Assembly (NCBI RefSeq): GCF_002196705.1
Contig: NZ_NADJ01000039.1
Coordinates: 62,001-126,000 of the forward strand
DNA: 64,000 nucleotides
Reading direction: 5' to 3'
Source of the DNA: Desulfosporosinus sp. FKB
GTDB taxonomy: Bacteria > Bacillota > Desulfitobacteriia > Desulfitobacteriales > Desulfitobacteriaceae
Shown: positions 1 through 64,000 of the stretch, in pieces
Position numbering within the stretch: the first letter of the stretch is position 1
Layout of the letters: each line of letters opens with the position of its first letter
Notes under the pieces: model-generated
The model's database searches: none
Seen by the model: the letters and a program-made list of their open reading frames with translations, nothing else
What the model was told of the DNA's origin: nothing
Position numbers and translations under genes: made by a program

Positions 1-602
1 AAAAGGCCCCACTTCGGCAGCCCAAACGTAACTGTTATTTGGGCGCGAATAGCTGTCCGATAAACCTTGCCCGTATTGGCTTCAACCCCACTGGGAATAT
101 CGACGGACACTACACAGGCCGAAACATTGTTCACCTCATTAACATATTCTTCGATCAAACTCGGTAAAGCTCCGCGCAGGCCTATGCCATAAAGAGCATC
201 GACAATAACATCAGCTTGAGCCAAAGCAAAACGTGCCACAAGCCGCTGCTTTTCTCCTTCGATAACAAAGAGTTTACCTGTCGTACCTTGGAAAAGGCGC
301 AAATTAAGAGCAGCATCTCCTTTGAGCTGCTCTGTCCCGGCAAATAATAAGACCGTCACATCCATCCCTTGCAACACTAAATGACGGGCAACGGCCAAGC
401 CATCTCCACCGTTATTCCCCTTACCTACTAAAATTACCGCTTTTAAGCCAGACAAATCTCCTTCATTCTGAACAAGACAACGACGGATTTCCTCCACAAC
501 AGCCCAAGCTGCGTTCTCCATTAAGAGCATACTTGGTATGCCATATTGTTGAATAGCCCGTTCTTCAATCTGCCGCATTTGTTCAGTGTTGACCACGCGC
601 AC
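1..602 (-). CDS. nnrE: NAD(P)H-hydrate epimerase domain, partial (window edge)
   Basis: This is the N-terminal part of the enzyme that repairs hydrated NAD(P)H; the 3' end lies outside the window. Translating the minus strand gives a YjeF_N-type domain: an N-terminal helix with RQIEERAIQQYGIPSMLLME, then the GKGNNGGDGLAVARHL nucleotide-site motif, then VDALYGIGLRG and VDIPSGVEANTG. These are the signature blocks of NnrE. In Firmicutes this domain is usually fused to an NnrD dehydratase domain of about 280 residues; that part would be beyond the edge and cannot be seen. A GTG start at 602 is preceded by GAGGTG with a 6-nt gap. The gene lies 34 bp downstream of acpS on the same strand, a common Firmicute neighbour pair. 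Confidence 0.9.
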   Translation of the reverse strand, partial: MRVVNTEQMRQIEERAIQQYGIPSMLLMENAAWAVVEEIRRCLVQNEGDLSGLKAVILVGKGNNGGDGLAVARHLVLQGMDVTVLLFAGTEQLKGDAALNLRLFQGTTGKLFVIEGEKQRLVARFALAQADVIVDALYGIGLRGALPSLIEEYVNEVNNVSACVVSVDIPSGVEANTGKVYRTAIRAQITVTFGLPKWGL

Positions 603-636
603 TTCTTTCACCTCGCTTTTCCTTTGTCCCTTTACC

Positions 637-993
637 CTAACTCAAGATCGCAAAGGCTATAGCTTGGGTTCGGTTATGGGACAAACTCACCCTAATTTGC
701 GAACCCCCTCTTTCCTTAAGCAAAGTCATTGCTTTGTAACTAAGAAGGACAAGAGGCTCGCCGCTTGGTTCTGTCATAATTTCGACATCATGCCATGAGA
801 GACCTCTTAGACCTGTTCCTAATGTTTTTAGGACAGCCTCTTTAGCAGCGAAACGTGCCGCATAGCTTTGTATCCCCTTGCCTATTAGACTTTCTCGTTC
901 TTGTCTCGTAAAAAGTCTTTCTGTTAATCCGGGTTGACGTTCCAAAGCCTTCGCCACTCGTTCAATTTCGATAATATCTACACCAGGATACAT
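637..993 (-). CDS. acpS: Holo-[acyl-carrier-protein] synthase
   Basis: Transfers 4'-phosphopantetheine from CoA to a serine of acyl carrier protein, activating it for fatty acid synthesis in the cytoplasm. The protein has the AcpS landmarks: GVDIIEIERV near the N terminus (the Asp binds Mg), then RFAAKEAVLKTLGTG (second Mg ligand Glu and the Lys) and VSLSHNRTQAIAFA at the C terminus. The ATG at 993, preceded by GGGG 7 nt upstream, gives 118 residues, the normal size. A longer reading from GTG at 1011 would overlap the stop of the upstream regulator gene and add six residues not typical of the family. Probably cotranscribed with the regulator upstream and nnrE downstream. Confidence 0.93.
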   Translation of the reverse strand: MYPGVDIIEIERVAKALERQPGLTERLFTRQERESLIGKGIQSYAARFAAKEAVLKTLGTGLRGLSWHDVEIMTEPSGEPLVLLSYKAMTLLKERGGSQIRVSLSHNRTQAIAFAILS

Positions 994-1007
994 GACTCTA
1001 CCCCATA

Positions 1008-1610
1008 TCACATAATTAACTCTTGTAATCTCATTTGTCCTTCTGCTGATCCTGCAGCCAGTAAAACATCCTCGGCGCGCAGGACAAAGCTCGCTTCGGG
1101 GGAAAACTGTTCCAACCCATCTCGCACAACAGCAATTATCGTTGTCCCTGTACGTTCTCGAATCCTTAATTCACGTAAAGTTTTCCCGACAGCTGGAGAT
1201 TTTTTGCCCACTTCAATCTCACCTACGTCTAACCAGCGCGACATAATGCGGTCTACGTATCCTTGCAGCTTATTGAGATGGCTTTCTATTTTCAGATCAT
1301 TTTCCCGTCTCTGATCCATCAGTTTCTTGAGATCTTCGAGAAAGATCTGGATTTCTCCTTTTTGATTAAACGATCTTACGAATTTCTCTGCCATTGCTTT
1401 CGAGGTAACGGTGATTCCTACCCCTTGGTTAACAATAACAACACCCACATTTTGCAGAATAGCAATTGCTCTGCGGACTGTTTCCGGAGAAACGTTATAA
1501 CGGCCCGCTAATGTTGAGCGGCCATGGATTTTTTCTCCTTCGTGATACTCTCCCATCATGATAGCATGAGCAATGTCCATGGCTATCTCTTGATAACGAG
1601 CTTGTTCCAA
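1008..1610 (-). CDS. GntR-type regulator with RCK_C (TrkA-C) domain, BusR-like
   Basis: A 200-residue transcription regulator. Residues 1-75 form a GntR-type winged helix (YQEIAMDIAHAIMMGEYHEG, then YNVSPETVRRAIAIL). Residues 85-125 are a charged helical linker, probably a coiled coil. Residues 130-200 form an RCK_C/TrkA-C ligand domain (VGKTLRELRIRERTGTTIIA, then RAEDVLLAAGS). This order and length match BusR of streptococci and lactococci, a repressor of osmolyte uptake whose RCK_C domain binds c-di-AMP. The family match comes from remembered sequence; c-di-AMP binding here is inferred. The TTG start at 1610 is preceded by GGGGTGG. It is divergent from the aminomutase gene at 1768, and a dyad lies between them (1682-1718), so it is a good candidate regulator of that gene. 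Confidence 0.85.
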   Translation of the reverse strand: MEQARYQEIAMDIAHAIMMGEYHEGEKIHGRSTLAGRYNVSPETVRRAIAILQNVGVVIVNQGVGITVTSKAMAEKFVRSFNQKGEIQIFLEDLKKLMDQRRENDLKIESHLNKLQGYVDRIMSRWLDVGEIEVGKKSPAVGKTLRELRIRERTGTTIIAVVRDGLEQFSPEASFVLRAEDVLLAAGSAEGQMRLQELIM

Positions 1611-1676
1611 CTTCTTTCCACCCCTTAAACTATATAATCTATTATAACATAGCCAACTTCAGGAGGCATCATGCTC

Positions 1677-1718
1677 TTGACAACTAACAACTCTGGTGAT
1701 AGTATTAGGTTGTTAGTT
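1677..1718 (+). promoter_or_regulatory. Promoter with overlapping dyad operator upstream of the aminomutase
   Basis: TTGACA at 1677-1682, a 17-bp spacer and TAGTAT at 1700-1705 make a plausible sigma-A promoter reading towards the aminomutase. A perfect 10-bp inverted repeat, AACTAACAAC (1682-1691) and GTTGTTAGTT (1709-1718), overlaps the -35 end and the start-site region. A protein bound to both arms would block RNA polymerase. The divergent BusR-like regulator is the obvious candidate binder. Confidence 0.6.
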
Positions 1719-1767
1719 CGAAGCACACTTCGATATCGTCTTTCTATACTGCAGGGAGGGAATCTTG

Positions 1768-3018
1768 ATGGCCGTACAATTGAACAATCCGCCGGATACG
1801 AATCGTCAATTTTCGCTACGGCGAGCAACTGAGCTTAAACAGAAGATTGCCCCTTATCTTGAAAAATGCCACTCGATCCCTACAGGTTTTTCAAGTGCTG
1901 TGCTGATTCAACAACGTCGTAATCACATCTTAAATTATTTTAAGGCATCAGATCAAGACTGGGAGAATTGGCACTGGCAAATAAAACATCGTATCCAAAA
2001 TACAGACATTTTAAGCGCCTTATTCCCTCAGTTGTCCGATGAACAATGTGCAGAAATCAAACATATAGGAAGAAGTTTCCGTTGGGCCATATCCCCTTAT
2101 TATCTTAGCCTAATGGATATTGCCGATGCTCAAGACCCCATTCGCTTACAGGGGCTGCCTACTTTTGCAGAACTCAGTGATGATTTTGGAGAGGAAGACC
2201 CTATGGGAGAAGCTCTTACCAATCCCGCCCCGTGCATTACTCGGAGATACCCCGATCGTTTAATCATTAATGTCACAAACATGTGTGCCATGTATTGCCG
2301 CCACTGCCAACGCCGCCGCAACATCGGAGAAACCGATTCCCACGCTAAAATCGCAGATCTGAAGGCTGCTTTGGGATATATTCGGGCCAACCCTGAAATA
2401 AGGGACGTTTTAATCACAGGAGGAGATGCCCTGCTTTTGAGTAATCAAACTCTGGACTGGCTACTCGGTGAACTTCATTCGATTCCCCATGTTGAGATCA
2501 AACGCCTCGGTACTCGAGTCCCCGTAACCCTTCCCATGCGCATCAATGATGATTTATGTTCAATCTTAGCAAAATATCCGCCGATCTACATCAATACTCA
2601 GTTCAATCATCCCCAGGAAGTCACTGCGGAAGCTAAAAAAGCAGCAGACAAACTCATAGCTGCCGGTGTGGTTTTGGGAAATCAGGCTGTATTACTCAAA
2701 GGGATTAATCATCAGCCGGAAATTATGAAGAAGCTTAATCAGGAACTTCTTAAAATACGAATCCGGCCTTACTATATTTTTCATGCCAAAAATGTCAAGG
2801 GAACACGTCATTTTGTACCAAGAATTCAAGATGGACTCGCAGTTATGAGGCACTTAAGAGGGTATACGTCAGGCCTCGCAGTGCCAACCTATATCATAAA
2901 TGCTCCTAAGGGCGGAGGCAAAACCCCTATCCTGCCCCAATATTTAGTATCTCTTAAAGAAAACCATGCCGTTCTGAAAACTTGGGAAGGCAAACTCATC
3001 CATTACGATACCCCTTAA
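1768..3018 (+). CDS. eam: KamA-family radical SAM aminomutase, probable glutamate 2,3-aminomutase
   Basis: A radical-SAM, PLP-dependent 2,3-aminomutase of about 416 residues. The cluster motif CAMYCRHC (CxxxCxxC) and the PLP-lysine motif APKGGGKTP are intact, and the length fits the family. In lysine 2,3-aminomutase two aspartates hold the substrate side-chain amine (Asp293 and Asp330 of the clostridial enzyme, in QCDLS and VVDAPGGGGK). Here the aligned positions are Lys (YYIFHAKNV) and Asn (YIINAPKGGGK). That Lys/Asn pair is the pattern reported for clostridial glutamate 2,3-aminomutase, which makes beta-glutamate, a compatible solute. The ATG at 1768 follows GGGAGGG with a 7-nt gap; a TTG lies one codon earlier. 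Substrate assignment is inferred from these residues. It is divergent from the BusR-like gene. Confidence 0.85.
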   Translation: MAVQLNNPPDTNRQFSLRRATELKQKIAPYLEKCHSIPTGFSSAVLIQQRRNHILNYFKASDQDWENWHWQIKHRIQNTDILSALFPQLSDEQCAEIKHIGRSFRWAISPYYLSLMDIADAQDPIRLQGLPTFAELSDDFGEEDPMGEALTNPAPCITRRYPDRLIINVTNMCAMYCRHCQRRRNIGETDSHAKIADLKAALGYIRANPEIRDVLITGGDALLLSNQTLDWLLGELHSIPHVEIKRLGTRVPVTLPMRINDDLCSILAKYPPIYINTQFNHPQEVTAEAKKAADKLIAAGVVLGNQAVLLKGINHQPEIMKKLNQELLKIRIRPYYIFHAKNVKGTRHFVPRIQDGLAVMRHLRGYTSGLAVPTYIINAPKGGGKTPILPQYLVSLKENHAVLKTWEGKLIHYDTP

Positions 3019-3099
3019 AGATAATCTTAGTGTTAATGGAACTTTTAATTTTCCCCTTTATTTAATTTAATAGAATTTTGCGAGAGGAGCGTATGTACC

Positions 3100-3285
3100 A
3101 TGAATGAACGCCTTAACAATGAAGAAATTTTGCAGAGAATCCTTAAAACCAATTCAGATGTGCAGCGTTACTTGGACCTGGCTCCCAGCTATAACCCATC
3201 TCTAAAACAAACCATCAAATCAAGAGAAACTTCTCCGTATAAAATTCCTCCTGTAAAATTTCTGAAGACAACCTTAAAACCTTAG
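3100..3285 (+). CDS. Small hypothetical protein (61 aa) downstream of eam
   Basis: Not recognised. It encodes 61 residues, mostly polar and basic, with no membrane segment or metal motif; the C terminus is rich in Lys, Pro and Thr. GAGAGGAG at about 3081-3088 is 11 nt before the ATG, somewhat far but usable. An earlier ATG at 3093 runs into a stop after four codons. The gene follows the aminomutase by 81 bp on the same strand and ends about 40 bp before a terminator, so both are probably on one transcript. Confidence 0.55.
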   Translation: MNERLNNEEILQRILKTNSDVQRYLDLAPSYNPSLKQTIKSRETSPYKIPPVKFLKTTLKP

Positions 3286-3328
3286 TTGTCCTTGAAATTT
3301 TCTCTTTCTCCTTCTCTTTCTTCTGTAA

Positions 3329-3358
3329 GGTAACCCTGACGGGTTGCCTCTTTTTTTT
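3329..3358 (+). terminator. Rho-independent terminator after eam and the small ORF
   Basis: GGTAACCC (3329-3336), loop TGAC, GGGTTGCC (3341-3348), then TC and eight T. It separates the plus-strand pair from the convergent yhcC gene. Confidence 0.85.
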
Positions 3359-3382
3359 GCAATCGTGTCTGTACTCTATTAT

Positions 3383-4309
3383 TCAAGGATTACCTTCGTT
3401 TGCCTTCTTTCCTTGCCAGGTATCCCGCTCCATGAGCTTTGCATCAATAGCATTGAGCACCTCCCATTTTTTGCGGCTCCAAAGCGGCCCAATTAAATCA
3501 TCAGGAGGGCCATCTCCGGTTAAACGATGAATTATCATCTGTGGAGGCAAAATTTCTAAAATATCAACTACCAGTGAAACGTAATCTTCTTTCGTCATCA
3601 AGTCAAAAGGATGAGCCTCATAAAAAGCGGCTAAAGGTGTTCCCTTTAAAACATGAAGCAAATGAATCTTCAGCCCTTGCAGAGGCAGGTCAGCAGCCGC
3701 CAAGGCCGTTTCCATCATTTCTTCTTTTGATTCACCCGGTAGGCCCAGAATAATGTGGGCACATACTCGAATCCCTCTCGAATGCAATCGTTCAAGACCA
3801 CGGAGGAATTGCTCATAATCATGCCCTCGCCCAATGAACTCCAATGTACGATCATGGATAGATTGCAATCCCAATTCGACCCATAAATACGTTCGCTGAT
3901 TTAATTCATCCAAGTAATTAATAACCTCATCAGAAAGGCAGTCCGGTCTTGTTGAGATGGATAGCCCCACAACCCCTTCCTCCTTGAGGGAACCTTCATA
4001 CAACTCCCGCAGCCGTTCAATAGGGGCATAGGTATTCGTAAATGCCTGGAAGTACGCCAAGTACTTAGCCTTCGGCCATTTTTTCTTCATTCGTTCCTTT
4101 ACTTCAGAGAACTGATCATGAATTGATAACTCCTGCCGGCCGGCAAAGTCACCAGACCCCCGTTCACTGCAATAAATACAGCCGTTTCGTCCCAGAGTTC
4201 CATCCCGATTAGGACAGGTGAAACCGGCATCTAAGGAAACTTTAAAGACTTTTTCACCAAATCTTTCACGCAAATGTTCATTTAATGTTACATATCTTTT
4301 TTCAGACAT
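3383..4309 (-). CDS. TIGR01212-family radical SAM protein (YhcC-like)
   Basis: A radical-SAM protein of about 308 residues. The N terminus reads RYVTLNEHLRERFGEKVFKV followed by CPNRDGTLGRNGCIYC, the long-spaced cluster motif of the YhcC/TIGR01212 group. YFQAFTNTYAP, STRPDCLSDEVINYL and LGLPGESKEEMMETA are further family blocks. No enzymatic reaction is firmly assigned to the family. The start is uncertain: ATG 4309 gives the usual MSEKRY opening but has only a weak GGG upstream, while an in-frame TTG at 4327 overlaps the stop of the upstream VOC gene. The tight spacing suggests an operon with the VOC and Ogt-fusion genes. Confidence 0.85.
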   Translation of the reverse strand: MSEKRYVTLNEHLRERFGEKVFKVSLDAGFTCPNRDGTLGRNGCIYCSERGSGDFAGRQELSIHDQFSEVKERMKKKWPKAKYLAYFQAFTNTYAPIERLRELYEGSLKEEGVVGLSISTRPDCLSDEVINYLDELNQRTYLWVELGLQSIHDRTLEFIGRGHDYEQFLRGLERLHSRGIRVCAHIILGLPGESKEEMMETALAAADLPLQGLKIHLLHVLKGTPLAAFYEAHPFDLMTKEDYVSLVVDILEILPPQMIIHRLTGDGPPDDLIGPLWSRKKWEVLNAIDAKLMERDTWQGKKANEGNP

Positions 4310-4323
4310 TATAATCCCATTCT

Positions 4324-4698
4324 TCAATCTTGATAAAGTTCAAGTTTTTCTCCGCTCGGACCACGGAAAAAGAAATTATACCGTCCTTCGTCCAAGGACA
4401 TTGGTTCCACAGAAGGCATCTCAACATGATGTTCTTGTAAATGTTTAATCGCTTGAAAAATGTCTTCTACCCGTAGCGCTAAATGATTGACAACTCCATC
4501 TTCAAACGTACGGTTATCAACTACTTCAACTAGTTCAATAACAGTATTGCCTAATTCCAAGAAAACCAATTCAGCCTCTCCAGGCCTAATCCGCTGTATT
4601 AATCTGAAGCCGAGCACTTCTCTATAAAATCGAAGGGCTTTCTCAATATCCAAGGCTTTTATCCCGATGTGTGCTGCCCCGGTAAACAATGTTGCCAA
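4324..4698 (-). CDS. VOC-family (glyoxalase-fold) protein
   Basis: A 124-residue vicinal-oxygen-chelate protein. Two beta-alpha-beta-beta-beta modules are visible with four candidate metal ligands: His in GAAHIGIKALD, Glu in TVIELVEV, His in VVNHLALRV and Glu in EKLELYQD. This resembles methylmalonyl-CoA epimerase and lactoylglutathione lyase relatives, but the substrate cannot be named. The start is the TTG at 4698: AGGAGG lies 7 nt upstream, whereas a longer frame to 4734 would overlap the upstream gene and has no site. The start codon lies 24 bp downstream of the methyltransferase fusion gene. Confidence 0.8.
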   Translation of the reverse strand: MATLFTGAAHIGIKALDIEKALRFYREVLGFRLIQRIRPGEAELVFLELGNTVIELVEVVDNRTFEDGVVNHLALRVEDIFQAIKHLQEHHVEMPSVEPMSLDEGRYNFFFRGPSGEKLELYQD

Positions 4699-4721
4699 AG
4701 AATAATCCTCCTGTTCTATTT

Positions 4722-5909
4722 TTAGAAGCGCCAAGCACCTTCCAATTCTAAAAGTCTTTGCTTAATATCCACGCCTCCAGCATATCCTGTCAAAGACCCA
4801 TTTTTGCCGATGACCCGATGACAAGGAACGATAATTCCGATTGGGTTACAATGATTGGCCATTCCGACGGCTCTTTGCCCCTGCGGATTTCCCACATTTA
4901 CAGCCAGTTCACCGTAACTTCTTGTCTCACCATAAGGTATACGCCGAAGTTCCTCCCACACTTTCTGTTGGAAAGGAGTTCCTTTGGAATGAATAGGAAT
5001 GGAGAATAGACGGCGAGTCCCCTCAAAATACTCCTTCAACTCTTGAATTGCCCTGCTGTTTGGCTCACGCCTCCGAATCAGAAACGATCCCGGAAACCAG
5101 CGCGAAATCCAATTTTGAAGCTCTTTTTCTTCGGTCTCAGACGAACCGAGACTCAGCCAGCAGACTCCTTCCGCTGAAGAGGCGATGGTCAATTCAGTCT
5201 CAAGATCCCTAATTGAAACTTTTTTCGTCCAAAATGAAATCACCGAGGCTCGCCAAAGATCAGAAATGTGGTACGTTCTGATCTCTCCGTTTTGATAAAA
5301 TTCTAACAAACTTTGGTCATGTTTTAGCTGCAAATCCATTTCTTCCGATACTTTCCATTTCGGCCCTGATTCGCGGTAAAGGGGTATAAGTTCTTGAAAA
5401 GGCTTCATTAACATATAAATAAAGGCAGCTAATCCCCGTGTCGAAGGCTCTTCAGACTGCAAAAAAGGTTTTATCCGTTCATCCAAAGGTTCTACCAAGT
5501 GCGGAGCATTCTGAGCCATTTGCCCTAAGCCCCACAAAACACCATCTCGTAAACTGTCATCCTCCAATAACCCCGACAACATCCAATTAAACTTTCCGCA
5601 GGTTACCGGACAATGAGTAATAATACTGCCAATGGCTTCGGAAGAGTTCCAAGCTGTTCCTCCTGACTCATCATTGAGCATCCAAAAATACCGTCGCAGA
5701 ATCTCCACAGCAACATTTTTCTCATCCTGCTCAAGTGCATGAGTTACCACTCCTAAGGCTTCAACTGCCCGCCAAAATATGAGCCCGTCTTTAACATAGA
5801 TTCTTGCCATAAGCTGCCGAAGGATATTCCTATTCTCTTTCGCCAGGCTAATAAGTTTCTCCCAATCCCGGTTTTCCAATGTGTGTTCTACGTCTCTCTT
5901 AGTAGGCAT
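4722..5909 (-). CDS. Helical-repeat domain fused to O6-alkylguanine-DNA alkyltransferase
   Basis: A 395-residue fusion. About residues 1-190 form a helix-rich HEAT-like domain with recurring pieces such as RAVEALGVVTHAL, SSEAIGSIITHCP, DGVLWGLGQMAQNAP and STRGLAAFIYMLM. The C-terminal part is an Ogt/MGMT-type suicide alkyltransferase: GTPFQQKVWEELRRIPYGET, GNPQGQRAVGMA, HCNPIGIIVPCHRVIG (active cysteine in PCHRV) and a final GYAGG. It would repair O6-methylguanine by moving the alkyl group to its own cysteine. Ogt proteins are usually about 160-180 residues, so the N-terminal half is extra. ATG 5909 follows AAGGTG by 6 nt; a GTG at 5960 has no good site. Probable operon with the two genes downstream. 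Confidence 0.85.
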   Translation of the reverse strand: MPTKRDVEHTLENRDWEKLISLAKENRNILRQLMARIYVKDGLIFWRAVEALGVVTHALEQDEKNVAVEILRRYFWMLNDESGGTAWNSSEAIGSIITHCPVTCGKFNWMLSGLLEDDSLRDGVLWGLGQMAQNAPHLVEPLDERIKPFLQSEEPSTRGLAAFIYMLMKPFQELIPLYRESGPKWKVSEEMDLQLKHDQSLLEFYQNGEIRTYHISDLWRASVISFWTKKVSIRDLETELTIASSAEGVCWLSLGSSETEEKELQNWISRWFPGSFLIRRREPNSRAIQELKEYFEGTRRLFSIPIHSKGTPFQQKVWEELRRIPYGETRSYGELAVNVGNPQGQRAVGMANHCNPIGIIVPCHRVIGKNGSLTGYAGGVDIKQRLLELEGAWRF

Positions 5910-6032
5910 TGGACACCTTCTTTCACGTTTAAGTTTCCCGTCCTCGTCTCTCTGGAACACATTTCATGGCCTAATGTTATTAAAAATCATCTTATCATAA
6001 GTGAATTAAGAATAAAACTAACCCTATCAAGG

Positions 6033-6062
6033 AAAGAAGCGGCCTCCAACAGCCGCTTTCAT
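6033..6062 (-). terminator. Terminator-like hairpin after the tautomerase gene
   Basis: On the minus strand GAAAGCGGC and GCCGCTTC pair around a TGTTGGAG loop, followed by TTTCCTT. It lies 12 bp beyond the tautomerase stop. Confidence 0.6.
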
Positions 6063-6073
6063 TTTACATTGAT

Positions 6074-6289
6074 TTAGTCTTTAATTTCTTTGTATTTGTC
6101 CCAATAACCCGACTCCGTGAGGACTTCTCCTCCTACACCCATGTTGCTGTATTCATGTTCGTCGAGAGTCACCGTAAAGGCTGCCATTGGAATCCCCAAG
6201 GCTTGAGAAGCCGCTTGACTCATACCATGTATTAAACTCCTCTTCTGATCCATGGTTAAAATCGGGCCGTCAAAATTGATCATTGGCAT
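6074..6289 (-). CDS. 4-oxalocrotonate tautomerase-like protein
   Basis: A 71-residue tautomerase-superfamily protein. After removal of Met, the chain starts with Pro (MPMINFDGP), the catalytic base of the family. Other fitting parts are LTMDQKRSLIHGMSQAASQA and FTVTLDEHEYSNMGVGGE. It probably acts as a small oligomer in the cytoplasm on keto-enol substrates; the real substrate is unknown. AGAGGTGA lies 8 nt before the ATG. It stands alone, with a hairpin after its stop. Confidence 0.8.
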   Translation of the reverse strand: MPMINFDGPILTMDQKRSLIHGMSQAASQALGIPMAAFTVTLDEHEYSNMGVGGEVLTESGYWDKYKEIKD

Positions 6290-6533
6290 ATCAAATCACC
6301 TCTGCTAAAATCTTTCTACCTCTCATAAAATTCCCGATAAGAGGTCAAAACATGTAGACATTCATAAATTTTTGTTTCAGTAAGATCCAGAAGAAGGAAA
6401 ATCTTCGCCCATGTCGAATAGCATTATTAAGTGTTAAGTTAAGTAAACTCGTACATTGTCAATGTTTATTTGAGATAGAACGTACGTACAACTAATCATC
6501 TTCAGATATTAAACATAGAAATTAGATATAAAG

Positions 6534-6578
6534 AAAGGCCACGGAGGTCGATCGATAGGATCCTCTTTGGCCTTTTTT
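6534..6578 (+). terminator. Terminator-like hairpin in the leader of trmO
   Basis: AAAGGCCA and TGGCCTTT, with inner GGAGG/CCTC pairing, are followed by a T-run at 6571-6577. No plus-strand gene ends upstream, so it is either an attenuator in a leader of the gene at 6642 or the end of an unseen short RNA. The rest of 6290-6641 is AT-rich and has no clear gene. Confidence 0.55.
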
Positions 6579-6641
6579 AAAATCCTAAAAACCAATAACC
6601 TTAGGAATAATAACGAATAGTTAAAATGAGAGGAGATCGTT

Positions 6642-7409
6642 ATGGACATTAATTATCAACCCATTGGAACCATTCATACTCCTTATTTCTCCTTTAATGC
6701 CCCCCATCAATCTCTCCCTGACGCGCCGGGTGATTTCTGGATCACTTTAAATCCGGAGTATTCTGGGGCTCTGAAATCCTTAGATAGTTTCAACTATGTC
6801 TATATCCTTTATCATCTCGATCAAGTAAACTCTCCGCTGGAATTATTAACCCATTCTCCTTGGGCACCGGAACTTGAAATTGGGCTCTTTGCCAGCAGAT
6901 CCCCCAAAAGGCCTAATCCCATTGGTTTAAGTATTGTCAAGATTAAAGAAATCCAGGGCAACGAGATCATTATTTCGGGAATTGACGCCTTTAACGGAAC
7001 TCCTTTACTTGACATTAAACCTTACATTCAATTTAGAGACAATGTTGAAGATGCCAATAACGGCTGGTTCGATTCCCTTCCGGATAAAGACCATAAGATT
7101 GCCCATGCCCTTGGACGCCCACACTACCACGATTCCGAGGATGAGCACGATCATCAACACAGCCATGGACATGGACATGTCCATAGCCACGACCACGACC
7201 ATGTCCACGACCACGACCACGACCATGTCCACGACCACGACCATGACCATGTCCACGACCACGACCACGACCACGACCATGACCACGACCATGACCACGA
7301 CCATGACCACGACCATGACCACGACCATGACCACGACCATGACCACGACCATGTCCATCATAGCCATCCTCATAACCATTATCGCTTCCATAGTGAACAT
7401 AACGACTAA
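6642..7409 (+). CDS. trmO: TrmO-type tRNA methyltransferase with long His-Asp tail
   Basis: Residues 1-150 form a TrmO/TsaA domain: YQPIGTIHTPY at the N terminus, then ASRSPKRPNPIGLSIVKI and GIDAFNGTPLLDIKPYI. TrmO enzymes are SAM-dependent and methylate N6 of threonylcarbamoyladenosine-37 in tRNA. About 95 further residues follow that are not needed for this fold: a run of His-Asp and His-Asp-His-Val units with more than 40 histidines, ending in HSHPHNHYRFH. Such tails bind Ni, Zn or Co in other proteins (Ni-metallochaperones, HypB), so metal storage or sensing is inferred. The start has GAGAGGAG with a normal gap. A terminator-like hairpin lies in the leader. The tail is encoded by a short tandem DNA repeat. 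Confidence 0.85.
   Translation: MDINYQPIGTIHTPYFSFNAPHQSLPDAPGDFWITLNPEYSGALKSLDSFNYVYILYHLDQVNSPLELLTHSPWAPELEIGLFASRSPKRPNPIGLSIVKIKEIQGNEIIISGIDAFNGTPLLDIKPYIQFRDNVEDANNGWFDSLPDKDHKIAHALGRPHYHDSEDEHDHQHSHGHGHVHSHDHDHVHDHDHDHVHDHDHDHVHDHDHDHDHDHDHDHDHDHDHDHDHDHDHDHDHVHHSHPHNHYRFHSEHND
7191..7350 (+). repeat. Tandem GACCAC/GACCAT hexamer array inside trmO
   Basis: Tandem hexamers GACCAC, GACCAT and GTCCAC, often as 12-bp GACCACGACCAT units, cover about 160 bp in frame with the gene. Each hexamer encodes Asp-His, or Val-His in the GTCCAC variants. Such arrays expand and contract by slippage, so tail length may vary between strains. Confidence 0.9.
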
Positions 7410-7488
7410 AGAAGAGTGTCCAACAGGGGGTAGTTCCAAAACGAATCTGTGATAGCAATTTGCTCAGGTATTTAAAACCAAGGTAAGA

Positions 7489-7534
7489 AACAAGCCCAAA
7501 AGACGTTAAAAGCGTCCTCTTGGGCTTGTTTTTC
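7489..7534. terminator. Bidirectional terminator between trmO and the ABC exporter genes
   Basis: AACAAGCCCAAAAGACG pairs with CGTCCTCTTGGGCTTGTT and is followed by more T on the plus strand. The reverse strand also has TTTC after the stem. It sits between convergent genes. Confidence 0.85.
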
Positions 7535-7597
7535 TGCCTATTATTTTCCGGAAGCCGTTTTGCAGCAGTACTTTCTTACTGATTTCTTTCTTAAATT

Positions 7598-9466
7598 TTA
7601 AACCACCTCATGATCCAAGTCCGCTCCGCTGAACTGGCTATTATACAAATCTGCATAAAAGCCTTTCTGTTCCAAAAGTTCTCCATGATTACCCATTTCA
7701 ATAATTCTCCCATTATTCATAACAAGAATTACATCAGCATCGCGAATCGTCGATAACCGATGAGCAATAACAAAACTCGTTCTTCCCTTCATCAGTTCTG
7801 TCATAGCCTTTTGGATATAGACCTCGGTTCTTGAGTCAACACTGCTCGTAGCTTCGTCTAAAATCAAGATAGCCGGGTCCGCCAAAATCGCTCGGGCAAT
7901 TGTAAGTAGTTGCTTTTGCCCTTGAGAAATATTTGAGGCTTCTTCATTCAAGATGGTCATATACCCATCAGGCAGAGTTTTTATAAAATGATCAGCATGG
8001 GCTGCTTTTGCCGCCATAATAACGTCTTCCTCGCTTGCCCCCTCACGTCCATAGGCAATGTTCTCCAAAATAGTTCCATTAAATAACCATGTATCCTGCA
8101 GCACCATACCAAAGATATTGCGAAGTTCCCCACGTTTAATATCCCGAATATCCACACCATCAACAGTAATCTTGCCCTTATCCACATCGTAAAAGCGCAT
8201 GAGTAAATTCACTAAAGTAGTCTTACCTGCACCGGTCGGTCCGACAATTGCTATGGTATTCCCTTCCCGGACATCAATATTCATTTTAGTGATCAACGGT
8301 TCTTGTTCCTTATAGCTAAAATCGACATTCTCAAAACTCACATTTCCTTGAGGAAATGGTATTACTTTAGCATCCTCAGAATCAGGAATTTCTTCAACTT
8401 CATCTAATAATTCAAAAACACGCTCCGCCGAGGCAACGGTTGATTGAATAATATTGGCAATGTTCGCAGTCTGCACAATTGGCATGGTAAACTGACGAGA
8501 GTATTGAATAAAGGCTTGAACGTCTCCAATATTAATTCGGCCATGGGTAACGAAAATTCCCCCAACAACACTGACAATGACATATCCTAAGTTGCTGACA
8601 AATCGCATAAGGGGCATAATGATTCCAGAGATGAATTGAGCTTTCCACCCCGCATCATATAGTCTATCATTAATTTCCTTAAAGGTTTCAATAGACTTAC
8701 GCTCATGACCAAAGGCTTTGATGATAACATGACCGGTGAACATTTCCTCCACATGGCCGTTCAGTTCTCCTAATGACTTTTGTTGAGCAGCAAAAAACCT
8801 TTGTGAATGTTTGGCAATCATCGAAGTGACTAAAATATAAAGAGGCAGAGTCAAGAGAACAATTAAGGTGAGCAGAGGACTGATCGTCAACATCATAACG
8901 ATGACCCCAATAATTGTCACAACAGAAGTAATAAGTTGAGTAAGACTTTGCTGCAAGGTGTTGGCAATATTATCAACGTCATTCGTCACACGGCTTAATA
9001 TTTCGCCATGAGTCCTAGCATCAAAGAATCTGAGCGGCAGCAGCGTAAGTTTTTCGTCGACGTCCTTACGCAAATTGTAAACAATTTTTTGCGCCACCCC
9101 AGCCATAATATATTGTTGAGCATAGCTAAACAAAGAGCTGAGAAGATAGAGAACTATCAGAGTCAGGACAATCCTCCAAATAGCATCAAAATTAATCTTC
9201 CCGCCATTCATAATTCCATCAAACATTATCGTCGTGGCCTGGCCCATAATCTTCGGTCCCACAATACTAAATACAGTACTTAAAATGGCAAACACAACCA
9301 CAAAACTGAGTTTTAGTCTCTGGGGCTTTAAATAACCCAAAAGTCTATGCAATGTTCCTTTGAAATTCCTGGCTTTTTCAATAGGTCTTCCAATAGATCC
9401 GCCAGGTCCACCCGGTCTGCCGCCCATTGGACCCGTTGGTCTTGTCATCTCTCGTTGTCTGCTCAT
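7598..9466 (-). CDS. Heterodimeric ABC exporter subunit, catalytic-site half
   Basis: A 622-residue fused membrane/ATPase ABC exporter half. The N terminus is Gly/Pro/Arg-rich (about 30 residues), followed by a six-helix ABC transmembrane domain (about 45-340) and a nucleotide-binding domain. Walker A is GPTGAGKTT, the signature is ISQGQKQ (SQGQ rather than SGGQ), Walker B is LILDEATSSVD with a proper catalytic Glu, and the switch is VIAHRLST with its His. The partner at 9463 has the opposite faults, so the pair fits the asymmetric exporters (YheI/YheH, BmrCD, TM287/288 type) in which only one ATP site is fully active. The two genes overlap by 4 bp. Substrate unknown; multidrug export is the usual role. 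Confidence 0.92.
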   Translation of the reverse strand: MSRQREMTRPTGPMGGRPGGPGGSIGRPIEKARNFKGTLHRLLGYLKPQRLKLSFVVVFAILSTVFSIVGPKIMGQATTIMFDGIMNGGKINFDAIWRIVLTLIVLYLLSSLFSYAQQYIMAGVAQKIVYNLRKDVDEKLTLLPLRFFDARTHGEILSRVTNDVDNIANTLQQSLTQLITSVVTIIGVIVMMLTISPLLTLIVLLTLPLYILVTSMIAKHSQRFFAAQQKSLGELNGHVEEMFTGHVIIKAFGHERKSIETFKEINDRLYDAGWKAQFISGIIMPLMRFVSNLGYVIVSVVGGIFVTHGRINIGDVQAFIQYSRQFTMPIVQTANIANIIQSTVASAERVFELLDEVEEIPDSEDAKVIPFPQGNVSFENVDFSYKEQEPLITKMNIDVREGNTIAIVGPTGAGKTTLVNLLMRFYDVDKGKITVDGVDIRDIKRGELRNIFGMVLQDTWLFNGTILENIAYGREGASEEDVIMAAKAAHADHFIKTLPDGYMTILNEEASNISQGQKQLLTIARAILADPAILILDEATSSVDSRTEVYIQKAMTELMKGRTSFVIAHRLSTIRDADVILVMNNGRIIEMGNHGELLEQKGFYADLYNSQFSGADLDHEVV

Positions 9467-11190
9467 GCTAATTCTCCCTCTGAAAGCTGTGAAGCTACAA
9501 TTTCATGATAGACCTCACAAGTCGTTAACAATTCTTGATGGGTTCCTATGCCGGCAATTTGGCCATCATCAAGGACAATAATCCTATCCGCATCCATGAC
9601 GGTTGCAACTCGCTGAGCAATAATGAATACTGTAGCCTCCAAGACTTCCTGTTTCAAAGCTGCTCTCAATTTGGCATCGGTCTTGAAGTCTAAGGCCGAG
9701 AAACTGTCGTCAAAGATATAAATCTCGGGCCTTTTGATTAAAGCGCGGGCAATGGACAGACGCTGCTTCTGTCCTCCTGAAACATTGGTGCCGCCTTGAG
9801 CAATGATATGATCAAACCCCTCTTCCATCCCTGCCACGAAATCCGCAGCCTGAGCAACTTGAGCAGCATGTTTTACCTCTTCCCGGGAAGCATACTCTTT
9901 GCCATATAGGATATTATCGGCAATGGTTCCGGAAAAAAGCACGGATTTTTGGGGAACAAACCCAATCTTAGCTCTTAAACCTTCTTGGCTCATTTCTCGG
10001 ACATCCACTCCATCCACCAAAATCCGTCCGCTCCCAACATCATAAAAACGCATAATTAAATTTACTAAGGTTGATTTTCCAGAGCCCGTTCCTCCAATAA
10101 TTGCCGTAATCTCCCCAGGACCAGCACTAAAATTAATCTCCTTTAGGGCCGGCTGTTCCGCTCCGGGATATCGAAAAGAAACGTCCTGAAACTCAACATA
10201 TCCTTTCTTTAAAGGCGCTGCCTTTGTCTTGATTGGATCTTTAACTTCCACCTCAATTTCTAAAACTTCGTTGATCCTCGCCGCAGAGGCTTGAGCACGC
10301 GGAACCGTTACAAAGAGCATCGTCATCATCAAGAAGGAAAATAGGATTTGTGTCGAGTACTGAATAAAGGCCATCAGGGAACCAACTTGCATCTCACCAT
10401 TATTAATACGCATTCCCCCGAACCAAATGATGGCAATCGTAGTGAAATTCATAATTAACATCATCATAGGCATTAGTACAGCCATGATCTTATTAACCTT
10501 TACAGCATTGTTCATAAGGTCTAGATTGGCATCATCAAATCTCTTTTTTTCTTTTTCGATACGATTGAAAGCTCTGATAACACGTATTCCCGTTAAATTT
10601 TCTCGCAGAACAAGATTGAGCTTGTCGAGTTTTATTTGCATCAGCTTAAAGAGAGGTATGCCTCTGGTCAGGACAATCCCGATAATAGCAAAAAGTACCG
10701 GAACCGAAACTAAGAGAACCCAAGTTAAACCCGGATCTTCATGGATTGCCATAAAAATCCCCCCAAGGCAAGTCAGGGGAGCAAAAATCATCATGCTTAA
10801 AATCAAAACAGAGACTTGTTGAACTTGATTCACATCATTCGTCGTCCGGGTAATTAATGTTGCCGTACCAAGTTTGTCAAATTCCTGTAAAGAAAAGCTC
10901 TGTACTTTCGTAAAGATTTTATTTCTCAAGAGCCTGCCAAATCCTACAGCAGTTTTCGAGGAAAGAAAATTGGCGGCAACAGCACATAGAGTCCCTCCGG
11001 CTGCAATTAAAAGCATATGTCCACCGACTTGCAAAATATAACCGATGTCTTTATTTACAATCCCATGATCCACTATGTCCGCCATCAGCGTTGGTAAGTA
11101 TAAATCTGAAAGTACCTGTACAAAAAGGAACAAAATCACACCACAGATATGGGGTAAAAAATGTCTTAACGATTTATACAATTTAATCAT
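9463..11190 (-). CDS. Heterodimeric ABC exporter subunit, degenerate-site half
   Basis: A 575-residue ABC exporter half with six membrane helices (about 15-300) and an ATPase domain. Walker A GGTGSGKST and signature VSGGQKQ are good, but Walker B reads IFDDSFSALD, with Asp in place of the catalytic Glu, and the switch position reads IIAQRVAT, with Gln in place of His. These are the usual changes in the degenerate site of heterodimeric exporters. It is the first ABC gene of the operon, 27 bp after the marR gene, and its end overlaps the partner start by 4 bp. It should act in the cytoplasmic membrane as one half of a drug or lipid exporter. Confidence 0.92.
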   Translation of the reverse strand: MIKLYKSLRHFLPHICGVILFLFVQVLSDLYLPTLMADIVDHGIVNKDIGYILQVGGHMLLIAAGGTLCAVAANFLSSKTAVGFGRLLRNKIFTKVQSFSLQEFDKLGTATLITRTTNDVNQVQQVSVLILSMMIFAPLTCLGGIFMAIHEDPGLTWVLLVSVPVLFAIIGIVLTRGIPLFKLMQIKLDKLNLVLRENLTGIRVIRAFNRIEKEKKRFDDANLDLMNNAVKVNKIMAVLMPMMMLIMNFTTIAIIWFGGMRINNGEMQVGSLMAFIQYSTQILFSFLMMTMLFVTVPRAQASAARINEVLEIEVEVKDPIKTKAAPLKKGYVEFQDVSFRYPGAEQPALKEINFSAGPGEITAIIGGTGSGKSTLVNLIMRFYDVGSGRILVDGVDVREMSQEGLRAKIGFVPQKSVLFSGTIADNILYGKEYASREEVKHAAQVAQAADFVAGMEEGFDHIIAQGGTNVSGGQKQRLSIARALIKRPEIYIFDDSFSALDFKTDAKLRAALKQEVLEATVFIIAQRVATVMDADRIIVLDDGQIAGIGTHQELLTTCEVYHEIVASQLSEGELA

Positions 11191-11217
11191 GAACGTCTCC
11201 TACCTCTTAATAATCTA

Positions 11218-11676
11218 TCAATTATCTATTGGACATTGCTGATAATCATAAAGCAGTTTCTTTAAAAGTTCTAACCCCTGGATAATTTTTTCTTGGTCCT
11301 CTGATGTTGCTTTATTTAAAGCTCCGGAGATCTTTTTGACAATTTGTTGATGTAAGCGTTGATGTATCTCTGAAAATTTTGGTGAGACACTGACATACAC
11401 GACCCTTCTATCTTCCTCACTTCGTTTCCTTTCAACAAGACCCATGTTTTCCAAACGGTCAATAATCCCCGACACGGTACTGTTGGATAAGCTGAGTTTT
11501 CCACTCAATTCAGTAATCTTAAGGGTCTTTTCCTTACCCAATATTCCCATAACCATCATTTGAGGCACAGTAATGCCACTCTCTTCAAAGACATTTCCCT
11601 TATTGTGTCTAAAAAGAATCATAATTTCTTGAAACAGCTTGGCGATTTGATAACTTTGATTAGGATTTTCCATCAT
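11218..11676 (-). CDS. MarR-family transcriptional regulator
   Basis: A 152-residue winged-helix regulator. GITVPQMMVMGILG, LKITELSGKLSLSNSTVSGI (recognition helix region), RLENMGLVERKRSEEDRRVV (wing with the DRR motif) and C-terminal dimer helices are all visible. It is the first gene of an operon with the two exporter genes, so it probably represses its own promoter and is released by an exported compound. The start has AAAGGAAG upstream; two ATG codons lie in tandem. A strong dyad over the promoter (11740-11761) is the likely operator. Confidence 0.92.
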   Translation of the reverse strand: MMENPNQSYQIAKLFQEIMILFRHNKGNVFEESGITVPQMMVMGILGKEKTLKITELSGKLSLSNSTVSGIIDRLENMGLVERKRSEEDRRVVYVSVSPKFSEIHQRLHQQIVKKISGALNKATSEDQEKIIQGLELLKKLLYDYQQCPIDN

Positions 11677-11696
11677 CCGTACTTCCTTTGTTTACT

Positions 11697-11748
11697 TATT
11701 TCGGCAGCGTATATTTCGGCAGCGTATATTTCGGCAGCGTATATTTCG
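11697..11748. repeat. Three 15-bp tandem repeats plus a partial copy upstream of marR
   Basis: TATTTCGGCAGCGTA occurs three times head to tail (11697-11711, 11712-11726, 11727-11741), and a fourth partial copy (TATTTCG) runs into the operator dyad. The array lies in the marR 5' leader between promoter and ribosome binding site. The shared ATTTCG suggests the units arose by duplicating operator half-sites. Confidence 0.9.
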
Positions 11749-11787
11749 TACACGAAATATATTAATCGGTTTACAGGTTATTGTCAA
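11740..11787 (-). promoter_or_regulatory. marR operon promoter with overlapping palindromic operator
   Basis: Minus strand: TTGACA (11787-11782), 17-bp spacer and TAATAT (11764-11759). A 10-bp perfect inverted repeat, TATATTTCGT and ACGAAATATA with 2 bp between (11740-11761), covers the -10 and start region. Its size and position fit a MarR operator and autorepression. Confidence 0.75.
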
Positions 11788-11841
11788 CCAATTTCAAACA
11801 TAAATATCATTTTAGAATATCCAAAGCACTGTCTCTGTATT

Positions 11842-11878
11842 TAAAAAACAAAGGACAGGAGAGCGTCCTTTGTTTTTG
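11842..11878 (-). terminator. Terminator of the manganese catalase gene
   Basis: On the minus strand ACAAAGGAC and GTCCTTTGT pair around GCTCTCCT, followed by six T. It begins about 10 bp after the catalase stop. Confidence 0.85.
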
Positions 11879-11888
11879 TTTTGCATAA

Positions 11889-12692
11889 TTAATGTTGTTT
11901 CGGTGGTTGTGGTTGGGCATACTGAGGATTGTTACGGGTCTGATCCATATAACCGGGTGCCACTTCTCGTTGTCCGTTTGGCTGAGGATCTTTTCCATAT
12001 TGAGCCGGCCCACCATATTTCTCGTTAGGATTTTCTTCATAAGAAAACTCGTTTCCTTGATTCCATGGACCGCGGCTATCTCCTTGGCCGGTGGACATAT
12101 TCATATATTTTTTCGAGAAATCCGAATCTCTGAAGTCTCTGTTTACTCCTGAGCCCTGCAGCGTTTCGATTGCTTTCATAAATGAGAAGTTATGAGACTC
12201 TTCCCGACTTAAAAGGAATCGGATCATGTCTTTAACGCCGGCGTCATCCGTTTGCTGCAGAAGGCGCTCGTAAATCAATTTTGCCCGCAGTTCTGCTCCG
12301 GCATTTGATGAAAGATCAGTATACAGGTCTCCCATGGAGTTGACATAGGTTGAAGTCCAAGGAACACCGGCAGAATTCACGAGCAGAGGGCCTCCCCCGA
12401 GTAAAGCCATATGATTCGCTGCAAAGTCTTTGGGAATATTGTCAACTTGTCCAATAAGCATACCTAGGGCTTCCCCCACCATCTCCAAATGACTTAATTC
12501 TTCGGCAGCAATGTCCTGCAGCAAATCCCTTATTTTCGGATCATTACAACCTAAGCTTTGAGAAAAATACTGCATAGCAGCTTTAAGTTCGCCATTGCCG
12601 CCCCCAAACTGTTCCAACAACAGCACTGCGAACCGGGGATCAGGTCGATCAACATGAACTGTGTATTCCATATCCTTGACATGTTTAAACAC
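11889..12692 (-). CDS. Manganese catalase family protein (CotJC-like)
   Basis: A di-manganese, ferritin-fold catalase that splits hydrogen peroxide. Metal ligands fit the family: Glu in VLLLEQFGGGNGE, the Glu/His set in AAEELSHLEMV, then Glu in KLIYERLLQQ and Glu/His in LSREESHNFSF. The last 60 residues are a Pro/Gln/Gly-rich tail, as in spore-coat CotJC-type members and other clostridial Mn catalases. The GTG start at 12692 follows AAGGAGG by 8 nt. It is a single gene with its own terminator. Likely role: peroxide defence in the cytoplasm or on the spore coat. Confidence 0.9.
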   Translation of the reverse strand: MFKHVKDMEYTVHVDRPDPRFAVLLLEQFGGGNGELKAAMQYFSQSLGCNDPKIRDLLQDIAAEELSHLEMVGEALGMLIGQVDNIPKDFAANHMALLGGGPLLVNSAGVPWTSTYVNSMGDLYTDLSSNAGAELRAKLIYERLLQQTDDAGVKDMIRFLLSREESHNFSFMKAIETLQGSGVNRDFRDSDFSKKYMNMSTGQGDSRGPWNQGNEFSYEENPNEKYGGPAQYGKDPQPNGQREVAPGYMDQTRNNPQYAQPQPPKQH

Positions 12693-12811
12693 CCAAATAA
12701 CCTCCTTACTTTTACGATATGGCTTATCTAAGTTATCTGAATTAGTATTTGTTTGTCCTGGCTGTTTTATCCTGAAAGTTAAACCGAACGCAAATAATAA
12801 TATTTTTCATC

Positions 12812-12841
12812 TTGACGGCAACTTTCAAACCTTGATATACT
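12812..12841 (+). promoter_or_regulatory. Promoter for the riboswitch-permease transcript
   Basis: TTGACG (12812-12817), 18-bp spacer and TATACT (12836-12841) give a sigma-A-like promoter. Transcription would start about 30 nt before the aptamer described next. Confidence 0.6.
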
Positions 12842-12876
12842 ATTACAAGTGGAAATTTTGCGTTAAAATTGAAAAA

Positions 12877-13000
12877 TTCTATTTCGGTTGGGGTAAACTT
12901 CATGAAAGTGAAGGACGCTAAAGTCATGGATCTAAGGCTTGAAACTGCTGCTTAGGGCTTAGGCAGCATTAAGCTATGATGGCCAGACTACAAGATAGAA
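12877..13000 (+). ncRNA. Candidate c-di-GMP-I (GEMM) riboswitch aptamer
   Basis: Conserved GEMM-I blocks appear in order: GGGGTAAAC (compare AGGGCAAAC in the Vibrio Vc2 aptamer), a hairpin CTTCATGAAAGTGAAG with a GNRA-like loop, GGACGCTAAAGTC (GGACGCAAAGCC in Vc2), CATGGATCTAAGG opening the second stem, an extended TGCTGC/GCAGCA arm, and ATGATGGCCAGACTAC closing it. TTCTATTT (12877-12885) can pair with AAGATAGAA (12992-13000) as the closing stem. The base matching G20 of Vc2 is G, which favours c-di-GMP over cGAMP. Ligand binding is inferred. A terminator follows at once. Confidence 0.72.
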
Positions 13001-13007
13001 CTTCTCT

Positions 13008-13042
13008 GGGGAGAGCAGTACTTAGGACTGCTCTCCCCTTTT
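13008..13042 (+). terminator. Riboswitch expression-platform terminator
   Basis: GGGGAGAGCAGT (13008-13019) and ACTGCTCTCCCC (13027-13038) form a perfect 12-bp stem followed by TTTTATATTT. It lies 8 nt after the candidate aptamer and about 165 bp before the permease, as expected of transcription-termination control. Nothing else is seen up to 13190. Confidence 0.85.
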
Positions 13043-13207
13043 ATATTTATCTAAGCGAAAGGCTCCCCCCTTTACACATGGAGAAGTACCCTTTGCTATC
13101 TTTGGTGGAAGAAGAACCCTCATCGAAGTATCGATGTTCAGCTTTAGCCGAATGAGTTCACTTGTAATCTTAAGCAAATATTTAAAATAGTTACTGGAGG
13201 TGTGTTA

Positions 13208-14482
13208 ATGCTTATTTGGATTGCTACAGGCATTTTTTTACTCAGCTATTTATTTATTATTATGGAGAAATTTCCGCGATCAGTTATCGCCGTTTCCGGA
13301 GCTGCCCTAATGATTATCTTGGGGATTGTCAATCAAGAAAAAGCAGTAGAACACGTTGATTGGAATACTCTGGGATTGTTAATTGGTATGATGCTCATCG
13401 TAGATCTTACCCGCAGGTCAGGTATATTTTCCTTTTTAGCTATCTGGGTCAGCAAAAAAGTAAAAGGAAATCCGATCCTGCTCCTGATTTCCTTGTCACT
13501 CCTCACTGGTATATTATCAGCTTTTTTAGATAACGTCACAACAGTCTTGTTAACAGTACCCGTAACCTTATCCATTGCTGATGAGTTGAAGGTTGATCCG
13601 ATTCCCTTTCTCTTTTGTCAAATTCTTATGAGTAATATCGGAGGTACCGCCACTCTGATCGGAGATCCGCCAAACATTATGATAGCCGGGCAAACGGGCC
13701 TCAGTTTTATGGATTTTATCCTTAATCTTGCGCCAGTGATACTCATTATTATTGTGGCAACTTTGTCCCTTTTTTACTTTGTTTATCGCCAAAAGTTAAT
13801 CACCGAAGAATCCTTAAAAAGCAAATTAATGCTGCAAAACGAGTGGGATGAGATTAAAGATTTTGCCCTCCTCAAAAAATGTTTAGTAGTTTTAGCCCTT
13901 GTTATTTCAGCCTTTTCTCTTCATTCCCTTCTGCATTTAGAGACCGCAACCATTGCCTTAAGCGGAGCTATGCTCCTAATGCTCTGGACCCGTGAAGAAC
14001 CTGAAGATATCTTCTTAGCTGTGGAATGGCCAACGCTCTTTTTCTTTGCCGGATTATTTGTACTTGTCGGAGGGCTTGTCGAAACTGGAGTCCTTGATCG
14101 TCTGGCACAGTGGAGTATCAGTTTGACAGGAGGGCAACCTCTCTTAACCGCCCTTTTGATCCTCTTTATATCCGCAATCCTCTCTTCATTTCTTGATAAT
14201 ATCCCCTACGTAGCAACCATGATCCCTTTAATCCAAAAATTGGCCCTGCTTAGTCATCTCACGCCGGCTCAGACCCAACCCCTGTGGTGGGCTTTAGCCT
14301 TGGGTGCTTGCCTCGGAGGAAACGGCACCTTAGTAGGAGCTTCAGCTAACCTAATCGTGGCTGGAATTGCCGAAAAGAATGGCCTTAAAATTCGTTATAT
14401 CCAATTCTTAAAAGTTGGTTTCCCTATGATGCTGATCACAATCTTTATTTCAGCCGGATACCTGATTCTCCGCTATTATTAA
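13208..14482 (+). CDS. ArsB/NhaD-type ion permease (SLC13-like)
   Basis: A 424-residue membrane protein with about 11-12 hydrophobic helices. The signature SNIGGTATLIGDPPNIMIAG is typical of the ArsB/NhaD/P-protein permeases, and the inverted second half has FLDNIPYVATMIPL and LGACLGGNGTLVGASANLIV. Members move arsenite, Na+/H+ or anions; which ion applies here cannot be told. ATG 13208 is 7 nt after GGAGG; a GTG at 13202 is too close. The gene is preceded by a candidate c-di-GMP riboswitch and terminator, so its transcription is probably set by a second messenger. It stands alone. Confidence 0.88.
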   Translation: MLIWIATGIFLLSYLFIIMEKFPRSVIAVSGAALMIILGIVNQEKAVEHVDWNTLGLLIGMMLIVDLTRRSGIFSFLAIWVSKKVKGNPILLLISLSLLTGILSAFLDNVTTVLLTVPVTLSIADELKVDPIPFLFCQILMSNIGGTATLIGDPPNIMIAGQTGLSFMDFILNLAPVILIIIVATLSLFYFVYRQKLITEESLKSKLMLQNEWDEIKDFALLKKCLVVLALVISAFSLHSLLHLETATIALSGAMLLMLWTREEPEDIFLAVEWPTLFFFAGLFVLVGGLVETGVLDRLAQWSISLTGGQPLLTALLILFISAILSSFLDNIPYVATMIPLIQKLALLSHLTPAQTQPLWWALALGACLGGNGTLVGASANLIVAGIAEKNGLKIRYIQFLKVGFPMMLITIFISAGYLILRYY

Positions 14483-14717
14483 TATTGAAGTTAAAATTCA
14501 CCAAACAGTTTAAAATTGCATTTCGGACAACATCCGTTACGCAGGAGGCTGACAACTATTGGTTCGCGTTGGATTACAGCTTCCCTGCATTTAGGGCAGA
14601 AGGTTGTACTGCCATCATCTGGTGCCAATTTCTTAGTTGGTTAATTCCCAAAAAATCAAGTATACTTAAAGTTAGTGTTTTCCTTTGCCAAGTATTTATT
14701 TTAAAGGAGGTAATGTT

Positions 14718-15098
14718 ATGAGCAAACAAACTCTTAATACACCAAATGCACCTGCGGCTATTGGCCCTTATTCCCAAGGAATCAAAGCCGGCAATCTTAT
14801 TTTCACTTCCGGTCAGCTCCCTCTCAATCCTCAAACAGGGGAATTAGTAGCGGATATTGAAGGAGCAACCAAACAATCTTTAGATAATGTTAAGGCTATC
14901 TTGGAATCCTCAGGTTCTTCACTGGGTAAGGTTGTAAAAACCGTTGTTTTCCTCAGAGATATGAACGACTTTGCCGCTATGAACGCTATATATGCTGCCT
15001 ATTTCCCGGAGAATCCTCCTGCGCGATCCGCTGTGCAAGTTGCCCGACTGCCCAAGGACGCAATCTTGGAAATTGAAGCGATTGCTCTGGCCGAATAA
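14718..15098 (+). CDS. ridA: RidA-family enamine/imine deaminase
   Basis: A 126-residue RidA/YjgF protein that hydrolyses reactive 2-aminoacrylate-type enamines released by PLP enzymes. Diagnostic blocks are APAAIGPYSQGIKAGNLIF, FTSGQLPLNPQTGE, FLRDMNDFAAMNAIYAAYF and the catalytic Arg in PPARSAVQVARLPKDA. The correct start is the ATG at 14718 after AAAGGAGG; a longer frame from 14685 lacks a site and adds non-family residues. A single gene; the preceding 235 bp hold nothing I can name. Confidence 0.95.
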   Translation: MSKQTLNTPNAPAAIGPYSQGIKAGNLIFTSGQLPLNPQTGELVADIEGATKQSLDNVKAILESSGSSLGKVVKTVVFLRDMNDFAAMNAIYAAYFPENPPARSAVQVARLPKDAILEIEAIALAE

Positions 15099-15136
15099 CC
15101 TATTTAAATCTGTATATCAAACATATCACATCAAAG

Positions 15137-15185
15137 AAGAGCAAGTGAGCCGGACAAAAAATCCTGACTCCTTGCTCTTTACTAT
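15137..15185 (+). terminator. Hairpin after ridA
   Basis: AGAGCAAG and CTTGCTCT pair around an interior with GTGAGCCGGA and TCCTGACTC, and TTTACTATT follows. Probable terminator, though its T-run is poor. Confidence 0.55.
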
Positions 15186-15297
15186 TCATTAAATAAACAT
15201 TTCCTCAGTTATATCCTAAACATTAACTATTTTTCCATATAGTTCATATTATGTATTGCGAAAAAAATATCCGCAGATTTTAAAGGGGGTTTTGCCC

Positions 15298-15813
15298 ATG
15301 ACTTCATTTATCGGGCAAAGGGGATTTTCCCCGACACAACAAACGACATTCCCCTCACCTAATCAGACACAAAACTTTACTTCAAGCAAACAACAACGGC
15401 CGGGACAAATTCCCTTCCAGGGAACTGCTCCCAAACCCGCTGGCTCATCTCTCATTAAACCTGAAGTGTCCGCAAAACAAGAGAATGTCAAACCTTTCCC
15501 ATCGTTACAGCAAAACTCTCACCAAGTCGAAGAACAGCCTTCATCTTCCATCTCTAAAACACCAGATCTTTGGCAGCAACAAGCAGGAATTCTCCTGAAA
15601 CAATATGGCCCTTCTCTTATGAAACAATATGGCCCGCCTCTGGCTCGTCAGATCGGATTACCTCTTCTCCGAAACTTCGGACCTCCTTTGGCCAAAAATG
15701 TTGGCATACCCCTCGCTCAGCGTCTAGGTTCTCCCTTTGTGCGCAGACTAGTTATACCCCTCGCCAAAAAGGCTGGATTTGCAGTCATTCGCCGCCTCGG
15801 ATTTCCTTTTTAA
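15298..15813 (+). CDS. Unknown protein with nine basic 8-residue repeats
   Basis: Not recognised. It encodes 171 residues; ATG 15298 follows AAAGGGGG. The first ~95 residues are Gln/Pro/Ser/Thr-rich and probably disordered. The C-terminal ~70 residues are about nine repeats of 8 residues with pattern [KRQ][NQR]-x-G-x-P-[LF]-[ALV]: for example KQYGPPLA, RQIGLPLL, RNFGPPLA, KNVGIPLA and QRLGSPFV. The repeats are strongly basic and regularly hydrophobic, which could suit binding to membrane, nucleic acid or a spore surface. No signal peptide or clear transmembrane helix is present. A very large inverted repeat follows its stop. Confidence 0.75.
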   Translation: MTSFIGQRGFSPTQQTTFPSPNQTQNFTSSKQQRPGQIPFQGTAPKPAGSSLIKPEVSAKQENVKPFPSLQQNSHQVEEQPSSSISKTPDLWQQQAGILLKQYGPSLMKQYGPPLARQIGLPLLRNFGPPLAKNVGIPLAQRLGSPFVRRLVIPLAKKAGFAVIRRLGFPF

Positions 15814-15821
15814 CCACGTCA

Positions 15822-15875
15822 GCAATTCATCCCCTTCCTCAAATCGTCGCAACGATTAGGGAGGGGATGAATTGC
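15822..15875. terminator. Long inverted repeat between convergent genes
   Basis: GCAATTCATCCCCTTCCT and AGGGAGGGGATGAATTGC form an 18-bp stem with one wobble; inside it AATCGT and ACGATT pair again, giving one long hairpin. It lies 9 bp after the repeat-protein gene and 36 bp before the stop of the convergent usp gene. There is no immediate T-run, so it may act as a bidirectional terminator or mRNA 3' stabiliser. Confidence 0.6.
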
Positions 15876-15910
15876 ATACGATAATCCACCCTTTTTGTTA
15901 TGGTATCCGT

Positions 15911-16339
15911 CTATTTAACAATAAGAACCGGACACTTAACTCGCTGCAAGACACCTTGACTGACACTTCCCAGCATTGAACCCGCTAGAGGGCCATAACC
16001 ATGACTGCCCATAACAACCAAATCGATTTCGTCACGTTCTGTTTCAGAAGCTATCCTGGCAGCAGGATGCCCCTCAATTTTTTTCCTGGTAATTTTTACG
16101 CCATCAACATCCATTCCTTCAAGGGTAGTATCTAAAACTAACTCTCCTCCCTCTTCAAGTTGTTCCGGCGGAATAATTAAATTGGCTGCGATACTGTATC
16201 CCCAATAGGCTTCAGGAACATAGGTTACGAAAAGCAGCTCAATTTCAGAGTGGAAGGTTCTAGCAAGGTCTAGAGCCATTTTAAAGGCACGCCGAGAATA
16301 CTCAGATGCATCCGTGGGCACTAATATTTTATTAAACAT
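15911..16339 (-). CDS. Universal stress protein (UspA family)
   Basis: A 142-residue single Usp domain. The N terminus KILVPTDASEYSRRAFKMAL and the C-terminal ATP-binding motif GSHGYGPLAGSMLGSVSQGV (G-x2-G-x9-G-S type) show an ATP-binding UspA subtype. It probably acts as a soluble dimer under stress or growth arrest. The start has GGGGGGAG upstream. Single gene, divergent from the ferritin gene 168 bp away. Confidence 0.93.
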   Translation of the reverse strand: MFNKILVPTDASEYSRRAFKMALDLARTFHSEIELLFVTYVPEAYWGYSIAANLIIPPEQLEEGGELVLDTTLEGMDVDGVKITRKKIEGHPAARIASETERDEIDLVVMGSHGYGPLAGSMLGSVSQGVLQRVKCPVLIVK

Positions 16340-16507
16340 AATAGCAGCTCCCCCCTCACAAGATCTAGAATTCTTAACGTCTTCATTAATCCATTCTTCT
16401 TTAAGAAGAATTATAACACTTCTAAATTTAATTGCAGGATTTTTTACTTATATGTAGAAGAATTCTAAAAGAAGAAATCATCTAAAACAGAAAGGACGGT
16501 TATCATC

Positions 16508-17032
16508 ATGCAAAAGGAAAACATGATTCAGGCCATAAATGGCCAACTTAACAAAGAACTTTTTTCTGGTTACTTATATCTTGCCATGCAAGCATATTTT
16601 TCATCCCAGAATCTCGACGGTTTTGCTACTTACTTTCGTGTTCAAGTTCAAGAAGAACGTGATCATGCTTTGGGCTTCTTCAATTATCTCAATAAGATTG
16701 GCGGGAAGATCACACTAATTGAAATTGCAAAACCTCAAAACGATTTTTCCAGCCCCCAAGAAGTATTTGAGGTCGCTTTAAACCATGAACAGTTTGTAAC
16801 CCAATCAATCTATTCCCTAATGGACATTGCTCGAGAAAATAAAGATCATACCACTGAAATCTTTCTTCAATGGTATATTACAGAACAAACCGAAGAAGAG
16901 GAAAACATGGGGCGTGTTTTAAAGAAATTGAAACTTATCAAAGAAGACGGGGCCGGGCTTTTTATGATTGACAACGAGCTCTCGCAAAGAGTGTATACCC
17001 CTGCGGTTATCCCCGGAATAACACTTTTATAA
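16508..17032 (+). CDS. ftnA: Non-haem ferritin
   Basis: A 174-residue ferritin that stores iron as a 24-mer in the cytoplasm. The four-helix bundle carries the ferroxidase residues: Glu in NKELFSGYLYLAM, Glu/His in VQEERDHALGF, Glu in ALNHEQFVTQSI and Glu/Gln in WYITEQTEEE. The length is normal. AAGGACGG lies 9 nt before the ATG. It is divergent from usp, and both being stress-linked suggests shared conditions. I did not find a convincing Fur or PerR box in the 168 bp between them. Confidence 0.95.
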   Translation: MQKENMIQAINGQLNKELFSGYLYLAMQAYFSSQNLDGFATYFRVQVQEERDHALGFFNYLNKIGGKITLIEIAKPQNDFSSPQEVFEVALNHEQFVTQSIYSLMDIARENKDHTTEIFLQWYITEQTEEEENMGRVLKKLKLIKEDGAGLFMIDNELSQRVYTPAVIPGITLL

Positions 17033-17100
17033 CGTACGGCCCGTCTTAGTTTCACTCTAGTCCTCAAAAAATAATTTCTTAAAAAAGCGCCGGATCTATG

Positions 17101-19161
17101 CTAATCGGCACTGTCTGGGAACTGAGTTAATTCCGTTATATCAAGGTTAAAGAAGCGTTCAGCCTCTTCCGCCGAAACAGGTTTAGCCAGCAAATATCCT
17201 TGAACCTCGTCACAGTCTTTCCTCCGAAGCAAATCTAACTGATCAAGACGTTCTACTCCTTCAGCGATGACCTTGAGTCCTAAATTCTTAGCTAATTGTA
17301 TAATTGTCAGAACTATGGCTTGCCTGTCCAGATGTTCCATCAAAGAAGAAATAAAAGAGCGGTCAATTTTTAAAGCATCCAGTGAAAAACGGCTTAAATA
17401 ACTCAAGGATGAAAATCCTGTCCCAAAATCGTCGATGGAAAGTCGAATACCCATAGCTTTCATTTTCCGAAGAATTTCCGAACTTAAGGCCACGTTTTCC
17501 ATACTCAAAGTTTCAGTAATCTCCAATTCTAACCATTGGGCCTCCAAGCCAGCAGCCTCAATGATCTGGGAAACTTTCTCAACAAGGTCCTTCTGACGAA
17601 ATTGACGCGCAGAAAGATTAACCGCCATGCTCACCGGAGGATAGCCTAAATCCTGCCAATATTTATTTTGTATGCAGGCAGACTGTAAAACCCATTCTCC
17701 TAACGGCAAGATAAGGCCGCTTTCTTCGGCGATTGCAATAAATTTGCTTGGAGGCAGGAGACCTCTATGAGGATGCTGCCAACGGACCAACGCTTCAAAA
17801 CCACAGATCTGCCCATCCTTTAGATTAAATTGAGGCTGATATTCCAGAATGAATTCCCCTTTTTGCAAAGCACGACGCATTTCGTTTTGCAGTTTTAATC
17901 GTTCCGACAAACGTTGGTTAAGAGCCTCTGTATAAAAATGATAGTGATTGCGGCCTTCAGCTTTAACTTGATACATTGCCATATCGGCATGTTGGATCAA
18001 TACTTCCGGATCTTCACCATCGACAGGATAAAGAGCAATACCTAAACTCGCTGTAATATAAGTCTCTTGATCACCAATCTGAAATGGAGCATTTAGAACC
18101 TTCAGCAATTTCCGAGCAATCTGAGCAGCTTGTTGTTCTGAAGAGAGCTCAGATAATAAAATGATAAATTCGTCCCCGCCTTGTCTGGCAACTGTATCAT
18201 CAGGCCGCAAGGCATTTTTAAGACGCTCGGCGATCTGACAAAGCAAGGCATCACCTTGCGCGTGCCCGAAGGTGTCGTTAACAAGTTTAAAGTCATCCAT
18301 ATCCAGAAAAAAGACGGCAACTTGTTCTTGACGACGACAGGCCTGTAATATAGCCAAGTCCAAGCGATCTTTAAACAATAAACGATTGGGCAGATCCGTT
18401 AAGGCATCATGATTTGTCTGATAAGATAAGCGATAGAGCAGGGCCCTTTTCTCAGTGACATCGTGAAAGACTAAGACCGCTCCAATCATTGTTTCCTCCC
18501 GATCACCCATGGGAGTTACTGAAATTTTAATATGAAAGGTCTGGTGACCAAGTCGATGTTTTAAAATAGCGGGATTTGACAACGTGACCGCTTTGCGTTC
18601 CCGCAGGCATTGATATAGAGGCTGGACTATGGGCAGCTCCGTACTTCCATGATAAATATCAAATACCTGCTCAATGCATAAACCAACAGCATCCTTATAG
18701 GCCCAGCCAGTCATCGTTTCTGCGACGGGATTGAGGTAGGTGATTTTCCCCCCCACATCTGTGGTAATCACACCATCTCCGATGGAAGCCAAAGTTACTT
18801 GGGCGCGCTCCTTTTCCTGCCAAAGTGCCTTTTCATTAAGTATACGCTGGGTCACATCATCATAGAGCAAGACAATGTCACCTGTCGCTAGTCTATAAAT
18901 AACCCCTTCACTCCACCCAGAACATCGTTGGTTTTTGTAATAAACAGCTGGAAAATGCCTCTTCTCTCCGGTACGATACACTTGAAGAACAAGATCCCAG
19001 ACACCTAATTCTTTGGCCATCGGGAGGACTTCGTCAAGGCATGCGCCAATCCCTTGTTGTCTGGAGATATTTTCTATTTTTTCCGCTGCCCGGTTGAGAG
19101 CTGTGCAAATAAAATCTTCTCCTTGGTCAATAGGCTTAAAAACTATTACCGCACTGCTCAT
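17101..19161 (-). CDS. PAS-PAS-GGDEF-EAL cyclic-di-GMP enzyme
   Basis: A 686-residue signalling protein. In order: an N-terminal PAS-like region (about 1-110), a clear PAS domain ([20 protein letters not shown], then [10 protein letters not shown]; about 115-240), a GGDEF domain ([11 protein letters not shown], then [10 protein letters not shown]) and an EAL domain ([56 protein letters not shown]). Both the cyclase GG(D/E)EF and the phosphodiesterase catalytic residues look intact, so it could make or break c-di-GMP. No membrane helix. Its ATG overlaps the stop of a small PAS gene by 4 bp. It may set the level read by the riboswitch at 12877. Confidence 0.93.
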
Positions 19162-19430
19162 TGTATCAAACCCTTCGTTATTAGAAACTGCCCATCTTCA
19201 TAAGCCCATTCTGTGGGATTTATTATATAGTCATCAGATTTTAATTCACTTAAGCTTGCAGCCAATAATTCTTCGGCGGCTGGGTTTACATTGAGAATAA
19301 TCCCACTTTCGTCTTGAAGTAAAACTCCCTCTCTAACGGCAGCAAAGATAGTCTCAAACAACGACACTTTTTCGGCTAAAGCAGACGTCATGACCTGATA
19401 TTGAAATTCACTTTCTATAAACGTATCCAT
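19158..19430 (-). CDS. Stand-alone PAS-fragment protein upstream of the GGDEF-EAL gene
   Basis: A 90-residue protein containing the front half of a PAS domain: [20 protein letters not shown] followed by [19 protein letters not shown]. It stops where a PAS core would normally continue. ATG 19430 is 6 nt after GGAGG; a GTG 15 bp earlier sits inside that site. The ATGA overlap with the following gene implies translational coupling. It may be a free sensor module, or the ancestral N terminus of the downstream protein that has become a separate chain. No clear remnant of a frameshift is seen. Confidence 0.75.
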
Positions 19431-19445
19431 ACGATACCTCCACAA

Positions 19446-19792
19446 CGGAAAGGCCTTTTTGAGGTTTATGGGTTTCCGATTTTATCCGACAGTTGTAGCT
19501 AAATTATATACATTATTCGACATCAATTGACCTACACCTTTCAATAGTTTAAATTTTTCAAAGATCTCTGCCAATTTTTCTTTTATATCTACAATAAACA
19601 TTAATTCATCAATTCCATCCCCAACAAATCCTTTGACGATTTGTGAACAGTCTGTATCAAGACTGCCCTAGCTTACATAAAAAGTAGTATCAGGGAGTCC
19701 TATAATCTTGAAATCTGCATAATAAAGCTAATAAGGAGATATCCATATACTTCTAAAAATTGTTTGTTTTACAATATCAATTAACAAAAATA
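19446..19792. other. Gene-free divergent region between the c-di-GMP genes and the CadC-like gene
   Basis: About 350 bp of AT-rich sequence. I see no ORF with a ribosome site and no convincing terminator. It must hold the minus-strand promoter of the PAS/GGDEF-EAL pair, but I could not single out a good -35/-10 match. Confidence 0.5.
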
Positions 19793-19826
19793 TTTACAAA
19801 CATTCAAGCAATCATTATAATGTTTA
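19793..19826 (+). promoter_or_regulatory. Promoter and dyad upstream of the CadC-like gene
   Basis: TTTACA (19793-19798), 17-bp spacer and a perfect TATAAT (19816-19821). The inverted repeat AAACATT (19798-19804) and AATGTTT (19820-19826) spans the core promoter, where ArsR/SmtB repressors usually bind. Autorepression by the adjacent gene is inferred. Confidence 0.7.
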
Positions 19827-19856
19827 TGAAGTAAACTAAATAAGGGGGAATACCTT

Positions 19857-20225
19857 TTGAACCGTATCACCCACCAAAACTTCTGCAGTCTGGATTGTCA
19901 CATTCCCCCTCACCGGTCAAAGGAATTGTCTCACTCGCTTGCGCAAATGGAAGGCGTAACACCTATTTTTAAGGCACTTGCCGATGAAACGCGGGTAAAA
20001 ATTATTTATGCCTTACTCCAAGAGCCAAATCTTTGCGTTTGCGATCTTGCCCAGATTACAGATTTAACGGTCTCAGGAGCCTCTCACCATTTACGCTTGC
20101 TTAAAAACTTGGGACTTGCTCGATCTCATAAAGAGGGCAAACTCGTGCGCTATTGTATCCATGATGAGCACGTTAAAATCATCTTAGAAGAAGCGCTCAA
20201 CCATTGTAACCACCTCCCAAGATAA
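19857..20225 (+). CDS. ArsR/SmtB-family metal sensor, CadC-like
   Basis: A 122-residue ArsR-family repressor. Cys10 and Cys14 (CSLDC) in the N-terminal arm and Cys60/Cys62 (LCVCDLA) in the third helix match the alpha-3N Cd/Pb/Bi site of CadC. The C-terminal helix DEHVKIILEEALNHCNH can supply the alpha-5 zinc site. The DNA-binding part is TVSGASHHLRLLKNLG. The start is TTG 19857, 8 nt after AAGGGGG. CadC normally sits beside a cadmium P-type ATPase; none is here. Instead the next gene, 47 bp on, encodes a giant activase, so both probably share a metal-responsive promoter. Confidence 0.9.
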   Translation: MNRITHQNFCSLDCHIPPHRSKELSHSLAQMEGVTPIFKALADETRVKIIYALLQEPNLCVCDLAQITDLTVSGASHHLRLLKNLGLARSHKEGKLVRYCIHDEHVKIILEEALNHCNHLPR

Positions 20226-20272
20226 CCACCTTTGGAAATAATTTGGCATAATACGTCAAGTGGAGGATGAAA

Positions 20273-23200
20273 ATGAGTAGAGTTTTAAATATCGGATTAG
20301 ACGTGGGTTCTACAACAGTAAAACTTGTCGTGCTTGATAACAATCGAACGATAGTCTACAAAAACTATTTAAGGCATTTTTCCAATATTCGCAATACCGT
20401 TGTTATGATGCTTGAGGATGCCAAAGCAATTCTCCAAGGACATGCCCTAACCTTAATGGTTACCGGTTCGGGAGGATATAACATTTCTCAAACATTAGAT
20501 GTTCCCTTTATCCAGGAAGTCATGGCATGCTCCAACGCCATAAAACTGGTTATTCCCAAGACTGATGCTGCCATAGAACTAGGTGGTGAAGATGCTAAGG
20601 TCACTTATTTTGGTGATTCTCTTGAACAACGAATGAACGGAACCTGTGCCGGAGGAACCGGAGCTTTTATCGATCAGATGGCCTCATTGCTGCAAACAGA
20701 TGCTCTGGGTTTAAATGAGTTAGCTAAAAATTATAAAACTATTTATCCCATTGCTTCACGCTGTGGAGTATTTGCTAAAACTGATATTCAACCCTTGCTT
20801 AATGAGGGGGCTGCTAAAGAGGATATTGCCGTTTCTGTTTTCCAAGCTGTTGTTAATCAAACCATTAGCGGTTTGGCTCAAGGACGTCCGATTACGGGTA
20901 ACGTGGCTTTTTTAGGCGGTCCTTTATTTTTCCTTTCAGAACTTAGAAAGCGTTTCATTGAAACCTTGCATTTAGATGACCAAAGTATTATTTTCCCCGA
21001 TGACTCTCAATACTTCGTGGCCATCGGTGCTGCACTTTCATCACGAAATCAACAGCCTTTTACTGAAGAGTGTTTATATGAACGAGCGCCAATGATCTAT
21101 AAAATAAACAATGACGAAAATGCGGAGTTAAATCCCCTCTTCAAAGATGCTGAAGAGTATGAGGCTTTCAAGAAAAGACACGCGGAGAATAAAGTCAAAC
21201 GAGTGGATATAGAGACTTATCAAGGAAATGCTTACCTGGGTATCGATGCCGGCTCAACAACTACTAAACTAGCTTTGATTGATGAACAGGGAGGCTTGCT
21301 TTATTCCTTCTATGACAGTAATCAAGGAAATCCTCTCGAATCAACCGCTAATGCTTTAAAAACCCTTTATCAAAAACTGAATCAGAATATTAAAATTCTT
21401 AATTCGGCTGTTACCGGCTATGGGGAACATCTCATTAAAGCAGCTCTAAAAGTCGACATCGGAGAAATTGAAACAGTAGCCCATTATGCAGCTGCGAATT
21501 TTTTCCTTCCCGGCGTTGATTTCGTTTTGGATATCGGTGGACAAGATATGAAAAGCCTAGTCATCCGTAATGGAGTTATTGAATCCATCACTTTAAATGA
21601 AGCTTGTTCATCGGGATGCGGCTCGTTTGTGGAGACCTTTGCCCAATCTCTGAATATGAGTGTCCAAGAATTTGCTCAGATCGGCCAAGATTCTAAGCAT
21701 CCGGTCGACCTTGGCACACGGTGTACTGTCTTCATGAACTCCAAGGTTAAGCAAGTTCAGAAGGAAGGCGCCGAGGTTAGCGATATTTCAGCCGGTATCT
21801 CGATTTCTGTAATTAAAAACGCCCTTTTCAAAGTCATCCGCTTGCGAAACGCTGATGAACTGGGACAAAAAATCGTTGTCCAGGGAGGAACATTCTATAA
21901 TGATACGGTCCTGAGAGCCCTTGAACAACTCGTAAATCGTGAGGTCGTACGGCCTGATATTGCCGGAATTATGGGTGCTTTTGGCGCTGCACTGATTGCC
22001 AAAGATCGCTTCGAGACCAGCTATCTGACAACTCTCCTGCCCCTCGACGAACTTCAAGAACTCTCTTCAGAGACCTCCATGAAGCGATGCGGCCTGTGTG
22101 GAAATAACTGCTTAGTTACAATTCGACGTTTTTCCAACGGCAATGAATTTTTCTCCGGGAATCGCTGTGAACGTGGTGAAGGCAAAACTATTACAAAATC
22201 TGAAATCCCGAACCTCTTCACTTATAAATACAAGCGAGTTTTTAACTATGTCCCCTTAGTGCCTGAGAAGGCTGTTCGAGGCACCATTGGCATTCCCAGA
22301 GTCTTAAATATTTATGAAGATTACCCCTTCTGGTTTACTTTTTTTACTGAATTAAAGTATCGAGTCATTCTTTCCGGGCGATCCTCGAAACCGCTTTACG
22401 AACAAGGTATGGATACGATACCTTCCGAATCGGCTTGTTATCCGGCAAAACTTGCCCATGGTCATCTTGCCGATTTAGTGAAAAAAGGGATAACTAAAAT
22501 TTTTTATCCTTGTATACCCTACAACCGTCAAGAAGACCCTTCATCAAATAATCATTATAATTGTCCTATCGTTACTTCTTATCCGGAAACCATTAATGCC
22601 AACATGGACATCCTGAGAAGCTCGGAGATAACGTTTTATCATCCATTTTTGCCTATTGATAATCCACGCAGAATGGGTAAACGTTTAATTGAAGAGTTAG
22701 CGCCGGAAGGAATTCCAAGCCAGGAAATTCTTAAAGCGATGGAAAAAGCCTATGCGGAATTAGAGAATTATAAAAACGACTCCCGCCAAAAGGGAGAAGA
22801 AGCCCTACAATATATAAAAGACCATCAAATGAAGGGGATCGTTTTAGGGGGAAGGCCCTATCATCTTGATCCTGAAATTAATCACGGAATTCCGGAGATG
22901 ATTCAATCCTACGGGTTTGCGGTCTTATCTGAAGACTGCATCAGTCATCTTAACCAGGTTGAACGGCCTTTGCGGATTGTCGACCAGTGGGTATACCATA
23001 CAAGACTTTACGCCGCAGCAAACTATGTTGCCCAACAGAGCTCTCTGGAGCTGATCCAGTTAAACTCCTTCGGCTGCGGTTTAGATGCAGTCACTACAGA
23101 CCAAGTTAAAGAAATTCTCGAAGCGTACGGCAAGATTTATACCGTCATCAAAATTGACGAAATTAATAATTTAGGGGCTGCCCGAATTCGTGTACGTTCT

Positions 23201-24505
23201 TTAATCGCCGCCATCAAGGAACGTGACAAACGTCAGGTAACCCCAGAAAAGTTGATCACAAGACATCCGCGCGTCATTTTTACTAGGGAAATGAAAAAAA
23301 CTCATACTCTCTTAGTCCCCCAAATGTCTCCCATTCACTTTCAGTTTTTTCAAACCGGCTTTGAAGTGGCAGGCTATACTATAGAAATTTTACCTTCTGT
23401 AGATAAATCCGCCATTGATGAAGGCTTAAAATACGTGCATAATGACGCTTGCTATCCGGCTATTATTGTCGTTGGACAAATCATGAAAGCCTTAAATTCC
23501 GGCAAGTATGATTTAGGCAACACCTCGGTAATAATTTCCCAAACCGGCGGAGGATGCCGGGCGACCAACTATATTGCCTTTATCCGCAAGGCCTTGGCAG
23601 ACGCCCATATGGGACATGTACCAGTTGTTGCTTTGAATACGGGAAATTCATCAAGCTTAGAGCAAAACCCAGGCTTTAAAATTACACTTCCGATTTTTAA
23701 AAGAGTAATGCAGGGATTGATCTATGGAGATCTCCTGATGCGTGTTCTTTATCGAGTGCGCCCTTACGAACAAGAACCAGGCTCAGCCAATCGCTTATAC
23801 GAATCATGGGTGAAGCGTTGTCAAGAATCATTGAAGACAGGTAATACCAAAGAATACGAGAAGAACATTCGGCAAATTGTCAAGGACTTTGACACTCTCC
23901 CCATTCATGAAGATTGGGTCAAACCTAAAGTTGGCGTCGTTGGTGAAATTCTTGTCAAATTTCACCCCACCGCTAATAACAACATTGTCGAACTGCTGGA
24001 GTCTGAAGGCGCTGAGGCAGTTGTACCTGACCTTGCAGACTTTCTTCTATACGGAGCTTTTGATAATCGTATCAAATACAAACAGCTGTCCGGTAGCTTT
24101 TGGGGAATGGTATCCGGCAACTTCTCTATCGGTCGGATTGAAGTCTATCGACGAGAAATGAAAAAAGCCCTCAATGCCAGTAAACGGTTTACAGCTCCCA
24201 AACCTATTGAAGAAATTGCCAAGTATGCTTCAAACCATCTTTCCCTTGCCAATCAATCGGGAGAAGGCTGGTTTCTGACCGGAGAAATGGTTGAACTGAT
24301 TCGCAGCGGAGTCAATAATATCGTTTGTTTGCAGCCCTTTGCCTGCTTACCAAACCATATTACAGGCAAAGGTATGGTTCGTGAACTCCGCCGCTCTTAT
24401 CCGGCGGCCAACATTGCACCCATCGACTACGATCCCGGAGCCAGTGAGGTCAATCAGCTTAATCGGATTAAGCTCATGCTGTCCGTGGCCATGGAAAATA
24501 TCTAA
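20273..24505 (+). CDS. Giant 2-hydroxyacyl-CoA dehydratase activase-related protein
   Basis: A 1410-residue protein. Residues ~4-260 and ~320-595 are two BcrAD_BadFG ASKHA ATPase domains, each with phosphate loops ([22 protein letters not shown]) and two cluster cysteines ([11 protein letters not shown] with [19 protein letters not shown] with TRCTVFMNS). A CGLCGNNC plus distant Cys motif follows near 605-635. Next is a DUF2229-like region (~670-880) and a C-terminal HgdB-like part (~1000-1400, with [14 protein letters not shown]). Such proteins are widespread in anaerobes and thought to drive ATP-dependent low-potential electron transfer, but the target enzyme is mostly unknown. No dehydratase subunits lie nearby. 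ATG 20273 is 6 nt after GGAGG; an ATG at 20267 abuts the site. Confidence 0.88.
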
Positions 24506-24517
24506 ACTATTTTTGAC

Positions 24518-24546
24518 TTGACAGGGACTATAGTTTGTTTTATATT
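24518..24546 (+). promoter_or_regulatory. Promoter of the SAM riboswitch-met operon
   Basis: TTGACA (24518-24523), 17-bp spacer and TATATT (24541-24546), about 30 bp before the riboswitch. Confidence 0.75.
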
Positions 24547-24581
24547 AGCTATATTATCTTGAAACCAAGTAAATATTGATT

Positions 24582-24688
24582 CTCTTATCAAGAGCGGCGG
24601 AGGGACTGGCCCTATGATGCCCGGCAACCGATAGTCTAAGCTATGAGGTGCCAATTCCAGCAGAACCTTAGGTTCTGAGAGATGAGAG
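24582..24688 (+). ncRNA. SAM-I (S-box) riboswitch
   Basis: Classic S-box: closing stem CTCTTATC/GATGAGAG, AGAGCGGCGGAGGGACTGGC, GATGCCCGGCAACC, GAGGTGCCAATTCCAGCAG, and a final stem with AACCTTAGGTT. It binds S-adenosylmethionine and, when bound, favours the terminator just downstream, turning off methionine biosynthesis genes. Confidence 0.97.
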
Positions 24689-24707
24689 CAGCGTGTTAAA
24701 TACCTAA

Positions 24708-24737
24708 CGATCGCTTCTCTGAAGCGATCGTTTTTTT
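24708..24737 (+). terminator. SAM riboswitch terminator
   Basis: CGATCGCTTC (24708-24717), loop TCT, GAAGCGATCG (24721-24730), then seven T. From here to the metY start there are about 130 bp with no gene. Confidence 0.95.
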
Positions 24738-24832
24738 ATTATCAGCTGACTTAACCTCTCCTAATAACTGAATTTAAACTCGCGGTAAACAAAATCCTCA
24801 CAATTACATTTTACAGACAGTCAGTTCACTAA

Positions 24833-26158
<1,326 letters not shown>

Positions 26159-26178
26159 TTCCTGAGAACTTACAGTGA

Positions 26179-26204
26179 ACTTGTTCAGCTAAAGCTGAAC
26201 AAGT
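26179..26204. repeat. Perfect inverted repeat between metY and metA
   Basis: ACTTGTTCAGC, loop TAAA, GCTGAACAAGT: an 11-bp perfect hairpin with no T-run after it. Likely an mRNA stability or processing element inside the met transcript rather than a true terminator. Confidence 0.7.
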
Positions 26205-26321
26205 AAGAGAACCTCCGAATATTACAAGAGAGAATCTTAGGCCACAACAATCATCAGTTGCTAAATTACAAGCAATACACTGCAAAATCATTGTCTTAAT
26301 AGTTGAAACGGAGGTTTAGTA

Positions 26322-27245
26322 ATGCCCATTAAAATACCGGAACATTTACCGGCTATGGAAATACTTAATCGAGAAAATATTTTCGTTATGGGAAACGAGC
26401 GTGCCTTTCACCAAGATATTCGCCCCTTAAAAATTGTGATTCTCAATCTTATGCCCCGCAAAGAAACCACAGAAACTCAGCTCTTAAGACTGCTCGGAAA
26501 TTCTCCCTTGCAAGTTGAAATTATCCTCTTGCGAATTGAGAGCCATCATTCCAAAAACACCTCTCAAGAACACCTGGATTCTTTTTATAAAAGTTTCACT
26601 GCTATTAAAAACCATAACTATGATGGCATGATTATCACAGGGGCGCCTGTAGAACACTTGGACTTCGAAGAAGTTACCTACTGGAAAGACCTGCAGGAAA
26701 TTATGGATTGGACAACAACTCACGTCACTTCCACGTTTCATATATGCTGGGGAGCGCAGGCCGGATTGTATCACCATTATGGTATCCCCAAATACCCTTT
26801 GCCGGAGAAAATGTTCGGTATCTTTAAACACGATGTCAATAGGAACACCCTTAACGGTATGCAGCTCCTGCGGGGATTTGATGACGAATTCTATGTTCCT
26901 CACTCCCGTCACACAGAAACCAAATGCAGTGACCTTGCTGAACATTCCGAACTGGAGATTTTATCTAAGTCCAGCGAAGCAGGCGTTTATATTGTTGTTT
27001 CCAAAGATAGACGTCAAGTCTTTGTCACCGGTCATTCTGAGTATGATACCTTAACCCTTAAAGAAGAATATGACCGTGATTTTGTCAAAGGTCTGCCGAT
27101 AGCACTTCCCAAGAACTACTTTCCTGACGATGATCCCACAAAACTCCCTGTTCACAAATGGCGCTCACATACAAATTTACTATTCCAGAACTGGTTGAAT
27201 TATTACGTCTACCAAGAAACCCCCTATGATCTTGGTGGTCGTTAA
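26322..27245 (+). CDS. metA: Homoserine O-acetyltransferase (MetA-type)
   Basis: A 307-residue MetA-family acyltransferase that activates homoserine for methionine synthesis. The acyl-cysteine lies in [18 protein letters not shown], the catalytic His/Glu pair in [10 protein letters not shown], and [20 protein letters not shown] is a family hallmark. The position that sets acyl-CoA choice reads [12 protein letters not shown]: Glu follows APV, where succinyl-CoA enzymes have Gly (APLG). That predicts acetyl-CoA use and matches the O-acetylhomoserine enzyme upstream. CGGAGG precedes the ATG. A terminator follows the gene. Confidence 0.95.
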
Positions 27246-27269
27246 GAAGAAACAGTCAGTCAATCTTAC

Positions 27270-27313
27270 AGCACACCCCACTATTGGATATCCAGTAGTT
27301 GAGGTGTGCTTTT
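27270..27313 (+). terminator. Terminator after metA
   Basis: AGCACACC (27270-27277) and GGTGTGCT (27303-27310) enclose a second small stem and are followed by TTTC. Confidence 0.75.
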
Positions 27314-27376
27314 CATTGTTCACATCATAGTTCTCCGAAAGCTGGGAAAGCTATTTCAAGAAATAATGAGGTGAGA

Positions 27377-27634
27377 ATGATGAAAAAGATTACTGATCGG
27401 TTTTGTCTAGGATTGATATCAGGTTTTGGAGCGGCCGAATGGACATCTCTCTAAGGAGTTGCCTCCAGCCTCGGAGCTACAATGATCTTTCCCGTTAAAC
27501 CCCGAGATGCAATTGGGGCGTATATTTCCCATCTTGTATTTGGCATGACTAAAATAACAATTGCAGTGAAGCTGGGGGATAGCCGTTTATTCAAGCCAAA
27601 AAATCTAACAATGGAAAGGAAGCAACAAATTTGA
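27377..27634 (+). pseudogene. Decayed small gene with in-frame stop upstream of the permease
   Basis: A ribosome site (GAGGTGAG) and tandem ATG codons begin MMKKITDRFCLGLISGFG, but TAA follows at codon 26 (27452). The same frame is then open for another 60 codons (GVASSLGATMIFPVKPRDAI, later GAYISHLVFGMTK and KLGDSRLF) to TGA at 27632. The N-terminal style (MKKITDRFxLGLISG) resembles small membrane-protein genes common in clostridia, so this looks like one gene broken by a nonsense change and perhaps a deletion. Its last stop overlaps the TTG start of the permease. Confidence 0.6.
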
Positions 27635-29112
27635 CTTCGGAACAGGATAAATCTTCTAAAATGTCAGCATTTTCCTTAACCATGTTGGCTATGGGGAGTA
27701 TTATCGGCGCAGGAATGTTTCTGGGAGTCGGCTTAACGATCAAACTCTCCGGTCCATCCATTATCCTTGCTTATGCCCTCATGGGAATCTTAATGTATTT
27801 TAACTTATCCTTTTTAGCCGAGCTTTCTTTGCTTGACCCAGAAAAAGGTTCATTTCAAACCTATGCTGCCAAGGCCTTTGGACCGGGAGTCGGGTTTGTT
27901 ATCGGCTGGCTCTACTGGATCTCCGGAATCCTGGTCATGTCCAGTGAGGCCACTGCCGCAGCCATCTTTAGTGCTCTTTGGTTACCCGGAATTCCCCTTT
28001 GGGCCTTCATGCTCATTTATTCAGTTGTTCTGACGGTGGTCAATCTTGCTGATCCACGCGGGTTTGGCAAATTAGAATCAGGCCTGGCCATCATTAAAGT
28101 CATTGCTCTTATCGGCTTTATTCTCTTGGGAATTGCCCTTGCCTTTTTCCCTCTTTTCGGTACTGCTCCGGGTTGGCATAACATCAGCAACACTCCCTTT
28201 TTTGCCCAGGGTTTGTCTGGCTTCGCAGGTTCTCTTTTACTTGTATTTTATGCCTATTCGGGAACTTCAGTGGTCGGGTTAGCTATCTCAGAATCTTCCG
28301 ATCCTGAAAAAACGGTCCCTAAGGTAGTTCTCTCTACCTCAGGGATAGTAGCTTCCTTCTATGTTATTTCTGTCCTGTTCCTGCTTTTGCTCCACCCCTG
28401 GACAACCTATAATGCCAGTACGAGCCCCTATGTCAGCGCTTTGCTGCCTTACAAAATTCCTATCGTCCAATCTCTTATGAACTTCGTCATTTTAACCGCC
28501 ACTTTATCGGCAATGAGTGCCAGCATGTATGGAACATCGCGGATGTTAAATGCTCTGGCCCAGCAAAAAGAAGCGCCGAATTTTTTTAACAAGGTCACAC
28601 CAAAGGCAGTTCCAAGACGTGCTCTGCTGTTCACAAACGCCTTTCTTGTTGCCATTGCCTTCCTCTCCTATATTATTCCTAACAAAATCTACTTGCTGGT
28701 AACTGGTGCCAGCGGCCTGCTCTCACTCGTTAATGTCTTAACCATTAGTCTTGCACATTGGCGTTTACGTCCAAAACTGCTAGAAAAACGGCAAGACTAT
28801 AAAACCCATGTCCTCGGTTACCCAACAAGCAATTTTATTGTAACAGCGATTTTTGTAGGTGTTTTCTTCTCAGCTTTTGCAATTCCTGACCAAAGGGCTT
28901 CCTTCTTTTTAGGGCTTAGCTTGATCGCTGTTACAGCAGGCGTTTATTTTTTAGTCCGCCACAAGCTCGGAGCAAAATCTCAAGAGCCTAAAAATATGGC
29001 AGAGCACCATGAAACCCCAACTTCAGAGAATAGTTTACATACCCTAAAACATTTGGCTCAGGAAACAGAAAAACGAATATCCGAAGGATTAAGACCTAAG
29101 AATAGATCCTAA
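27631..29112 (+). CDS. APC-superfamily amino acid permease
   Basis: A 493-residue transporter with about 12 membrane helices and a charged cytoplasmic C-terminal tail of about 50 residues. The N-terminal SMGSIIGAGMFLG-like motif (here MLAMGSIIGAGMFLGVGLT), the Gly-rich first helix and YSGTSVVGLAISESSDPEKT in the middle are typical of amino acid:proton symporters related to GabP and ProY. The substrate cannot be told. The start is TTG 27631 with AAAGGAAG upstream, overlapping the stop of the decayed frame before it (TTGA), which points to former translational coupling; ATG 27661 is an alternative with a weaker site. Confidence 0.88.
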   Translation: MTSEQDKSSKMSAFSLTMLAMGSIIGAGMFLGVGLTIKLSGPSIILAYALMGILMYFNLSFLAELSLLDPEKGSFQTYAAKAFGPGVGFVIGWLYWISGILVMSSEATAAAIFSALWLPGIPLWAFMLIYSVVLTVVNLADPRGFGKLESGLAIIKVIALIGFILLGIALAFFPLFGTAPGWHNISNTPFFAQGLSGFAGSLLLVFYAYSGTSVVGLAISESSDPEKTVPKVVLSTSGIVASFYVISVLFLLLLHPWTTYNASTSPYVSALLPYKIPIVQSLMNFVILTATLSAMSASMYGTSRMLNALAQQKEAPNFFNKVTPKAVPRRALLFTNAFLVAIAFLSYIIPNKIYLLVTGASGLLSLVNVLTISLAHWRLRPKLLEKRQDYKTHVLGYPTSNFIVTAIFVGVFFSAFAIPDQRASFFLGLSLIAVTAGVYFLVRHKLGAKSQEPKNMAEHHETPTSENSLHTLKHLAQETEKRISEGLRPKNRS

Positions 29113-29156
29113 TGGTCTTCATTATATTCCCACTTTTGCTTGCCTTACATTAAAGA

Positions 29157-29206
29157 AAGGCGTTTTCACTCCACTATACACTATGATAGTGACGTGAGAA
29201 CGCCTT
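29157..29206. terminator. Long hairpin between the permease and cooS
   Basis: AAGGCGTTTTCAC pairs with GTGAGAACGCCTT, and inside it CACTAT pairs with ATAGTG. It lies between convergent genes and probably ends both transcripts. Confidence 0.7.
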
Positions 29207-29304
29207 AGCTATTTACACTCATTTTGGGCTTTTATGGTTAAGTTTTCCACGGCCCCTTCATTCCAGCAAGCACTTAGAATATCATTAATTCAATTGTTGG
29301 GGAA

Positions 29305-31218
29305 CTAACTCAAGCCTAACCCTTTTCGCTTGCTTATAATATGGGCTTCAATGTTATCGGCAACTTCCACAGGATCATCACCAAGAGCGATCTTTCCTCC
29401 CGTTAACCCTTCCACATCTTGAGTCAAGAGCTTCACTAGTTGAGGGGCCCCAGTCACAAAAGGAGTCGGGGACAGATGGGTATAGGTGCCATAGGCTACG
29501 GCAAAAACCCCGTCAATGGTAGCCTTTTGTTCCATCCACTCAGGGGCAGTTACGGCAATCGGTAATTGCGGCACATCCACATCAAGATGATCCGCCAAAG
29601 CTGTCACCAGCATGGAAATTCTGCCTGTATCCGTACAGGTTCCGAAGCTCAGGACAGGCGGGATCTTTAAGGAGCTGCATACTTCGCTTAACCCTTTACC
29701 GGCTATCGAGAGAGCATCAAGATTGCAGAGACCCGCTACTTCCAAGGCATGATTACCGCAGCCGCCGGCGACAACCAGGATATCCCGTTTGATCAATTCC
29801 TTGGTTAAATTCACCGTATTCCAGTCCTGAGGACCATTGCGCAGCGTTGAACAGTTGGCTAAAGCAACAACCCCTTTGATCTTCCCGGCAGCTATCACAT
29901 CGACAAGCGGGTCAAGCTTATTGCCTAACGCTCCCAAAACGGCTTCCGTCGAAAATCCTGCGATAGCCTTTTGGGTGATCTTGGGAACCTTGGCGATAAT
30001 CTTCCCATGACGTTTTTTAAAGTTTTCGATCCCCAAATTAATCAATTGATCTGCCATACTCTCTACTTCATTGGGATGATACGGAATTTTATGCTCAAGC
30101 CCCGGTACCCCGATGATCGTACTGACACTGACAAGAGTAACCTGATATTTTTCCGCATACATGTCAATGGCCGGCGGAGAGCAGTTTTCTTCCATAGCCA
30201 TGACATCAACAGTACCCGTCGCCAGAAGAGGCTCTATTGCCAGCCAATTCCCCATCAAACCTACAAAAACGTCATCGACCGGGAACCTTTGGAGCAGCTC
30301 CTGGCCTGTTTCGATAGAACCTACAACTCTCAGGCCTTTAGCTCCGGCCGCTTTGGCCTTGGCTTGAATCTCCGGCAGCTTGGCCTTTTGGATGGTTGCT
30401 GCTCCTGCCCAGGGCTGATGACCATTAAAGACGATATTGACATACTCAGGGTCCATAATTCCCAGATCAACATTGACTTCATGAGGCTGGGGCGTGCCAA
30501 AGAGAATATCTTGAACCATTTCCAGCCCGATCTGGGAATTATAGATAGTAGATAACCCCAGTCTCAAAGCTTTTAGCGCCAAAGACGCATAATCTCCGTC
30601 AACATTCGTTAGACAACTCGCCACGCAGTTCTGTTCCTCATGAACAGTTCCCGCCGGATAGATATGTAGATCTCTCCAAACCTGTTTCCTTTTCTTCGGT
30701 GCAAAGGCTTCAACCATAAGATTTGGTTCTTCCGTGCCAATATTCATCTGATGGTTAAGCAGGTCAGCCAATTGAATAGCCAGCTGATTAACGTCTTGAT
30801 TGACATTAATGCCAAGAGTCTGACACATCCACTTTAGCTTATTGACGTCGGTTATTTTAAAAGGAGTTTTACCTTCCCCGGTGGCCCGAAGAGTGCGAAA
30901 GGCCTCATAAGCATGGTGACTGTAGGTCCCTGCACCCATGATATTTTGCAGCAGTAATTTTCTCATAGCCATGGCATCTGGACCGATTCCGCATACGCCT
31001 TTGTCCTGACCGCTCTTCTCACTGATCCGGCAAGGTCCATTGGAACACTGCTGACAGCTAAGCCCCTGCAAACAGAAATTACAGCGGATTTTCTCCTGTT
31101 TAGCCCAACGGTCGAAAACGTTGGACATCCCGTCTTCTCGAATTCGGGGCAGCATTTCCTCAACGGAATCGTGATAACTTACCCGTCCTTCAGATCTCTC
31201 TAAGATTGTCTCAGTCAT
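29305..31218 (-). CDS. cooS: Divergent CooS-type carbon monoxide dehydrogenase with altered C-cluster
   Basis: A 637-residue CODH-family protein. Near the N terminus Cys46-x2-Cys49 predicts a [2Fe-2S]-type D-cluster (C-x2-C as in Desulfovibrio, not C-x7-C), and Cys55, Cys58, Cys63 and Cys76 form the B-cluster. C-cluster residues are only partly kept. Kept: His in FNGHQPW, and cysteines in ALANCSTLRN, AGGCGNH and FGTCTDTGR. The usual GICCTGNE block (Cys295) reads GSIETGQE with no cysteine, and VDVQCIMP (Cys333) reads VDVMAMEENCSPP. Such remodelling recalls CODH-V of Carboxydothermus, whose cluster resembles hybrid cluster protein. CO oxidation is therefore doubtful. No cooC, cooF or acetyl-CoA synthase gene adjoins. 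AAAGGAGG precedes the ATG. Confidence 0.9.
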   Translation of the reverse strand: MTETILERSEGRVSYHDSVEEMLPRIREDGMSNVFDRWAKQEKIRCNFCLQGLSCQQCSNGPCRISEKSGQDKGVCGIGPDAMAMRKLLLQNIMGAGTYSHHAYEAFRTLRATGEGKTPFKITDVNKLKWMCQTLGINVNQDVNQLAIQLADLLNHQMNIGTEEPNLMVEAFAPKKRKQVWRDLHIYPAGTVHEEQNCVASCLTNVDGDYASLALKALRLGLSTIYNSQIGLEMVQDILFGTPQPHEVNVDLGIMDPEYVNIVFNGHQPWAGAATIQKAKLPEIQAKAKAAGAKGLRVVGSIETGQELLQRFPVDDVFVGLMGNWLAIEPLLATGTVDVMAMEENCSPPAIDMYAEKYQVTLVSVSTIIGVPGLEHKIPYHPNEVESMADQLINLGIENFKKRHGKIIAKVPKITQKAIAGFSTEAVLGALGNKLDPLVDVIAAGKIKGVVALANCSTLRNGPQDWNTVNLTKELIKRDILVVAGGCGNHALEVAGLCNLDALSIAGKGLSEVCSSLKIPPVLSFGTCTDTGRISMLVTALADHLDVDVPQLPIAVTAPEWMEQKATIDGVFAVAYGTYTHLSPTPFVTGAPQLVKLLTQDVEGLTGGKIALGDDPVEVADNIEAHIISKRKGLGLS

Positions 31219-31319
31219 TATCTATCCTCCTTTTTAATTGCTATACAAAGTTTGCTCATCAAAATACCTAAATATGTACATGCTAGAAGATAAATGTAGT
31301 AACATAAGGAGGCATAAAA

Positions 31320-31667
31320 ATGGAAGAAAGTACTTCTAAAAAAACCGGACCGGAACATCTTAAAGCCAAGCAAATTGTCTATTATGTTTTAGGGGTTCTC
31401 GAAGTCTTATTCACCTTTCGCCTTATCTTTAAACTTCTCGGTGCTAATCCCCTTAGCCCTTTTGTTTCTCTCATCTATGCAGTAACTCAAGTGTTCTTAG
31501 CACCTTTTTCCGGAATCTTTCCTTCAGCTGTCACAAAGGGTCTGGAAACCCAGTCAGTGCTGGAATCGTCAACCATTATTGCTATGATTGTCTATGCAGT
31601 TCTGGCCTGGGGAGTACTTAAACTGATTGATATCAGCCGTAATTCTCATAACGTTGGAAACCGTTAA
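31320..31667 (+). CDS. yggT: YggT-family membrane protein
   Basis: A 115-residue protein with two hydrophobic segments (about 23-45 and 78-100). YVLGVLEVLFTFRLIFKLLG and FVSLIYAVTQVFLAPFSGIF fit the YggT family, small inner-membrane proteins linked to osmotic tolerance and division-related functions but without a settled activity. AAGGAGG precedes the ATG. It is divergent from cooS with 101 bp between them. Confidence 0.85.
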   Translation: MEESTSKKTGPEHLKAKQIVYYVLGVLEVLFTFRLIFKLLGANPLSPFVSLIYAVTQVFLAPFSGIFPSAVTKGLETQSVLESSTIIAMIVYAVLAWGVLKLIDISRNSHNVGNR

Positions 31668-31693
31668 GAACCTGTCAAGATCGAACATAGGGG

Positions 31694-31778
31694 CTTCGGT
31701 TGGAGACTCTATCCCCACCAAAGCAAGGTATGGGAACCACACCTACTTGTAGAAGAGGGAGTATTACGATTTGATAAA
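31694..31778 (+). repeat. Dispersed ~80-bp repeat, copy 1
   Basis: Shares TCGGWTGG..ACTCTATCCCCAC, then ARGYAA..TATGGGAAC, ACTTGTAGAAG and GAGTATTACG blocks with copies at 41637 and 59354. The layout (paired CTCCCACTT/AAGTGGGAG arms in the best copy, same orientation) looks like the 3' end of an IS200/IS605-IS1341 element, but no tnpB is present. The remaining 31668-31961 has no gene. Confidence 0.7.
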
Positions 31779-31961
31779 GAAAGGCGTAGCAAAACCTATG
31801 TTCACTACGCCCCTTTAAGGAAATTATAATTAAAATATTTACTATTTGAATTACTGATTGCCTAACTGTTTAAGAGATTCTAATGATTACAACAAGTACT
31901 GATAATTCAATTAGAAGTGATTGATCCAGGCTTCTATTCATATTCTGCTGATATTCCTGCT

Positions 31962-33305
31962 TTAAATCTCTTTATTGCTTCTTCTCCAGATATTTAATGC
32001 TTGTGCTTCACGGATTAAATCTTCACGGAAATCCGGATGGGCAAGGCTGATCAAACGTTCAGCCCGTTGCCAGGTCGTTTGCCCTTTGAGGTTAACAATG
32101 CCATACTCTGTGACAATATATTGAACCACAGGACGTGTATCTGTTACCACCGCTCCTGTTGTCAAAAGAGGATTAATCCGAGAATGCATTTTCCCTTTGG
32201 CATCGGTGTAGGTTGAGGCCATACATATAAAACTTCTGCCGCCTTTTGAATGATAAGCCGCATCAACAAAGTCTAATTGGCCACCGGCTCCGCTGATCAT
32301 GCGCGGACCGATAGTTTCCGAACATACTTGACCAGAAAGATCGATTTCCAAAGCATTATTAATTGAAACCAAATTATCATTGCGGCTGGCAATATCCCGC
32401 TCATTGACATAGTCCACCGGATAACCTGCGACCTGGGGATTGTCATCAATAAAATCGTAAAGTTTTTGCGTTCCGGCAGCAAAGGTATAAACAATCCGAC
32501 CGGGATCAACTTGTTTTTTTCGTCCGGAAATTCGGCCGGCTTCCACCAAATCCACAAAACTATCAACCAACATTTCTGTATGGACTCCTAAATCCTTCAA
32601 ATCAGACTTAGCAATCAGCTGCCCTAAGGCATTAGGCATGGTACCGATTCCCAGCTGCAGACAATCACCGTCTCTAATATTCTCCAGAACGTATTTTGCT
32701 ATTTGATGGTCAATTTCACCGGGATCTTCGGAGGGGACCTGAGGCATGCCGGTATGACCGCCTTCAACAATATAATCCACATCAGAAACATGAAGATAAT
32801 GGCCATACCCTCCATGAGCGATTGGCATGTCTTCATTAACTTCCACAATAATAATTTTGGCTTTGCGCGCATTTGCCCAGTAATGGGAAATCGTCGGCCC
32901 TAAGTTAAAAAATCCGTGTTTATCCATAGGGCTGACTTGAATCATGGCAATGTCCATGCGCACATTCTCAAGAACATAGCGCGGAACTTCAGAATACTTG
33001 AGCGGAATATAATAGGCTCTCCCCATGTCATAATACTTCCGGTCGATAGCGCTAAAATGTGTACAATTCCAATTAAAATGCTCCCCTTTGGGATCAGCTT
33101 TCACAAAAGCATGGGGACGCATCGTAACTCCGCCCAATAGCTGAATATCTTGAAGTTCAGGGGCGCGTGCAGCTAAAGCCCGATCAAGAACAGGCAGTGT
33201 ATTAGCTGCATAGGAGTAACCGATCCAATCACCGCTCTTAACAACACTTACCGCTTTTTCTGGGGAAACGAGCTTACTTTGATATTCTTTAACTGCTGCG
33301 GACAT
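31962..33305 (-). CDS. Acetyl-CoA hydrolase/transferase family CoA-transferase
   Basis: A 447-residue class I CoA-transferase of the Cat2/AbfT/butyryl-CoA:acetate group. The catalytic Glu lies in GVHTEMLVDSFVDL, and the CoA-site loop is GIGTMPNALGQLI. FVDAAYHSKGGRSFICMAST and TEYGIVNLKGQTTWQRAERL are further family blocks. It would swap CoA between acetate and butyrate, 4-hydroxybutyrate or a similar acid in the cytoplasm. ATG 33305 is 6 nt after AGGAGG; an ATG 15 bp earlier overlaps that site. It is the last gene of the acd-fadB-thiolase operon, so it likely activates or releases the acid handled by the pathway. Confidence 0.9.
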   Translation of the reverse strand: MSAAVKEYQSKLVSPEKAVSVVKSGDWIGYSYAANTLPVLDRALAARAPELQDIQLLGGVTMRPHAFVKADPKGEHFNWNCTHFSAIDRKYYDMGRAYYIPLKYSEVPRYVLENVRMDIAMIQVSPMDKHGFFNLGPTISHYWANARKAKIIIVEVNEDMPIAHGGYGHYLHVSDVDYIVEGGHTGMPQVPSEDPGEIDHQIAKYVLENIRDGDCLQLGIGTMPNALGQLIAKSDLKDLGVHTEMLVDSFVDLVEAGRISGRKKQVDPGRIVYTFAAGTQKLYDFIDDNPQVAGYPVDYVNERDIASRNDNLVSINNALEIDLSGQVCSETIGPRMISGAGGQLDFVDAAYHSKGGRSFICMASTYTDAKGKMHSRINPLLTTGAVVTDTRPVVQYIVTEYGIVNLKGQTTWQRAERLISLAHPDFREDLIREAQALNIWRRSNKEI

Positions 33306-33337
33306 CTTCTTCCTCCTCATTCATTGAACTTCACTGG

Positions 33338-33369
33338 CAGCGCCCGCCAGAACCAGGAGGCAGGCGCTG
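33338..33369 (-). other. Stem-loop between thiolase and CoA-transferase genes
   Basis: On the minus strand CAGCGCC and GGCGCTG pair, with inner GCC/GGC pairs and a loop TCCTGGTTCT. It has no T-run, so it may be an mRNA processing or partial-termination point that tunes CoA-transferase level. Confidence 0.5.
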
Positions 33370-33386
33370 TAAAAGAGGAATTTGCT

Positions 33387-34544
33387 TTACAGTAATTCGT
33401 AGATCCCTGCTGCGCCCATACCGCCGCCGATGCACATTGTGACCATTCCATACTTTTTCTTCCGTTTAATCATCTCATGAAGTAAGGTCGCAGTTAGCTT
33501 GGCCCCGGTGCAGCCCAGAGGATGCCCTAAAGCTATGGCACCGCCATTGGGATTTACTTTTTCCGGATCAATGTCCAGCGTCTTAATGACCGCCAGCGAT
33601 TGAGAAGCAAAGGCTTCATTTAACTCAAAGATATCGATATCCTCCAGTTTTAAGCCCACTTGCTTAAGTACCTTAGGGATAGCCTTGATCGGGCCGATTC
33701 CCATCAGTTCAGGTTCTACCCCGGCAACCGCAAACCCGCGCCAAACGGCTAAAGGTTTTAAACCAAGAGTTTTCACTTTCTGTTCGGACATCAAAAGTGT
33801 CATTGCTGCCCCGTCACTCGTCTGGGAAGAGTTCCCTGCTGTGACTGAACCCCCGTTCTTAAAAGCGGGCCGGAGCTTAGCCAAAGTTTCTACTGTGGTC
33901 TCCGGACGAATACCCTCATCTTTAGTGAACCATTTCTCACCCGGTTTTCCCCAAGTCGGCAGAGGAATCGGAACAATCTCATCATCAAAGCGTCCGCTGC
34001 TTTGAGCAGCCCAAGCTTTTTGATGGCTTTGTGCCGCGAAAGCATCCTGCTGGTCCCGGGTGACTTCATACTTTTGGGCTACATTTTCTGCAGTCATCCC
34101 CATTGAGAGATATACTTCCGGGGCATTAGCAAGCATATAAGGATTTGGAGCCGGTTTACTTCCGCCCATGGGAACCAAAGACATACTCTCTGCTCCGCCT
34201 GCAAGCATTACATCCGCTTCACCCAAACGAATCCTGTCTGCCGCCATGGAAATCGCCTGTAACCCTGATGAACAAAAACGGTTGATGGTCACGCCCGGAA
34301 CCTCAATGGGAAGACCTGCACGCCGGATCATAATTCTGGCCATATTCATCCCCTGCTCACCTTCCGGAAAAGAGCAGCCCAGGACAAGATCATCGATCTC
34401 CTCCCTATTAAGGTCAGGAATAGTCTGGAGAACATCTTGTATAACATAAGCTCCTAAATCATCCGGTCGAACCTGTGCTAAGGCACCCCTGGCCGATTTT
34501 CCAACCGCAGTGCGTTTCGCTTGTATGATGTACGCTTCTTGCAT
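33387..34544 (-). CDS. Thiolase (acetyl-CoA C-acyltransferase)
   Basis: A 385-residue thiolase. The acyl-enzyme cysteine lies in TINRFCSSGLQAI, and the second active-site set is in GGAIALGHPLGCTGA and CIGGGMGAAGIYE. It either cleaves 3-ketoacyl-CoA (beta-oxidation) or condenses two acetyl-CoA. The start MQEAYIIQAKRTAVGKS is typical. It lies 11 bp after the FadB-type gene in the same operon. Confidence 0.95.
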   Translation of the reverse strand: MQEAYIIQAKRTAVGKSARGALAQVRPDDLGAYVIQDVLQTIPDLNREEIDDLVLGCSFPEGEQGMNMARIMIRRAGLPIEVPGVTINRFCSSGLQAISMAADRIRLGEADVMLAGGAESMSLVPMGGSKPAPNPYMLANAPEVYLSMGMTAENVAQKYEVTRDQQDAFAAQSHQKAWAAQSSGRFDDEIVPIPLPTWGKPGEKWFTKDEGIRPETTVETLAKLRPAFKNGGSVTAGNSSQTSDGAAMTLLMSEQKVKTLGLKPLAVWRGFAVAGVEPELMGIGPIKAIPKVLKQVGLKLEDIDIFELNEAFASQSLAVIKTLDIDPEKVNPNGGAIALGHPLGCTGAKLTATLLHEMIKRKKKYGMVTMCIGGGMGAAGIYELL

Positions 34545-34555
34545 TGTTTTCCCCC

Positions 34556-36937
34556 CTAATTCCGTAATGGCTTGCCTTTAGTGAGCATATGGCGGATGCG
34601 ATCTAAAGTCTTCGCTTCCCCAAGCAAACTTAAAAAGGCTTCACGTTCCAGATCTAAAAGATATTGCTCATCAACGAGCATACCTGCCGGACGATCTCCT
34701 CCGGTGATTGCATAAGCCAATTTATTGCCTAGATGCCGGTCATATTCGGAGATATAACGCCCTTCAAGCATTCCATACATTGCCAGTTCCAGAGTGCCGC
34801 GAACACCGGACCCCGCAATTCTCACCTTCGTCGGCAAATTAGGTCTGAAGTTAAGTGCTAGGTCAATGACCCGTGCTTTAGCATCCATAAGGATATGTTC
34901 CGGGTTCATGCTGTAACGATCGTGATCACGCAAAAAACCGAGTTGACGAGCCTTTTCAGCACTGGTAGAGACCTGAGCCATGGCTATCACTTCAAAACGT
35001 TTGGCAAAGAAATAGTCTGGAATAACCTGAACCCCCGGCAAAACTCCTTCCATCGCCCGTACAGCCATCTCTTTGGTTCCGCCTCCGGCAGGAATCAAAC
35101 CGACTCCGACTTCGACAAGCCCTATATAGGTTTCAGAAGAAGCCTGAATAGCATGAGAGTGCAGACATATCTCCGCTCCGCCGCCAAGTGTCATACCGAA
35201 GGGAGCCGCTACGACAGGCTTTTTCGCAAATTTCAACGCCATTGTCGCATTCTGTAATTGACGAATGCCCTGGTCCAGATCCGACCAGTTGCCTTTCTCT
35301 GCTTCGCGTAGAATATCCACGAGATTAGCGCCCACGCAGAAATTCCTTCCCTGGTTGCCAATAACCATCCCTGCGTAATTTTTCTCAACCTCTTCTAATG
35401 ACTTATAGATCATCTCCACAACATCTGTAGTGATAGAATTGTTCGGAGAATGAAATTCCAGGCAAGCGACCCCATCGTTCAAATCTATTAAGCTTGCACC
35501 AGCATTGCCCATAATAACTTTGCCTGTCTTGTAGGCTTGCTTCAGGGAGAAGGAATAACTGCTGACCGCTTTTTGACGATAGACGCCGTTGTCATAATAG
35601 GTGGTCTCTCCGGCTTCCGTTTTGCCATAGAAGCTCTCATATCCCTTCGAGAGCAGTTCTTCCACAATTACAGGCAATTTGCCTCCTTCAGCAACAACGC
35701 GGTCCGCCGTAGCTTTAACACCGAGAGCATCCCAAAGTTCAAATGGACCCATTTCCCAGTTATAGCCCCAGCGCATGCCTTCGTCGATACCGGTGATATC
35801 CTCGGCAATGTCTTTAACTAAATTAGCGGCATAGAGAAGCGTTGGTTTTAAAACATTCCAGGCAAACTCGGAACCGGCATCATCCCCGCTGACTAATGTA
35901 CGCAGCTTCTCGGACAGGTTTCTTGCCGCTTTTGCTTTTTCCAGACAAGGAAACGACACTTTTTTGGGCGTGCCATAGGTCATGGCTCTGATATCTAAAA
36001 CTTCTTTACCTTGAGGGCCTCTGGATTTTTTATAAAAGCCTTGCTTTGTTTTATCGCCTAACCAGCCGTTTTTCTGCATCGTGAAGATAAACTCAGGTAA
36101 AACGAAGTCATTCTTCTCCTCGGGAACACCATTGGCAACATTATTATTGGAATGAATAAAGACATCCAGACCAACGAGATCGATCAAACGGAAGGAAGCG
36201 CTCTTTGGTCTTCCCATAACGGGGCCTGTTAAAGCATCCACTTCTTCAACAGTTAGTCCTAAACGAAGCATCTCTTTCAGCAATACAGGTGAGCCGATGG
36301 TTCCAATGCGATTAGCTATGAAATTAGGTGTGTCTTTACACATAACCACACCTTTACCCAAAATACGCTCGCCAAACTCTTTCAGATAGGCAATCACAGG
36401 GGGTTCGGTATTGGGCCCAGGAATAATCTCTAAAAGTTTCATATATCTCGGTGGGTTAAAGAAATGGGTGCCGCAGAAATATCGTGTAAAGCTTTCCTGA
36501 AGTCCTTCCACCATGTCTTTAAGTGAAATTCCTGAGGTGTTTGACGTGACAATCGTCCCCGGACGAACAACAGCAGCTATCTTCTTGAAGAGATCCTTCT
36601 TAACATCGAGCCGTTCTACGACAACCTCGATAACCCAATCAACCTCACTTAAGCGTCCTAAATCATCGCTTATATTGCCTGCCTCAATTCGTTCTGCAAA
36701 CTCCGGAACCAGGAGCGGGGCAGGATTCATCTTCAGCAGTTTGGCTTTATTTTGTTCTGCAATACTATTTCTGACCTTTTTGTCCTTAAGGGTTAAACCA
36801 GCCGCTTCTTCCTTGGCCGAAAGCTTTGACGGGACAATATCCAACAACAGACTTGGTATCCCGGCATTGGCTAAATGGGCAGCGATAGTGCTTCCCATCA
36901 CGCCTGACCCGATTACCGCAACTTTATAAATCTGCAT
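34556..36937 (-). CDS. 3-hydroxyacyl-CoA dehydrogenase/enoyl-CoA hydratase (FadN/FadB-type)
   Basis: A 793-residue bifunctional enzyme. The NAD-binding part is VAVIGSGVMGSTIAAHLA (about 1-190), followed by 3HCDH C-terminal domains (about 190-290 and 360-450). The enoyl-CoA hydratase domain lies at about 480-700, with its glutamates in TLGGGAEICLHS and YIGLVEVGVGLIPAGGG. The dehydrogenase-first order is that of Bacillus FadN rather than E. coli FadB. It would hydrate enoyl-CoA and oxidise 3-hydroxyacyl-CoA in beta-oxidation or a related route. GAGAGGAGG precedes the ATG. Second gene of the sigma-54 operon. Confidence 0.93.
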   Translation of the reverse strand: MQIYKVAVIGSGVMGSTIAAHLANAGIPSLLLDIVPSKLSAKEEAAGLTLKDKKVRNSIAEQNKAKLLKMNPAPLLVPEFAERIEAGNISDDLGRLSEVDWVIEVVVERLDVKKDLFKKIAAVVRPGTIVTSNTSGISLKDMVEGLQESFTRYFCGTHFFNPPRYMKLLEIIPGPNTEPPVIAYLKEFGERILGKGVVMCKDTPNFIANRIGTIGSPVLLKEMLRLGLTVEEVDALTGPVMGRPKSASFRLIDLVGLDVFIHSNNNVANGVPEEKNDFVLPEFIFTMQKNGWLGDKTKQGFYKKSRGPQGKEVLDIRAMTYGTPKKVSFPCLEKAKAARNLSEKLRTLVSGDDAGSEFAWNVLKPTLLYAANLVKDIAEDITGIDEGMRWGYNWEMGPFELWDALGVKATADRVVAEGGKLPVIVEELLSKGYESFYGKTEAGETTYYDNGVYRQKAVSSYSFSLKQAYKTGKVIMGNAGASLIDLNDGVACLEFHSPNNSITTDVVEMIYKSLEEVEKNYAGMVIGNQGRNFCVGANLVDILREAEKGNWSDLDQGIRQLQNATMALKFAKKPVVAAPFGMTLGGGAEICLHSHAIQASSETYIGLVEVGVGLIPAGGGTKEMAVRAMEGVLPGVQVIPDYFFAKRFEVIAMAQVSTSAEKARQLGFLRDHDRYSMNPEHILMDAKARVIDLALNFRPNLPTKVRIAGSGVRGTLELAMYGMLEGRYISEYDRHLGNKLAYAITGGDRPAGMLVDEQYLLDLEREAFLSLLGEAKTLDRIRHMLTKGKPLRN

Positions 36938-36969
36938 TTATATCCTCCTCTCATTTCCGTTAGCTAACT

Positions 36970-38784
36970 TTAAAAGGCTGCTTCTGGGATATCCATAGCC
37001 GAAGTATCAGCTTCCTTAATAATTCGTACTGTCGCTGCCACGTCGGGCACGATGTTAAGAACGTAAAATTTCGCCGACTGTATTTTTCCATTATAGAAGG
37101 CCTGATCACCAGTTCCTTGAGCAAGCTTTTCTTGAGCTACTAGTGCTTGCTGCATTAACAAGCATCCTCCATATAGTTCAGCCGTAATTCGCAAAATTCT
37201 CGTGCTATAGAGTGGAACCAGCCTGATATCTTCCTTGAAATAACCCAGCATGGTGCCCACAAGATCTTGATAAGCCATTAACGCTTTTCCTAAAACTGCA
37301 AATTCGTGGGCAAAGGTACTATGATTTTGGTTGGTCTGTACAAATGCCGCCAATTCCATCATCCACTCTTTAAAAATATTGCCATTGTCCAGTCTCCACT
37401 TACGGCCTACAAGATCCATGGATTGTATGAAATTAGTACCTTCCCAAATCGAATAAATCTTTACATCCCTGGCTTGACGCGCAATAGGATATTCTTCGGT
37501 ATAGCCATAGCCGCCTAAGACTTGAATGGCTTCGGTAATCATCAGCCACCCTTGATCTGAGCAGTATGCCTTAATCAAAGGCGTAATAACTTCAATCGAA
37601 CGTTTAGCTTTACGGATATCCTCAGGATCATCCCCATGTTGGATTAAATCCAGATAATAATAGCCCTTAAAGATCATGGCCCGCATAGCTTCCAAGGTCG
37701 CCTTCTGAGTTAATAACATACGCCGAATATCTTCATGTTGAATGATAGGGACACGATCGCCTTTGGGATTGGTAATGGGACGCCCCTGAATGCGCTCTCT
37801 GGCATAATTAACGGCATTGTTATAGGCTACTGTCGCCACAGCCAGAGCACTATGCCCGGTATCCATCCGAGATCCATTGATCATCATGAACATTTGCGCC
37901 ATACCTTGGCCAACCCCTTTTTCATCAGGAGCACTGCCCAGCAGAATGCCTCGGCAATGGCCTTCTTCGCCAAAACTGAGTACTGCTGTTGCCGAACCTT
38001 TAAGACCCATTTTATGTTCGATCCCCACGGTAGCGACGTCATTGGGGTCACCTAAACTTCCGTCTTCATTGACCCAAATTTTGGGAACGATAAATAGGGA
38101 CAAGCCTTTGGTACCGGGAGCAGCTCCATCAACACGGGCCAGTACCAGATGAATTATGTTTTCTGTTAGATCATGGTCTCCTCCGGTAATAAAACATTTA
38201 GTGCCCTTAATTTTATAAACCAGAGGTTCGTCAGTGGGATAAGCTTTAGATGTCATATCCCCCACATCAGAACCGCCTCCGGGTTCAGTTAAGCACATTG
38301 TACCTTCCCAGACACCTGCAAACATTTTTGGGGTATAAAGGACGATTTGTTCCTTAGATCCGAAGGCCTTGATCACAGCCGCAATACCGCCGCTTAAGCC
38401 AATATAGGGGGACATGGACGGATTAGCGCCGATAATATATTCACGAACAGATTGATTAAGGATTTCCGGAAGGGCTCCCTCACCATCCACATCATTGTTG
38501 CTGGCGCCCCATCCGTTGTCATGGAGGAATCTGAAGGCCTTGTGAAACGATGGCGGAACCGTCACTTTCCCATCGTTAAATCTTGCCCCAATCGTATCGC
38601 CATCATCATTTGTGGGAGCTACCACGTCTTTACACACTTTCAGGGATTGATCGAGGATTCCATCGACATCCTCAATGGAGAGATAATCTCGATAGCGCTT
38701 TAAGCCTAGAATCTTTTTTCCGTCCAGCCACTCTTTGATAATAAATTTATGATCCTTATTGCTGTAAATAAAATTACTCGCCAA
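36970..38784 (-). CDS. Acyl-CoA dehydrogenase, C-terminally extended
   Basis: About 604 residues, longer than the usual 380 because of an added C-terminal helical domain, as in FadE-type dehydrogenases of anaerobes. FAD/substrate blocks: CLTEPGGGSDVGDMTSKA, GTKCFITGGDHDLTENI, and the region near the catalytic Glu, YSIWEGTNFIQSMDLV. It oxidises acyl-CoA to enoyl-CoA; the electron acceptor (probably ETF) is not encoded here. The start is the TTG at 38784 after AAGGGTGAG; ATG 38802 lies just upstream but its own leader lacks a site. First gene of the operon, behind a -24/-12 promoter. Confidence 0.9.
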   Translation of the reverse strand: MASNFIYSNKDHKFIIKEWLDGKKILGLKRYRDYLSIEDVDGILDQSLKVCKDVVAPTNDDGDTIGARFNDGKVTVPPSFHKAFRFLHDNGWGASNNDVDGEGALPEILNQSVREYIIGANPSMSPYIGLSGGIAAVIKAFGSKEQIVLYTPKMFAGVWEGTMCLTEPGGGSDVGDMTSKAYPTDEPLVYKIKGTKCFITGGDHDLTENIIHLVLARVDGAAPGTKGLSLFIVPKIWVNEDGSLGDPNDVATVGIEHKMGLKGSATAVLSFGEEGHCRGILLGSAPDEKGVGQGMAQMFMMINGSRMDTGHSALAVATVAYNNAVNYARERIQGRPITNPKGDRVPIIQHEDIRRMLLTQKATLEAMRAMIFKGYYYLDLIQHGDDPEDIRKAKRSIEVITPLIKAYCSDQGWLMITEAIQVLGGYGYTEEYPIARQARDVKIYSIWEGTNFIQSMDLVGRKWRLDNGNIFKEWMMELAAFVQTNQNHSTFAHEFAVLGKALMAYQDLVGTMLGYFKEDIRLVPLYSTRILRITAELYGGCLLMQQALVAQEKLAQGTGDQAFYNGKIQSAKFYVLNIVPDVAATVRIIKEADTSAMDIPEAAF

Positions 38785-38910
38785 GAAACTCACCCTTTCC
38801 ATAAAATAGTAGTACCATCAATGACTTCTGATATTGATCATCTTTTTTGATCAAGGCTTGGCTTTACACTTCCTTTTCTAAAAAAATCAAATATTCTTAA
38901 TAGTCTTATA

Positions 38911-38926
38911 AGCAATAACCATGCCA
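38911..38926 (-). promoter_or_regulatory. Sigma-54 (-24/-12) promoter of the acd-fadB-thl-CoA-transferase operon
   Basis: Minus strand: TGGCATGGTTATTGCT, that is TGGCA..(N)..TTGC with GG and GC at the required spacing. It lies about 130 bp before the first gene and beside a sigma-54 activator gene, which supports it. Transcription would start near 38900. Confidence 0.85.
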
Positions 38927-39020
38927 AATAAAAAGGCCTTCTAAAGAGCGCATAATCTTAGAAGACTCAGCAAAACGTGTATGAATTTGAAACAAAAAAT
39001 AGTTCCTTTCCAAAACTATA

Positions 39021-39035
39021 GTGCGTAAAACGTAC
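39021..39035. promoter_or_regulatory. Candidate activator-binding dyad upstream of the -24 element
   Basis: GTGCGTAAAACGTAC is an imperfect palindrome about 95 bp upstream of the -24 element; a half-site-like AAAACGTGTA lies at 38972-38981. The position suits an enhancer for the adjacent sigma-54 activator. Binding is inferred. Confidence 0.4.
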
Positions 39036-39061
39036 AATACATTTTTTAATAGTCATCCCGC

Positions 39062-40462
39062 TCAGTTAATCCCATAACGATGTAATTTATCGTAAAATAC
39101 TCGCCGAGAAAATCCTAATTCTTTCATTGCTTTTGTCCGATTATTATTATTGTCTGCTAAGGCCGAAAGAATTAGTTCTTTTTCCAAGGCCGCCACAATC
39201 TCCTTTACTGTTTGAGACTTATTCCTGGCGCTTAACTGGTCATCATTAAGGTGGAGAATTTGTTTCGGCAAATGATACATTTCTATAATTGTACCACTGC
39301 AAACAATACTTGCGTGTTCGAGTACATTTTGTATTTCTCGAATATTGCCCGGCCAGTCATATTCTTGAAAAAATCTCAGCACTTGAGAAGAAAGCGTTAG
39401 TTCATGACCTAATTCACGAGCAAAACGATTCAGAAAGGTTTTAGCTAAAGCTACGATGTCATCTTTTCGTTCTCTTAGCGGAACAAGATTAAGAGGAACA
39501 ATATTTAAACGGTAATACAAATCCCGCCGGAAAGTACCTTCTTGAATCATGCTTTCCAAGTCCCGATTTGTCGCTGCAATCACCCGGATATCAACTTTAA
39601 TCGTTTTAGTGCCGCCCACTCGCTCGATCTCTTTTTCTTGCAGGACACGCAATAATTTTGCCTGCATGGTAATACTCATATCACCGATTTCGTCTAAAAA
39701 TATGGTACCGCCGTGAGCCAGCTCGAACTTACCGAGCTTTCCTCCCTTTTTAGCGCCTGTAAAAGCGCCGTCTTCATATCCAAAAAGTTCACTTTCAATC
39801 AAATTGTCCGGTATCGCAGCACAGTTTACTTTAATTAACGGCTTATCTTTTCTTCGGCTGCTGTTATGTACTGCCTTGGCTAAAACCTCTTTACCGACAC
39901 CACTTTCTCCTCGAATTAGTACGGTACTATCTGTTTTGGCAACCTTGGCTGCTAAGACTAAGGTTTCTTTTAACGTGCTGTTTTGTCCTACATATTCTTT
40001 AAAGGAAAGAGGAAGTTGCTCCCATTGTTGTAACTGCTCTTTTAAATAATCGGCTACGCCTCTTGTCTGCTCCAACTCGCGGCTCAATTCTATAACTTCA
40101 GAAATGTTTTTAAAGATTGAAACACAGCCCATGATTCTATGGCCATCGTTTAAAAGGAAGGAACTTCCTATAACATCAATTCCGAGCGAATCCAAATAGT
40201 CCCTCCCCATATGACAGGACTTTCCGCTGCGCATTAACGTTATCGCTTCAGCCTTAGGTTCGATCTGATCCAACCTGCGTCCTAACACTTTTTCTACAGG
40301 TACCCCTAGTATCCTTGCATAAGCTTCGTTAGCGTAGACTATGGTCGTATCCGTGTCAATAACAAGTACTACATCATGAATGTTATCCATAATTCGGAAT
40401 AAAAGTTCTCGATTCCATTGCGGAAAATTACTGCTTTTAACAGCATAGATTCCCGTACTCAT
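39062..40462 (-). CDS. PAS-containing sigma-54-dependent activator
   Basis: A 466-residue enhancer-binding protein. The N-terminal PAS domain (about 18-125; [20 protein letters not shown]) is the likely sensor. The AAA+ domain has Walker [16 protein letters not shown], the sigma-54 contact loop [13 protein letters not shown], Walker [12 protein letters not shown] and an arginine-finger region. A Fis-type helix-turn-helix ends the protein ([20 protein letters not shown]). ATG 40462 follows GGGGGA. It lies just upstream of a -24/-12 promoter driving a CoA operon, in the arrangement of known regulators of such clusters. The PAS ligand is unknown. Confidence 0.93.
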
Positions 40463-40566
40463 ATTATCCCCCACTTGCTATCCATCTTTTAGCACTATTA
40501 TATAGAATGAAAAGGAACATAGTAAAGTGATAATTTCAAATAATCAAAACATTTAAGCCTTTGCAC

Positions 40567-40596
40567 ACGAAAAGGGAGCTTTTGGACAAGCTCCCT
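40567..40596 (-). terminator. Terminator after hbd
   Basis: On the minus strand AGGGAGCTT, loop GTCCAA, AAGCTCCCT, then TTTTCG. It separates hbd from the activator gene. Confidence 0.85.
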
Positions 40597-40657
40597 ATAC
40601 CATTATCATTAGTTCTTTAAGACCTAGCTGAGTGCAAGAGGGCCAGCGCTTACTTTT

Positions 40658-41524
40658 TCAGGAATACTTGTAAAACCCTTTACCCGTTTTGCGGCCCCAT
40701 TCTTTCTTAATATACTTTTCTACAATGATAGGTGAAGGGCGATCGGCCGGATCACCGGTTGCTTGAAAACGCTCCATACTGATATAATAGCTCAAATCAA
40801 TTCCGGTTAGATCCATTAAACGGAAAGGTCCCAGGGGATGACCCAAGGCATTCATCACTGCAAGGTCAATCTCTTGGGGTGTGGCAATTCCCATGTCGGC
40901 AATGAATATCGCCTCTTGAGCTAAAGCCGATAATATCCGATTAACCAGAAAACCGTAAATTTCTTTCTTAAGCCAAACACCAATTTTGCCCAGTTTAGCA
41001 CTTAAGTCCATAGTGATTTGCGCAGTTTCGGCAGAAGTATGAGGTCCTTGAACAACTTCCACGAGTTTCATAACTAAGGCAGGGTTGAAGAAATGCATGT
41101 TGCATACTTTATCGGGTCTCTCCGTGGCATCGGCAATCTTCGAACTGACAATATAGGAACTATTAGTGGCAAGAATCGCCTGCTGCGGAGCAATTCGATC
41201 CAAATCAGCAAAGAGTTTCCGCTTGATATCCATTTTTTCCACAGCTGCCTCAATAACAAAGTCAGCATTTCCGGCAGCTTCTTCTAAACTCGCAGTAAAT
41301 CTCAGCTTCGCTAAAGCACTATCTGCCTGCTCCTGCGTTAATTTCCCTTTACTCACCCGTTCCGGCAAATAAGATTTGGCGAAGGCCTCCGCTTTGTCCA
41401 ACATATCTTGACTTATATCCGTGCAGGCAACGTTATAACCGGCTAAAGCGCAGCACAAGGCAATCTGATGCCCCATGTTGCCGGCTCCGACGACACAGAT
41501 TGTTTTAATGTCTTCTAATTTCAA
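40658..41524 (-). CDS. hbd: 3-hydroxybutyryl-CoA dehydrogenase
   Basis: A single-domain 3-hydroxyacyl-CoA dehydrogenase of about 288 residues. The NAD site is TICVVGAGNMGHQIALCCA; the catalytic His lies in NMHFFNPALVMKLVEVVQG with its Glu near VIEAAVEKMD; the C-terminal domain has GHPLGPFRLMDLTGIDL. It interconverts acetoacetyl-CoA and 3-hydroxybutyryl-CoA. TTG 41524 is 9 nt after GGGAG and gives the typical start LKLEDIKTI; ATG codons at 41572, 41563 and 41533 also fit the frame, so the start is uncertain. The crt gene lies upstream on the same strand, with a repeat in between. Confidence 0.9.
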   Translation of the reverse strand: MKLEDIKTICVVGAGNMGHQIALCCALAGYNVACTDISQDMLDKAEAFAKSYLPERVSKGKLTQEQADSALAKLRFTASLEEAAGNADFVIEAAVEKMDIKRKLFADLDRIAPQQAILATNSSYIVSSKIADATERPDKVCNMHFFNPALVMKLVEVVQGPHTSAETAQITMDLSAKLGKIGVWLKKEIYGFLVNRILSALAQEAIFIADMGIATPQEIDLAVMNALGHPLGPFRLMDLTGIDLSYYISMERFQATGDPADRPSPIIVEKYIKKEWGRKTGKGFYKYS

Positions 41525-41636
41525 TCGGATCATCTCCCTATCAATAATATGAACAGCTGCCATAACCTTCATTATGAAATGCGTCAGTTACAATTTGATA
41601 CGAATGAATCATCGTCTAGAATGATGTGAACCCTCG

Positions 41637-41694
41637 AAGTAAGGTATAGGAACCTCTCCCACTTGTAGAAATGGGAGTCTTACGATGGGATAAA
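41637..41694 (+). repeat. Dispersed repeat, copy 2, between crt and hbd
   Basis: The core AAGGTATAGGAACCTCTCCC, then ACTTGTAGAAATGGGAG and TCTTACGATGGGATAAAC, matches copies 1 and 3. It contains the clearest hairpin: CTCCCA paired with TGGGAG. It begins 4 bp beyond the crt stop, inside what would otherwise be a crt-hbd operon. Confidence 0.7.
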
Positions 41695-41698
41695 CTAG

Positions 41699-42478
41699 TT
41701 ACTTACCTTGGAAATTTGGTTTTCGTTTTTCCACAAAGGCTTTCATACCTTCTTTTTGGTCTTCAGTAGCAAACAATAAACTAAAACATTTATGTTCATA
41801 CTCTAAGCCTATCTCCAAGTCCATACGCTGTCCTTCATTAATGCATGTTTTCGCCAGACTTAAGGCCACGGCTCCTCTGGAAACAAACTTTTCAGCCATT
41901 TTTCGGGCCTCTGCCAATACTTGATCTGGAGGAACCACTTTATTCACAAGGCCAACCCTTAAAGCCTCCTCAGCATTAATTAGATCTCCGCTGAAGATTA
42001 ATTCCTTCGCCTTGCCGGCTCCAATTAAGCGCGGGAGACGCTGAGTCCCTCCTCCGCCAGGTAAAATCCCCAATTTAATCTCAGGCAGACCAAATTGAGC
42101 ATTATCGGCGGCAATACGAACATCAGCTGCCAAGGTCAATTCACATCCACCGCCAAGGGCATAACCATTAATAGCTGCGATGACTGGCTTAGGCATGTTC
42201 TCCAGCCGCTCAAAGGCTATCTTTGATGGTCTGAGACCTGTTGCAACATCAACAGCGCCTAACAAGACCATCTCCTTAATATCGGCCCCGGCAGCAAATA
42301 TTTTATCACCGCCGGTAATGATGACTGCTCGAACTGAATCATCAACAGACAAATTTTCTGCTGCCTCGGCCAACTCATTGAAAACCTGACTGTTTAAAGC
42401 ATTCAGCACGTCCGGACGATTTAAGGTGATGGTTGCAATTCCTTCTTCGATTTCCACAAGAAGTGTTTCGAACGTCAA
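41699..42478 (-). CDS. crt: Enoyl-CoA hydratase (crotonase)
   Basis: A 259-residue crotonase. The oxyanion-hole and acid/base blocks are intact: AAGADIKEMV, ALGGGCELTLAADVRIA with the first Glu, and FGLPEIKLGILPGGGGTQRL with the second. It hydrates crotonyl-CoA or a related enoyl-CoA. The start is TTG 42478, 8 nt after AGGAGG; a GTG two codons earlier is too close to the site. It pairs with hbd downstream and supplements the fused enzyme of the neighbouring operon. A sigma-54-like site lies about 90 bp upstream. Confidence 0.92.
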   Translation of the reverse strand: MTFETLLVEIEEGIATITLNRPDVLNALNSQVFNELAEAAENLSVDDSVRAVIITGGDKIFAAGADIKEMVLLGAVDVATGLRPSKIAFERLENMPKPVIAAINGYALGGGCELTLAADVRIAADNAQFGLPEIKLGILPGGGGTQRLPRLIGAGKAKELIFSGDLINAEEALRVGLVNKVVPPDQVLAEARKMAEKFVSRGAVALSLAKTCINEGQRMDLEIGLEYEHKCFSLLFATEDQKEGMKAFVEKRKPNFQGK

Positions 42479-42566
42479 TTCCACTACCTCCTAAATTGTT
42501 TTAGATTAAGCTCGGTCAGTTGTCCCCCCCTCTTTACTAGCAAAAAATCTGTTCAGTCATTTCCAT

Positions 42567-42582
42567 TACAAAAACCATGCCA
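42567..42582 (-). promoter_or_regulatory. Sigma-54-like site upstream of crt
   Basis: Minus strand: TGGCATGGTTTTTGTA. It is nearly the same as the promoter at 38911 (TGGCATGGTTATTGCT) but has GT instead of GC at -12, so it may be weak. It suggests crt is in the same regulon as the neighbouring operon. Confidence 0.5.
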
Positions 42583-43073
42583 GTTTACAATTAAACGTTA
42601 AAAGAACCTTTCTTGACCTAATAATCTACTAAATTCAGCAAAGTGCTGCCCTGATATAATTGTTTCTTAGTCATTGATTTTTGGTTATGAGCCATTAGGT
42701 TAAGTAATCTCCTACAATATGTATGCAAATAAAACTAAATACGGCTTAAATACTCAATTTAAGTTTCAAAAGTAAACTATTCCTTTCTGACCTATTTAGC
42801 TAAAATAGCAATTATCGCATCATGACATACTGCTCAAATGTAAGCATGACTATATAAATCAAAAACCTCTCTAGACCGGCATGTGAGCATAGAGAAGTTT
42901 AGAACTTGTATATAATTGATACTAAAACACTTCCATACCAAATAGACATGTATTCTAAGTCTAAACATTCTAAACAAACGTAATTTTTAAACTCGCGCGC
43001 AAGAAGTTTTGGCTAATAGCCTGAACTTAGTCTGTCTTATCTAATTTTGAGCCAAAAGGTACGCTTAAATCTA

Positions 43074-43151
43074 TTAATCGTTTCTTATCATATAATCAAT
43101 AAATAATACAATGGCAGCAGCTATTAACATAAAAGTCAATTCCCAGATCAT
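43074..43151 (-). CDS. Possible 25-residue single-helix membrane microprotein
   Basis: ATG 43151 is preceded by GAGGGG at a 5-6 nt gap. The 25 codons read MIWELTFMLIAAAIVLFIDY followed by MIRND: one hydrophobic helix with a charged C terminus, a typical small membrane peptide. It resembles KdpF-like or CydX-like subunits only in general character, and no partner operon lies nearby. Too short to be sure. Confidence 0.4.
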   Translation of the reverse strand: MIWELTFMLIAAAIVLFIDYMIRND

Positions 43152-43285
43152 TGGGACCCCTCTTTTCAGGTTTTATTTTTTTCACCTAATAAAGAAATCC
43201 TGACTTATAAGGAGCTGAATTTATACTGTATTCTATGATTCTTATTGCAATTTTGCGAAGACCTAAACTATATCTTAATCTAGGG

Positions 43286-43311
43286 TAAAAAAATACCCGC
43301 CTAACCGGCGG
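43286..43311 (-). terminator. Minus-strand terminator-like hairpin
   Basis: On the minus strand CCGCC, loop GGTTA, GGCGG, then GTATTTTTTT. No minus-strand gene ends close upstream; it could end a short antisense or leader RNA ahead of the microprotein ORF. Confidence 0.5.
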
Positions 43312-43457
43312 TTTGAAGTATGATTAGCATCTAAAAAATAAATATTAAGAGTATTACTATAAGACTCTTTTTATTTCCTTAAAGGAGAATTTGTTAAATT
43401 GGAGAAATGTTTTTAATCCCAAATTTGATCATTATAATTAGAAAAGAGGTTATTCTC

Positions 43458-44054
43458 ATGACTATTCCTGTCGACAAGTTTGTCAATTTCCAAGGTAGCA
43501 TGATTCATTATCTAATTTGCGGTGCTGAAAATCCCAGCGGTTGGGTTATCTTGCTCCATGGCAAGCGTTTTTCCGCCAAGGACTGGAAGGAATCTGGTCT
43601 TCTTGCTCAGCTTGAAAAAGAAAATTGTAAGGTCCTCGCCTTGGATCTTCCGGGTTATGGAATGTCAGAAAGGCTTCCGACGGAAATGAGCTTTGAGGAT
43701 TTTATTTTTGCGTTTTCAAAGCAGCTTACCCTGCCGGCCTTTCACCTGATTGGGCCCTCCTTCAGCGGTGAAATTGCTTTAAAAGTTGCTATTAAGTACC
43801 CAGAGCTGCTTTTATCATTAACTTTAGTTGACAGTATTAACGTGGACCAATATGAAAAACAATTAAACGAAATAGCGGCCAAGACCCTCATTGTTTGGGG
43901 AAAAGAAGATCAAATTGCGCCATATGACTTCGCCTTACTTCTAAAAGACAAGATACCTAACAGTCAATCATTAACCTTTGATCATCTCGGCCATACTTGT
44001 TATTTCGATGATATGGCAACATTCTCTCAAAAACTTTTAACATTCCTGCGTTAA
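43458..44054 (+). CDS. Alpha/beta-hydrolase fold protein
   Basis: A 198-residue small hydrolase. The early strand WVILLHGKRFSAKDW supplies the oxyanion region, the nucleophile serine lies in LIGPSFSGEIAL (G-x-S-x-S-G type), the Asp in IVWGKEDQIAP and the His in FDHLGHTCYF. It lacks a large cap domain, so it fits small carboxylesterase-like enzymes; the substrate is unknown. ATG 43458 follows AAGAGGT; a longer frame from 43407 adds 17 hydrophobic residues without a site. Single gene with its own terminator. Confidence 0.85.
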   Translation: MTIPVDKFVNFQGSMIHYLICGAENPSGWVILLHGKRFSAKDWKESGLLAQLEKENCKVLALDLPGYGMSERLPTEMSFEDFIFAFSKQLTLPAFHLIGPSFSGEIALKVAIKYPELLLSLTLVDSINVDQYEKQLNEIAAKTLIVWGKEDQIAPYDFALLLKDKIPNSQSLTFDHLGHTCYFDDMATFSQKLLTFLR

Positions 44055-44066
44055 GATCCTTAACCA

Positions 44067-44106
44067 TTAAAACCTCTCCGCTGCAAAAAGAGCAGAGAGG
44101 TTTTAA
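44067..44106. terminator. Terminator between the hydrolase and lipoprotein genes
   Basis: TTAAAACCTCT and AGAGGTTTTAA form an 11-bp stem, with an inner CTGC/GCAG pairing. It is symmetrical, so it can serve both convergent genes. Confidence 0.75.
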
Positions 44107-44132
44107 AAATGTATACAATTTATACAAAACCC

Positions 44133-44681
44133 CTATTGATGTGGGACAGATACCGTCAACACGGCTAACGTTTTACCTCCGGTTTGGAAAGGAATATAGA
44201 CTTTGAGATAATCACTGCTTAAGGAACTTGTTGCCTTACCGCTTTTAAGAACCTCCCCAATTTCTTCAGGTGTCGGAAAACCTTTCAAGACCCGTTCCGT
44301 ACCTTTTTTAACGCTGGAGGAAATTCTCACTTCCCCAACAAAAATTGAGACGCCCATGGTTCCTGGAAATAGAGTTTCTATACCGTCCACTATTTTATAG
44401 TGACCGTTTTCAATGTAATTCCCCTTACTTAAAGTAGTTCCGACAACCTTCCAATCGCCAGGGTAGTTTTTAGTCAACCAAACATTGATTTTAGATTCTA
44501 CAGCTTGTTGACTTCCTATATCGCCGGCTGTATCAGAGGCTTCCACCGGATGGACTTCCGTAGGTTGTGCGCTTGTCGGCAGAGGGGTTGAGGTTGAGAG
44601 TTTCTGATTCTTGCCGCAGCCCGTTAGAGAGAGCATTACGGTCACAATCGCAGCAGTAATCAGCCATTTCTTTAGTTGCAT
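44133..44681 (-). CDS. Lipoprotein with Cache-like domain
   Basis: A 182-residue lipoprotein. The signal peptide ends in a lipobox LTGC at about residue 22; a Thr/Pro-rich linker follows. The remainder (about 60-182) resembles the single-Cache domain of the membrane regulator at 48116: LFPGTMGVSIFVGEVRISSS aligns with LTGDTVTIFLGDTRVATT, each followed by a GT or GS turn and an EIGEVLKSGK/SVAQTVLQDGQ helix. So it may be a surface-bound ligand-binding module. It is divergent from an OmpR-type two-component system, which may control it. Function otherwise unknown. Confidence 0.75.
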   Translation of the reverse strand: MQLKKWLITAAIVTVMLSLTGCGKNQKLSTSTPLPTSAQPTEVHPVEASDTAGDIGSQQAVESKINVWLTKNYPGDWKVVGTTLSKGNYIENGHYKIVDGIETLFPGTMGVSIFVGEVRISSSVKKGTERVLKGFPTPEEIGEVLKSGKATSSLSSDYLKVYIPFQTGGKTLAVLTVSVPHQ

Positions 44682-44825
44682 GGTTTCCTCCTTAACTATA
44701 CGGTGTTGAATTCTAACCTATCTTATACTTTGTCCAAAACGAGTTGTATAATATACGAGCTAACCCAGAAAAACTAAGGAAATTTAAAGGTAATTCCTTT
44801 ATACTAAAACAAGGTGGTGTAAATA

Positions 44826-45503
44826 TTGAGATTACTATTAGTTGAAGACGAGCCAAGGCTCTCAGAGGCCTTGACCTACATTCTTAAAAAGAACAAGTAT
44901 GGAGTAGACACCGCCTATGACGGGGAAACCGGGCAAACTATGGCTGAAACGGGAGTTTACGATTTAATTATCCTTGACAGAATGCTGCCCCGCAAAGAAG
45001 GGGTTGCCGTCTTAAAATGTCTGCGTCACCAAGGCATCAATACTCCTGTTCTGTTATTGACGGCTAAAGATTCTATTCAAGCTAGAATTGAGGGGCTGGA
45101 CGCAGGAGCTGATGATTACCTTATCAAACCTTTTTCAACAGACGAACTTTTGGCGCGAATAAGAGCCTTAGGGAGAAGACCAGGTCAAATTCAAGGTGAG
45201 GCACTGGTTTTGGGCGGTTTTACCTTTCGTCCGCTTCATTGTGAATTAATGAAAGATAACCAGACAATCAAGCTAACGTTGAAAGAATCCTTGCTTTTAG
45301 AGCTTTTTATGCGTAACCTCGGACAAGTCATTACAAAAGAGCAGATACTTGACCGCGTGTGGGGGCTTGATTCGGATGTTGAAGCCAATAACGTGGAAAT
45401 TTACGTCCATTACCTGCGCAAGAAGTTAAATTCACCAGACTTAAAAATCGATACAGTACGAGGAATCGGCTACTGTTTGAAGGAGGGACCTGATGTTTCG
45501 TGA
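44826..45503 (+). CDS. OmpR-family response regulator
   Basis: A 225-residue regulator. The receiver domain (1-115) has acidic residues in LLLVEDEPRLSEAL, the phospho-Asp in YDLIILDRMLP, Thr in LLLTAKDS and Lys in DYLIKPFST. The DNA-binding domain (about 128-220) is an OmpR winged helix: LTLKESLLLELFMRNLGQVI, then VEIYVHYLRKKL and VRGIGYCL. TTG 44826 lies 8 nt after AAGGTGG. It overlaps the kinase gene start by 11 bp, so the two are translated together. Confidence 0.95.
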   Translation: MRLLLVEDEPRLSEALTYILKKNKYGVDTAYDGETGQTMAETGVYDLIILDRMLPRKEGVAVLKCLRHQGINTPVLLLTAKDSIQARIEGLDAGADDYLIKPFSTDELLARIRALGRRPGQIQGEALVLGGFTFRPLHCELMKDNQTIKLTLKESLLLELFMRNLGQVITKEQILDRVWGLDSDVEANNVEIYVHYLRKKLNSPDLKIDTVRGIGYCLKEGPDVS

Positions 45504-46722
45504 ATTGAGGCTTAAATTAACACTTATCAATGTTGGCGTCATGGCTTTTCTTTTGCTTATCTTTATCATTGGCACGTTTTTTGTCATGCGGGTTCAAGTC
45601 TTTAACCAATCCCAACAATTAATGCAGATTATTGCCGGCGAAGCCGGTTCAGGCACCATCGTCAATCCTCGGGAGCACGACAAGCACCTCGCTAAATACT
45701 TTTATATAAAAACCGATAATTCCGGTAAGATCACAGCTAGTTCTTCTGGCCTGCCCATGACCCTAGAACAATTAGCCCCCTTAGTTGACAGGGCGTTTCA
45801 CAAGCCTAATTCCCAAGGCGAAGCAGAGGTCAATGATGAAACATACACCTATCTGAAAATGCCCCTCAAACAAGGTCCAGGCTATGTAATTACCTTTGTT
45901 GATCTGGAGCGGGATAAAGATATTCTTCAAGAACTGCTGCTGACTCTTTCTATAGGCGGACTTATTTGTTTGGGGCTGGCATACTACGGCAGCCGATTTA
46001 TGGCTGACCGGGCGATGGCTCCCATAAAAAGTTCCTGGCAGCGTCAGCAGGAATTTGTTGCAGATGCCTCTCACGAGCTGAGAACCCCTCTAAGCGTCGT
46101 TCAGGTTAACTTAGATATTGTCAAGGGAAATCCCGAGGAAACCGTGGCCAGCCAGGCAAAATGGCTAAACTACAGCTTGATTGAAATACGGCGCATGTCC
46201 AAACTCGTTGACGATCTGCTCTTCCTTGCACGAGCAGATTCGCAGCAGCAAACCTTAAACCTGCAATTATTCTCCCTCAGTACAGCCCTGAATGAAGTGT
46301 TCCAATCCTTTAAACCGCTGGCTGAAACGAACGGCATTTCTTTAGAAGCTTCGCTGAATACTGCCGCAGACTATTATGGCGATGAAAACAGAATTAAGCA
46401 ACTGATTGTTATTCTTTTGGATAATGCCCTTAAATACACTGGCCCCGGAGGACAGATTACTCTTAGTCTGCAGAATTGGGGTACCCATGCAGAAATTACA
46501 GTATCCGATAATGGAGAAGGAATTGCACAGGAACATTTGACGCAAATTTTTGAACGTTTTTATCGCGTAGATCCTGCCCGCTCTCAGCAAAGAGAAGGTA
46601 CCGGATTAGGACTGGCCATTGCCGACTGGATCATAAAATGCCACCATGGCCGAATCAAGGTAACCAGCGCCCCCGGGAAAGGGACCACTTTTGTAATCAA
46701 TCTTCCCCATCAATCTTTATAG
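45493..46722 (+). CDS. Membrane sensor histidine kinase
   Basis: A 409-residue kinase. Two membrane helices (about 11-32 and 147-168) flank an extracytoplasmic sensor of about 115 residues with no named fold. Cytoplasmic parts: HisKA with the phospho-His in DASHELRTPLSVVQ, then HATPase with N-box IVILLDNALKYTG, G1 VSDNGEGIA, F-box FERFYRVD and G2 GTGLGLAIADWI. It phosphorylates the regulator encoded just upstream. The ligand is unknown; the nearest divergent gene encodes a Cache-like lipoprotein that could be a partner or target. Confidence 0.94.
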   Translation: MFRELRLKLTLINVGVMAFLLLIFIIGTFFVMRVQVFNQSQQLMQIIAGEAGSGTIVNPREHDKHLAKYFYIKTDNSGKITASSSGLPMTLEQLAPLVDRAFHKPNSQGEAEVNDETYTYLKMPLKQGPGYVITFVDLERDKDILQELLLTLSIGGLICLGLAYYGSRFMADRAMAPIKSSWQRQQEFVADASHELRTPLSVVQVNLDIVKGNPEETVASQAKWLNYSLIEIRRMSKLVDDLLFLARADSQQQTLNLQLFSLSTALNEVFQSFKPLAETNGISLEASLNTAADYYGDENRIKQLIVILLDNALKYTGPGGQITLSLQNWGTHAEITVSDNGEGIAQEHLTQIFERFYRVDPARSQQREGTGLGLAIADWIIKCHHGRIKVTSAPGKGTTFVINLPHQSL

Positions 46723-46849
46723 CTTGAAACTTGGGCTCATAATAATTATGGCAACTGAGCAGCAAATATCTATAAACCCTTAAAGCTTGGCACCAAAACA
46801 AAATTCCCAGAGTAATCTAGATTAAGACATGTTCTAAACCTAACCTTTT

Positions 46850-46882
46850 ATCATCCTATGCGCTCGATAGGGTGATTTTTTT
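46850..46882 (+). terminator. Terminator after the kinase gene
   Basis: ATCATCCTAT, loop GCGCTCG, ATAGGGTGAT (one wobble), then six or seven T. Confidence 0.85.
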
Positions 46883-46945
46883 GAATTTACGATATGCTAT
46901 AATAAATTTACAATCCTTAACAGAGAACATTTTGAGGAGAGATAG

Positions 46946-47914
46946 GTGCAGTGTATAATGCCAAATGATATTTCTTATACTCCCGAAGAAGTTGCTAAAA
47001 TCCTTAAGATTTCTAAATTTACCGTTTATGAAATAATAAAACGGGGTGAGCTAAAGGCTTACCATATTGGACGTAAAGTCCGAGTAGAAGGTGCAGACAT
47101 TGAAAGTTATAAACAAAAACTGAAAGGGATGTCCAGCCCTTCTGCGAATACAATGCCCTCTAATTCCCCTGCTCAGCTTACCGAAGTGAATCAACAGCAA
47201 TCTTCAGCAGAAGCCTTGGTTATCTGTGGTCAAGATATCGTCTTAGATATTTTAACCCGTTATTTAGAAAAGCAATTCCCCCACGTGCGCTTTCTTCGCC
47301 GTTATGTGGGAAGTATTGATGGTTTAATGTCCCTTTACCGCGGGTTAGCCAATGCTGTAGCCGTCCATTTATGGGACAGCGACAGCGATGATTATAATCT
47401 TCCTTATGTGCGCAGGATTCTGCCAGGCCATCCAACTTACATTATTAACTTACTTTTTCGGGTTGAAGGCTTTTATGTTGCTAAAGAGAATCCCAAAAAC
47501 ATCCTAACCTGGAGTGACCTGACAAAACCCGGAGTTCGTTTTGTCAATCGTGAAGTAGGATCAGGAGCAAGAGTATTATTGGATGAGCAGTTAAGACTTC
47601 TGAAAATTCGACGTCAAGATATTCTTGGGTATGGTGATGAGGAAATGACTCACCTGGCCATTGCCAGTAAAATCGCCCGATCTGAAGCAGATGTTGGTTT
47701 AGGAATTGAGAAAGTTGCCATGCAAGTTAATGGGCTCGATTTTATCCCCTTAAAGAAAGAACGCTATGATCTTGTAATCCGTCAGGAAGATCTGGAACGT
47801 CCTCATTTTCAAGCATTAATGAGCATCCTAAAATCACCGGCGTTTCAAAACGAAGTTTCGGGGATTGGAGGATATGATTTGTCTCTGATGGGTCAAATTA
47901 TTGCTGAAGTTTAA
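46946..47914 (+). CDS. HTH (excisionase-type) plus PBP-like substrate-binding regulator
   Basis: A 322-residue one-component regulator. Residues 8-60 are an excisionase/MerR-like helix-turn-helix (YTPEEVAKILKISKFTVYEI, then IKRGELKAYHIGRKVRVEG). After a polar linker, residues ~90-320 form a PBP_like domain of the molybdate/tungstate-binding style (VNREVGSGARVLLDEQL, then EADVGLGIEKVAMQV). Anaerobic Firmicutes often use such proteins near molybdate or tungstate transport; no transporter is seen here, so the ligand is open. The GTG at 46946 is 6 nt after AGGAG; ATG 46958 is a less well placed alternative. Confidence 0.85.
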   Translation: MQCIMPNDISYTPEEVAKILKISKFTVYEIIKRGELKAYHIGRKVRVEGADIESYKQKLKGMSSPSANTMPSNSPAQLTEVNQQQSSAEALVICGQDIVLDILTRYLEKQFPHVRFLRRYVGSIDGLMSLYRGLANAVAVHLWDSDSDDYNLPYVRRILPGHPTYIINLLFRVEGFYVAKENPKNILTWSDLTKPGVRFVNREVGSGARVLLDEQLRLLKIRRQDILGYGDEEMTHLAIASKIARSEADVGLGIEKVAMQVNGLDFIPLKKERYDLVIRQEDLERPHFQALMSILKSPAFQNEVSGIGGYDLSLMGQIIAEV

Positions 47915-47954
47915 AGCTGAGGTTTAAAGATGCCCTGTCCCAGGCTCTCCTCGA

Positions 47955-47987
47955 AACTATCGTGACATCACGATAGTTCATTTTTTT
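47955..47987 (+). terminator. Terminator after the HTH/PBP regulator
   Basis: AACTATCGTG, loop ACAT, CACGATAGTT (10-bp perfect stem), then CATTTTTTT. Confidence 0.9.
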
Positions 47988-48115
47988 AAGTCATACTTTT
48001 TCTGCCGAAATACTATGAATGATCATGTTCATATTCTTGATCCGGCTAAAAAGGTATTTCGATATTAATCGCGAATTTATTCTTAATTATTAGTTATCAG
48101 CAAAGAGGTGATTGT

Positions 48116-49255
48116 TTGCGTTCGCTAAAACAACAAATTCTAATCTTGCTGCTGGGTTCCCTCGTTTTATTAGCAGCATGCTTTATCGTTGTACTCGGCT
48201 GGTATATGAAAGATAAGGCTGAAGCGGCTGCTTTTATAAAGGCCCAAACAGATTTAGCAACTTGTGAAGAAATAATTGATAAATCCTCCCCCGGTACTTG
48301 GGCTGTTCAAAATGGCGAGCTTTATAAAGGGCCTGTTAAAATTAACCTAAATAATCAATTAGTTGATCATTTATCTTCCCTCACTGGAGATACTGTTACT
48401 ATTTTTTTGGGTGACACGAGAGTAGCTACGACAGTGCGTGGTTCAAACGACGAGCGAGCCATCGGAACCAAAGTCTCGGCCAGCGTAGCCCAAACCGTGT
48501 TGCAGGATGGCCAAACATTTATTGGCAAGGCCAACGTCATAGGACAATGGTACGAAACCGGATACATGCCCCTGCGAGCTGAAAACGGTAGTATTATAGG
48601 AATGTTCTACGTAGGAATTTCCCACGCCTACGATCAAAAAACCATTACCGGATCGCTGATCACTCTCGCGGTCTTAGGATTGGCATTAACTTTCTTGGTA
48701 TCCCTTATAGCCTGGTTCTTCCTGCAAAAATTTGTTATTAATCCTTTGCACGATATTACACTGGGAACTAGGGATGTGGCAACAGGACATTTAACCGAAA
48801 AAATTAAGGTCTCCGGAGCAAAGGAAATCGAAGAATTAGAAGACGCCTTTAATCAAATGGTTGAGAAAATCCAATCATTAACGGACGAATTGAATCGGAC
48901 GACAGATACCTTCGAAAATAATTTTGTATCTAAGAGTAATCCCCCCGAAATTCCCTTGGAAACAGATGATGAATTCTATGATCCGTCCTCAACGGCAAAC
49001 TCCCCGCCGGCGTCTGATTCTCTCAGCGAAGAAGAGTTACCCAAAGGATTAAATCAGACGACCCTTGAGCATATTGTACAGTTCATTCAAACTACTCACC
49101 GGCCTCTTTCTGCCGAAGAAGTGGCAGAAAAGGTCAAGTTGACAAGAGTTACCGTCCGACGTTATCTTGAATATCTTGAACAACAAGGCGTCGTAAAATC
49201 CGAACAGAAATATGGCCGAGTCGGTCGTCCAGTTAAACTATTTATCCCACTATAA
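48116..49255 (+). CDS. Membrane one-component regulator: Cache-HAMP-winged HTH
   Basis: A 379-residue protein with an unusual order: membrane helix (about 7-28), a single-Cache extracytoplasmic sensor (about 35-175; DTVTIFLGDTRVATTV, then GQWYETGYMPLRAENGSIIG), a second membrane helix (about 180-205) and HAMP (about 205-260). An acidic low-complexity linker follows (about 265-310), then a C-terminal winged HTH of the CitB/DcuR output type (LSAEEVAEKVKLTRVTVRRY, then YGRVGRPVKLF). There is no kinase or receiver domain, so sensor and DNA-binding parts are on one membrane chain. TTG 48116 follows GAGGTG. It lies directly upstream of an FNT channel gene, a possible target. Confidence 0.88.
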   Translation: MRSLKQQILILLLGSLVLLAACFIVVLGWYMKDKAEAAAFIKAQTDLATCEEIIDKSSPGTWAVQNGELYKGPVKINLNNQLVDHLSSLTGDTVTIFLGDTRVATTVRGSNDERAIGTKVSASVAQTVLQDGQTFIGKANVIGQWYETGYMPLRAENGSIIGMFYVGISHAYDQKTITGSLITLAVLGLALTFLVSLIAWFFLQKFVINPLHDITLGTRDVATGHLTEKIKVSGAKEIEELEDAFNQMVEKIQSLTDELNRTTDTFENNFVSKSNPPEIPLETDDEFYDPSSTANSPPASDSLSEEELPKGLNQTTLEHIVQFIQTTHRPLSAEEVAEKVKLTRVTVRRYLEYLEQQGVVKSEQKYGRVGRPVKLFIPL

Positions 49256-49275
49256 AGCCCGATTGGGCTTTTTTC
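49255..49275 (+). terminator. Terminator overlapping the end of the Cache-HAMP-HTH gene
   Basis: AAGCCC, loop GATT, GGGCTT, then TTTTC. The stem starts at the stop codon. Confidence 0.85.
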
Positions 49276-49458
49276 TTTATTTACATAATTAAAATAGAAT
49301 ATTTTCCTTACTTTCAATATTACAAAAAATACTTTTTAAATTTTCACAAACAAGACAATTCAGATAATTAGCTCTAAACTAAAAATAACAGATCAGCGCT
49401 TTACTCCCCCTAAGTCGCTGAGAAGTTAATTCGAGATTAAGTAAAGGAGTGGCTAATT

Positions 49459-50358
49459 ATGGAGACAAAGGGATTTTTAACACCGGCGGAAATCACCGAA
49501 TCCACAATCCAGACAGGAATGAAAAAAGTTGCACTGCCTATACCGAAGCAGATCCTCTTAGGCATTTTAGCAGGAGTATTTATAGCCTTTGCTGCAGAAG
49601 GCTCAAACATGGCAGCGTTTAATCTATTTGCCAAACCAGAGACCTATGGCCTCGGCAAAGCTTTAGCCGGCGCTCTCTTCGGAACTGGACTTATGCTCGT
49701 TATCCTAGCCGGAGGAGAACTATTCACTGGTAATACCTTAATCTCAGCTGGTGTTTTTGACGGCAAAATTAAAATTGCTGAAATGCTTAAAAACTGGTTT
49801 TTTGTCTATTTCGGCAATTTCATTGGTTCCATATTTATTGCTTACCTTATGGTTCAATCCGGACTATTTAGCAGCAGCGCCGGTCTCCTGGGAGGAATTA
49901 CGATCAAAATAGCTTCTTATAAAGTCGGCCTCTCCTTTTCGTCTGCCTTTTATTTGGGACTAATGTGCAACTGGCTGGTTTGTTTAGCAGTCTGGATGGC
50001 TTATGGAGCTAAAGATATGCTGGGAAAAATATTTGCCATCTTCTTTCCAATATGGCTGTTTGTAACTTCCGGCTTTGAGCATAGTGTGGCCAATATGTAC
50101 TACATCCCTGCCGGGATCTTAGCAAAGTCAAACCCCAGCTGGGCGGCGGCCTCTCATCTAAGCCCGCAGGCCCTCGCAGGATTAAACTGGGGAACCTTCG
50201 TTATTAATAACTTAGTACCGGTGACTCTGGGCAACATTGTCGGAGGCTGTGTATTTGTAGCCGGGATTTATTGGCTTGTCTACAGAAAATCCGCAACTGA
50301 AAAGGCTTCCCTGTCGTCCTTAACAAGTCATGAATTGGAAATGAACCCAGGGAAATAG
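49459..50358 (+). CDS. Formate/nitrite transporter family channel
   Basis: A 299-residue FNT-family protein with six membrane helices. LAGGELFTGNTLISAGVFDG, MCNWLVCLAVWMAYGAKD and the central-His block GFEHSVANMYYIPAGIL are diagnostic. Such pentameric channels carry formate, nitrite or hydrosulfide. The exact anion cannot be decided from these motifs. AAAGGAG precedes the ATG. Single gene with flanking terminators, 200 bp after the membrane one-component regulator. Confidence 0.92.
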   Translation: METKGFLTPAEITESTIQTGMKKVALPIPKQILLGILAGVFIAFAAEGSNMAAFNLFAKPETYGLGKALAGALFGTGLMLVILAGGELFTGNTLISAGVFDGKIKIAEMLKNWFFVYFGNFIGSIFIAYLMVQSGLFSSSAGLLGGITIKIASYKVGLSFSSAFYLGLMCNWLVCLAVWMAYGAKDMLGKIFAIFFPIWLFVTSGFEHSVANMYYIPAGILAKSNPSWAAASHLSPQALAGLNWGTFVINNLVPVTLGNIVGGCVFVAGIYWLVYRKSATEKASLSSLTSHELEMNPGK

Positions 50359-50422
50359 TTATTTCCAAACTATCATAATATCCATAATGTGATATTAGCA
50401 AAAACAAAATCAAACTATAACG

Positions 50423-50464
50423 AATAAGCCGAGATTTTCCTCAAATAAGAAATCTCGGCTTATT
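50423..50464. terminator. Terminator after the FNT gene
   Basis: AATAAGCCGAGATTT and AAATCTCGGCTTATT form a perfect 15-bp stem. Confidence 0.8.
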
Positions 50465-50583
50465 AATAATTTGAGACAACCCCATTGGCAAATCATTCCC
50501 TCTTGTGATTCAAAGCTATATAACACCACAGCTTTTCCCCTTGAATATTCTATCCATGGATTCAGGAGAAGGGGGAAAGTCCG

Positions 50584-51216
50584 ATGCACATATTATCTGC
50601 CTTATTAGTGGGTCTCGCGGCAAACCTTGATAATTTTGGAGTAGGTGTAAGCTACGGAGTTCAAAAAATCCGAATTCCATTCCTCTCCAACTTTTTTATT
50701 GCCCTATTATCAGGGTTCATAACTTTTATTGCCGTCTTTACCGGCCACTTTTTGAGTCACTTTATTGCCGTCGCAAATATGCTGGGGGCTATCTTAATCA
50801 TCCTTATCGGAATTTGGGTTACAGTCCATAAGCCAACTGCAGAACAAGCCTTACCGGCCGCTGTCCCTGCCATGAAGACCTATTCTATTTCCATTAAACC
50901 ACTCAGCACCATTGTCAAAATTACAAAAAACCCTTCCATGGCAGACATTGATGCTAATGGGTTTATCTCATCCAGGGAAGCCATAGCCCTTGGATTAACC
51001 CTATCCTTTAATTGTATAGCAACCGGAATTGGGGCCGGCTTAACCGGGCTTTCTCCTCTGCCGTTAGCGATTTCAGTCTGCCTGTTCAGTCTGCTGACAA
51101 TTAGTTCAGGCTATTGGGCCGGATGGAAAACGGCCTCAGACCGTCTCGAAGGTTACTCCCAATTCCTTTCGGGAGCAATGCTGATACTGATCGGGATCTA
51201 TGAACTATTAAATTAG
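50584..51216 (+). CDS. ytaF: Sporulation membrane protein YtaF (MntP-related)
   Basis: A 210-residue membrane protein of the DUF204/MntP superfamily. Two triple-helix halves carry SALLVGLAANLDNFGVGVSY and REAIALGLTLSFNCIATGIG, the YtaF pattern. The cytoplasmic loop between them is long and contains ADIDANGFISSREA, also typical of YtaF rather than MntP. In Bacillus the gene is expressed in sporulation; divalent-cation transport is likely but unproven. AGAAGGGGG precedes the ATG. Confidence 0.85.
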   Translation: MHILSALLVGLAANLDNFGVGVSYGVQKIRIPFLSNFFIALLSGFITFIAVFTGHFLSHFIAVANMLGAILIILIGIWVTVHKPTAEQALPAAVPAMKTYSISIKPLSTIVKITKNPSMADIDANGFISSREAIALGLTLSFNCIATGIGAGLTGLSPLPLAISVCLFSLLTISSGYWAGWKTASDRLEGYSQFLSGAMLILIGIYELLN

Positions 51217-51235
51217 CACTTTAAATACATGAACA

Positions 51236-52960
51236 TTATACCTTAAACCTTCCGATCAATTCACTTAACGTCCCAGACAGAACAACCTGAGCCTGAGCCG
51301 ATTGGCTGATTTGTTCAATCGCCAAAGTTGTCTGGAGGATACTCTTGGAAATCTCTTCAGAACTTGTAGCCGACTCTTCAGCTGTTGCCGTAACGTTTTG
51401 GATGGCCTGGCTGATTTGAGCTGTGACTGAACTAATAGATTGAGTCCTTGACGCTATTTCTTGGGACATTTGACTAATAAAACGAGCATCTTCTTCATAC
51501 TGTATTCCCGTCTGGGCATAAGCTTCGTAATCTGGTTTAACTCTATTTTCGATAAATCCGAGCAATTCCTGAGTATTTGTAATGAGATTATCGAAAGCCC
51601 TTTGTACGACACTAATTACATTATATATATTTCCGACAGCCGACTGTGATTGTTCCGCTAATTTACGGACTTCATCAGCAACCACTGAGAACCCTCTGCC
51701 CGCATCCCCTGCTCGTGCTGCTTCAATGCTGGCATTAAGTGATAACAGGTTAGTTTGTTCGGAGATACTGCCGATGGTTTCAGCCATTACTTTAATTTCT
51801 TCCACAACTTTTGCTTCTTCCAAAGCCTTCTTGACATTTACAGCCTTATCACTGTACAAAGAATCCGCTTCTTCTACCGCCTTAACCCCTTTATTCTTGA
51901 CATCACTTGCACGATCGCTGATCTCTAGGGCATTATGCTGCCCTTCATCGGCTTTTTGGGCAAGTTGTTTGCCGAACTCTTCGATCTCCACTGACGAAGC
52001 TCCAACTTCCTCCGTACTAGCGCTCAGTTCTTCAGAACCTTGAGCAATTTGTTGGGTAGAATGCTGAATCGTTTGCATGGTTGCGTACAATTCTTCAGTT
52101 GTCGCGGATAATTCCTGCGACTGGGCATTCATAGTTTGACAGCTGTCGCCGATTGATCTAACCAGTTCTTCCATACTCCTTGTCGCCTTATTGATGGCGA
52201 GACCTAATTGACCAATTTCATCGTGACCGTAAATAGTAAGCTGCTGAGTTAAGTCATCATTTCCCAGGGCCACAGCAATACGAACAATATTTCCAAGCCT
52301 TTTAGTGAGATTTCTTGATAAAAATAACCCTAAGGCTAGAGCAAAGACAACGCTGATTCCAATAAGAATAAACATAATAACAAGAGTCCGTTCATAATTG
52401 ATTTGATTGGCTGTCTGTCTCTGGTCTGCATCGTGTTCATGAGAAGTAATTAACTTATCTAAAATTTCTACACTTTTATCATTGGCTTGAAAAAATTGAT
52501 CCATTAATATACTGGCATCCTGAAGTTTTCCTTCCTCAACCAGCTGCATCATTTTAACTCGTTTATCCCGATAATCTACCTGATTCTGTTTGAAATCATT
52601 AAAATATTGAGTTTCGGCATTTGAGAGATTAGCGCCATACATTTTCTCATAGTCTTGTTCAGTCTGTGTATTGACTGAAGAATTTTCGGTGATGGATTGT
52701 TTAATCGTCTGTTGCTTAGGTTTATCGTCAGCAGTGTAATAAAAAAGTATGGCCAGCGAACGATTTTCCAAAAATTTAGCTCGCAGGGTATTAAGTTTCT
52801 CCATGGCTTTAAGCTCATGAGAATAGATCTTGCTTCCATTGGAATTAATTGTTGTTAAGTTTTTCACTCCAATAAAACCAACCAACCCCACTAGACAAGC
52901 AAGTATTAAAAATCCGCTTGTCAGCTTGATCTTCCAAGACAAATTGTTGATAAAGCCCAA
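51236..52960 (-). CDS. Methyl-accepting chemotaxis protein
   Basis: A 574-residue chemoreceptor. The first membrane helix (about 11-32) is followed by a four-helix-bundle sensor (4HB_MCP, about 35-190), a second helix (about 192-214), HAMP (about 215-265) and a long signalling coiled coil. The hairpin tip reads [20 protein letters not shown], then [20 protein letters not shown], a standard CheA/CheW contact site. The TTG start at 52960 has GAGAGATG upstream. The tail lacks a CheR pentapeptide. The ligand is unknown. Confidence 0.93.
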
Positions 52961-53433
52961 CTTTTTTCATCTCTCTTTCAAATATCGAATTTTATTGTCA
53001 TTATACAACATATTTTTCCACGTATTAGGCAAATCAGAAAAACGAACTATTTGTTCTTTCTATTTTGAAGCAATTTATTTAATACATAGAATTTTTAAAA
53101 AAGATGACCGAGTTACCTATTTATTCTATTTTTCACAAACTAAGAGAACTTAATCTCCTAATTTAAGTAACTTTTTCAAATATTATCTATGCTAATTCTA
53201 AAAAACGATAGTATTTGCTTAAAGAGAAATTTCGTCGTAATTAATATAATCGAGAACAAGAAAAATTAATTTTAAGTTTCAAGATCTTTGAGATTTATCT
53301 TTATTTTGTTTTTGGCAGCCCTTACCAAGAAATCACTCAATCACTTCTCAGTTCATAAAATATATAAAGTAATCTTTACAAAAGCAATACACTAAAACCA
53401 ATTTTTTCCTATCAAAGGAGGTCTCTTGCAAAT
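52961..53433. other. AT-rich gene-free region
   Basis: About 470 bp with very high AT content between divergent genes. I see no ORF with a ribosome site except the AAAGGAGG that belongs to the next gene, and no strong hairpin. Confidence 0.5.
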
Positions 53434-54039
53434 ATGTTCTGGAGATTCGTTTTCTTGATTGTTTATTTAGCTTTTTTTCTTGTCCGCTCACGTTTTGGAA
53501 TCAAGTTTCAAACTGTTGAAAAACCAGAAGATCATTTGAAAGAGCTGAATCTTGCCGTCCATCGTGAGGGAAAGATAAGCATGACCTTGCGTTCAATCCT
53601 TTCTTTAGTCATGCTGCTGAGTATCGTTATTTATGTCATAAGCCCCTCCTGGCTGCAAGTATTTAGCTTGTCCCTTCCTCTTTGGTTGAGACTTACAGGA
53701 TTAGCCTTATCCTTAGCCACACTTCCTTTGCTTTATTGGACGCATCGTGCTTTAGGACGCCAATATTCGCCGGATCTCGATCTAAAAGAGGGTCACAAGC
53801 TTATTACGAGAGGTCCCTATAGCATAATAAGACATCCTATGTACACGATTCTCATCGTCTTCATGATCAGCATTTCACTCTTCTCAGCAAGCACTTTGAT
53901 CTTTTTGCCTCATATGGCAGCTCTTCTTCTGCTCCTCTTGCGCTTAGGCAAAGAGGAAGCTATGCTCATTGAAAAATTTGGCGCAGACTATCAGAAGTAT
54001 ATGTTAAAAACGGGACGTCTTCTGCCAAAATTTAATTAA
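53434..54039 (+). CDS. Isoprenylcysteine carboxyl methyltransferase-like membrane protein
   Basis: A 201-residue membrane protein with four or five helices. The C-terminal block ITRGPYSIIRHPMYTILIVF followed by LGKEEAMLIEKFGADYQKYM is the hallmark of ICMT/PEMT-like methyltransferases, which use SAM at the membrane face. The substrate in bacteria is usually unknown (lipid or small molecule). AAAGGAGG precedes the ATG. Single gene with a hairpin at its stop. Confidence 0.88.
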   Translation: MFWRFVFLIVYLAFFLVRSRFGIKFQTVEKPEDHLKELNLAVHREGKISMTLRSILSLVMLLSIVIYVISPSWLQVFSLSLPLWLRLTGLALSLATLPLLYWTHRALGRQYSPDLDLKEGHKLITRGPYSIIRHPMYTILIVFMISISLFSASTLIFLPHMAALLLLLLRLGKEEAMLIEKFGADYQKYMLKTGRLLPKFN

Positions 54040-54067
54040 GCTTGCATCCTTAGATATGCAAGCTTAA
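54036..54067 (+). terminator. Hairpin at the end of the methyltransferase gene
   Basis: TTAAGCTTGCAT and ATGCAAGCTTAA form a perfect 12-bp stem; the following sequence is A-rich rather than T-rich. Confidence 0.6.
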
Positions 54068-54084
54068 AATAATATCTTCTTTCT

Positions 54085-54121
54085 CTGCCGCTTTCATTTC
54101 GAGTAAGTTATGAAGCGGCAG
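54085..54121 (-). terminator. Hairpin after the LTA synthase gene
   Basis: On the minus strand CTGCCGCTTCAT pairs with ATGAAAGCGGCAG; AGAAAG follows. It lies just beyond the LTA synthase stop at 54128. Confidence 0.6.
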
Positions 54122-54127
54122 TCTTAC

Positions 54128-56185
54128 TTAGTCAATTTTTAATACATTAGATTTGGAAATAATCTTATTTCTGCTATCAGATAGTTTAACCTGAAAAGTT
54201 GCCTTTGCCATGCTTTTAGGCAGGTCAATCGTTAAGGAATCAGGGCCAAAATAGGTGGTCTTGACTGCTTTGCCGTTTAAATATACTTGATCATTTTCCA
54301 CAAAGTTATTTCCTTCAATCATCAAAGAGCTTTCAGATGTTAAAACGTTTGTAATCACCGGTTGAGCATCACCCTGAATATAGCCGGTGTTCAGCGGCGG
54401 CTTATGATCCGGTTTAAGGTCATAGCCATACTCTTTGCCAAATAATAAATCATATTGCAGCAATTCATAATCCTTAAAGGTACCTTCGGATAAATTGGCC
54501 GCATTCCAATAATCTTTATTAATAATCACATCAGTTCCTTTTTGCATCAAATTAGAGAGCAGATCTGTCATAGGGCTGCCAGACTTTTGAGCTAGCTGAA
54601 GAGCATAGGCTCCCATGAAATTTGATGACAATTTAAGGTTGTGATTTACGGTTGTCGAAAAGTTATTCCAAGTTACAAAAGGAACGCTGTGAAGGTTTAA
54701 ATAATCTTGATAAGAATTGCCGTCTTTGATAAAGCCTGCCTCTTTGTATACACTATAATTATCACCAAGCATTGGCAGATGGTCACCATAAAATATGACC
54801 ATTGTCGGTTGATTTATTTGTTTTAAGCCATCAATAAGCTGTTTCAAAGACTGATCAACATCGGAAATTTTATTGGCATAGTTATCCAGAATCGCTTGAG
54901 ACTGAGGGCTTAGATTAGTACCGCTGGCTTTTATGGTATTCCCGGGGTCCTCAGTAGTATCATAAGGGCCGTGGTCTTCCATGGAAACCGCATAGATAAA
55001 GTCAGGTTTATCTGTTTCTTTTACCTCATTGAGAATTTGTTGCGTAAGTACCGTATCGCGAATATAGGGACCTTTGTATTCGGGATTGTTTAAAAATTCC
55101 TTAGTAATAAATTTATTAAAGCCCTCAAGTTGATAAACTTTATCCCTGCTATAGAACCAATCATCGTAAGTATGGATGGCAGAAGTGGCGTAACCCTGCC
55201 GATTGAGAATTGTAGGCAAAGCCTCAATAGGGCGATTAACGTATTGATCATAGGCGATAGAACCATTAGGCAAAAACTGCGTTGAAAAGCCTGTCATGGC
55301 TTCAAACTCGGTATTAGCCGTACCACCGCCGTAAACAGCCGAAAGCATCGTCCCGCTTGTTTGAGATTTTTGCAGTGAGTGGAAAAAGGGAATAGGATCC
55401 TGGCTAAATGAAACGTTTTTCATCAGAGTCGGATCCCAAAAAGCTTCACTCATAACAAAAATAATATTAGGTTTAAAATTAGCATTCACGGGATAAGAGG
55501 ATGTATTATTTTGAATAATAGTATTGATTACGTTCTCTTGATAGTTATCCGGTTTAGTGACTTTTAAGTATTCCGTATCCAAAAGAAAGCCAAGCATAGT
55601 TCCGTTTTGTTCATAATTAAGAGACTGACTATACGTAATTAATTGTAAGGCAAAAGCATTCTGGATGGAGTTAAAGAATGAATAGAAAATGAATACGACG
55701 AAGAAAGAACAAAGAAATACAATAGACCGATAGCGTTGTTTTCTTTCTTTAGCAGTATGTTTAAGTATGAACCGAATCAAAGCAACTGTAATAATAAGTA
55801 AGACTCCAAGGACAACAAAAACATTACGAAAATGATCAGAAATACCCATCGCTTCTTTGGCCAAAAGAAAATCTGAAGGGAGCAGAGGGTCTCCTTTGAT
55901 TTTTAATTTTTGTTGACTAATAAAGCCCAAAGCAGAAAACAAAGCCAAAAATATCGTCGCTGTTACCAAATATGCTCGTTTAGGTAAAATATAAAATATG
56001 TTAATAATGCCAAACATCAGTAAATAGCTTAAGAAAAATTCAGAAGGATAACTCTTAATCCAAGTTATGGCTTTCATTATGCTTCCATTGGAAAAACTTT
56101 CTAAGGCCATCAAGACGAATAAAGGAACAGTAAGAATGAACAAGACCTTGTTTTTGGTTATTATTTTTAACACCTGGCTAAACAC
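54128..56185 (-). CDS. LTA synthase/sulfatase-family protein with C-terminal IPT-like domain
   Basis: A 685-residue membrane-anchored phosphoglycerol transferase-like enzyme. Five helices lie within residues ~5-205. The outer sulfatase-fold domain carries Mn-site Glu in IIFVMSEAFWDPT, the catalytic Thr region GGGTANTEFEAMTGFST and Asp/His in VIFYGDHLPMLG. After the catalytic part comes a small domain of about 75 residues (PVITNVLTSESSLMIEGNNF, later VYLNGKAVKTTYFGPDSL) that looks like an IPT/TIG immunoglobulin-like fold, unusual for LtaS. The start is GTG 56185 after GGAGG; the frame extends to 56221 without a site. It probably builds a glycerol-phosphate-type polymer at the cell surface. Confidence 0.88.
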   Translation of the reverse strand: MFSQVLKIITKNKVLFILTVPLFVLMALESFSNGSIMKAITWIKSYPSEFFLSYLLMFGIINIFYILPKRAYLVTATIFLALFSALGFISQQKLKIKGDPLLPSDFLLAKEAMGISDHFRNVFVVLGVLLIITVALIRFILKHTAKERKQRYRSIVFLCSFFVVFIFYSFFNSIQNAFALQLITYSQSLNYEQNGTMLGFLLDTEYLKVTKPDNYQENVINTIIQNNTSSYPVNANFKPNIIFVMSEAFWDPTLMKNVSFSQDPIPFFHSLQKSQTSGTMLSAVYGGGTANTEFEAMTGFSTQFLPNGSIAYDQYVNRPIEALPTILNRQGYATSAIHTYDDWFYSRDKVYQLEGFNKFITKEFLNNPEYKGPYIRDTVLTQQILNEVKETDKPDFIYAVSMEDHGPYDTTEDPGNTIKASGTNLSPQSQAILDNYANKISDVDQSLKQLIDGLKQINQPTMVIFYGDHLPMLGDNYSVYKEAGFIKDGNSYQDYLNLHSVPFVTWNNFSTTVNHNLKLSSNFMGAYALQLAQKSGSPMTDLLSNLMQKGTDVIINKDYWNAANLSEGTFKDYELLQYDLLFGKEYGYDLKPDHKPPLNTGYIQGDAQPVITNVLTSESSLMIEGNNFVENDQVYLNGKAVKTTYFGPDSLTIDLPKSMAKATFQVKLSDSRNKIISKSNVLKID

Positions 56186-56348
56186 AAAAATCGTTCCTCC
56201 GTTAATAAAAGTAAACATCAAACATTATAGCAAAGATAGATCAAAAATAAGTGACGAATATTTGAAGAATTTGTGAAATATAAGATGCCAGTATTTAATT
56301 ATCTGCCAAAATGGAAAACAATATGCCAATATTATTGAATATATCAGG

Positions 56349-56390
56349 CCTTAAAAAAACCTCAAAGGCTCACTACATGGTGTGCCTTTG
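56349..56390 (-). terminator. Terminator-like hairpin upstream of the LTA synthase gene
   Basis: CAAAGGCnCAC and GTGnGCCTTTG (56363-56373, 56380-56390) pair; on the minus strand AGGTTTTTTT follows. It is the second hairpin between the GNAT and LTA genes. Confidence 0.6.
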
Positions 56391-56429
56391 TATTTAAAGT
56401 AAGTATGCAGATGTTTCATTATCTAAGTA

Positions 56430-56486
56430 TTAAACAAACAAACCCGTTAAGCAAGCTATGTATATGGCTTAAATCTCATGGGTTTC
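56430..56486 (-). terminator. Terminator after the GNAT gene
   Basis: On the minus strand AAACCC/GGGTTT and, inside, TTAAGC/GCTTAA pair, followed by GTTTGTTT. Confidence 0.6.
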
Positions 56487-56520
56487 AAACATAATAGTCA
56501 ATTATCATGTCTTAATTAAT

Positions 56521-57192
56521 CTAAAGCAAGCGAGAAAAGGAAATTGACGTCTCAGAGACTTCTTCCTTTTCCCACCCATCTTTTATGTAAAAACTTATAG
56601 CTCTTTGATTCCAAGGCAATGCCGATAATCCTACTTTTTTAAACCCCTGTTCTTTCATCTCTCTACAAAACTCAGCGGTTAATTCATTTGCAACGCCTAA
56701 TCCTCGATAGCTTCTATCGACTGCCAGGGCCAATAGCCTCGGTTGTCGAGATAAGCAAATTTCCTGTTTCTCTCTGAAATCACTATCCCTCACTGAAAAG
56801 GAAAACAGCGCCTTCAGCGCCACATGTACGTGTCCAAGTCTCTTTGTGATATGCTTCCGAATAAAAGAATCCTTAAAGAATCTGGAAATAGTAAGGTAAA
56901 CTAATGTCATAAAATTTTCTCGGTAAAACTCTCGAAAAGGGTTATCGGAGGTCGTAGCTAAAACCAAGCCGATTACCTCATTCTTATACTTTGCTACATA
57001 TCCAGAATTTGCATCGGAATTAACGAATTCTGAAATAAAAAGCGTTAAAAATTTATGTCCCATATGCCCCAGAAAATGATTTTGAAAGGAACGTTTATAT
57101 AATCGAGCGACTAAAGGTATATCCTGATTTTGCAGATGCATAACGTCTATATTACATTTACAATTATGATAATTAAGGCTATTATTTGGCAC
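56521..57192 (-). CDS. GNAT-family N-acetyltransferase
   Basis: A 223-residue acetyltransferase-fold protein. The acetyl-CoA loop is LALAVDRSYRGLGVANELTA, followed by VGLSALPWNQRAISFYIKDG, the usual end of a GNAT domain. Residues ~70-140 contain an insertion with many Phe, Arg and His (MTLVYLTISRFFKDSFIRKH). The substrate is unknown. The GTG start at 57192 has AGAGAGG about 12 nt upstream, rather far, so a start further in (ATG at codon 18) is possible. It stands alone. Confidence 0.8.
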   Translation of the reverse strand: MPNNSLNYHNCKCNIDVMHLQNQDIPLVARLYKRSFQNHFLGHMGHKFLTLFISEFVNSDANSGYVAKYKNEVIGLVLATTSDNPFREFYRENFMTLVYLTISRFFKDSFIRKHITKRLGHVHVALKALFSFSVRDSDFREKQEICLSRQPRLLALAVDRSYRGLGVANELTAEFCREMKEQGFKKVGLSALPWNQRAISFYIKDGWEKEEVSETSISFSRLL

Positions 57193-57441
57193 GTAAGCAA
57201 ATACCTCTCTTTTGAGAATTTCCGATGATTCGTTTTATGATTCTTCTCAAATATAGATTAACTTACCCAGGATTGGAAAAATCAAAGGATATAATTTAAG
57301 CATAATTGATAAATTTTAAGATATTGTCAAGTCACTATAGGGTTTATATGAAGATCCCTTTAAGATTCTCAAATAAACTTCCAATATTGCCTCAATTTGT
57401 AAATGATAAATCGCTAAACGTTAAGAGAGGTGTTGTTTCCT

Positions 57442-59301
57442 ATGAGTGTAGATTTTCGTGGTCTGGGGTTCGGCGCTGGTTCAGGTGGTACGGGCTCAGG
57501 AGGAAAACGCTGGCAGTTAAGAGAACTGGCAAAAAACGAGCATCTCGACTGGTCTATCATCAAACGAGTTCTAAAAGCATTTATTCCTTATTGGCCTAAA
57601 GCCATCCTCGTGACAATCATCATCTTTATTACCTCTATAGGTGGGGTTCTGCCTGCTTGGTTAACTCAAAAAATCATAGATGATGGTATCCAAAAAGGAC
57701 AACTTCCCACCGTTATTATTTTAACCGTAGCGCTTATTGCGGCGGCAGTTGTCACAGGATTACTTGGAGTTTGGCAAAACTGGCTCAGCAATCAAATTGC
57801 TCAAAACGTTATGGCAGATTATCGCTTAGCTTTATTTCGCAACCTTCAGCGGCAAACGGTAAATTTCTTTGCATCCCGTCAGTCCGGAGATCTTGTGTCT
57901 CGGATCATCAATGATGTTACAGCAATTCAAAATGTCATTACTTCAACCTTAGTAGGATTTATCAGTAATCTCCTTACTATCGCAGTAACCTTGTTGTTGA
58001 TGTTTAAAATGGATTGGCGGATGTCTGTATTGGCTATTATTGTTGTACCTGGCTTCGTTATTCCAACGCAAAAGGTCGGCAGAGTAAGGCAGAAAATTCA
58101 AGCAGAAATTCAGCAGTGGTTATCCGCGCTGACAGTTCAACTCAGTGAAGCCCTCGGAGTAAGCGGAGCACTTCTGATTAGGATATTTAACCGTGAACCA
58201 AGAGAAGAAACGAAATTTTGTCTCGCCAATGAAAAATTACGAGATTTGCAAATACGCCAGGGACTCATTGGCCGCTGGCTGTTCATGTGGTTAGGTATGT
58301 TTTCTTCAATAGGTCCTGCCTTGTTGTGGGGTTATGGAGGATGGTTAGTAATACATCATGAAATGAATCTTGGAGTCATTGTCGCCTTCACAACGTTATT
58401 ATCTAAATTGTATGGACCACTGAGTCAGTTAGCCCAAATCCACGTTAATGTTCTCTCATCTGTTGCTTTATTCCGGAGAATTTATTCGATTTTGGATATT
58501 AAACCAGAAGTTCAAGACGGCCCAAGAACTATTCCGCCTAACAGCGTCAAGGGACGTCTTGAACTAAACGATGTTTCCTTCTCTTATCAGCACGAAACTA
58601 AGGACGACAGGGAAGCAAAGCTGGCTCTCTGCAACATTAACTTAACAGTAGAGCCCGGGCAAACCGTTGCCCTCGTTGGTCCAAGCGGAGCAGGGAAAAC
58701 CACACTCTTAAATTTAATACCTCGGTTTAGCGATCCAGTATCAGGCTGTCTATTTCTAGATGGCATAGAATGTCAAAGCCTATCCCTGGAATCTTTAAGA
58801 GCGCAAATGGGGTTAGTACCCCAAGACCCTTTCTTTTTCCACGATTCGGTCTACAATAACCTCCTTCTCGCCAACGAAAAGGCCAGCCAAGAGGATATGG
58901 AAACAGCTTGCCAAGCGGCCCAAATTCATGATACCATTGCGGATTTACCTCAAGGTTATCATACTGTCGTCGGAGAACGGGGATATCGTCTCTCCGGGGG
59001 AGAACGACAGCGTTTAGCTATTGCAAGAGTATTGCTTCAAAGCCCTCGTATCGTTCTTTTAGATGAAGCAACGAGCGCCTTAGATACGGTTGTTGAACGA
59101 AAAATACAGGACGCTTTGGCCTTTTTATTAAAAGGAAGAACCGCAATCGTCATTGCCCACCGTCTCTCGACGATTCTTGCAGCTGACAAAATAATTGTTT
59201 TAGATAAAGGTGAGATAATCGCTTCAGGAACCCATCAGGAACTTGTCGAAAAAAGCCCTTTGTACAAAAGGCTTTATGAGACTCAATTTTCCCTCCCCTA
59301 A
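57442..59301 (+). CDS. ABC exporter (MsbA/LmrA type)
   Basis: A 619-residue ABC half-exporter that should work as a homodimer. A Gly-rich N-terminal leader of about 25 residues is followed by six membrane helices (about 50-330). The ATPase domain has Walker A GPSGAGKTT, signature RLSGGERQRLAIA, Walker B IVLLDEATSALD and switch VIAHRLST, all canonical. ATG 57442 follows AGAGAGGTG; a GTG at 57430 lies within that site. The substrate is unknown. It stands alone, unlike the MarR-controlled pair at 7598-11190. Confidence 0.9.
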   Translation: MSVDFRGLGFGAGSGGTGSGGKRWQLRELAKNEHLDWSIIKRVLKAFIPYWPKAILVTIIIFITSIGGVLPAWLTQKIIDDGIQKGQLPTVIILTVALIAAAVVTGLLGVWQNWLSNQIAQNVMADYRLALFRNLQRQTVNFFASRQSGDLVSRIINDVTAIQNVITSTLVGFISNLLTIAVTLLLMFKMDWRMSVLAIIVVPGFVIPTQKVGRVRQKIQAEIQQWLSALTVQLSEALGVSGALLIRIFNREPREETKFCLANEKLRDLQIRQGLIGRWLFMWLGMFSSIGPALLWGYGGWLVIHHEMNLGVIVAFTTLLSKLYGPLSQLAQIHVNVLSSVALFRRIYSILDIKPEVQDGPRTIPPNSVKGRLELNDVSFSYQHETKDDREAKLALCNINLTVEPGQTVALVGPSGAGKTTLLNLIPRFSDPVSGCLFLDGIECQSLSLESLRAQMGLVPQDPFFFHDSVYNNLLLANEKASQEDMETACQAAQIHDTIADLPQGYHTVVGERGYRLSGGERQRLAIARVLLQSPRIVLLDEATSALDTVVERKIQDALAFLLKGRTAIVIAHRLSTILAADKIIVLDKGEIIASGTHQELVEKSPLYKRLYETQFSLP

Positions 59302-59353
59302 ATTCTCCTATTTCTGGCAGCTTGATAAATCCCAATCCCTTGCCTCAAGTGAA

Positions 59354-59436
59354 CTCGGATGGACTCTATCCCCACGTAAGCAACATATGGGAACTACGCC
59401 CACTTGCAGAAGTGAGAGTCATACAATTGGATAAAT
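59354..59436 (+). repeat. Dispersed ~80-bp repeat, copy 3
   Basis: Contains TCGGATGGACTCTATCCCCA, then TATGGGAACTACGCCCACTT, GCAGAAGTGAGAG and TTGGATAAATT, matching copies 1 and 2 in the same orientation. It covers the 3' end of the convergent Spo0E-like gene. Confidence 0.7.
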
Positions 59437-59614
59437 TATGATCGCTGTCATCAACCTTACGCTTTAGCAATCCCTTTCGAGAATTCAACTGTCGCCTCAT
59501 ATACTTTACAATTTCCACATCAAGTTCTTGACTAATAGTTAATACCTCATCTGAAGAACATTTTCCCCAAGCTGAATGGAGTTTGGACCTAAGGAGTTCA
59601 ATTCTTTCTGTCAT
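59366..59614 (-). CDS. Spo0E-like aspartyl phosphatase with repeat-derived tail
   Basis: An 82-residue protein. The first ~45 residues match Spo0E-like sporulation phosphatases: an initial helix (ERIELLRSKLHSAW) and the signature ISQELDVEIVKYMR. Family members are usually about 45-65 residues and remove phosphate from Spo0A~P. Here the last ~23 residues (from about SNCMTL on) are encoded by the dispersed repeat at 59354-59436, so the original stop seems to have been lost or displaced when that element arrived. The ATG at 59614 starts MTERIELL; I found only a weak ribosome site. Confidence 0.8.
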   Translation of the reverse strand: MTERIELLRSKLHSAWGKCSSDEVLTISQELDVEIVKYMRRQLNSRKGLLKRKVDDSDHNLSNCMTLTSASGRSSHMLLTWG

Positions 59615-59656
59615 AACTAGTCCTCCCCCAGAATTTCTAACGTTTTTCCCTATCGA

Positions 59657-59980
59657 TTATTCAGGAAAGTTTTCCATAATAAACCCAACCGCACCTAATG
59701 AAATGGCATCTTTGACCTGGTGTTCATTCCCCAAAGAAGTAATAATGATAATTCTGGCACCGTTATCTATTTCTTTAATCATTTTGATAGCCTTAAGCCC
59801 ATCTAATTTGGGCATTATAATATCCATAGTTACAATATCAGGCTTTAGGTCATTATAAAGCTGTATAGCTGTCAGTCCATTATCAGCTTCACCTACAACT
59901 TCAAAGCCGCTGGTTTCTAAGAGGTTTTTAATAGAACGTCTCTTTAATGCCGAGTCGTCAACAATTAATGCTCTCTTCAA
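59657..59980 (-). CDS. Single-domain response regulator (CheY-like)
   Basis: A 107-residue receiver domain alone. Acidic residues in ALIVDDSALKR, phospho-Asp in DIVTMDIIMPKLDG and Thr in IIITSLGNE are present. The conserved Lys normally found in a FIVKPF motif is replaced: the sequence reads GFIMENFPE. The chain also ends directly after it, about 10 residues short of CheY. Phosphorylation may still occur, but signalling may differ. It lies 42 bp upstream of the Spo0E-like gene on the same strand, so the two may form a small phosphorelay-tuning unit. Confidence 0.88.
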   Translation of the reverse strand: MKRALIVDDSALKRRSIKNLLETSGFEVVGEADNGLTAIQLYNDLKPDIVTMDIIMPKLDGLKAIKMIKEIDNGARIIIITSLGNEHQVKDAISLGAVGFIMENFPE

Positions 59981-60238
59981 TTACTTAACACCTCATGTTC
60001 TTCTGGTGAACAACATTTTAATTCCTTATAATCTATTGTAACAATTTATGAACTTGACGATAGTACACAAGGTCATTGATTTTAATGCCAAAAGCACTTA
60101 CTACCTCATGCTGATAGCATTTATAATTTTAAGGTTAATGCTATATTTTAAATTTTCACAATAAACCGTAAAGTTCATTTTTAGATTATCTCGTTGTATA
60201 ATATTTAATAAGATATACTTTTTAGAGGAGTTCATATT

Positions 60239-60622
60239 ATGTCTTTTAACGACGATAAAAACAAGATGATTGAAACTTGCCAAGCCATCTTAGAATCTTG
60301 TGATAAGCCCTTTGTTTGGGAAGAAGAAGGTTCTTATAAATATGGCAACTTTAAAAAACCTTTTAATTTATTTTTTCCTCATCCGCAAATCGATGCAGAG
60401 TTACAAAAGTTGTTTGAGAAATTTTCTAATTCTTCTTATTTATACGATCAGATTAAATCCACCTGTACCCTCGAGTCTGAATGGTCTGAATCAGGAACAT
60501 ACGGTTTAGATAGGGATTTTACTTGTTACTTTAGCAAATTCGCTTTAAAGCCCAATTATGTCGAACAAATCAAAGCATATTTTAGTCAACGCCTCAACGA
60601 ATTGCAGAAAGAATCTAACTAG
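60239..60622 (+). CDS. Hypothetical protein (127 aa)
   Basis: Not recognised. It is a soluble, acidic protein rich in aromatic residues, with four cysteines (in ETCQAILESC, STCTLES and FTCYFSKF), and starts SFNDDKNKMIETCQAIL. No signal peptide or membrane segment. AGAGGAG lies about 9 nt before the ATG, so it is probably expressed. No operon partner; neighbours are the response regulator (divergent) and citD 295 bp downstream. Confidence 0.7.
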   Translation: MSFNDDKNKMIETCQAILESCDKPFVWEEEGSYKYGNFKKPFNLFFPHPQIDAELQKLFEKFSNSSYLYDQIKSTCTLESEWSESGTYGLDRDFTCYFSKFALKPNYVEQIKAYFSQRLNELQKESN

Positions 60623-60916
60623 AATGCATAAAACCTATTCTTATATTCTATTTTTCATTTAATAATTGGCATATAATTAAAAAATTTTTCTAATTAATGA
60701 GGTATTTGTCTTTATTATGTGAAACTCAGTTTCATATAATAAAACTTATAACATTAGATAACATGTCTCTTCTTAATAGCTGCAAATGCAAAACTCTTCT
60801 TTCCGCTTGATAATGTTATTACATTTGGGTATGTTAGGAGTTGATGGTTATTGTTAAATTAGAAGTATTTTGTCATGATTAAAATGCTCAAGATTATGTA
60901 CGAGGAGGATTAAGCG
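60623..60916. other. AT-rich leader region of the citrate lyase operon
   Basis: About 290 bp with no gene of normal size. It must hold the operon promoter, but no -35/-10 pair stands out. A 12-codon ORF with a GGAG site near 60846 exists but is too short to call. Confidence 0.4.
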
Positions 60917-61189
60917 ATGAAAATTAATAAGACCGCGCAGGCTGGAGCTTTGGAATCCAGCGATGTACTTGTTACCGTTGAACCCAATCCCGATGGTGGG
61001 ATTAAAGTTGAGCTCGAAACAAAACGCGTTATTCAGAAACAATTTGGCAAGCAAATCGAGAAAGTGATTCTTGAGACTGCACAACAAAGCGGCGCTGAAG
61101 ATGTACTTATTAAAGCTCAGGACAAAGGCGCATTGGATTATACATTCAGGGCTAGGGTTCAAGCAGCGCTTCAAAGGGCTTCTCTTTAG
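60917..61189 (+). CDS. citD: Citrate lyase acyl carrier protein (gamma subunit)
   Basis: A 90-residue protein carrying the prosthetic group of citrate lyase. The N-terminal QAGALESSDVLVTVEP includes the serine (near residue 14) that takes the phosphoribosyl-dephospho-CoA arm. The length is normal. GAGGAGG precedes the ATG. First gene of citD-citE-citF. The genes for attaching the group (citG, citX) and for the acetate ligase (citC) are not in the window. Confidence 0.93.
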   Translation: MKINKTAQAGALESSDVLVTVEPNPDGGIKVELETKRVIQKQFGKQIEKVILETAQQSGAEDVLIKAQDKGALDYTFRARVQAALQRASL

Positions 61190-61232
61190 CCTTTTATAGA
61201 TGACTAAGATAATATGAAAAGGAGTATCAAGA

Positions 61233-61937
61233 ATGAGCAAAAACAGGAGTATGCTTATTATTCCAGGAAATAGCCCTAAGGGGCTGCAAAACGCTCCGGT
61301 ATTTTACCCGGATTTACTTGTCCTTGATCTGGCTGATGGTGTGCCGTTTGAAGATAAGGACAGCGCCCGCTTACTCGTTAAAGAAGCCATCGGTTTTATG
61401 GATTATGAAAATACCCAGGTCGTCGTAAGAATTAATTCCCTCCAATCAGGTTTCGGAGCTAAAGACATTGAGGTCATTACCCCAGTTCAACCCGTTGCTT
61501 TTGTTATTCCACAAGGAAGCGTAGAACAGCTTCAAGACATTGAAATCCTTTTAACAGAATCTGAAAAGAAGGCGGGACTAAAAGAAGGAAGTATTGGATT
61601 GATCCCAGTGGTTGATACCGTTAAGGCTTTAGAACAAATGTCTTCACTTCTTAACACTTCCCCCCGCATCAAAAGTGCCTTTTTTAATGCCGAAGGTCTT
61701 GCTCAAGAACTTGGAATCATTCGCAGTAAAGAAGGCGACGAGATCCTCTATGCCCGCAGTAAGTTTGCCATGGCTTGTCGAGTTGCCGGCATGAATAGTT
61801 TTGATACTTCCTTTATTGACAGCAACGATTATGAGGGCTTGGAGAAGGATTGTTTTAAAGCCCGCAATCTCGGCTTCACTGGTAAAGCTGCCATTGATGG
61901 CCGGCAAATTGATACAATTCATAAAATCTTTGTTTAA
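61233..61937 (+). CDS. citE: Short, divergent CitE-like (HpcH/HpaI) protein
   Basis: A 234-residue relative of the citrate lyase beta subunit, about 60 residues shorter than the usual ~295 because the C-terminal part is absent. Kept blocks: SMLIIPGNSPKGLQNAPVFY, VVVRINSL, LYARSKFAMACRVAGMNSFD and GLEKDCFKARNLGFTGKAAI. Changed blocks: FDLEDAV is LDLADGV, the RLPK strand is FVIPQG, LGAEDFTADLG is FNAEGLAQELG (metal-site Asp lost), and NPRQ is DGRQ. So the lyase active site looks altered. It sits between good citD and citF genes with normal spacing, so it is likely a real subunit. Whether it cleaves citryl-CoA or another substrate is unclear. Confidence 0.85.
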   Translation: MSKNRSMLIIPGNSPKGLQNAPVFYPDLLVLDLADGVPFEDKDSARLLVKEAIGFMDYENTQVVVRINSLQSGFGAKDIEVITPVQPVAFVIPQGSVEQLQDIEILLTESEKKAGLKEGSIGLIPVVDTVKALEQMSSLLNTSPRIKSAFFNAEGLAQELGIIRSKEGDEILYARSKFAMACRVAGMNSFDTSFIDSNDYEGLEKDCFKARNLGFTGKAAIDGRQIDTIHKIFV

Positions 61938-61961
61938 TCAAATGGAAACGAGGGGTATCGC

Positions 61962-63503
61962 ATGAAAAATAGTGTAGGACGTGAAATTCCAGAATATATT
62001 GAGGGCTATGGCCAAGTGAAACCCTTTGGCGGAGCTCTGGCTAATTACGGCGAACGCACTAAAACATCAGTTAAACTGCGTTCTGTTAAACCAGGTGATA
62101 ACAAACTCGTAGAAACTATTGATGAAGTGCTCGATAAAGTCGGCATTCGTGATGGTATGACTGTTTCCTTCCATCATCATCTCCGCAATGGAGACTATGT
62201 CATTAATCTGGTTATGGAAGCTATCGCTAAGCGCGGAATTAAAGATATTACCGTTGCCGCAACCGGTATTTTCAAGATCCACGAACCACTTGTTGATTAT
62301 ATTAAGAGCGGAGTTATTACCGGAATTTCGGTAAACTATATTGCACCAGGTCCCGTTGCCACAGCTATCTCTAAAGGATTATTAAAAAAACCTGCAGTTC
62401 TCATGAGTCATGGCGGACGTCCTCGAGCTATCGAGAGCGGCGACTTGCATATTGACGTTGCTTTTATCGCCGCTCCAACAGCAGACTTTTACGGCAACAT
62501 GAACGGAGTTCATGGAAAAGCGGCTTGCGGAACATTGGCTTATGCCGTTTCGGATGCACAATATGCTGATCACGTTGTTGCCGTTACGGATAATCTAGTC
62601 CCCTATCCGGCTTGCCCTATTGAAATCAGCCAAGATTACGTTGATTATGTTGTTAAAGTTGAATCAATCGGAGATCCAAATGGGATTGTTTCCGGAACTC
62701 TGACTGTAACCAAAGATCCCGTGGGTTTGCGTATTGCTAAACTTGCGGCCCAGGTTATTGAAGCAACAGGCTATATTAAAGAAGGAATGTCCTTCCAAAC
62801 GGGAGCAGGCGGAACTTCCTTGGCAGTTGCGGCTGAAGTTCGAAGGTTTATGAAAGAAAAGAATGTCGTTGGCAGCTTTGCTGCCGGAGGTATCACCGGT
62901 TATATGGTTGATATGCTTAACGATGGGTTATTCCGTTCCCTTTTTGATGTCCAGTGTTTTGACTTAAAAGCTATTGCTTCAATGCGTGACAATCCTAAAC
63001 ACCAAAAAATGAGCGGTTCGCTTTACGGAAATCCCCATAATAGAGGTGCCGTCGTAAATAATCTTGATGTCATGATTTTAGGTGCCACCGAGATTGATAC
63101 CGACTTTAATGTTAATGTTGTCACCGGTTCTGACGGAATCATTATTGGGGCTTCCGGCGGACATAATGATACTGCCGCAGGCTCAAAACTGGCTATCGTC
63201 GTTACGAACCTAACAAAAGGCCGTCTTCCGGTTGTTAAAGATCAGGTTACAACGGTCACCACTCCTGGAGAGACAATTGATGTTCTTGTGACAGAACGAG
63301 GGATAGCAGTTAACCCTGCCCGGCAAGATCTTATTGACAAACTTAAAGATACTGACCTGCCAATCGTCCCGATTGAAGTATTGAAAAATATCGCCGAACG
63401 TTTAACCGGCAAGCCAGAACCCATTAAATTTACCGATCAAGTCGTGGCTGTTGTTGAATATCGGGATGGAACGGTCATTGATGCCGTTCGAAAACCACTC
63501 TAA
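61962..63503 (+). CDS. citF: Citrate lyase alpha subunit (CoA-transferase type)
   Basis: A 513-residue CitF: it exchanges acetyl for citryl on the acyl carrier protein. Family blocks include SFHHHLRNGDYVINLVMEA, QTGAGGTSLAVAAEVRRFM, SFAAGGITGYMVDMLNDGLF and TDFNVNVVTGSDGIIIGASG. The length is full and no key block seems lost, in contrast to the CitE neighbour. GAGGGG precedes the ATG, 24 bp after citE. It acts in the cytoplasm in the CitDEF complex during citrate use. Confidence 0.95.
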   Translation: MKNSVGREIPEYIEGYGQVKPFGGALANYGERTKTSVKLRSVKPGDNKLVETIDEVLDKVGIRDGMTVSFHHHLRNGDYVINLVMEAIAKRGIKDITVAATGIFKIHEPLVDYIKSGVITGISVNYIAPGPVATAISKGLLKKPAVLMSHGGRPRAIESGDLHIDVAFIAAPTADFYGNMNGVHGKAACGTLAYAVSDAQYADHVVAVTDNLVPYPACPIEISQDYVDYVVKVESIGDPNGIVSGTLTVTKDPVGLRIAKLAAQVIEATGYIKEGMSFQTGAGGTSLAVAAEVRRFMKEKNVVGSFAAGGITGYMVDMLNDGLFRSLFDVQCFDLKAIASMRDNPKHQKMSGSLYGNPHNRGAVVNNLDVMILGATEIDTDFNVNVVTGSDGIIIGASGGHNDTAAGSKLAIVVTNLTKGRLPVVKDQVTTVTTPGETIDVLVTERGIAVNPARQDLIDKLKDTDLPIVPIEVLKNIAERLTGKPEPIKFTDQVVAVVEYRDGTVIDAVRKPL

Positions 63504-63593
63504 ATCGTTAATCAGATTTATCTTGAGCAAAATGTTTGCATTTCAACCCACTTATAATTTATGCAATTTTATATTACCGTACCCGATTTACCG

Positions 63594-63630
63594 AGAACCC
63601 CATGTTTTAGCGGCATGGGGTTCTTAACTT
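63594..63630 (+). terminator. Terminator-like hairpin after citF
   Basis: AGAACCCCATG and CATGGGGTTCT form an 11-bp perfect stem; TAACTTC follows, so the T-run is poor. It probably ends the cit transcript. Confidence 0.65.
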
Positions 63631-63763
63631 CACCCCCAAGCCAGCTGCCTCCACCAACTATATGTAAGCACAAATCCAGGATAAATGTCTGATTAAAAAC
63701 AAAATGGCCATCACCTTCTTCAAGTGACAGCCTGATTAAACCCATGTTTTGATTCTGTAGAAG

Positions 63764-63925
63764 TCATCCATGACTAGTTTTTAAATGTTGTGGTTTAATT
63801 GCATAATCCCTTTTTCCCGGTAATCTTCGAACCAGTTTAAAAATCTGATAACACGAAGTAACGGTTACAACCGCACATGAGCCAAGAAATACACACAGCA
63901 TAATCATTGAAATCCATGCTAACAT
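63764..63925 (-). CDS. Possible 53-residue single-helix membrane protein
   Basis: ATG 63925 is preceded by AAAGGGGG at a good gap. The protein begins MLAWISMIMLCVFLGSCAVV, giving one hydrophobic helix (about 2-28), then a basic region KLVRRLPGKRDYA. No family is recognised. The excellent ribosome site makes expression likely; it stands alone near the window edge. Confidence 0.55.
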   Translation of the reverse strand: MLAWISMIMLCVFLGSCAVVTVTSCYQIFKLVRRLPGKRDYAIKPQHLKTSHG

Positions 63926-64000
63926 ATTAACGCCCCCTTTAAACTGTTTTGTTTAATCTAAAAACTTGTTCACAGAATGATAACCATACGCTGTTTGATT

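Follow-up and report, generated by a model that had tools for sequence, protein, structure and literature searches.

Gene, family and fold

The window analyzed, a stretch of 64,000 nucleotides on contig C33 of the 5.1 Mb genome of Desulfosporosinus sp. FKB, whose same-genus relatives include named Desulfosporosinus species, carries an intact open reading frame of 637 residues on the minus strand (29305..31218). Profiles, alignment and phylogeny place it among the cooS-V-type genes (CODH clade D, structural group D-1). The protein scores 892 bits with the CODH model TIGR01702, for which 478 bits are required, and is also matched by PF03063, while it reaches no more than 46 of the 360.8 bits required by the curated HCP model TIGR01703. 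A sequence search of the PDB returned CooS-V (7b7q) first, with an E-value of 9e-262, followed by a true CODH at 1.4e-125, and the identity to CooS-V of Carboxydothermus hydrogenoformans is about 62% over the whole chain. Copies that are 78-97% identical occur in most members of the genus, and the gene is found in many members of the family and order as well. The protein is an ortholog of CooS-V, ordinary in kind and with no new design. The enzyme type was in the literature before: the name "structural group D-1" dates from 2019 (PMC6344411) and the crystal structure of CooS-V, with its nickel-free Fe/S/O hybrid cluster, was published by Jeoung et al. in 2022 (PMC9311411).

The AlphaFold model of the protein (mean pLDDT 81.8, low near residues 1-8, 52-62, 562-568 and 584-589) fits 7b7q best, with a Z-score of 54.4 and an rmsd of 1.5 over 616 residues at 61% identity, and Foldseek likewise ranks CooS-V first. 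Canonical CODHs fit the model nearly equally well (Z about 44-54), and class III HCP gives a Z-score of 28.7. CooS-V and CODH are told apart by their residues and not by the fold alone.

The gene is solitary, with a converging amino-acid permease gene on one side and a divergent yggT on the other, and no cooC, acs or cooF neighbor was found in the part of the window examined. The initial annotation described it as standing alone without cooC or ACS genes, which is true of the locus but not of the genome: elsewhere the host has a locus for CODH/ACS that includes a cooC-like ATPase (ACS confirmed by TIGR00316), a CODH with a CooF-like ferredoxin on one side and an FNOR-like protein on the other, and an HCP. 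CooC, CooF and FNOR were assigned from sequence. Within Desulfosporosinus loci, yggT is the only consistently recurring neighbor, met genes recurring in part. In several other loci (L080, L086, L089, L092, L104 and L112) a metal-type P-type ATPase and an ArsR-type regulator are encoded a few genes away, a proximity that points only weakly to a partnership.

Two individual copies deserve mention. A 75% identical relative (L032, G184:C18:120879-122786) has one in-frame TGA counted inside the matched stretch, and a copy with 84% identity, deposited under the title Calditrichales bacterium MX18-03 (L071, JAJGRE010000002.1), is nested among Firmicutes sequences, which reflects either horizontal transfer or a mislabelled record.

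Cluster ligands

An alignment was built from the protein, CooS-V, CODH-IV, both other CODHs encoded by the genome, and some 160 relatives. The canonical GICCTGNE block, which the other two CODHs of the genome retain with small variations, reads GSIETGQE in the 637-residue protein, and the position of Cys295 of CODH-II is occupied by Glu303 (30310..30312, minus strand; Glu295 of CooS-V, PMC9311411). The loss of a C-cluster cysteine reported in the initial annotation is thus borne out. The same annotation regarded a second cysteine block as rewritten to MEENC, and this holds only for the residues preceding the cysteine (VDVQC to MEENC): the cysteine of the Asn345-Cys346 pair (30181..30186, minus strand; Asn337-Cys338 of CooS-V) is retained as a ligand and aligns with Cys333 of CODH-II, so that one cysteine has changed and not two blocks. 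In other words, alignment with CODH-II and CooS-V gives a canonical cysteine at MEENC only and a glutamate at the Cys295 position. Since CooS-V reads GSIESGQE and MDMNC at the corresponding positions, the flagged feature is the published CooS-V signature. In the CooS-V structure, Asn337 forms a hydrogen bond to a cluster water (PMC9311411).

Every CODH cluster ligand save Cys295 is present, including the equivalents of His261, Cys333, Cys446, Cys476 and Cys526, and Lys563 is likewise conserved. All positions given below are on the minus strand and derive from the alignment. The other predicted hybrid cluster ligands are His267 (30418..30420; His261 of CODH-II, His259 of CooS-V), Cys456 (29851..29853; Cys449 of CooS-V), Cys487 (29758..29760; Cys480) and the persulfide-forming Cys528 (29635..29637; Cys521), together with Glu563 (29530..29532), which lies two residues ahead of Lys565 and corresponds to Glu556 of CooS-V and Glu494 of the Desulfovibrio vulgaris HCP. 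Tyr99 (30922..30924), invariant in alignment A1, occupies the position of the acid-base His. The B-cluster motif C55-X2-C58-X4-C63-X12-C76 (30991..31056) for a [4Fe-4S] cluster has spacing identical to that of CooS-V. At the subunit interface, Cys46 (31081..31083; offset by 8 residues to CooS-V) and Cys49 (31072..31074; Cys41 of CooS-V, PMC9311411) form the CX2C motif of a type III [2Fe-2S] D-cluster as tabulated in PMC6344411; Gly takes the place of Cys49 in the genome's canonical CODHs. The remaining cluster cysteines (C456, C487, C528, B-cluster C55/58/63/76 and D-cluster C46/49) are therefore all in place, as had been claimed, and the residue set, including the CX2C D-cluster, is the one that defines group D-1 (PMC6344411).

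In a profile alignment with the HCP of the same genome, C346, C456, C487, C528 and E563 align with HCP residues, while a gap is found at E303; the equivalence of Glu303 and HCP Glu268 rests on published structures (PMC6344411, PMC9311411).

Phylogeny, distribution and a conserved upstream element

Among the roughly 160 aligned relatives, 130 have Glu at the Cys295 position, and the full ligand set is present in 129 of these. On a tree of 79 sequences, obtained by a quick search and containing some long branches elsewhere, the 46 Glu-bearing sequences including CooS-V form one branch with an SH-aLRT support of 100, consistent with one change. The Cys295Glu replacement is far from a chance event: 130 sequences have it, and those placed on the tree share a single branch. 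Sister groups (L152-L165) differ from the 637-residue protein in that they retain Cys295, within SMCTGQE or HVCEGQQ, but the Asn ahead of Cys333 is already there, as is the HCP-type Glu, suggesting that both traits probably predate the Cys295Glu change.

The one Glu-bearing sequence with an incomplete ligand set is L138 (G242:C21:57435-63324; gene at 59435-61324, minus strand), which is of D-1 descent and whose reading frame is open over 656 codons. It has Glu295 and the B- and D-cluster cysteines, while all four remaining hybrid-cluster cysteines are gone (S, G, S, S) and Glu556 is replaced by Asp; judged from these replacements, it is a probable pseudoenzyme of CooS-V. Two further CooS-like sequences on a long branch (L178 and L179, from G039:C5 and G041:C7) are without His261 and Cys295, reading NVMEFAWGQ or NVMALGWGQ there, and have Arg at the Lys563 position.

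At least 23 of 54 D-1 genomes encode no CODH other than the cooS-V-type one (a single TIGR01702 match); the 54 were chosen by hand and carry no stated completeness where named, so that 23 of 54 is not to be read as a frequency. No TIGR00316 match to ACS was found in 22 of the 23, among them L067, L076, L077, L095, L111, L127 and L128 (G448, G451, G452, G462, G469, G478 and G479); the other genome has a sub-cut-off match (329.8 versus 355.95 bits) in a 360-residue frame at G415:C27:17664-18497. Two of the sole-CODH genomes (G043 and G234) are single-contig assemblies with 99% completeness, and the species represented include Clostridium tetanomorphum, C. thermopalmarium, C. pascui, C. sardiniense and Fonticella tunisiensis. 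This distribution fits a role outside CO metabolism, and it runs contrary to a statement in PMC9311411. The available portion of PMC13056359 reports no more than co-occurrence tendencies.

Upstream of the gene we identified an element of the form TACATA-N15-GAGCAAACTT (31248..31278, minus strand), located 60 nt before the ATG and promoter-like in layout. Of 131 regions upstream of D-1 genes, 39 contain TACATA-N(14-15)-G..(.)AAACTT, with near-fixed spacing and mostly 60-90 nt before the start, where mononucleotide shuffling gives an expectation of 0.1; the pattern was composed after viewing the data, and the relatives are not independent. The element precedes D-1 genes across Clostridia, and its flanks are far diverged between loci. 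The short leader and the distance between the blocks point to a putative promoter. A scan for sigma-70 sites found nothing promoter-like immediately before the gene, and an Rfam search of 29000-31700 found no RNA family.

The exact pattern occurs once in the host genome, at the cooS-V-type gene, and the near matches (up to two mismatches) mostly do not look connected to gene starts, one of them lying before an aminopeptidase-like open reading frame; we therefore set aside the idea of a regulon within this genome. By eye, the layout resembles that of spoIIR in the same genus (L267; GTTTA-N15-GGACAGGCTT), but a forespore-like layout is not clear for gpr and spoVT, and the -35 block of the element is TACATA as opposed to GTATA, GTTTA or GAATA. 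It is conceivable, if improbable, that CooS-V-type proteins serve a non-CO process widespread in spore-forming Clostridia, under their own conserved promoter ACATA-N15-GRRMAAACTT read possibly by a forespore-type sigma factor, with the hybrid cluster acting in sporulation or in the spore. The sole-CODH genomes and the upstream element are two points that go beyond the cited literature on the CooS-V type. Together they provide cultured species and a regulatory entry point for work on the natural substrate that would be free of interference from real CODHs.

Function and relation to known systems

The protein is very probably a CooS-V-type homodimeric Fe-S protein that uses the CODH scaffold to hold a nickel-free Fe/S/O hybrid cluster; it is most likely a low-potential reductase whose substrate would be a small oxidant or stress molecule, and not a CO dehydrogenase. 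All ligands of CooS-V are conserved, and on this basis we infer with high confidence that cluster type and general behavior are those of the solved ortholog. CooS-V contains a [2Fe-2S] D-cluster, [4Fe-4S] B-clusters and the hybrid cluster; it contains no nickel and catalyzes neither CO oxidation nor CO2 reduction. Its hybrid cluster morphs between a [4Fe-3S] and an oxo form, and the channel is open in the reduced state only (PMC9311411). By analogy, electrons would pass from the interface D-cluster and the B-clusters to a hybrid cluster held by His267, Glu303, Cys346, Cys456, Cys487, persulfide-forming Cys528 and Glu563, and this cluster would cycle between a reduced [4Fe-3S] state accessible to small molecules and an oxidized form that closes the channel. 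A nickel-free cluster shuttling in this way would most likely serve a low-potential reductase. The solved ortholog likewise backs the earlier proposal of a rebuilt, HCP-like cluster with a likely loss of CO oxidation.

That the protein should still be a CO dehydrogenase, with an altered yet nickel-binding C-cluster, is very hard to sustain. TIGR01702 does call it a CODH, the remaining C-cluster ligands are all present, and Methanosarcina acetivorans genetics, as far as cited in PMC6344411, suggest some involvement of D-1 proteins in CO oxidation, a point that speaks against the nickel-free reading. However, CooS-V is devoid of nickel and CO activity, the CODH-II variants C295A and C295E are Ni-deficient and have lost CO oxidation (PMC9311411), and hosts in which the gene is the sole CODH gene are, but for one, without a detected ACS. 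In C. autoethanogenum and A. fulgidus, clade D enzymes have shown no clear CO role, as reported in the available part of PMC13056359.

An HCP-like physiology, in which the enzyme detoxifies NO, hydroxylamine or peroxide under nitrosative or oxidative stress, would narrow our preferred explanation rather than exclude it, and we consider it a tentative possibility. The ligand set is that of HCP (PMC6344411), CooS-V has a hybrid cluster and turns over hydroxylamine slowly, and an additional D-cluster cysteine has been tied to oxygen tolerance in another CODH; a further PF03063 gene of the HCP type is found in 20 of the 23 sole-CODH genomes. On the other side, the host already encodes a genuine HCP. 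Hydroxylamine reduction by CooS-V proceeds with a kcat of 0.13/s and an efficiency of 20 per M per s, lower than that of even a normal CODH and about two orders of magnitude under HCP, NO reduction does not rise above background, and the potentials are about 300 mV more negative (PMC9311411). The nitrogen-oxide or hydroxylamine role proposed in the initial annotation is therefore weak, this chemistry having already been tested in the literature with a largely negative outcome for nitrogen oxides, and hydroxylamine, only a slow substrate of the ortholog, is turned over too slowly to be named as the substrate. Nor was the HcpR2 motif GTAACnnnnGTTAC seen in the upstream sequence examined. C. difficile cooS CD0174, which is linked to sigma-B and to aerobic and nitrosative stress, was set aside, as it lies in a cooS-cooF-oxidoreductase operon and is therefore probably not of the CooS-V type.

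The available part of PMC13056359 suggests that clade D proteins might be redox sensors or regulators instead of metabolic enzymes, a role that seems unlikely to us here. A cluster that morphs with redox state, a gated channel, very slow turnover and a solitary gene would all agree with sensing, but neither a signaling partner nor a conserved neighbor was found in the loci searched, and the strict conservation of ligands is equally compatible with catalysis. Databases still label CooS-V-type proteins as carbon monoxide dehydrogenases, and counting them as such therefore inflates apparent CO metabolism.

Among known systems, CooS-V (PDB 7B7Q, 7B7T, 7B95, 7B97 and 7B9A) is homologous to the 637-residue protein over the whole length and shares with it Cys295Glu, the D-, B- and hybrid-cluster ligands, and the Tyr and Lys residues. 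It differs in its host, Carboxydothermus as opposed to a Desulfosporosinus in which the protein is known here from sequence, and in its gene, before which the upstream element of D-1 loci was not seen. Canonical Ni,Fe-CODHs (CODH-II, CODH-IV and D. vulgaris CODH; clades E and F) have the fold and five of six C-cluster ligands in common with it, whereas the complete C-cluster set with Cys295 that characterizes them is broken here by Glu303. Further differences of the protein are a Tyr in place of the acid-base His, an Asn preceding Cys333, a Glu two positions ahead of the Lys and, in the D-cluster, Cys for Gly, a Cys that D. vulgaris CODH also has. HCP (hydroxylamine reductase) resembles it in cluster ligand types, in the EQKA motif with Glu494 and in a related fold, but at about 20% identity, and a CooS-type sequence and a D-cluster set the 637-residue protein apart. 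As the protein belongs to the CooS branch, its hybrid cluster would have been gained separately from that of HCP.
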